A stretch of DNA of 24,651 bases from an uncultured Oscillospiraceae bacterium (GTDB taxonomy: Bacteria; Bacillota; Clostridia; Oscillospirales; Oscillospiraceae), in assembly GCA_934565775.1 (NCBI GenBank), contig CAKTIN010000023.1, positions 1 through 24,651 on the forward strand. Reading direction: 5' to 3'. Made by a program: the position numbers and the translations under genes. Numbering within the stretch: the stretch's first letter is position 1; the number at the start of each line of letters is the position of its first letter. This document shows, in pieces, positions 1 to 24,651 of this stretch. The notes under the pieces were generated by a model, which saw only the letters and a list, made by a program, of their open reading frames with translations, was not told the DNA's origin and made no database searches.

Positions 1-1466
1 CCATGATCCGGGAGCGGGCCGACTGGTGCATCTCCCGGCAGCGCCGCTGGGGCCTGCCCATCCCCGTGTTCTACTGCAAACACTGCGGTAAGCCCGTGTG
101 CACCCCTGAAACCATCAACCATATCAGCGCTCTGTTCGGGGAGCACGGCTCGAATATCTGGTTCGAAAAGGACGCCATGGAGCTGATCCCCCAGGGCTTG
201 AGCTGCCCGCACTGCGGCGGCAAGGAGTTTGACAAGGAGACCGATACGCTGGACGGCTGGTTTGACTCCGGCTCGACCCATATCGCCTCCCTCCGGCGCA
301 GAACCCCGGAGCTGTGGCCTGCGGACGTTTACCTGGAGGGCGCGGACCAGTATCGCGGCTGGTTCCAGTCCAGCCTTCTGACCTCCGTGGGCGCCCTGGG
401 CGCGGGTGCGCCCTTCAAGCAGGTCCTCACCCACGGCTGGACCGTGGACGGCGAGGGCCGGGCCATGCACAAATCTCTGGGCAACGGCATGGATCCCGCA
501 GAGCTCATCGGCGAATACGGCGCGGATATTGTCCGCCTGTGGGCCGGTTCCTCGGATTATCACGCCGACGTGCGCTGCTCCAAGGAGATCTTCAAGCAGC
601 TCAGCCAGAGCTATCTGAAGTTCCGGAACACCGCCCGGTACTGTCTGGGCAATCTGGACGGCTTCGACCCCAACTGCCTGGTCGCGCCGGAGGATATGCC
701 GGAGCTGGACCGCTGGGCTCTGACCCGGCTGGACAGCCTGAATGCTCAGTGCCGGAAGGCCTACAACAACTACGAATTCCACGTGGTCTCCCATGCCATC
801 AGCGATTTCTGCGTGGTAGATCTGTCCAGCTTCTATCTGGATATTCTGAAGGACCGGCTGTACTGCGATGAGCGGGACGGTCTGGCCCGCCGGAGCGCCC
901 AGACCGCTCTGTTCCTGATCGTGGACGCCATGGCCAAGCTGTTTGCCCCCATTCTGGCCTTCACCTGCGACGAGATCTGGCAGGCCATGCCCCACCGCAA
1001 GGAGGACGACACCCGGAACATTCTGCTCAACCAGATGCCCGAGGGCTGCGGCGCTTATGCCCTGCCCCAGGAGGCCATGGCCAAGTGGGATACCCTCATC
1101 CGTCTGCGCCAGGACGTGAACGGCGTGCTGGAGGCTGCCCGGGCCGCCAAGCGGATTGGCAAGGCCCTGGAGGCCCATGTGAGCCTGGAGGCCAAAGACG
1201 AAGCCGCCAAGGCGGCGCTGGAGGCCGTGGCGGGTCTGGACCTGGCGGAGCTGTTTATCGTCTCCTCCTGCGACGCCGAGCCCGCTGCCGAGGGCGCCAC
1301 CACCGGCACCGGGCTGAACTTCCCCGGCCTGACCGTGGGTGTGACCGAGGCCCGGGGCGTCAAGTGCCCCCGGTGCTGGATGCACAGCGAGCAGGCCAAC
1401 GCCGAGGGACTGTGCCCCCGGTGCGCCAGAGTTCTTGCCACTCTGGTGGAAACCAGCGAAAACTAA
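1..1466 (+). CDS. ileS: Isoleucine--tRNA ligase, 3' part (5' end outside window)
   Basis: IleRS charges tRNA-Ile with isoleucine in the cytoplasm. The gene enters from upstream, and the visible 487 codons are roughly the C-terminal half of a class I synthetase that is usually 900-1050 residues long. Visible marks, numbered from the ATG at position 3: WCISRQRRWGLPIPV at 8-22, the insert cysteines C25/C28/C33 and C68/C71, DGWFDSGS at 84-91, the KMSKS-loop variant HKSLGN at 156-161, the helical anticodon-binding region, and a C-terminal zinc finger with C455/C458 and C471/C474. HKSLGN in place of KMSKSLGN is a pattern I associate with clostridial IleRS. The ATG at position 3 is internal, not the real start. 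A T-box leader would be expected upstream but lies outside the window. Two terminator hairpins follow the stop. Confidence 0.97.
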   Translation, partial: MIRERADWCISRQRRWGLPIPVFYCKHCGKPVCTPETINHISALFGEHGSNIWFEKDAMELIPQGLSCPHCGGKEFDKETDTLDGWFDSGSTHIASLRRRTPELWPADVYLEGADQYRGWFQSSLLTSVGALGAGAPFKQVLTHGWTVDGEGRAMHKSLGNGMDPAELIGEYGADIVRLWAGSSDYHADVRCSKEIFKQLSQSYLKFRNTARYCLGNLDGFDPNCLVAPEDMPELDRWALTRLDSLNAQCRKAYNNYEFHVVSHAISDFCVVDLSSFYLDILKDRLYCDERDGLARRSAQTALFLIVDAMAKLFAPILAFTCDEIWQAMPHRKEDDTRNILLNQMPEGCGAYALPQEAMAKWDTLIRLRQDVNGVLEAARAAKRIGKALEAHVSLEAKDEAAKAALEAVAGLDLAELFIVSSCDAEPAAEGATTGTGLNFPGLTVGVTEARGVKCPRCWMHSEQANAEGLCPRCARVLATLVETSEN

Positions 1467-1470
1467 GAAA

Positions 1471-1496
1471 GAGCGCCCCGCAGACGCGGGGCGCTT
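1471..1496 (+). terminator. First terminator hairpin after ileS
   Basis: A 9-bp GC stem (arms 1473-1481 and 1486-1494, extended by A-T and G-T pairs) with a 4-nt loop, starting 4 nt after the ileS stop. The T-tract behind it is short, so it may work together with the next hairpin. Confidence 0.65.
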
Positions 1497-1502
1497 CCCT
1501 AT

Positions 1503-1542
1503 CAAAACGCGGCCCGGTTCATCGGAACCGGACCGCGTTTTG
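1503..1542. terminator. Bidirectional terminator between ileS and the capA-like gene
   Basis: A long stem: outer arm 1503-1512 pairs with 1533-1542 and inner arm 1514-1520 with 1525-1531, with one C-A mismatch and an ATCG loop. The base of the stem is A4 on the left and T4 on the right, so it can end transcripts from both convergent genes. It stops 2 nt before the end of the minus-strand gene. Confidence 0.85.
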
Positions 1543-1543
1543 A

Positions 1544-2881
1544 CTAATTCGCCGTTTCTTTTTCCGGAGGCGCCGTGCGCTTTTCCAGGCGCTCCTTGGT
1601 CTTTTGCAGGGTCTCATATACGTCCTGGGACACCTTGGTATAATAGCCGCTGTCATAGAGGCTGATCTCATCGTCCACATTCAGGATCCGGCAGCGGCCT
1701 GTGGGACTCTCCTCTGACGTGGCAAGATACAAGGGGGTATAGTGGTACCCGGTCAGGCGCACCTCGCCGGTCTCGTTGTCCTTGGTAAATTCCAGCTCCA
1801 GGATCAGCGACTGCCGGGCATTCCGGTCCTGATCCAGCCCGCACAGGTCCCCGATGCTGTAAGCCGTCAGGGTTCCGTTTTCCTCCACAATGGGCCCCAC
1901 AATATGGGGATGGGTTCCAATGATGGCGTTTACCCCATTGGACAGCAGCAGTTTCCGGATGGTCTCCTGGGTGCTGCTGACGGTCTGGTCGTATTCGCTG
2001 CCCCAGTGGAGCAGGGCAATGGTAATATCCGGATTCAGCGCCTTGGCCGCGTCCAGGACCGTCTGAATCTGCGCCGTATCCACCTTGGAATAGGTGGAAG
2101 AATAATCCCGGTACAGAAGATTCACGCTGTGGTCCCCGCCCTCGGGGAGATTCAGGTTCCCCACGCCCTTGGTAAAGGCCACAAAGGCAATCTTCAGCCC
2201 CTTGACCTCCACCAGAGTCACGCCCTTGGTCTTGGCATATTCCGCCGCCGTGGCGCAGGTGCCCGCAGTCTGCATTCCCGCATTGCGGATGGTCTCCATG
2301 GTGGAGCTCAGCCCGGCCAGGCCCTGGAGGATAGAATAGGAATTAGCCGTCTGAACCACATCCACCCCCATCTGGGCCAGCGCCTCTGCCAGGGCGGCAG
2401 GGGCGTTCCGGGAGGTATCCCCCGTGGTCTGATCCGTAAAGACCGCCTCCAGATTTACCGCCGCCACATCCGCCTGGGAGAGCAGCGGCGCGGCAGCCAG
2501 GAAATAGCCGGAAAAATCATAGGTCCCGTCCGGCTTTCGCAGCTGGCTCAGAATCTCAGGGGTTATGTTTACGTCTCCCCCCGCCGCAATGGTGACCACC
2601 GTAGATCCCCCCGTGGGGGAAGTCGCGTCTAAGGTGGGCGGTTCGGTCTGGGACGGCGTCTGCCCGCCACCCAGTTTTGTCAGCGCAAAGATCAGCCCCG
2701 CCGCTAAAAGCACCCCCACTATCAAAAGGGGCAGGCAGCCCCGCCGCTTTGGCTTCTGAGGGGGGCGCCGGGGCGGGCGCTTTACCAGCGGCCCGGGATC
2801 TCGCTCCGCCTGCTCCAGCTTCTCGTCCAGGGCGCGGTAAATCTCCTCCAGCGTCGCATTTTCGTTTTGTTCTATCATCAT
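1544..2881 (-). CDS. CapA/PgsA-type poly-gamma-glutamate synthesis family protein, membrane-anchored
   Basis: A 445-aa protein of the CapA family (metallophosphoesterase-like fold; members are linked to poly-gamma-glutamate capsule or other surface functions). Order of parts: a charged cytoplasmic N-terminus, a Pro/Arg/Lys-rich stretch, one membrane helix at about 50-67, a Thr/Pro linker, then the CapA domain. Family marks: GGDVN with D103, NLE at 143-145, HWG with H292, THPH at 323-326, YSIGD in place of the usual YSLGN. The usual NNH motif reads ANSYS (179-183), so one expected His is missing. The ATG at 2881 was chosen because it has AAGGA 9 nt upstream and lies about 40 nt after a good promoter; the longer in-frame start at 2956 lies inside the -35 box. 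It is transcribed divergently from the GH25 gene. The exact substrate is unknown. Confidence 0.85.
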   Translation of the reverse strand: MMIEQNENATLEEIYRALDEKLEQAERDPGPLVKRPPRRPPQKPKRRGCLPLLIVGVLLAAGLIFALTKLGGGQTPSQTEPPTLDATSPTGGSTVVTIAAGGDVNITPEILSQLRKPDGTYDFSGYFLAAAPLLSQADVAAVNLEAVFTDQTTGDTSRNAPAALAEALAQMGVDVVQTANSYSILQGLAGLSSTMETIRNAGMQTAGTCATAAEYAKTKGVTLVEVKGLKIAFVAFTKGVGNLNLPEGGDHSVNLLYRDYSSTYSKVDTAQIQTVLDAAKALNPDITIALLHWGSEYDQTVSSTQETIRKLLLSNGVNAIIGTHPHIVGPIVEENGTLTAYSIGDLCGLDQDRNARQSLILELEFTKDNETGEVRLTGYHYTPLYLATSEESPTGRCRILNVDDEISLYDSGYYTKVSQDVYETLQKTKERLEKRTAPPEKETAN

Positions 2882-2927
2882 CGCACCGGATCCTTCCGCC
2901 GCAAAAGCGGCGTGTTCTTTTCTTTTC

Positions 2928-2956
2928 ATTATACCGTATTTCCAGCCGATACACAA
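2928..2956 (-). promoter_or_regulatory. SigA-type promoter of the capA-like gene
   Basis: Minus strand: -35 TTGTGT (2951-2956), 17-bp spacer, -10 TATAAT (2928-2933). Start of transcription is expected near 2921, giving a leader of about 40 nt. Confidence 0.75.
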
Positions 2957-2972
2957 GGAAAAAATGTGGAAC

Positions 2973-3001
2973 TATACAAATGGAGAAAAATGTGCTATAA
3001 T
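2973..3001 (+). promoter_or_regulatory. Extended -10 promoter of the GH25 lysozyme gene
   Basis: -35 TATACA (2973-2978), 17-bp spacer, -10 TATAAT (2996-3001) preceded by TGC (extended -10). It is divergent from the capA-like promoter, with 16 bp between the two -35 boxes. Expected start of transcription is near 3008, which rules out the TTG at 3013 as a normal translation start. Confidence 0.75.
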
Positions 3002-3051
3002 GTAGGAAAAATTTGACCCCAGTGGAGGGAAAATGGAAGGAGAACCCAAAT

Positions 3052-3876
3052 TTGAAATATTTGCGCAAGGATAAGTCCGCAAGAAAGGATTTTTTCTGGG
3101 GCGCTGCCGGTCTGGGTCTGGTCCTGCTGATCCTGCTTGCCATTCTCCTCTTGCGAAGCTGCGGCGGCGGAAGCCATGCTGCGCCCACAGAGGCGACGCA
3201 TCCTGCCCCCCGGGAGAATCCCTATACCGAGCAGGATTTTACCCGGGATGAATCCGGCTTCCTGCATTGCGGCGCCGCCAAAACCGCCATTGACGTCTCG
3301 GAGCATCAGCGGGAGATCGACTGGGACAAGGTGAAGGCGGCCGGGATCGATCTGGCCGTCATCCGGATCGGTTACCGCGGCTATGATAAGGGCGGGATTC
3401 ATGCGGATTCCCATGCGGAGGAGAATCTGGGCGGTGCCGAGGCCGCCGGGCTGGCCGTGGGGGCCTATTTCTTCTCCCAGGCGGTCAGCCCCGAGGAGGC
3501 AGCAGAAGAGGCAGAGTTTGTTCTGGGCATGATCAAGGGGCGCAAGCTTACCGGCCCCGTGGTCTTTGACTGGGAACCCGTGGGAGACCCGGAGGCCCGG
3601 ACGGCAGACATGACCGGGCAAACTCTGACGGACTGCGCCCTGGCCTTCTGCAAGACCATCGAAAACGCAGGCTACCGGGCAGGTGTCTACTTCAACCAGT
3701 ACCAGGCCAACAGTATGTACCGCCTGAGTGAGCTGACGGATTACGTCCTGTGGCTGGCCATGTATGAGGATGCCATGACCTTCCCTTATGCCATGGACCT
3801 TTGGCAGTACAGCTGCGAAGGGATCGTGGACGGCATTGAACTGCCGGTGGATCTGAATCTCTGGTTCGACGAATAA
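3052..3876 (+). CDS. Membrane-anchored glycoside hydrolase family 25 (lysozyme-like) protein
   Basis: A 274-aa protein. GH25 enzymes cleave the MurNAc-GlcNAc bond of peptidoglycan. A Lys/Arg-rich start is followed by one membrane helix (about 14-34), a short linker, and a GH25 domain from about residue 77: DVSEHQ with the catalytic-type Asp at about 81, IDWDKVKAAGID, VIRIGYRG, GAYFFSQAV, and FDWEP (about 172-176) holding the D-x-E pair. The C-terminal part, with LWQYS, is intact. The domain is outside the cell and tethered, so a housekeeping wall-remodelling role fits better than a secreted or phage lysin. The start is TTG at 3052, with AAGGAG 9 nt upstream; the in-frame TTG at 3013 is too close to the transcription start. 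An ATG at 3033 is out of frame. Confidence 0.88.
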   Translation: MKYLRKDKSARKDFFWGAAGLGLVLLILLAILLLRSCGGGSHAAPTEATHPAPRENPYTEQDFTRDESGFLHCGAAKTAIDVSEHQREIDWDKVKAAGIDLAVIRIGYRGYDKGGIHADSHAEENLGGAEAAGLAVGAYFFSQAVSPEEAAEEAEFVLGMIKGRKLTGPVVFDWEPVGDPEARTADMTGQTLTDCALAFCKTIENAGYRAGVYFNQYQANSMYRLSELTDYVLWLAMYEDAMTFPYAMDLWQYSCEGIVDGIELPVDLNLWFDE

Positions 3877-3883
3877 AAAAGGA

Positions 3884-3920
3884 CGGGGCCGCTTTTCTAA
3901 AAGCGGCTCCGCATATTTTT
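3884..3920. terminator. Bidirectional terminator between GH25 and pgsA
   Basis: Stem from 3884 to 3911 (CGGGGCCGC arm with one G-T pair, short loop), followed on the plus strand by CATATTTTTT and on the minus strand by six T (3875-3880). It serves both convergent genes. Confidence 0.85.
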
Positions 3921-4465
3921 TACATTTGATGAAACACCGGAATATAGAGGGCCAGGGTCGCAGCCATCAGCACGATGCAGGTCCAGATCAACCCGCTTGC
4001 CAAAGCAGGCGGGATCTCCGCCCACAAAAGCAGCGTAAACATGACAAAATAGAGCACCGCCGTGCAGACCTTGCCGAACCACTTCGCGCCGTTCAGCTTT
4101 TTCCCGTCCCGGAGCTTGATGTAGCCCATAAGGAGCATATAGCCCTCCTTCACGACCATAAGCCCGAAAACCACAGCCATAAGCCGGTAGCGCCGGACCA
4201 GGCACAGGGCGATGGCCCCATGGGTCAGCTTATCCGCCACCGGGTCCAAGAGCTTTCCCAGCTCCGTCACCTGGTGCAGGGACCGGGCAAGGAAGCCGTC
4301 CAGAAAATCCGAAAGCGTCGAAATCAGCACCGCAATCGCGGCCCCCAGGTAGTGCCCCTGCAAATACAGCACCACAAAGACGGGGATCAGCACAAACCGG
4401 AGGTAAGAGAGCAGATTGGGGACGGTATAAAGGTCCCGCTTATGAAATTCCTTGATTACGCGCAT
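3920..4465 (-). CDS. pgsA: CDP-diacylglycerol--glycerol-3-phosphate 3-phosphatidyltransferase
   Basis: A 181-aa integral membrane enzyme, the normal length. It makes phosphatidylglycerol phosphate from CDP-diacylglycerol and glycerol-3-phosphate, the committed step to phosphatidylglycerol and cardiolipin. The CDP-alcohol phosphotransferase signature D-x2-D-G-x2-A-R-x8-G-x3-D-x3-D is complete: D53, D56, G57, A60, R61, G70, D74, D78. Several hydrophobic segments flank it. The N-terminal TVPNLLSYLR is typical of PgsA and separates it from cardiolipin synthase types of the same superfamily. The ATG at 4465 has GGAGG 8 nt upstream. It has its own promoter and is not coupled to argS. Confidence 0.92.
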   Translation of the reverse strand: MRVIKEFHKRDLYTVPNLLSYLRFVLIPVFVVLYLQGHYLGAAIAVLISTLSDFLDGFLARSLHQVTELGKLLDPVADKLTHGAIALCLVRRYRLMAVVFGLMVVKEGYMLLMGYIKLRDGKKLNGAKWFGKVCTAVLYFVMFTLLLWAEIPPALASGLIWTCIVLMAATLALYIPVFHQM

Positions 4466-4508
4466 CCCAAATTCCTCCCCGGTCAGACTTTTGCCACAAT
4501 ACCACCCT

Positions 4509-4536
4509 ATTATAGCATACTATCCCATTTTGTCCA
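4509..4536 (-). promoter_or_regulatory. Extended -10 promoter of pgsA
   Basis: Minus strand: -35 TGGACA (4531-4536), 16-bp spacer, TGC then TATAAT (4509-4514). Expected start of transcription is near 4502. Confidence 0.8.
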
Positions 4537-4537
4537 G

Positions 4538-4793
4538 ACTTTTTCCCCTGCGTTCTCACTTTTTTGGTGATTCTAACCAATCCGTCCTCTTCTAAGACCT
4601 CTGTCCTCGGAAAAAGCGCCGGGTTTTCCGGGGTAGATTTTCACATCTGGCCCCTGCCGGAGGCCGATTCTTCCCTGTTGTTTTCGAAAATTTTCTTTTT
4701 CTGCGGCAATTCCCCGGCAATTCACCCCATGATTTTAGCATTTATGGGAATATCCTCCCGAATCCGTCCTAATTTTTAACTTTTTCCCATAGA
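4538..4793. other. 256-bp intergenic stretch without a recognised gene
   Basis: This stretch lies between the pgsA promoter and the argS terminator and is more A/T-rich than its surroundings. I see no credible coding frame; a 71-codon plus-strand frame has no ribosome-binding site and low-complexity composition. Small structures: a 7-bp inverted repeat (CGGAAAA 4608-4614, TTTTCCG 4624-4630), a perfect palindrome GAAAATTTTC (4686-4695), and CGGCAATTC repeated 11 bp apart (4704-4712, 4715-4723). No known RNA family is recognised. Confidence 0.5.
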
Positions 4794-4794
4794 A

Positions 4795-4824
4795 AAAGCC
4801 GCCCGGCGAAGGACGGACGGCTTT
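4795..4824 (-). terminator. Terminator of argS
   Basis: Minus strand: stem AAAGCCG (arms 4818-4824 and 4795-4801) extended inward with one mismatch, followed by a T5 run. It lies about 10 nt after the argS stop. Confidence 0.8.
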
Positions 4825-4833
4825 GTGCAATTT

Positions 4834-6585
4834 TTACATCTTTTCCGGAGCGGAGAAGCCCAGCAGATCAATGCACTGCTCCAGAATTTCCTTCGCCAGA
4901 GCAATCAGCGCAATATAGCCCGCCTGCTTTTCCTTGTCCTCTTCTCCCAGGATTCGGGTCTCATGGTAGAACTTGTTCACCGCGCCGGCCAGCTCATAAA
5001 TATACGCGCAGATCACATTGGGCGCAGCGTCCCGATAGGCCAACTCCAGCGCCGGGGCCAGCCGGGTAATGGAGAGCATCAGGTCCTTGGCATAGGCATT
5101 GGCCGGGGCGGCAATGCGGCACCCGGTCCGGTCGCCGTATTTCGCCAGAATGCTCTTGACCCGGACAATGGTATACAGGATATAAGGGCCGGTATTGCCC
5201 TCAAAGGCCGCAAAGCGGTCCATATCGAAAATGTAATCCTTCTGCGGCACATTGGACAGGTCGCCGTACTTCAGCGCCGCCATAGCCACCTTCCGGGTGG
5301 TATCGTCCACCTGGTCTGCGTCCACGATCTGATTTTCCCGCACCTTCGCCCCGACAAATTCCGTAATATCCCCGATCAGGGTCTCCAGCCGCATCACGCC
5401 GCCGTCCCGGGTCTTGAAGGGCTTGCCGTCCTTGCCGTTCATGGTGCCGAAGCCCAGGAATTGCAGCTCTGTCTCCGGCCGTAGAATCCCGGATACCTTT
5501 GCAGCCCGGAATACCTGCTCAAAATGCAGGGCCTGCCGCTTATCCGCCAGATAAATCAGCTTATCCGGATGGAAATCCTGCTCCCGCTGGACCATCGTGG
5601 CCAGCTCCGTGGTATCATACAGCACCGCGCCGTCGCTCTTGATGAGGATGCAGGGGGGCATTTCCTTCTTATCCCCCTCTTGGGCCACGGGGAAGATCAG
5701 CGCGCCCTTGCTCTCCACGGCGTAACCGCCGTCCTTCAGCCGCTGGATCATCCCGGGAATAAAGGGATCCGCGTCGCTCTCCCCCAGCCAGGACTCAAAG
5801 TGCACATCCAGCGCGTCATAGATCCGGCGAATATCCGGGACGGAAACATTCATAATGTGCTTCCACAGCGCCCGAAAGCCCGGGCGGCCGCTTTGCAGTT
5901 CAAAGGTGTAGGTATGGGCCCGGGCGGCAAACACCTCGTCCACCTTGCTCCGGGCTGAGGCGGCGGGATAGATCTGCTCCAGCTCCCCGATGGTGAAGGG
6001 CGGCTCCGCAGGGTAGGGGCCGGTGAAGCGCTCATCAAAATAGGGCAGCTCCGGGTGCATATCCTGTAGCCCGGCAATAATCAGGCCCATTTGCAGGCCC
6101 CAATCTCCCAGGTGCACATCTCCCACCGCATGGTTGCCAAAGAAGCGGTAGATTCGCTTGACGCTCTCGCCGATGATGGCAGAGCGCAGGTGGCCGATGT
6201 GCAGGGGCTTCGCCACGTTGGCGCCGCCGTAGTCAATGACGACCTGCTTGGGCGTTTTCTCTTTTTCTACACCGAAATCCGGGCTCTCCGCCATTTTTTC
6301 CACATATTCCCCCAGGAATTTGTCGGAAAGCTTCAGATTCAGGAATCCCGGCATCACTGCCTCGGCCATAGAAAAGGCCTCCCGGTCCAGGTGCTCCAGA
6401 ACCGCCCCCGCAATCTGAATGGGGGCCTTATGATAAGCCTTCGCCGCTGCCAGCGCGCCGTTGCACTGGTATTCGCACAGATCCGGGCGGTTGGAAACCG
6501 TCACCGTGCCGAACCGGGCCTCAAAGCCCGCCGCCTCAAAGCCCGCCGCCATTTTCTCGGAAATCACATCCAACAGCTTTTTCAT
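4834..6585 (-). CDS. argS: Arginine--tRNA ligase
   Basis: A 583-aa class I synthetase that charges tRNA-Arg; the length is normal. Order: N-terminal tRNA-recognition (Add-1) domain to about 100; catalytic domain starting VVIDYGGANVAKPLHIGHLR with HIGH at 129-132; the KMSKS-loop counterpart KPFKTRDGG; and a C-terminal DALR anticodon-binding helix bundle ending LGFSAPEKM. DYGGANVAKP replaces the more common DYSSPNIAKP. The ATG at 6585 has a GGAAGG ribosome-binding site. It has its own promoter just downstream of spmB, so it can be expressed independently of the sporulation genes, as an essential gene needs. No T-box is present in the short leader. Confidence 0.96.
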   Translation of the reverse strand: MKKLLDVISEKMAAGFEAAGFEARFGTVTVSNRPDLCEYQCNGALAAAKAYHKAPIQIAGAVLEHLDREAFSMAEAVMPGFLNLKLSDKFLGEYVEKMAESPDFGVEKEKTPKQVVIDYGGANVAKPLHIGHLRSAIIGESVKRIYRFFGNHAVGDVHLGDWGLQMGLIIAGLQDMHPELPYFDERFTGPYPAEPPFTIGELEQIYPAASARSKVDEVFAARAHTYTFELQSGRPGFRALWKHIMNVSVPDIRRIYDALDVHFESWLGESDADPFIPGMIQRLKDGGYAVESKGALIFPVAQEGDKKEMPPCILIKSDGAVLYDTTELATMVQREQDFHPDKLIYLADKRQALHFEQVFRAAKVSGILRPETELQFLGFGTMNGKDGKPFKTRDGGVMRLETLIGDITEFVGAKVRENQIVDADQVDDTTRKVAMAALKYGDLSNVPQKDYIFDMDRFAAFEGNTGPYILYTIVRVKSILAKYGDRTGCRIAAPANAYAKDLMLSITRLAPALELAYRDAAPNVICAYIYELAGAVNKFYHETRILGEEDKEKQAGYIALIALAKEILEQCIDLLGFSAPEKM

Positions 6586-6623
6586 TGGTACTTTTCCTTC
6601 CTCATACTGGTCTAGTAACGATT

Positions 6624-6652
6624 ATCATAGCAGAAAAACGGGAAAAAGTACA
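6624..6652 (-). promoter_or_regulatory. Extended -10 promoter of argS
   Basis: Minus strand: TGC then TATGAT (6624-6629), preceded at 17 bp by a weak -35 TGTACT (6647-6652). The extended -10 compensates for the poor -35. Confidence 0.6.
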
Positions 6653-6661
6653 GAGGAAATC

Positions 6662-7171
6662 TTAAAAAAACAGCCGGGCTGTAAGGGCCGCCGTAAAAAA
6701 GCCCACCGCGTCTGCGATCAGCGCGGCAGGGACGGCGTAACGGGTCTTTTGGATTTTTGCCGCGCCGAAATAGACGCTGATCGTATAAAATGTGGTCTCT
6801 GTACTCCCCAGCATCACCGCCGCCGTGCGGCCTACAAGGGAGTCCACGCCGTAGGTATCCATCAGCTCCGCTCCCACGGCCAGCGCCGCGCTGCCGCTAA
6901 TGGGGCGAATACAGATCAGGGGCGCTGTCTCCGGCGGGATTCCCAGGCGGTGAAATACAGGCGCACAGAGGCGGGCCGCCGCGTCCATCGCCCCGGAGGC
7001 CCGAAGCATGGAAACCGCCGTCAGCAGCACAATCAGGCAGGGCGCAAGGGTCGCCAGAAGGCGGAGCCCTCCGGCCGCCCCGGCCAGCAGGGCCTCATAC
7101 ACCTGCACCCGCTGCCGCAGGGCAAAGGCGGAAACTCCCAGCAAAAGCAGGGGCACCAGATACTCACTCAT
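6662..7171 (-). CDS. spmB: Spore maturation protein B
   Basis: A 169-aa integral membrane protein with a nucleoside-recognition (Gate) domain. In Bacillus subtilis SpmA and SpmB are needed for full dehydration of the spore core. Recognised by its pairing with spmA, the length, and the conserved block RPISGSAALAVGAELMDTYGVDSLVGRTAAVMLGSTETTFYTISVYFG-type sequence (quoted here only by type; centred on GSTETTFY). The frame is open much further upstream, to 7300, but the true start is ATG 7171 with GGGAGG 7 nt before it. It overlaps the end of spmA by 8 nt, so the two are translationally coupled. Confidence 0.93.
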   Translation of the reverse strand: MSEYLVPLLLLGVSAFALRQRVQVYEALLAGAAGGLRLLATLAPCLIVLLTAVSMLRASGAMDAAARLCAPVFHRLGIPPETAPLICIRPISGSAALAVGAELMDTYGVDSLVGRTAAVMLGSTETTFYTISVYFGAAKIQKTRYAVPAALIADAVGFFTAALTARLFF

Positions 7172-7745
7172 GGCTGAGCCTCCCGAAGCACCAGGCTGCC
7201 AGGAGCCCCGCCCCCACGGAGCACAGGGATGTGACCCACACCGCCGGAAGGATTGCAAAGGGCGCCGCGCTCCCCCGGGCCGCCCGCAGGGCCGCCACAT
7301 TGGCCGGAATCAGCTGGATGGAGGCGGTGTTCATAACAATCAGGCGGCACATTTCGTCGGAAGCCGTTCCGGGCCTTGCATAACGGCTCATGCCCTCCAC
7401 CGCCCGGATCCCCAGTGGGGTAGCGGCATTCCCCAAGCCCAGGAGATTGGCGCAGACATTCCCGGACAGAGCCGCACAGACGCGCTCATCGTGTTTTGCG
7501 CTGGGAAACAGCTTCCCCAGCAGGGGCCGCAGGCCCTTCGCCAGGCGGCGGCTCAGCCCCGCCCGGTCCATCACCTCCGACAGGCCGGACCACAGGCAGA
7601 TCGCTCCCGCCATGGTCAGCACCAGCCTTGCGCCGCTCTGCGCCCCGGACAGCACCGCGCCGGATAAGGCGCTGCCCCGCCCGGTCAGCATCGCCCCCAG
7701 CACCGCCGCCAGGACCATTCCCGTCCAAATATACGACATGACCAT
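7164..7745 (-). CDS. spmA: Spore maturation protein A
   Basis: A 193-aa membrane protein, partner of SpmB in spore core dehydration and a marker of an endospore former. It has several hydrophobic helices and the family block with GNVCANLLGLGNAATPLGI, then MNTASIQLIPANVAALR. Of the in-frame starts (7769, 7745, 7739), ATG 7745 is best because GGGGAG lies 8 nt upstream. Its last 8 nt overlap spmB. In B. subtilis the pair follows dacB; here no dacB is adjacent and the divergent neighbour is an AbrB-type regulator. Confidence 0.92.
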   Translation of the reverse strand: MVMSYIWTGMVLAAVLGAMLTGRGSALSGAVLSGAQSGARLVLTMAGAICLWSGLSEVMDRAGLSRRLAKGLRPLLGKLFPSAKHDERVCAALSGNVCANLLGLGNAATPLGIRAVEGMSRYARPGTASDEMCRLIVMNTASIQLIPANVAALRAARGSAAPFAILPAVWVTSLCSVGAGLLAAWCFGRLSHE

Positions 7746-7852
7746 ATTCCCGTCTCCCCTTCCCTGCACACTCTATGCCGCAAAAGCCCGGGATAGACCC
7801 CGCTTCTCCGGAAAATCGCACAAGAAAATCCAGAATTCAACAAGCAGATACC

Positions 7853-7881
7853 TGGTTTTCCTGAATATGACAGGATATAAT
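7853..7881 (+). promoter_or_regulatory. Possible promoter of the AbrB-type gene
   Basis: A perfect -10 TATAAT (7876-7881) with a poor -35 (TGGTTT, 7853-7858) at 17 bp. The leader would be about 60 nt. The -10 is convincing; the -35 is not. Confidence 0.4.
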
Positions 7882-7947
7882 GAAATACACAGAATTGGAA
7901 CGGCCATTGCATAAAAATACGGTATCATTCATAAAGAGGGGATTACT

Positions 7948-8208
7948 ATGAAGTCAACCGGTATCGCCCGCCGCGTGGACGAGCTGGGAAGGATCGTGCT
8001 TCCCATTGAGCTCCGCCGCGCCCTGGACATTTCGGAGCGAGACGCTCTGGAGATCTATGTAGACGGCTCCAGCATCATCCTGCGCAAGCCGGACGCGGTC
8101 TGCGTGTTCTGCTCCACTGGGCGGAACGTCTCCACCTTTCGGGGGAAAAGCGTCTGCCGCCGCTGTCTCAAGGAGCTGATGGCCTCCGCTGCCGCCGGGC
8201 AGGAATAG
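7948..8208 (+). CDS. abrB: AbrB-family transition-state regulator with Cys4 tail
   Basis: An 86-aa DNA-binding protein. Residues 1-48 are a swapped-hairpin AbrB domain very close to Bacillus AbrB (MKSTGIARRVDELGRIVLPI, then ELRRALDI and DALEIYVDGSSIILRKPD). The C-terminal part differs: two CxxC pairs (C52/C55 and C70/C73) flank a short loop, forming a probable zinc ribbon in place of the AbrB C-terminal dimerisation domain. AbrB proteins repress post-exponential and sporulation genes, and its position divergent from spmA fits a role around sporulation; that link is inference. The ATG at 7948 is preceded by AGAGGGGA. A terminator follows at once, so it is a single-gene unit. It could equally be a SpoVT-like paralogue. 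Confidence 0.88.
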   Translation: MKSTGIARRVDELGRIVLPIELRRALDISERDALEIYVDGSSIILRKPDAVCVFCSTGRNVSTFRGKSVCRRCLKELMASAAAGQE

Positions 8209-8216
8209 CCAAAATC

Positions 8217-8250
8217 GCCGGGTATGGGGCTCCCCCAGACCCGGCCTTTT
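8217..8250 (+). terminator. Terminator of the AbrB-type gene
   Basis: Stem GCCGGGT (8217-8223) with ACCCGGC (8239-8245), with inner G/C pairing, followed by CTTTTGTTT. Confidence 0.8.
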
Positions 8251-8339
8251 GTTTCTGCCTACCGGATTAGCGTAATGCAGGCCAGCGAAAGCATCCGGCG
8301 GTTTCTCCGATTTCTTTGTGGAAAATAACATATGTAAAA

Positions 8340-8365
8340 TTGCACAACCCTTTCCTTTTGTGCAA
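8340..8365. repeat. 8-bp inverted repeat upstream of the psuK promoter (operator candidate)
   Basis: TTGCACAA (8340-8347) and TTGTGCAA (8358-8365) are exact inverted copies separated by 10 bp. The repeat ends 15 bp before the psuK -35 box, a typical place for a regulator to bind. No regulator gene is adjacent. Confidence 0.5.
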
Positions 8366-8380
8366 AAAAGAAGAAACGCC

Positions 8381-8408
8381 TTGACTTTTCCCCGAAGAAT
8401 TTTATAAT
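8381..8408 (+). promoter_or_regulatory. SigA-type promoter of psuK-psuG
   Basis: -35 TTGACT (8381-8386), 16-bp spacer, -10 TATAAT (8403-8408). Start of transcription is expected near 8415, with GGAGG at 8434-8438 ahead of the psuK ATG. Confidence 0.8.
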
Positions 8409-8445
8409 AGTATTATCCCTTGAAACTCGTATTGGAGGCGGTAAA

Positions 8446-9387
8446 ATGGAGCAAAGACGGAGCGCATTCTCCCAGGGTTATGTTGCCATCATCGGCGGTG
8501 TCAACATTGATATTCGCGGACAATCCGTAGGGCCTCTGGTACCCCGGGATTCTAACCCCGGTCACGTTTCTTCCAGCCTTGGGGGCGTAGGCCGCAACAT
8601 CGCCCATAACGCCGCCCTGCTGGGCATCCCCGTGCATTTCCTTTCCGCTCTGGGCGACGATGACAACGGCCGCCGGGTGGAGGCCTCCTGCAAGGAGCTG
8701 GGGATCTGCCTGGACAGCGTCCGGCGCATCCCGGGCGGGCGCACCTCTACTTATGTGTATCTGGCCGGGCCGGACGGCGATATGGCCCTGGCGGTTTCCG
8801 ATATGGAGATCTGCCGGGAGATCACCCCGGAGTATCTGGGCCGGAATCTCTCCCTGCTGAACGGCGCAGCCGCCGTGGTTTGCGACGCCAATGTCCCCGC
8901 GCAGACCATTCACTTCCTGGCGGAGCGGTGCACCGCGCCGATTTTTGCGGACCCCGTCTCCACTGTGAAGGCGGAAAAGCTTCGCCCGGTCCTCGGAAAG
9001 CTGCACACCCTCAAGCCCAACCAGCTGGAGGCGGAGCTGCTCTCCGGCGTTTCCATTAAGGACCGCACCTCTCTGGTGGAGGCCGCCCGGGTGCTTCTGG
9101 GCACAGGGCTCAAGCGTGTGTTCATTTCCATAGGCTCCCGGGGCGTCTATGCGGCGGACCGGTCCGGCGCATTCCTGGTCCCCTGCAAGCCCAGCCAGCT
9201 GGTCAACGCCACCGGCGCAGGCGACGCCTTCATGGCCGGTCTGCTTTGGGCCCATATGTCCGGGCTGTCTCTGGAGCAGGCCGCGAACGCCGGGCTTGCC
9301 GCCTCGTCCATTGCCATTGAGGGCAAGGACACCATCAATCCCTCGCTGTCCGAAGCCGCTCTGCTCAGCAGAATGGCTGTCAAATAA
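8446..9387 (+). CDS. psuK: Pseudouridine kinase (PfkB family)
   Basis: A 313-aa PfkB-family sugar kinase, the normal length. It phosphorylates pseudouridine to pseudouridine 5'-phosphate, the substrate of the PsuG glycosidase encoded next. Marks: GGVNIDIRG near the N-terminus (N20, D22), the substrate-binding GGVGRN at 46-51, DANVP, DPVS, KPNQLEAELLSG, and the C-terminal PfkB signature NATGAGDAFMAG with the catalytic base at D260. The kinase family alone does not fix the substrate; the call rests on the pairing with psuG, 31 nt downstream. The ATG at 8446 has GGAGG 7 nt upstream. Confidence 0.92.
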   Translation: MEQRRSAFSQGYVAIIGGVNIDIRGQSVGPLVPRDSNPGHVSSSLGGVGRNIAHNAALLGIPVHFLSALGDDDNGRRVEASCKELGICLDSVRRIPGGRTSTYVYLAGPDGDMALAVSDMEICREITPEYLGRNLSLLNGAAAVVCDANVPAQTIHFLAERCTAPIFADPVSTVKAEKLRPVLGKLHTLKPNQLEAELLSGVSIKDRTSLVEAARVLLGTGLKRVFISIGSRGVYAADRSGAFLVPCKPSQLVNATGAGDAFMAGLLWAHMSGLSLEQAANAGLAASSIAIEGKDTINPSLSEAALLSRMAVK

Positions 9388-9418
9388 ATTTGTATATCTT
9401 AGATTTGGAGGTAATCTT

Positions 9419-10339
<921 letters not shown>

Positions 10340-10361
10340 GTCCTTTCCTTTTCCATTTTCT

Positions 10362-10405
10362 GGGACTCCGGGACAAATTTCCCGGGGTCCCGTTCTTTCT
10401 TTTTG
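10362..10405 (+). terminator. Terminator of the psuK-psuG operon
   Basis: A 12-bp stem (arms 10362-10373 and 10380-10391, one T-G pair) with a 6-nt loop, then a T-rich tract to 10405. Confidence 0.88.
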
Positions 10406-10444
10406 TCGCTTTTCCATAAAAAACCTCTTTTTTGCTTTTTCCTG

Positions 10445-10473
10445 TTTACAAATCCCTCCGTTTCCTGTATGAT
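10445..10473 (+). promoter_or_regulatory. SigA-type promoter of the THF riboswitch-folT unit
   Basis: -35 TTTACA (10445-10450), 17-bp spacer, -10 TATGAT (10468-10473), each 5 of 6 to consensus. Transcription would start near 10480, right at the first base of the riboswitch aptamer. Confidence 0.82.
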
Positions 10474-10480
10474 AGCGTCA

Positions 10481-10577
10481 GACAGAGTAGGAGACCGAGC
10501 GTCAAGTGCCACCGGGACGGGGAGTTGCCCGGAGGACGAAGGATTGATTCCACGATGAGGTCACCGCACCCGCTGTT
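10481..10577 (+). promoter_or_regulatory. Tetrahydrofolate (THF) riboswitch aptamer
   Basis: The segment carries the conserved THF-riboswitch strings in the right order: AGAGTAG (10484-10490), GCGTCAAGTG (10499-10508), GGGACGGGGAGTTG (10514-10527), GACGAAGG (10535-10542) and the 3' block CACCGCACCCGCTG (10562-10575). GACAG (10481-10485) pairs with CTGTT (10573-10577) to close P1, and GACC near 10493 pairs with GGTC near 10559 as the next helix. It lies between its own promoter and a folate-type ECF transporter gene, the usual partner. The class call is from memory of the consensus, not from a covariance search. Confidence 0.87.
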
Positions 10578-10678
10578 ACATACTGGGGACTACCCTCCTT
10601 TATGTAGCGACGATACTCGGTCGGGCGATGCTTGGCTGTGTACTGCTATCCCGAACCGTGTCCGCATCTGTAATGGCT

Positions 10679-10708
10679 CCCGACGATTTTTCGTCGGGCT
10701 TTTCTTTT
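10679..10708 (+). terminator. Riboswitch-controlled terminator upstream of folT
   Basis: A perfect 8-bp stem CCCGACGA (10679-10686) / TCGTCGGG (10691-10698), T4 loop, then CTTTTCTTTT. It lies in the leader between the aptamer and the folT start, so it must be conditional. CGGTCGGG at 10618-10625 offers six pairs (GTCGGG with CCCGAC) to the terminator's left arm as a possible antiterminator. Confidence 0.85.
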
Positions 10709-10752
10709 GCGGCCGTCCGGCGTATCGCCCACTACAAAAAGGAGGAATTTTT

Positions 10753-11847
10753 ATGTCCAGAACCCCGCGCAGCACTGCCCTGTACACCACCCCCTTCTCC
10801 AAGGCCTATTGGCGGGACGCCGCAGCAGAGATGAAGTCCACCAATATGCTCATCATCACCGCGCTGATGACCGCCCTGCGCATTGCCCTGAAGCCTCTGG
10901 CCATTCCCATCGGTCCCTCGTTGAGTATTCAGACCGCCATGCTGGCCACCGCCCTGGGTGCCATGATTTTCGGGCCGGTCATGGCCATCCCCGCCGCCAT
11001 TGTGTCCGACACCATCGGCTTTCTGGTCTGGCCTACGGGCGATTACTTTCTGCCCTTTGTTCTGACGGAGATCGCCAGCACCCTGATCTACGCCCTGCTT
11101 CTGTATCGCGCAAAGGTCTCCCCCACCCGGGTCATGCTCGCCCGGTTCTTTATCTGCTTCCTGGTGAACGTAGTCCTTCAGCAGGTGATCTACGCCTGGT
11201 ACTATGCCTATGTCGGCAACACAGCCAGCGCCGTCAAGGCCCTGGTCAGCATTACCACAACCACCCGGCTGTTTAAGAACCTGTTCTTCTTCCCCCTGGA
11301 GTCTGTGGTGCTGACTCTGTTTTTGAAGGTGCTGGTCCCCGTGACCAACCGGGCCGGGCTGACCTTCTGCAAGGAGGCCGATCTGCGCTTCAGCAAGAAG
11401 CAGATCATCGCCCTGGTATGCCTGACGGTCATCGGCGTCGGTAGCACCGCAGGTTACCTGTACAACAAATACAGCACCTCCTCCCGGAGCGCGGACTACA
11501 CCGACGCCCAGCGGGTGGCGGCGAACCACGAAATGACCGATTTGGTTCTGAAGGAAACGGACCAGTTTGACGGCGAGACCGTGATCGGCATCGTTGACAG
11601 CGCCTACCGGCCCCTGTTCGGCAAGGAGACGGATTACACGGTCTCCGTCTACGTTCTGGACAAGGACGCCTTCGCCGCCGGGCAGGCCGAAAATTCAAAA
11701 TACACCCTGGACACCCTCTGGGGCTACTCGAAATCCGGCCCCAGCAAGGACGCCTACCACTCCCTGGTGAAGGTCGCAACCGCCACCTTCACCAAGGTGG
11801 AAAAGACCGGGGAAATCCGAGATTTTGTTCTGACCCCCGAAGCATAA
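10753..11847 (+). CDS. folT: Folate ECF transporter S-component with extra C-terminal domain
   Basis: A 364-aa membrane protein. Residues about 30-200 are the S-component (substrate-binding, six-helix) of an energy-coupling-factor transporter, of the folate type: MLIITALMTALRIALKPLAI, GPSLSIQTAMLATALGAMIFGP, IVSDTIGFLVWPTGDYF, LTEIASTLIYALLLYR. It would take up folates with a shared EcfAAT module encoded elsewhere. The upstream THF riboswitch supports folate as substrate. Unusual: after the core come a seventh hydrophobic helix (about 217-235) and a soluble region of about 125 residues (240-364) predicted outside the membrane, rich in Asp/Thr/Lys, which I do not recognise. The ATG at 10753 follows AAAGGAGGA; the in-frame extension back to 10432 runs through the riboswitch and is not coding. 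Confidence 0.9.
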   Translation: MSRTPRSTALYTTPFSKAYWRDAAAEMKSTNMLIITALMTALRIALKPLAIPIGPSLSIQTAMLATALGAMIFGPVMAIPAAIVSDTIGFLVWPTGDYFLPFVLTEIASTLIYALLLYRAKVSPTRVMLARFFICFLVNVVLQQVIYAWYYAYVGNTASAVKALVSITTTTRLFKNLFFFPLESVVLTLFLKVLVPVTNRAGLTFCKEADLRFSKKQIIALVCLTVIGVGSTAGYLYNKYSTSSRSADYTDAQRVAANHEMTDLVLKETDQFDGETVIGIVDSAYRPLFGKETDYTVSVYVLDKDAFAAGQAENSKYTLDTLWGYSKSGPSKDAYHSLVKVATATFTKVEKTGEIRDFVLTPEA

Positions 11848-11852
11848 GCAAG

Positions 11853-11885
11853 GGCCCTGCCGGATGGCAGGGCCTTCTTTTTATT
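11853..11885. terminator. Terminator between folT and the cysteine desulfurase gene
   Basis: A perfect 9-bp stem GGCCCTGCC (11853-11861) / GGCAGGGCC (11866-11874) with a GGAT loop, then TTCTTTTTATTT on the plus strand. The T-tract on the minus side is weak, so it mainly serves folT. Confidence 0.82.
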
Positions 11886-12981
11886 TGCACGCTTTTGCTG
11901 CCCGAACCAGGGCCTGCGCCTGGCTTAGGGTCGCGTCATGGCCAAAGCTGGCCCGAATCGTCCCGGTTTCCAGGGTCCCGGCGCTCTCATGGGCCGTGGG
12001 CGCGCAGTGCAGCCCCGCACGGAGCGCGATCCCCCGGTGGCTAAGTGCCTCAGCCAACTCCTCGCAGTCCGCCTCCGGATGCAGGAAGGACACCGTTCCC
12101 CCCTGGTGCGGCCCGGAAAAGACCCGATAGCCCGCCTCTGCCAAGCCCCGGGCAGCGGCCTCCGCCGCCCGCTGCTCCCGGCGGAGGATGGTTTCCGGTC
12201 CCACCCGGGCAAGATAGGCAAGTCCCTCTGCCAGGCCGGCAATTCCCGGCACATTGACCGTCCCGGCCTCCAGCTTATCCGGAAGAAAATCCGGCATTTC
12301 CTGCTGCCGGGAAACGCTGCCCGTCCCGCCGAACAGCAGCGGCTCGGGCTCCCGGCCGCAGAGCAGCAGTCCGGTCCCCTGGGGGCCCAGCAGCCCCTTA
12401 TGCCCGGGCATGGCAATATACGCCGCCCCCAGCGCCTCCAGATCCAGGGGCAGCGTTCCGGCGGACTGGGCCGCGTCCACGATAAAGGGCACCCCATATT
12501 GCCTGCACAGCCCGGCCATGGCCTCCAGAGGCAGGATATAGCCAAACACATTGGACACATGAGTCAGCACCGCCCCCTGGGCTCCGGCCTTTAGGGCGTC
12601 CTCCAGGCGCTCCAGGGTGTCGTCCCAGTCGAAAAGCCTCCGTCCGGCTACCGTCACCTGCGCCCCCAGGGCGTAAAGGGGCCGGGTCACGGCGTTGTGC
12701 TCAAAGCCCGTGATCGCCACCCTTTGCCCCGGGCGAAACAGGCTCCGAATGGCAATGTTCAGTCCATGGGTGCAGTTGAGGGTAAAGGCCACCCGCTCCG
12801 GCGGCGTATGGAACATCTCTCCGGCCAGCGTCCGGCAGCGGTATACGGCCCGCTCTGCGGCGGCTGCCGCGGGATGCCCCCCGCGGCCCGGATTCCCGCA
12901 AACTGCCAGAGCCCGGCTCATGGCGTGGACCACTGCCGGAGGCTTCGGAAGAGACGTTGCCCCGTGATCCAGATAAATCAT
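11881..12981 (-). CDS. Class V aminotransferase, cysteine desulfurase family (EF2568/TIGR01977-like)
   Basis: A 366-aa PLP enzyme. Visible residues: YLDHGATSLPKP at the N-terminus, FEHNAVTRPL (H96), VDAAQSAG with D169 and Q172, MPGHKG with the PLP lysine K195, and the loop GLHCAPTAHES with the probable persulfide cysteine C326. Cysteine desulfurases take sulfur (or selenium) from cysteine (or selenocysteine) and pass it on as a persulfide. The GLHCAP.AH pattern and the 4-nt ATGA overlap with a DUF3343 gene place it in the subfamily often found near selenium-dependent hydroxylase genes; none of those is in the window, and it is not a standard iscS/sufS in an Fe-S operon. The acceptor is unknown. 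Confidence 0.88.
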   Translation of the reverse strand: MIYLDHGATSLPKPPAVVHAMSRALAVCGNPGRGGHPAAAAAERAVYRCRTLAGEMFHTPPERVAFTLNCTHGLNIAIRSLFRPGQRVAITGFEHNAVTRPLYALGAQVTVAGRRLFDWDDTLERLEDALKAGAQGAVLTHVSNVFGYILPLEAMAGLCRQYGVPFIVDAAQSAGTLPLDLEALGAAYIAMPGHKGLLGPQGTGLLLCGREPEPLLFGGTGSVSRQQEMPDFLPDKLEAGTVNVPGIAGLAEGLAYLARVGPETILRREQRAAEAAARGLAEAGYRVFSGPHQGGTVSFLHPEADCEELAEALSHRGIALRAGLHCAPTAHESAGTLETGTIRASFGHDATLSQAQALVRAAKACK

Positions 12982-13232
12982 CGGTCCAGCGCCTCCAGCT
13001 TCTCCCCGGGTCCCCGCTGATAGACCTTATTGTAAGGGACGCGCCAGCGCTCCAGAAGCGCCACAGCCGCCGGTCCGGCCTCTGCGGGGATCCGAAGGCT
13101 GTAGCCGCAGCCCTTTTCCTCCATCCACTTTGGGGTTCTGCCCATGGTATTGGAGATTCCGCTCTGATCCAGCACCGCCTTTCCCCGCTGGGCAAAGGTG
13201 ATCGAGCGGAAGGTGATAAAATACGCTCTCAT
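12978..13232 (-). CDS. DUF3343 / putative Se/S carrier-like protein
   Basis: An 84-aa protein: MRAYFITFRSITFAQRGKAV, then a middle GCGYSLRIP block with C42, ending in a variable tail. This matches the DUF3343 family (Pfam name Se_S_carrier, PF11823, by recall), short proteins that co-occur with cysteine desulfurases and selenium metabolism genes. Here the stop overlaps the start of the desulfurase by 4 nt (ATGA), which argues strongly that it works with that enzyme, perhaps as sulfur or selenium acceptor; that role is inference. The frame is open to 13448, but ATG 13232 has GGGAGGT 8 nt upstream. That Shine-Dalgarno is buried in a 12-bp hairpin. Confidence 0.85.
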   Translation of the reverse strand: MRAYFITFRSITFAQRGKAVLDQSGISNTMGRTPKWMEEKGCGYSLRIPAEAGPAAVALLERWRVPYNKVYQRGPGEKLEALDR

Positions 13233-13240
13233 ATTACAAA

Positions 13241-13271
13241 ACCTCCCAGGGCAGTCTATGCCCCGGGAGGT
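13241..13271 (-). promoter_or_regulatory. Hairpin containing the Shine-Dalgarno of the DUF3343 gene
   Basis: Minus strand: ACCTCCC-C-GGGCA (13259-13271 region) pairs with TGCCC-T-GGGAGGT (13241-13253), 12 pairs with one mismatch and a 5-nt loop. The right arm GGGAGGT is the ribosome-binding site, and TTTT follows the stem. It may be an attenuator or partial terminator after the FliB-like gene, a translational block, or both. Confidence 0.7.
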
Positions 13272-13290
13272 CTTTCCGTGTGCTTTCTTT

Positions 13291-14316
13291 TCAGGCCATA
13301 GCCAGCAGCGCCCGGCTGGAAAAGGCCGGATCGCAAAGCAGCGCATCGCGCAGCGCCTCCTGATTGTCCTCATCGTGCTCCACTTCCTTGGCATAGAGCT
13401 GCACCAGGGAGAGAAAATGCTCCCGCAGCCCGCCGCCATGCCGCTCAAGCACCGCCAACAGCGCCCGCAGCAGGGCCCAGGCCGCCAGAAGCTTCTGCAC
13501 CTTCTCCTCCAGGTCCTCGTCCGCTACCGCCTGATACCAGTACCGGCGAAGGAAGTATTCCGCCCAGCGCTCCAGGGGCAGGTTCTCCGCGTCGATCCCG
13601 TCCAACTCCTGCTTTGTGGGGCACCGGTCCAGCGCCTCCTCCAGCAGCGCCCGCCAGGGCTCGGTGAGGATCTCCAGCTCCCGGTAAAAGCGCAGCAACG
13701 CGGGAAGGTGCGGCTCCGCCGCCGGAGATTCCGGGAATGCACCCCCGTTGATCTTCTGCTGGACCTGCGCGGTATACCGGTACAGATCCGCCAGCTTCTC
13801 CGAGAAGGGCTTCTCCCCCCTCAGCAGGGCCAGCGCACCGGGCCGTGTCTCCCGCAGCAGCTCCATCAGCGCGCCGTCATAGGCATCCGCCCAGGGATCC
13901 AGCGTCCCCTCCCGCACCGGGGGCTCCGACGGCCTGCTCAGCACCAGCGCCGCTGCCGCCGGGCAGGCCAGAGACAGATCATGCTCCGCAAAGGCTTCAT
14001 AATCCTGCACGATCCGGGGAAACTGAAAGCAGGTGCGGCAAAGGGCCTCCGCCCCCAGGTTTCTTTGGATGCGGCATAGGCCGTCCGCATCCCACAGGGG
14101 GCACCGGCCGTTTTCCATGGCAAGCACCCGGTCCCCCTCCTCGTCCACGGTGATCGCCTTCCGAATCGCCTGGCCCAGCAGTCCGTCTACCTTGGCATAC
14201 AGCGCCAGAGCCTCCTCGTCCAGGACGATCTCCCAGTCTCCCTGGCAGCAGCTGTCCGGACAGGCGCCGGCCAGGCAATGAAATTCCGGATAATACGCGG
14301 GATACAGCGCTTCCAT
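13291..14316 (-). CDS. FliB-like (flagellin lysine-N-methylase family) Cys-rich protein
   Basis: A 341-aa protein. The N-terminal third has a dense cysteine pattern: C14, C19, C23, C24 in CLAGACPDSCCQGDW, then C72, C81, C93 and C96 in RCPLW, GLCRIQ and LCRTCFQFPR. This is the YkgJ/FliB-type metal-binding region. The rest is mostly helical and not informative. Homologues are annotated as flagellin lysine-N-methylase, but many clostridial copies lie away from flagellar genes, as this one does, so the true target is uncertain. The cysteines suggest a metal or Fe-S site, which would fit the desulfurase two genes on. ATG 14316 was chosen over 14376: AGGAGG lies 4 nt upstream and overlaps the TAG of the preceding gene. 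Confidence 0.82.
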   Translation of the reverse strand: MEALYPAYYPEFHCLAGACPDSCCQGDWEIVLDEEALALYAKVDGLLGQAIRKAITVDEEGDRVLAMENGRCPLWDADGLCRIQRNLGAEALCRTCFQFPRIVQDYEAFAEHDLSLACPAAAALVLSRPSEPPVREGTLDPWADAYDGALMELLRETRPGALALLRGEKPFSEKLADLYRYTAQVQQKINGGAFPESPAAEPHLPALLRFYRELEILTEPWRALLEEALDRCPTKQELDGIDAENLPLERWAEYFLRRYWYQAVADEDLEEKVQKLLAAWALLRALLAVLERHGGGLREHFLSLVQLYAKEVEHDEDNQEALRDALLCDPAFSSRALLAMA

Positions 14317-14324
14317 AGGCCCTC

Positions 14325-14498
14325 CTACTGCCGCCGGGCCAGGGTATACTCGTCGCCCTGGCGGAAATAGGGACACTGCCCATCCGGCCGGGAGAAAATA
14401 TGATAGAATTCGTCCTCGTCAAAGTCCTGCATACAGTAGTATTCGTCATACTCCTCATCGTAATCGTAATACCAGCAATCCTCGCAGCGTGTCTGCAT
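14325..14498 (-). CDS. DUF6472-like small Cys protein
   Basis: A 57-aa acidic protein with four cysteines (C5, C8, C22, C42): a CEDC pair, a YDYDEEYDEYYC block, FDEDE, QCPYFRQGDEYTLARRQ. This arrangement matches a small clostridial family I know as DUF6472; function unknown. The cysteines suggest zinc binding. ATG 14498 has GGAGG 8 nt upstream; the frame extends to 14567 without a ribosome-binding site. Its stop codon lies inside the Shine-Dalgarno of the FliB-like gene, so the two are coupled. It is first in the four-gene minus-strand unit. Confidence 0.82.
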   Translation of the reverse strand: MQTRCEDCWYYDYDEEYDEYYCMQDFDEDEFYHIFSRPDGQCPYFRQGDEYTLARRQ

Positions 14499-14517
14499 TC
14501 CTATCGCCTCCGCCCCT

Positions 14518-14546
14518 ATTATACCGGTTCTCTTCCCGTTTCGAAA
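14518..14546 (-). promoter_or_regulatory. Possible promoter of the DUF6472-FliB-DUF3343-desulfurase unit
   Basis: Minus strand: perfect -10 TATAAT (14518-14523), with only a poor -35 (TTTCGA, 14541-14546) at 17 bp. The leader would be very short, with GGAGG about 10 nt after the expected start of transcription. Confidence 0.45.
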
Positions 14547-14650
14547 GCCCCTCGGGGCGCTGTTCATAAAACATTCACATTTCTCCGCTATACTTTAAAA
14601 ATAGAACAATTTCCAACGAAAAAAACCACCGCTTTTCTCTCCGGAATCGT

Positions 14651-14679
14651 TTGATTCGCGGGGCAAAGTGTGCTATGAT
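14651..14679 (+). promoter_or_regulatory. Extended -10 promoter of the phosphodiester glycosidase gene
   Basis: -35 TTGATT (14651-14656), 17-bp spacer, TGC then TATGAT (14674-14679). Expected start near 14686; AGGAGGT precedes the ATG by 7 nt. Confidence 0.8.
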
Positions 14680-14732
14680 ATAGCAAATCAATTCATTCGG
14701 CTTTTCTCTTCCGTTCTACAGGAGGTTATTTT

Positions 14733-16106
14733 ATGGCAAAGCACAAGCTGACCGGCTCCGGCGGCGGCAAATTTCTTTCGGACAATCGCCGGGTCGATGC
14801 AAAGTACCTGTCCCGGGATCCTTACGCCAGTGGGAAAAAGTACAAGCCCCTGAAGGGTCTGCGGGTGACTCTGATCCTGGTTTTGATTCTGGAGGCGCTG
14901 TACTGCCTGGCTATTTTCTCAAACATCCCCTTTATCCGCACCCTGCGGGATATTTACATTGATACCGCCATGTCTACCATGAGCCATCAGTGGCTGGCCA
15001 CCGCGTTCATCCCGAAGGATATAATCGACACCGTGGTGAGCCGCCGGGATCAGGCCCAGGAGGAGCAGATCGGCCACAATTCCTCCTGGAACAGCCGCCC
15101 CAACAACACCACCCCTCAGCCGCCGAAAACCTTTGTGAACGACGACGGCCAGGAGGTCACGGTTCCGGACCATGAAAATGACGACACCCTAACCGAGGAA
15201 CAGAAGGCCTTTTTCAAGGTTTTCTGGGAGCTGGACGCCGAAAGCACTCTGGAGTATGTGGACAAGCACCCGGAAGCCGTAGAGAACGGCTGGGAGCAGC
15301 TTTATATCAACGAGGCCGGGCTGGACGACAAGGGCACCTCCATTAAGACCATTATGGGCGAGCAGGTCCTGGCCATTGACGCCAAGAGTCAGGTCCTTGT
15401 TCTGCGGGTCACCGGCACATCCATGATTGGCACCTCCTTCCGGGGGGTCCTGGCCGTTGCGAAGAATCCTGCGGACCTGCACCTCTACCCCTCCAAAAAT
15501 ATCGGCTCCTGGGGCGAGAAGGCCGGCTCCATTGCCTCCCGGCACGACGGCGTTCTGGCCATGACCGGCTCCGCCTTCATCGATGAAGAGGGCGGCGGCA
15601 ACGGCGGCACCCTGGCCGGCCCCTGCGTCTGCGACGGGACCTATTACAGCGCGGACCACACCTGGGGCTACAAGCGCATTGAGCTCCGGGAGGACAATCT
15701 CATGTATCTGACCGATGTGACCGATTCCATCGGAGACGACGTGACCGACGCAGCCGAATTCTCCCCCGCCCTGATCATTGACGGCAAGGTCGTGGTGGAC
15801 GACACCACCATCTGGTCGTCCATGAATCCCCGGGCCTGTATCGGCCAGTCCGAAAGCGGCGAGATCCTGATGCTGGTCATTGAGGGCCGTCTGGCGCACT
15901 CCCTGGGTACCGATGTGGTCGCCTGCGCGGACATTCTGAAGCGGCACAACGGCTACCAGGCCATGAATTTGGACGGCGGCACCAGCGCCATCCTCTGGTT
16001 TGACGGAGAGTATATTACGCAGTGCTCCAACACGGCCCTGGACGAAGGCCGGTATCTGCCCAATGCCTGGGTGTATGCCCCGGGCAGCGGGGAAGCGGAA
16101 GGCTGA
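14733..16106 (+). CDS. Membrane-anchored phosphodiester glycosidase (NAGPA domain) family protein
   Basis: A 457-aa protein: a basic cytoplasmic start, one membrane helix (about 43-65), a linker and helical stretch to about 220, then a NAGPA-type (PF09992) domain. Domain marks: GVLAMTGSAFIDEEGGG, a FSPALIIDGK strand, NPRACIGQ, LMLVIEGR, and NLDGGTSAILWFDG with the conserved N412-L-D-G-G. In animals this fold removes GlcNAc from a phosphodiester on lysosomal enzymes; in bacteria members act on phosphodiester-linked sugars of surface glycans or wall teichoic-type polymers and sporulation-related material, substrate usually unknown. The helix puts the enzyme outside the cell. It is a single-gene unit, with its own promoter and a strong terminator. 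Confidence 0.86.
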   Translation: MAKHKLTGSGGGKFLSDNRRVDAKYLSRDPYASGKKYKPLKGLRVTLILVLILEALYCLAIFSNIPFIRTLRDIYIDTAMSTMSHQWLATAFIPKDIIDTVVSRRDQAQEEQIGHNSSWNSRPNNTTPQPPKTFVNDDGQEVTVPDHENDDTLTEEQKAFFKVFWELDAESTLEYVDKHPEAVENGWEQLYINEAGLDDKGTSIKTIMGEQVLAIDAKSQVLVLRVTGTSMIGTSFRGVLAVAKNPADLHLYPSKNIGSWGEKAGSIASRHDGVLAMTGSAFIDEEGGGNGGTLAGPCVCDGTYYSADHTWGYKRIELREDNLMYLTDVTDSIGDDVTDAAEFSPALIIDGKVVVDDTTIWSSMNPRACIGQSESGEILMLVIEGRLAHSLGTDVVACADILKRHNGYQAMNLDGGTSAILWFDGEYITQCSNTALDEGRYLPNAWVYAPGSGEAEG

Positions 16107-16120
16107 CCTATCCCCTATTC

Positions 16121-16156
16121 AAAAAAATCTCGCTGCACATGGCAGCGAGATTTTTT
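16121..16156. terminator. Bidirectional terminator between the glycosidase and amidohydrolase genes
   Basis: A 10-bp stem ATCTCGCTGC (16127-16136) / GCAGCGAGAT (16142-16151), bordered by A6 on the left and T5 on the right. The amidohydrolase stop codon (16155-16157) lies inside its base. Confidence 0.9.
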
Positions 16157-16970
16157 ATGCGCGAGGAGGCAGGCCCAGAAGCCGGGCCGCATTGTCGTAA
16201 AGGATTGCCTCCTGCTCCTGCCGGGTCAGAGGCAGGCCCAGGAATCGCTCCAGCTCCGTTCGGGGATGCCACATAGGGAAATCCGACCCAAACAGGACCC
16301 GGTCCGCCCCATAGGCCCGTACCAGCGCCACGGCCCGCTCCGGCGGCAGGGCAAAGAGAGTGGAGGAAATATCCACATACAGATTCGGATATTTCCCCGC
16401 CAGAACCTCCCCGGCGTGCTCCCAGCAGGTGTAGCCCGCCATATGCGCGCCGATAAAGGTTGTCTCCGGGAAGCGCTCCAGCAGCGGCGCCAGCTGCTCC
16501 GGGTTGGACCGGGCATAGCGCACATCCCCGGTATGCAGCAGGAGCAGGAATTCCCCGCCGCAAGCCTCCACCATGGCGTAGCACGCCGGGCTGTTCAGGG
16601 CAAAGCCCTGCATATCCGGGTGGAGCTTGATGCCCTTCATCCCCAAATCCCGGATCCGGGCAATATGCTGGGCCATTTCCTCCGGCCCGCAGTCCGGATG
16701 GAGGGTGCCGAAGGGCAAAAACCGTCCATCCTTCGCCGCCACGGAGGCGACAAAGCGGTTCACATCCGCCACCTGGTGCGGGACGGTCGCCACGGAGTGG
16801 ATCACGTTATAGGTCCCCACGCACTCCCGGGCCAGCACCTCCGGCAGCCCAGCCAGATCCGCCACGCCGTCGCCCCGCTGCACCCGGTAGAAAGCGGCCA
16901 CGGCAGCGGCTGCCTTCTCCGCAATCGCCGCAGGATACACATGGCAATGAATATCAATTACAGGTCCCAC
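16155..16970 (-). CDS. Amidohydrolase (amidohydrolase-2 family)
   Basis: A 271-aa TIM-barrel metal hydrolase of the ACMSD-like amidohydrolase_2 group. Metal-binding pattern: HCH (H8, H10) at the N-terminus, the GMKGIKLHPD strand, LLHTGD with H146, FIGAHMAGY with H176, and LFGSDFPM with D230. Members hydrolyse or decarboxylate small substrates; the substrate cannot be told here. The start is GTG at 16970, 7 nt after the pepD stop, with AAGG overlapping that stop as a weak ribosome-binding site, so translation likely depends on coupling to pepD. Its stop falls in the shared terminator stem. Confidence 0.85.
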   Translation of the reverse strand: MGPVIDIHCHVYPAAIAEKAAAAVAAFYRVQRGDGVADLAGLPEVLARECVGTYNVIHSVATVPHQVADVNRFVASVAAKDGRFLPFGTLHPDCGPEEMAQHIARIRDLGMKGIKLHPDMQGFALNSPACYAMVEACGGEFLLLLHTGDVRYARSNPEQLAPLLERFPETTFIGAHMAGYTCWEHAGEVLAGKYPNLYVDISSTLFALPPERAVALVRAYGADRVLFGSDFPMWHPRTELERFLGLPLTRQEQEAILYDNAARLLGLPPRA

Positions 16971-16977
16971 AGCAGCC

Positions 16978-18423
16978 TTACAGTCCCTTCAGAATCTCCA
17001 GCAGGTACTTCCACATTCTCTCCGTGGAGGCAATGTTCAGCTTTTCCCGGCTGGTATGAATGTCCATCATCTGCGGGCCGAAGGAGACGCAGTCCAGGCC
17101 GGGCAGCTTATCCCCCAGCAGGCCGCACTCCAGCCCGGCGTGAATGGCCACCACCTGGGGCTCCGCGCCGAACATCTGCCGGTAGACTGCAACCATCCGC
17201 TCCCGCAGGGGGGAGTCCTTCCGGTATTCCCAGGCGGGGTACTCCCCCATCTCGGAATAAGTCCCGTCAAAGGTGGCCGCCGTCTTTTCCAGCCGCTCCA
17301 GAAGCGCCCGCTTTTCCTGATTGTTGGAGCTGCGCACGGAGAAGGTCAGGCTCATGCTCTCCCCCTCCAGCCGGGCGATGCCCAGATTCAGGCTGGTCTG
17401 CACCAGGCCGGGAATGTCCTGGGACATGGCCTGGACCCCATTGGGCACGGCGCACAGAAGGCCGACGGCCCGGCGGGTATCCTGGGTCCCGAAGGCGTTA
17501 CCGCCCAGGGCCTCCACCTCGTCCACGCGAACAACCGCATTGGGCTCCGCGAAGCTTGCCCGCACCTCGGCCTGAAGGGCAGCGGCAATTTCCTCCACCG
17601 GCTTCAGATCCAGGGCCATGGCAACTACCTTCGCCGACGCGCTCCGGGGAATGGCGTTGTCCTTCGAACCGCCGGAAAGGCTGGTCAGGCACAGGGGAAT
17701 CTTCTCCTGGACCCGGGAGAGGAAATCTCCCAGGACCTTATTGGCATTGGCGCGGTTCTTGTCGATCTCCACGCCGGAGTGTCCGCCGGTCAGGCCCTCC
17801 ACGGTAAGCTCCAGGCAGGGGCCGTAAACCGCCTTCCGCTCCGCGCGAAGCTCCAGAGTCGCCGTAGCGCCGCCTGCGCAGGAGACGGTAAGGATGCCCT
17901 CGTCCTCGCTGTCCAGGTTTATCATCGTCCGGCCCTTCAGAGGCGATGCGTCCAGGGCGGCCGCCCCCAGCATTCCGATCTCCTCATCCACCGTAATTAA
18001 GACCTCCAGAGGCGGATGGGGAATCTCCTTGCTGTCCAACAGAGCCAGGGCATAGGCCACGGCAATGCCGTCGTCGCCGCCCAGGGTGGTCCCCTCGGCA
18101 TAGATATTCTCGCCATCGTGGGTCAGCGCCAGGCCGTCCCGCTCAAAATCAATGGAGCAGCCCGGGTCCTTCTCGCAGACCATATCCATATGCCCCTGAA
18201 GGATCACCGGCGGGTGGTCCTCATAGCCCGGGGTGCCAGGCTGAAAGATCATAACGTTGTTGCTCTCATCCTGGATGCAGCGCAGGCCGCGATCCCGGGC
18301 AAAGCGCACCAGATAATCGCTGATCTGCTTCGTGTGCCGGGAGCCATGGGGAATGGCGCAAATCTCTTCAAAAAAAGCCAGGGGCGCCTTGGGCTCCAGC
18401 CCGGCCAGAGGATGTTTTTCCAT
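16978..18423 (-). CDS. pepD: Beta-Ala-His dipeptidase / aminoacyl-histidine dipeptidase (M20C)
   Basis: A 481-aa cytoplasmic zinc peptidase, normal length for PepD. It hydrolyses dipeptides such as Xaa-His. Marks in order: EEICAIPHGSRHTKQISDYL, the first metal motif LQGHMDMV (H78, D80), TLGGDDGIAVAYALALL (D117), the catalytic DEEIGMLGA (E147/E148), NLDSEDEG, and a lid domain from about 190 to 390 (GGHSGVEIDKNRANANK). The C-terminal IHAGLECG block supplies the last metal ligand. It is the first gene of a two-gene unit with the amidohydrolase; the ATG at 18423 has GGAGGG upstream. Confidence 0.93.
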   Translation of the reverse strand: MEKHPLAGLEPKAPLAFFEEICAIPHGSRHTKQISDYLVRFARDRGLRCIQDESNNVMIFQPGTPGYEDHPPVILQGHMDMVCEKDPGCSIDFERDGLALTHDGENIYAEGTTLGGDDGIAVAYALALLDSKEIPHPPLEVLITVDEEIGMLGAAALDASPLKGRTMINLDSEDEGILTVSCAGGATATLELRAERKAVYGPCLELTVEGLTGGHSGVEIDKNRANANKVLGDFLSRVQEKIPLCLTSLSGGSKDNAIPRSASAKVVAMALDLKPVEEIAAALQAEVRASFAEPNAVVRVDEVEALGGNAFGTQDTRRAVGLLCAVPNGVQAMSQDIPGLVQTSLNLGIARLEGESMSLTFSVRSSNNQEKRALLERLEKTAATFDGTYSEMGEYPAWEYRKDSPLRERMVAVYRQMFGAEPQVVAIHAGLECGLLGDKLPGLDCVSFGPQMMDIHTSREKLNIASTERMWKYLLEILKGL

Positions 18424-18453
18424 AAGAATCCCTCCAAAAAACCATTTTCCTAT

Positions 18454-18482
18454 ATTTTACCACGGGCCCGCAGAATTGTCCA
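18454..18482 (-). promoter_or_regulatory. SigA-type promoter of pepD
   Basis: Minus strand: -35 TGGACA (18477-18482), 17-bp spacer, -10 TAAAAT (18454-18459). Confidence 0.75.
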
Positions 18483-18508
18483 TAGGAAAAGGCTCCCGGA
18501 AATGACAC

Positions 18509-18537
18509 TTGCTTTTTTCTCCGAAAGCGGATACAAT
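18509..18537 (+). promoter_or_regulatory. Possible promoter of the DUF4430 lipoprotein gene
   Basis: -35 TTGCTT (18509-18514), 17-bp spacer, -10 TACAAT (18532-18537). The -10 is good and the -35 half-matches. The start of transcription would be at about 18544. Confidence 0.55.
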
Positions 18538-18544
18538 AGGTGCA

Positions 18545-18566
18545 CCGTCCGGCCTGCGCCGGGCGG
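18545..18566 (+). promoter_or_regulatory. 5'-terminal stem-loop in the DUF4430 mRNA leader
   Basis: CCGTCCGGC (18545-18553) pairs along its whole length with GCCGGGCGG (18558-18566), eight Watson-Crick pairs plus one T-G, with a CTGC loop. It would sit at the very 5' end of the transcript, a position typical of stabilising hairpins. Confidence 0.55.
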
Positions 18567-18595
18567 ATCGATTCAAACAAAAGGAGCTGCCATTT

Positions 18596-19009
18596 ATGAA
18601 AAACTGCAAGCGGATTCTAAGTCTGTTTCTCTGCCTGCTGGTGATCCTCTCTGCGGCCGGGTGCGCCAAGAAGGACGAAAGCGGGATCCCCGAAACCGGT
18701 TCCGTTCTCGGGACCGGCGCCAAGCACTTTACCTTTGAGGCCAAGCTGCCGGATGGGACCGCCTACACCTATACCATTCAAACGGATGCCGAGACGGTGG
18801 GCAAGGCGCTTCAGGAGCAGAAGCTGATCGCCGGAGAGGACAGCGCATACGGTCTGTATATCAAGACCGTTCTGGGCGTTACCCTGGACTATGAGAAGGA
18901 CGGCGCCTGGTGGGGGCTGTACGAAAACGGCGAAGCGGCCTCTGTGGGGGCAGACCAGCTACCCATTACAGAGGGCAGCACCTACACCCTGTCCGCAGAA
19001 AAAGCATAA
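18596..19009 (+). CDS. DUF4430-domain lipoprotein
   Basis: A 137-aa secreted lipoprotein. Signal peptide MKNCKRILSLFLCLLVILSA followed by lipobox AAGC with the lipidated cysteine at 23. The mature part is one DUF4430-type domain (related to the C-terminal domain of cobalamin-carrier proteins): a DAETVGKALQEQKLI helix, then YGLYIKTVLGVTLDYEKDGAWWGLYENG, ending in ADQLPITEGSTYTLS. Such domains bind small ligands or mediate cell-surface contacts; the ligand here is unknown. The ATG at 18596 follows AAGGAG at 9 nt. It is a single-gene unit between its own promoter and a strong terminator. Confidence 0.88.
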   Translation: MKNCKRILSLFLCLLVILSAAGCAKKDESGIPETGSVLGTGAKHFTFEAKLPDGTAYTYTIQTDAETVGKALQEQKLIAGEDSAYGLYIKTVLGVTLDYEKDGAWWGLYENGEAASVGADQLPITEGSTYTLSAEKA

Positions 19010-19031
19010 CGGGTCTCCCCCAATCGGAAAG

Positions 19032-19071
19032 AGCGATCGGATTTCTATTTTGGAAATCCGGTCGCTTTTTT
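19032..19071 (+). terminator. Terminator of the DUF4430 lipoprotein gene
   Basis: A 14-bp stem AGCGATCGGATTTC (19032-19045) / GAAATCCGGTCGCT (19053-19066), one wobble pair, then T6. Confidence 0.92.
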
Positions 19072-19165
19072 GAATCGCGCAGTCTATTGGCCTGTCTGCT
19101 GCACGATCCATCGGCGCATTTTCTCTTACCAGCTGCTTACAAATCTTCTGGCTGCCGGAATTGGA

Positions 19166-19194
19166 TTGACATTTTTCCCTCTTTTTATTATGAT
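19166..19194 (+). promoter_or_regulatory. Strong SigA-type promoter of the five-helix membrane protein gene
   Basis: -35 TTGACA (19166-19171, perfect), 17-bp spacer, -10 TATGAT (19189-19194). This is the best promoter match in the window; GGAGG and the ATG follow at 19212 and 19224. Confidence 0.88.
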
Positions 19195-19223
19195 AAAGGA
19201 AAGAAATTCCGGGAGGGACTGCT

Positions 19224-20444
19224 ATGAAATATCTGTTCTGCACCGATCTGACCAAGGACCTGGACAACAGCAATGCAGACGGCGAGGGCTTTGTCACCGC
19301 CACGCTTCCAAACTCCATGCTGGACCAAATGGTCCAAGTATGCGACCAGCTTGAAACAGCCGAGAAGAAGTATCGCCTTCCCACTGCATTAAAATGGGTC
19401 ATGTACGTTTGTTTTCTGCTGGGGCTTGCCGTCCTGCGCGGACTTGTAGGCGGCAAGGTTTCCTTTGCGGAGGGGTATCAAAATGCACCGGAGCTCTATT
19501 GGGCGGATGCCGCGCTCTTTGCCGTCAGCGCGCTGCTGTGGGGATATGACACCCTGCTAAAGGCCCGCAGGAGAAAGAGCGCGCCCCTGGAGGCGGCGGA
19601 AAAGCAGCAGGATGCGCTGGATCAGGAGGCGCTGCGCTATCTGGGTGTTCCGGAGGATGCGTACCGGTTGGATGTGATGGCCATGGATTATGAGCAGCCC
19701 GACTCCAGGGATGCGGAATTTTCCGATGCTGCACTCACGGAATACCGCTGCTTCCGCCGGGAGGACACCCTTTGCCTCGCCACGATTTATCAGCTTTACT
19801 CCATTCCCCTGTCCAGCCTCACCGGGATCAGTCTGATCCGGGAAAGCTTTGCGGCCGCCGGCTGGAACAAGACCGCCTCTCCAAAGGAAAAGGCCTTTCA
19901 GGACTGCGGCGTTTTGCTCCAGAAGGATGAGGTCGCCGGGCTGAGCTACTGCTGTGCCCTGGAGTTCCGCGGGGCGGACGGTCCCTATCGTCTCCTGTTC
20001 CCCGCCTATGAGCTGCCCTATTTCCAGGCGCTCACCGGTCTGCCTGCGCCCGCTCTGCCGTCGAAGGGCGGCAAATGTGCCGATGGCAAACAGGTCCGCC
20101 CGATCTTTTACTGGCGGGTCCCCAAGGGCACCAAGGTCTCCCAGTGGTTTTCCTCCAGCGCAGACTTTGCCTTCCGGGCCAGTCATCCGAAGCTGTACGT
20201 TCTGCTCACTCTGATCGGCTTTGTGCTGTTATTCCTTCCCATGGCGGTCTTTTTCGCGGTTGGCTCTCGTCTGCACCCGGATATGACGCCCTGGATGGTC
20301 GCAGGCTTCTTTGGCAGCTTTGCCGTGGGAGCCGGTCTGCTCAATCTGGTCGCCGCCTGGATGCACCAGTATTTGGGGCACATTGTAACCCTCGCTCTGA
20401 TCCTTGGCGGAGCTGCGCTGATGGTCCTGGGCTGTGTTTTATAA
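19224..20444 (+). CDS. Unrecognised membrane protein, about five helices
   Basis: A 406-aa protein I cannot assign. Layout: an N-terminal region of about 50 residues; two membrane helices (about 56-76 and 93-113); a basic RRRK stop; a soluble region of about 200 residues (114-320); then three more helices (about 323-347, 355-379, 385-405). The soluble part holds a beta-rich stretch (CLATIYQLYSIPLSSLTGIS, then SYCCALEFRG and YRLLFPAYELPYFQALTG) that looks like a bacterial PH-like domain; this is a weak impression. The ATG at 19224 has GGAGG 7 nt upstream. It has a near-consensus promoter, and ogt follows 48 nt downstream without a terminator, so the two may be co-transcribed. Confidence 0.75.
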   Translation: MKYLFCTDLTKDLDNSNADGEGFVTATLPNSMLDQMVQVCDQLETAEKKYRLPTALKWVMYVCFLLGLAVLRGLVGGKVSFAEGYQNAPELYWADAALFAVSALLWGYDTLLKARRRKSAPLEAAEKQQDALDQEALRYLGVPEDAYRLDVMAMDYEQPDSRDAEFSDAALTEYRCFRREDTLCLATIYQLYSIPLSSLTGISLIRESFAAAGWNKTASPKEKAFQDCGVLLQKDEVAGLSYCCALEFRGADGPYRLLFPAYELPYFQALTGLPAPALPSKGGKCADGKQVRPIFYWRVPKGTKVSQWFSSSADFAFRASHPKLYVLLTLIGFVLLFLPMAVFFAVGSRLHPDMTPWMVAGFFGSFAVGAGLLNLVAAWMHQYLGHIVTLALILGGAALMVLGCVL

Positions 20445-20492
20445 GAATTCTGCAAGTTCGAATTCCCGAACTGCTGAAAGGAGACCCGCAGC

Positions 20493-21026
20493 ATGACCTT
20501 CACCCAGTCCTATCTCTCCCCCCTGGGGGAGCTTCTCCTGTCCGCAGACGAGCAGGGGCTCACCGGCCTCTGGTTCCTTGGGCAAAAATACTTCGCCAGC
20601 GGACTGGCTTCGGAAAGGATTGAAGAAAAGACCCCGATCCTGGCAGAGGCAGAGACCTGGCTGGACGCCTATTTCCGGGGAGTGCAGCCCGGAGCTCTGC
20701 CGCCCCTGCACCCTGCGGGGACAGCGTTCCAGCAGGCGGTGTGGGCCCTGCTCCTGGAAATCCCCTATGGGCAGACTGCCACCTATGGCGAGCTGGCCCG
20801 CCGGCTCGCCGCCAAACGCGGCCTGCCCCGGCTGTCTGCTCAAGCGGTGGGCGGGGCCGTGGGGCACAACAGGATCTCTATTCTGATCCCCTGCCACCGG
20901 GTAGTCGGGGCAAATGGGAGCCTCACCGGATATGCCGGTGGGGTTGACCGAAAGCTCCGGCTTCTGTCCCTGGAGGGAGCAGAGACCGGAGGCCTATTCC
21001 GGCCGAAGAGAGCGTTTCGCGTATAA
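20493..21026 (+). CDS. ogt: Methylated-DNA--[protein]-cysteine S-methyltransferase
   Basis: A 177-aa suicide DNA-repair protein that moves alkyl groups from O6-alkylguanine to its own cysteine. Family marks: GTAFQQAVWALLLEIPYGQTATYGELA (helix-turn-helix region), AVGGAVGHNRISILIPCHRVVGANGSLTGYAGG with the acceptor C134 in PCHRV, and LLSLE near the C-terminus. The length suits the Ogt type; there is no Ada-like regulatory domain. The ATG at 20493 has AAGGAGA upstream. It lies behind the unrecognised membrane protein gene and ahead of a bidirectional terminator. Confidence 0.95.
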   Translation: MTFTQSYLSPLGELLLSADEQGLTGLWFLGQKYFASGLASERIEEKTPILAEAETWLDAYFRGVQPGALPPLHPAGTAFQQAVWALLLEIPYGQTATYGELARRLAAKRGLPRLSAQAVGGAVGHNRISILIPCHRVVGANGSLTGYAGGVDRKLRLLSLEGAETGGLFRPKRAFRV

Positions 21027-21033
21027 AAAAGCA

Positions 21034-21062
21034 GCAGCCGGGGGAAATGATCCCCCGGCTGC
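21034..21062. terminator. Bidirectional terminator between ogt and the MFS gene
   Basis: A perfect 11-bp stem GCAGCCGGGGG (21034-21044) / CCCCCGGCTGC (21052-21062), loop of 7 nt. T-rich on the plus side (ATTTCAATTTTC) and T6 on the minus side (21025-21030). Confidence 0.9.
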
Positions 21063-21081
21063 ATTTCAATTTTCAATTTAT

Positions 21082-22278
21082 TCAGCAGGCGCCCACCGGC
21101 TCTGCCGCCGCGCTTCTCGGGCGGACAAAGATCTGAAACAGGATAAATCCCATTGCCGCAAAGCCCGCCGAGAGCATCATAATGGCCCTTGCTCCAAAAT
21201 GGTCCAGCACCGGCCCGCCCAGAAGCATCGCCAGCACGGAGCTCAGCGGGGACGCCGCCGCCAGGACGCTCTGCCCCTGCACCACGTGCTCCGGGCCTAC
21301 GGCCTGAGCCACGAAGTAGGTCGAGGCCACCACATAAATGCCGAAGCCCAGCATATGGGCAAACTGCGCCGCCACGTCGAACCCGAAGGAGGGGGCAGCC
21401 AGCATTCCCAGCGCCCGGATTGCAAAGAACACCGGGCACAGCCGCAGCCACTTCTCCCCAGGCCATTTCTTGGCCAGCCAGGTAAAGCCAAACATCGCCG
21501 GGAGCTCCAGAATTCCCGTCAGAGAGATGAGGATCCCCTGCTCCGCCTCTCCGCCGCCCTTGGAGAGCTCGATCTGATACATATAATTGGTCAGCAGGTT
21601 GTGCGACAGGAACAGGCACACGCACCCGCCCAGGAAGGGCAGCATCCAGGGAAATTTTTTGAAGAAGCCCTTGTCCTTGGCGCCGGTCTTTCTGGGCGCA
21701 GGGCCCTGAGACATCCCCCCGGTAGAGCGGGTAAACAAAATGGCAACGCCCAGGAAAACAGCCGCCAGCACGACCCCCACCAGAGGCAGCGTCCAGCTCT
21801 GGCCCCCGGCCAGCGTATTGCCCAAAAGCAGCATGACCACGGAATAGGTCGCGGAGCCCAGGCCCCGGGCCACACCGTAATTGATGGCATAGCCCCGTTG
21901 AATCTTCTCCATCCCCACGCCGTTCACAAAGGCGGGCATGGCCTGGATGCAGATTGCCAGGAGCATAAAGGCTCCCACCGTGATTCCAAAGGCCCCGGTC
22001 GAAAACAGAAGCGCCCCGGAGGCCACCGCTATGCCCATACACAGCCCTGCCAGAATCCGGAGGATGGGCAGGTTCTTTTTCGCTGAAATCGCCGCAAGCG
22101 AGGCCTGCAGCGTCAGCGCCAGAAGATTCACCGCCGCCATCACCATAGACATGGCCGTATTGCTGAGCCATGTAAACTGCCTGAGCATATACGCGTGGCT
22201 GAAATTGATGATCGTAAGCAGGCCCACATTCAGGCACTGCATCATGCAATAGGTCAATTGCGGCGTTCTCTTCTTCAT
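21082..22278 (-). CDS. MFS transporter
   Basis: A 398-aa protein with about 12 hydrophobic helices in two halves joined by a basic cytoplasmic loop (PAPRKTGAKDKGFFKKF). It belongs to the major facilitator superfamily, closest in feel to the LacY/NupG-like or MFS_1 groups (VNGVGMEKIQRGYAINYGVARGLGSATYS; TGILELPAMFGFTWLAKKW). The substrate is unknown. The ATG at 22278 has GGGAGGAG just upstream and lies 14 nt after the murC stop, so it is in the murC transcription unit. A link to cell-wall precursors is possible but not shown. Confidence 0.85.
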   Translation of the reverse strand: MKKRTPQLTYCMMQCLNVGLLTIINFSHAYMLRQFTWLSNTAMSMVMAAVNLLALTLQASLAAISAKKNLPILRILAGLCMGIAVASGALLFSTGAFGITVGAFMLLAICIQAMPAFVNGVGMEKIQRGYAINYGVARGLGSATYSVVMLLLGNTLAGGQSWTLPLVGVVLAAVFLGVAILFTRSTGGMSQGPAPRKTGAKDKGFFKKFPWMLPFLGGCVCLFLSHNLLTNYMYQIELSKGGGEAEQGILISLTGILELPAMFGFTWLAKKWPGEKWLRLCPVFFAIRALGMLAAPSFGFDVAAQFAHMLGFGIYVVASTYFVAQAVGPEHVVQGQSVLAAASPLSSVLAMLLGGPVLDHFGARAIMMLSAGFAAMGFILFQIFVRPRSAAAEPVGAC

Positions 22279-22292
22279 GGTCTCCTCCCGCT

Positions 22293-23666
22293 TTAAGAAT
22301 CCTGCTTCAGCAGGGCCTCCCCTGCCTTATAAATGTCCCCCGCGCCTACGGTCAGAAGCACGTCCCCGGGGCGGGCATTGTCCCGCAGCCAGGCCGTAAC
22401 CTCCGGCAGAGTCTCCAGGTACACGGCCCCCGGGATCTCCGCAGCCAGGTCCTTAGAGGAGATCCCCACGGTATTCCGCTCCCGGGCCGCGTAAATCTCC
22501 GTCAGGACCACCTGATCCGCCAGCTTCAGCGCATTGACAAAGTCCCAGAACAGGGCTTTCGTCCGGGAATAAGTGTGAGGCTGGAAGGCCAGGACCATCC
22601 GCTCAAAGCCCATCTGCCGCACGGCGGCAATGGTCGCGCGCAGCTCGCCGGGATGATGGGCATAGTCGTCATAGAGCTTCGCCCCATGATACTCCCCCTT
22701 ATACTCCAGGCGGCGGCCCGCACCGTGGAAGGTCGCAAGCCCCCGGGTCACGGCTTCGCCGGGGATGCCCAGCCTCCAGGCCGCAGCGGCAGCCGCAATG
22801 GCGTTGAGGGCGTTGTGCTTTCCGTAAACCTCCAGATGGATGTGGCAGTACGGCGCACCGTCGGCAAGGACGTCAAAGTCCCGCCAGTCCGGGGAGTAGT
22901 TTGCCCCATGGACCCGGTTGCCCTCGGACATTCCGAAGGTCAGCAGCTTCAGCCCCGCCAGGGCCTCCATGGTATTTTTATCATCTCCATTGGCGAGCAC
23001 GCTGCCCGTCTCCGGCACCAGCTCCGCAAATTTGCGGAAGGACTTCTGAATATCTGCCAGATCCTTGAAATAGTCCAGGTGGTCCGCCTCAATATTCAGA
23101 ACAATGGCCATTGTGGGGAAGAAATTCAGGAAGGAATCGCAGTATTCGCAGCTCTCCAGGACAATGGTGTCGCTTTTGCCCACCCGGTGCCCGGCGTGGA
23201 GCATGGGCAGGTAGCCGCCGATCATCACCGTGGGGTCCCACCCCGCCTCCATGAGCACATGGGTCACCATGCAGGAGGTCGTGGTCTTGCCATGGGTCCC
23301 AGAAATGCAAATTGCATTGCGATAGGCCTGCATGATCACGCCCCAGGCCTGGGCCCGCTCAAAGACCGGGATCCCCGCCGCCCGGGCGGCTGCAATTTCG
23401 GGGTTGTCATTGTGCACGGCGGCGGTCCGGATCAGGCAGGCCGCGCCCTTGATATTCTCCGCGCGGTGGCCGATGGCGACCTGAATCCCATGGGCCTTGA
23501 GCTCATCCGTCGAGACGGAGGAATTCATATCCGACCCGGAGACCTGAAGGCCCATTCCCTGAAGCACCAGGCCAAGGGGCCGCATGGAAACGCCGCCGAT
23601 GCCCACCAGGTGGACCCGCTGACCGGGCTGCAAATAAGAACGAATGGAGAGATTGCCAGATGCCAT
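22293..23666 (-). CDS. murC: UDP-N-acetylmuramate--L-alanine ligase
   Basis: A 457-aa cytoplasmic Mur ligase that adds L-alanine to UDP-MurNAc, the first amino-acid step of peptidoglycan synthesis. Marks: N-terminal UDP-binding VHLVGIGGVSM (GIGG 22-25), GSDMN, the P-loop GTHGKTTT (123-130), LNIEADHLDYF, the HNALNAIAA block, DDYAHHPGE and QPHTYSRT. Length and order are normal. The frame extends to a TTG at 23681, but that codon lies in the ribosome-binding region; ATG 23666 with GGGAG 8 nt upstream is the start. It is followed at 14 nt by the MFS gene. murC here is not in a dcw cluster, as is common in clostridia. Confidence 0.96.
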   Translation of the reverse strand: MASGNLSIRSYLQPGQRVHLVGIGGVSMRPLGLVLQGMGLQVSGSDMNSSVSTDELKAHGIQVAIGHRAENIKGAACLIRTAAVHNDNPEIAAARAAGIPVFERAQAWGVIMQAYRNAICISGTHGKTTTSCMVTHVLMEAGWDPTVMIGGYLPMLHAGHRVGKSDTIVLESCEYCDSFLNFFPTMAIVLNIEADHLDYFKDLADIQKSFRKFAELVPETGSVLANGDDKNTMEALAGLKLLTFGMSEGNRVHGANYSPDWRDFDVLADGAPYCHIHLEVYGKHNALNAIAAAAAAWRLGIPGEAVTRGLATFHGAGRRLEYKGEYHGAKLYDDYAHHPGELRATIAAVRQMGFERMVLAFQPHTYSRTKALFWDFVNALKLADQVVLTEIYAARERNTVGISSKDLAAEIPGAVYLETLPEVTAWLRDNARPGDVLLTVGAGDIYKAGEALLKQDS

Positions 23667-23708
23667 ATGTAAAACTCCCAACTTAGAATATAAGATTCAC
23701 AAATAGTA

Positions 23709-23737
23709 ATTATACCGCAGCTTTACGGATTTTACAA
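23709..23737 (-). promoter_or_regulatory. SigA-type promoter of murC
   Basis: Minus strand: -35 TTGTAA (23732-23737), 17-bp spacer, -10 TATAAT (23709-23714). Confidence 0.82.
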
Positions 23738-23748
23738 GGGGGTCTGCC

Positions 23749-24111
23749 CTACCAGAAGCGCCGCCCGGCCTGGCGAATCTGCCAGCCGTACAGGGCCATC
23801 GCTCCCAGAATCAGGCAAAAGCTCCCGGTCTCCAGCCAATCCAGATCCGGCAGCACAAACTGGCTCACGGCGGACAGGGCCGCCCCCGCCAGGCACAGAA
23901 GCCCAAAGGCCAGCACCCGGGGCCGGATATAGCGCAGGAAGCCCTTTCCATCCAGGCAATCCTCCGGGCTCAGGCCCACCGGGTATAAAAACAGATTCGG
24001 CTTCAGCTCCGACCACCGCCGGGTGGACAGCGCCGTAAAGATTCCGAACACGCCGCAGCACGTCAGCGCGCCCAAAATGATCAGATCCAAGCAAAGGAAA
24101 ACCCACTTCAA
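23749..24111 (-). CDS. Small membrane protein of unknown function
   Basis: A 120-aa protein with three probable membrane helices (about 5-27, 66-86, 92-111) and a short soluble loop between the first two ([27 protein letters not shown]). I do not recognise the family. The start is TTG at 24111 with GGAGG 5 nt upstream; a competing frame, 23732-24106, has no ribosome-binding site and no membrane pattern. It has its own extended -10 promoter, back-to-back with that of prfC. No terminator separates it from murC, so read-through is likely. Confidence 0.72.
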
Positions 24112-24146
24112 AGCAGCCTCCGCTCCTTCCCAGGCATTTTCAGTTT

Positions 24147-24175
24147 ATTGTAGCATAAATTCCCGGAATTTGCAA
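24147..24175 (-). promoter_or_regulatory. Extended -10 promoter of the small membrane protein gene
   Basis: Minus strand: -35 TTGCAA (24170-24175), 17-bp spacer, TGC then TACAAT (24147-24152). Its -35 is only 8 bp from the -35 of the divergent prfC promoter. Confidence 0.72.
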
Positions 24176-24183
24176 GAAGCTAC

Positions 24184-24212
24184 TTGTAAACCCGAGAAAT
24201 ATATGTTAGAAT
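24184..24212 (+). promoter_or_regulatory. SigA-type promoter of the prfC leader
   Basis: -35 TTGTAA (24184-24189), 17-bp spacer, -10 TAGAAT (24207-24212). Expected start near 24219, giving a leader of about 130 nt before prfC, long enough to hold the upstream ORF. Confidence 0.75.
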
Positions 24213-24257
24213 ATTTAAGTTTGACACCCATCGTTTCAATCACTCGGAGGAAGTCCC

Positions 24258-24302
24258 ATGATTTTGCACTTCTGTTTCCCCGGCGCGGTCTGTCCGCCCT
24301 AG
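24258..24302 (+). CDS. Putative 14-aa leader peptide upstream of prfC, ending Pro-Pro-stop
   Basis: ATG 24258 to TAG 24300-24302, peptide [20 protein letters not shown] (24246-24251) lies 6 nt before the ATG, as good a ribosome-binding site as that of any full gene here. The C-terminal CPP followed by a stop codon is a context known to slow peptide release. The ORF lies within the prfC transcript and ends 47 nt before the prfC ATG. No homologue is known to me; coding is inferred only from the ribosome-binding site and position. Confidence 0.5.
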
Positions 24303-24307
24303 GTCCG

Positions 24308-24337
24308 TCCGTTTTTCCTTGTATCGATCAAAACGGA
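24308..24337 (+). promoter_or_regulatory. Stem that can mask the prfC Shine-Dalgarno
   Basis: TCCGTTTT (24308-24315) is the exact reverse complement of AAAACGGA (24330-24337), with a 14-nt loop. The last three bases of the right arm, GGA, are the first part of the prfC ribosome-binding site GGAGGT (24335-24340). The left arm starts 6 nt after the leader-peptide stop. Confidence 0.5.
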
Positions 24338-24349
24338 GGTATATTTGTT

Positions 24350-24651
<302 letters not shown>

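Follow-up and report, generated by a model that had tools for sequence, protein, structure and literature searches.

A proline-ended upstream reading frame as a candidate translational attenuator of release factor 3 in Oscillospiraceae

Does a short reading frame ahead of prfC, the gene for release factor 3 (RF3), control the translation of that gene, and if so, what would it sense? The question is raised by the end of a 24,651-nucleotide stretch of DNA from an uncultured Oscillospiraceae bacterium (contig CAKTIN010000023.1), the whole of which was analyzed and is referred to here as the window. The reading that we consider probable is that of a translational attenuator, in which slow termination, mostly at stops read by release factor 1 (RF1), would switch on RF3. 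The upstream open reading frame (uORF), its end, its stop codon, its position and its link to prfC are established by sequence statistics, while the masking of the prfC Shine-Dalgarno (SD) sequence, and its unmasking by ribosome position, are predicted by computed folding.

The prfC leader of the window

All of the elements lie on the forward strand. The leader begins with a promoter-like site, recognized by consensus only (24184..24212; TTGTAA-17-TAGAAT, with TG before the second hexamer), and continues with GGAGG (24246..24250), the SD sequence of the uORF, 7 nt ahead of its ATG at 24258. The uORF (24258..24302) comprises 14 codons, terminates in CCG CCC TAG (stop codon at 24300-24302) and presumably encodes a slow-termination leader peptide. 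Its final proline directly precedes the stop, as in TnaC-type arrest; moreover, it carries its own SD sequence and lies between the promoter-like site and the gene, as the uORF of an attenuator would. With 14 codons, it is not an AUG-stop minimal ORF. Five bases separate the uORF stop from TCCGTTTT (24308..24315), the left arm or anti-SD, which according to the footprint model would be covered by a ribosome at that stop. Together with the right arm, AAAACGGA (24330..24337), it forms an 8-bp stem (duplex -11.4 kcal/mol) over the prfC SD sequence, GGAGG (24335..24339), the 5' part of which is covered by the right arm. The initial annotation, which had claimed the SD sequence, the 14-codon uORF ending in Pro-Pro-UAG and the 8-bp stem over the prfC SD, was correct in coordinates and sequence.

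The gene itself starts with ATG at 24350 and leaves the window (24350..24651). Its first 100 amino acids match prfC (TIGR00503, E = 1.4e-52; PRK00741, E = 1.7e-59); as the window holds only the 5' part, the curated whole-protein cut-off is out of reach. Over these 100 residues prfC runs in a single frame from its ATG, with neither the in-frame stop nor the frameshift site of prfB; the putative sensor is a separate uORF. The prfC matches of relatives, in the sampled family and in the genus of genome G246, are likewise free of internal stops, except for one TAG in 1 of 76 rows from that genus. Genomes G292 and G298 contain two prfC matches each, one of those in G298 with an internal stop; these may be contig ends or duplicates. 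No Rfam cis-regulatory family matched positions 24184-24352 at gathering thresholds. The only Rfam match in the window is a THF riboswitch aptamer at 10481-10577 on the forward strand (RF01831, 80.3 bits, E = 2.6e-17).

Viewed in isolation, the window does not exceed what chance could produce. The fold of its leader has a z of 0.18, with 114 of 200 shuffles folding equally well, and its SD-unmasking effect amounts to 3.8 kcal/mol versus 0.9 for shuffled spacers (p = 0.10). The significance of the arrangement rests on the relatives.

Leaders of prfC in related genomes

Contigs of named genomes provided 80 prfC loci, retained from at least 598, and a viral collection provided three. Among species genomes, prfC matches were present in 140 of 250 from one family, in 74 of 81 from the genus of G246, and in 4/4, 3/3, 25/31 and 23/26 genomes of four further genera. 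The sampled family takes in genomes of Flavonifractor plautii (L009, G005) and Oscillibacter valericigenes (L013, G008), by which we take it to be the Oscillospiraceae. The window belongs in or beside the genus of G246, because the two best matches of its murC DNA (74%) and the fifth are members of that genus.

Two rules were applied to these leaders. The strict rule called for an ATG start, SD of at least 5, spacing of 4-10, no more than 20 codons and a stop at least 20 nt ahead of prfC; the looser rule, for the genus of G246, called for an ATG start, SD of at least 4, location within 240 nt and proline at position -1 or -2. The strict-rule set consists of 255 distinct leaders from 264 loci with a match, after removal of leaders that duplicated another over 120 bases, of loci with fewer than 60 upstream bases, and of L083 and L223 (prfC start missing); it covers the sample apart from three later genera (those with 3/3, 25/31 and 23/26 genomes). 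The strict rule misses L219 (MRLHYPP, weaker SD), which the looser rule counts, and the GTG-started L132 (MLQFISVCGPH). L236 and L358 represent one genome and were counted once. The leaders share ancestry, so that all p-values serve as guides.

Under the looser rule, 43 of the 74 prfC leaders in the genus of G246 contain a short, SD-led uORF with proline at -1 or -2, as does the window. Examples are MFLSVPI, MSHFGPI, MGVSCPT, MRFHSFP, MGFLLSPP, MRYRTPH and MNFHFWP, in which the residues before the end vary freely. By this rule the other 31 leaders have no Pro-ended uORF, which makes the device dispensable. The strict rule gave 57 uORFs longer than M-stop in the 255 leaders; 44 of these (40 of the 52 distinct peptides) have proline at -1 or -2, compared with 20% of background SD-ATG short ORFs (235 of at least three residues from the same loci, mostly within genes; binomial 3.7e-18). 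The uORF had been expected to be conserved with a Pro-Pro end and variable upstream codons. The uORF, a proline-containing end and the variable codons were indeed recovered, but Pro-Pro as a requirement had to be abandoned, since it closes only 9 of the 44, as opposed to Pro-X in 29 and a single final proline in 6 (final proline in 15 overall). Cysteine, also put forward as a feature of the uORF and a possible signal, is not conserved in relatives and was rejected.

The proline codons are CCC (19), CCA (14), CCG (10) and CCT (1); as the third base varies, it is the amino acid that is kept. Two uORFs of the genus contain no proline (L228, ending in GST, and L239, ending in ITT), and were kept among the 46 Pro-type rows for the folding and stop counts. 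In these 46, the stop is TAG in 40, TAA in 6 and TGA in none, versus 48% TGA in the background, and the base 3' of the stop is C in 24; C after the stop is a weak termination context according to work in E. coli. The usual length is seven sense codons (37/46), and the 14 of the window are more than usual. The stop of one further uORF, MRHFPP-UAG in L358, lies 165 nt ahead of prfC, far beyond the others, likely owing to an insertion between uORF and gene.

Pro-ended uORFs also occur in a second family. In the genus of G054, four of the 25 genomes with prfC carry MKQFISAGRCLTSPT, MKLFSAGNRLVGPT, MKYLFSAGNCLVSPT and MNQILAGCRLFSPT, all ending in S/G-PT-UAA (L318, among the 25, lacks the prfC start), and a doubtful MNHTPP is found there as well. 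Most of L309, L311, L312 and L316 show a palindrome-like stretch resembling ATACGAATCGTAT after the PT-UAA uORF and TTCCAA before the SD sequence, which may represent another way of masking.

In other genera the same place is occupied by a minimal frame, SD-AUG-stop, detected 17 times by the strict rule versus 0.39 expected from background density (for example, GGAGGGCAATCCC ATG TAG in L084). Two of the 17, L124 and L044, resemble chance by distance or stop and were removed from the follow-up stop and folding counts; one, L004, uses UGA. Both forms coexist in one four-genome genus, with ...HLQVPH-UAG in L095 and L114 (the latter with only the end of the uORF in sequence) and AUG-UAG in L152. 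One locus filed as viral, L081 (IMG/VR, 4919 bases), contains prfC with an AUG-UAA start-stop leader, and may be a bacterial fragment. Start sites of this family frequently have a C-rich run between the SD sequence and the start codon (GGAGGGNNNCCC-start), for prfC and uORF alike, as in L105, L121, L133, L142 and others. A GGG-CCC mini-hairpin noticed by eye in start-stop leaders was discarded, as prfC starts are preceded by this C-rich run too, and it was taken to be a start-site habit of the family.

A tree built from 285 prfC bases of 176 leaders displays 34 changes among Pro-type, start-stop and no uORF, and hints at repeated gain and loss of leader types, although only 14 of its 173 inner branches carry a star and its root is implausibly long.

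The link to prfC was examined with the pattern GGAGG + ATG + CCNNNN-TAG, limited to proline at -2 with TAG, in the 81 genomes of the genus of G246. It occurs at 137 places, 76 of them in frame, of which 31 are on a prfC contig and 45 elsewhere. Sixteen of the latter were inspected, and each is contained in a frame of 101 amino acids or more on one or both strands; for this reason they are not leaders. The remaining 29 include several copies of a recurrent MMTTLSPG-type match, whose inspected copy (L357) lies inside longer frames. An earlier pattern that included the anti-SD had a fixed spacing and for that reason failed to detect most prfC cases. In 10 of 10 genomes (L362-L371), prfB is uninterrupted, with an N-terminus like M(N)IEFDxYKxKL and without the frameshift site, and the classical release factor feedback therefore appears to be absent there.

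Masking of the prfC Shine-Dalgarno sequence and the proposed control

In 37 of 39 Pro-type leaders, a TCC or TCT belonging to the anti-SD starts at positions 4-11 (the stop codon occupying positions 1-3), and the partner of the anti-SD is the GGAGG of prfC plus flanks. The base after GGAGG, where paired, is engaged as C-G (20), U-A (9), G-U (2) or U-G (1), a tally taken from predicted duplexes and biased towards pairs. Each anti-SD fits its own leader: the own duplex averages -11.66 kcal/mol versus -10.48 when permuted (1.2 lost), and none of 5000 permutations matches the true pairing among 39 leaders (L255, L072, L167, L095 and three MSHFGPI duplicates left out). On these predicted duplexes the anti-SD pairing is leader-specific, and the SD-masking stem, whose conservation had been named as a check, is kept in relatives.

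The computed cost of opening the prfC SD in 46 leaders falls from 8.0 kcal/mol when free to 2.4 once the bases under a ribosome at the uORF stop are kept unpaired, a difference of 5.6 versus 0.65 in shuffled spacers (Wilcoxon 7.6e-12); with the upstream leader folded as well, the difference is 3.1 versus 0.57 (p = 4.7e-9). Little unmasking (a difference of 1.5 kcal/mol or less) is seen in 11 of the 46. With the ribosome moved along the 37 seven-codon uORFs from codon 2 to the stop, the opening costs are 8.05, 7.73, 7.25, 5.78, 4.23, 3.06 and 2.91 kcal/mol, compared with 6.5 with no ribosome. The initiating ribosome is thus predicted to deepen the mask, and a ribosome near the uORF end to lift it. 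By computed folding, then, the family as a whole has the sequestered and ribosome-freed SD of an attenuator, the window alone reaching p = 0.10.

In the proposed mechanism, the first ribosome would translate a very short uORF, sited where relatives without a uORF start prfC. The uORF end would terminate poorly, owing to proline at -1 or -2 and an RF1-read stop (UAG, sometimes UAA), often with C next. With ample RF3, RF1 would be recycled and the ribosome would depart, allowing the anti-SD, which begins within the first eight bases 3' of the stop, to pair with the prfC SD, so that little prfC would be translated. With RF3 (or RF1) scarce, the ribosome would stay at the uORF stop and cover the anti-SD, leaving the SD free, and RF3 would rise. 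In the sister genera, an SD-AUG-stop minimal ORF would replace the peptide as the barest release-factor-dependent wait. Comparison of the sequences supports the interpretation first given to the locus; translation of the uORF, slow termination with a waiting ribosome, induction and RF3 as the sensed quantity are what we infer. With somewhat less confidence, we favor the wider view that programmed poor termination controls RF3, a hard-to-end frame (Pro-ended or AUG-stop) having been placed repeatedly before prfC as feedback on RF3/RF1 recycling in lineages without the prfB frameshift.

Published work bears on the individual steps. In single-molecule and turnover work, RF1 dissociation requires RF3 while RF2 leaves spontaneously, and an SD-AUG-UAA mRNA served as substrate for peptide hydrolysis (PMC5995542); RF3:GTP is stated to accelerate RF1 release 500-fold (PMC3988563). 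In E. coli K-12 without RF3, stop occupancy rises 2.5-fold, or 1.4-fold with a more active RF2, and in some overlapping gene pairs the downstream member goes up (PMC5373646). Clades without RF3 show stronger depletion of C-terminal proline (PMC7246954). Short peptidyl-tRNAs also drop off with the help of RF3 (PMC10192219), which offers another route by which a very short uORF could respond to RF3. Together, these reports make a Pro or Pro-X end with an RF1-read stop a plausible RF3 meter. Less favorable are the accounts that UAG occupancy resembled that of UAA in E. coli without RF3 (PMC5373646), so that no special tie between UAG and RF3 is seen there, and that expression in M. pneumoniae is unchanged by C-terminal proline (PMC7246954).

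Among the alternatives, the strongest, which we regard as possible but clearly less probable than RF3 control proper, is that the leader senses RF1 activity or general termination capacity (RF1 amount, methylation), with RF3 as the remedy and not the measured quantity. RF1 scarcity would look the same as RF3 scarcity, all 46 Pro-type stops are RF1-readable, and release at a Pro end is described as inefficient for both RF1 and RF2 and worse when they are unmethylated (PMC7246954, citing Pierson 2016). Yet 31 of the 76 in-frame matches to the pattern in the genus of G246 are at prfC, whereas none of the 16 other inspected matches is a leader, and RF1 turnover is reported to be essentially blocked without RF3 (PMC5995542), which couples the two.

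The position of the uORF bears on a further alternative. The median distance from the end of the promoter-like site is 40 nt to the AUG of Pro-type uORFs (site present in 36/46), 42 nt to the start-stop AUG (13/17) and 41 nt to the prfC start in those members of the genus for which the rule gave no uORF (20/29), and in the window the uORF ATG lies 45 nt away. These near-equal distances indicate that the uORF sits where the first start codon would ordinarily be. The constant distance in both classes would also suit a roadblock or mRNA stabilizer, in which a ribosome held some 40 nt after the promoter-like site shields the transcript from a 5' exonuclease, as in STAB-SD elements. This would account for the start-stop class, in which SD masking was absent under folding with two footprint models, and for which transcript protection and reinitiation are the candidate outputs on prfC. 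It leaves unexplained, however, both the leader-specific anti-SD of the Pro-type leaders and the proline and stop preferences, and we consider it unlikely as a general account.

Still less probable is a sensor of proline supply or EF-P, with the wait at the proline codon(s) instead of the stop. Proline is the conserved residue, and a ribosome with its A site on the last sense codon frees the SD nearly as well as one at the stop (3.06 vs 2.91 kcal/mol), so that structure cannot separate the two waits. Nevertheless, 29 of 44 uORFs have a single proline at -2 followed by another residue, the Pro-type class is devoid of UGA, and Pro-less AUG-stop ORFs occupy the same place in sister genera. Chance short ORFs, finally, would suit the window viewed alone and probably explain MKNQKKSGPI (L072), the lone Lachnospiraceae case of its kind in 23 genus leaders, but for the whole family chance is scarcely credible given the enrichments of Pro ends, start-stop frames and anti-SD pairing and the 43 of 74 genus leaders with uORFs.

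Relation to known leader systems

Autoregulation of release factor 2 (RF2) by frameshifting in prfB is known, and there, as in the proposed prfC leader, the level of a release factor is read as the dwell at a stop of a class I factor. The prfB sensor is an in-frame UGA inside the gene, whereas that of prfC would be a separate uORF ending in UAG or UAA. For RF3, we know of no autoregulation, and a literature search, largely of journals open without subscription and with sources available in part, revealed neither a uORF nor autoregulation of prfC.

Arrest peptides that act through SD masking include ermC, a further case of translational attenuation. Similar in layout are MifM-yidC2 and CliM-yidC2. 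In these, as proposed for the prfC leader, a stem that covers the SD of the downstream gene is opened by the position of a ribosome on a short upstream frame, and that gene relieves the stall. For CliM of C. difficile, arrest is reported to occur at the stop codon of the peptide itself, and some of the particles contain a bound release factor (PMC13183943). In contrast to MifM and CliM, the prfC uORFs have no conserved peptide, retaining only the last two residues, the stop choice and the length, and their target is RF3.

TnaC shares with the prfC uORF a C-terminal proline before the stop, and termination is its slow step. Its stop is UGA and its output is Rho-dependent attenuation. The prfC uORFs, in contrast, lack conserved upstream residues, end in UAG or UAA, and would act by SD masking.

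The start-stop class has counterparts in AUG-stop minimal ORFs, in which initiation occurs directly before the stop, as in AUGUAA of Arabidopsis NIP5;1 and in Ribo-seq data from E. coli and C. jejuni. Boron-dependent stalling at AUGUAA is described as controlling the NIP5;1 mRNA (PMC11915504), and a regulatory potential has been ascribed to the start-stop sites of E. coli (PMC11955535). Those of prfC differ from NIP5;1 in being bacterial, SD-driven and recurrent before a release factor gene, with no known small-molecule ligand.

If true, the prfC leader would add to the frameshift of prfB an independent way of keeping release factors in balance and a natural reporter of termination speed, would exemplify convergent evolution on a kinetic property and not on a sequence, and would give bacterial AUG-stop minimal ORFs a biological role. 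The question of which terminations need RF3 inside cells also becomes testable; the sequences suggest that selection has arrived at proline in the last two positions, UAG and short peptides. An arrest uORF with SD masking is of a known kind; what seems to be new is the target gene, the step that would be sensed, and the conservation, in two forms, of a kinetic property.
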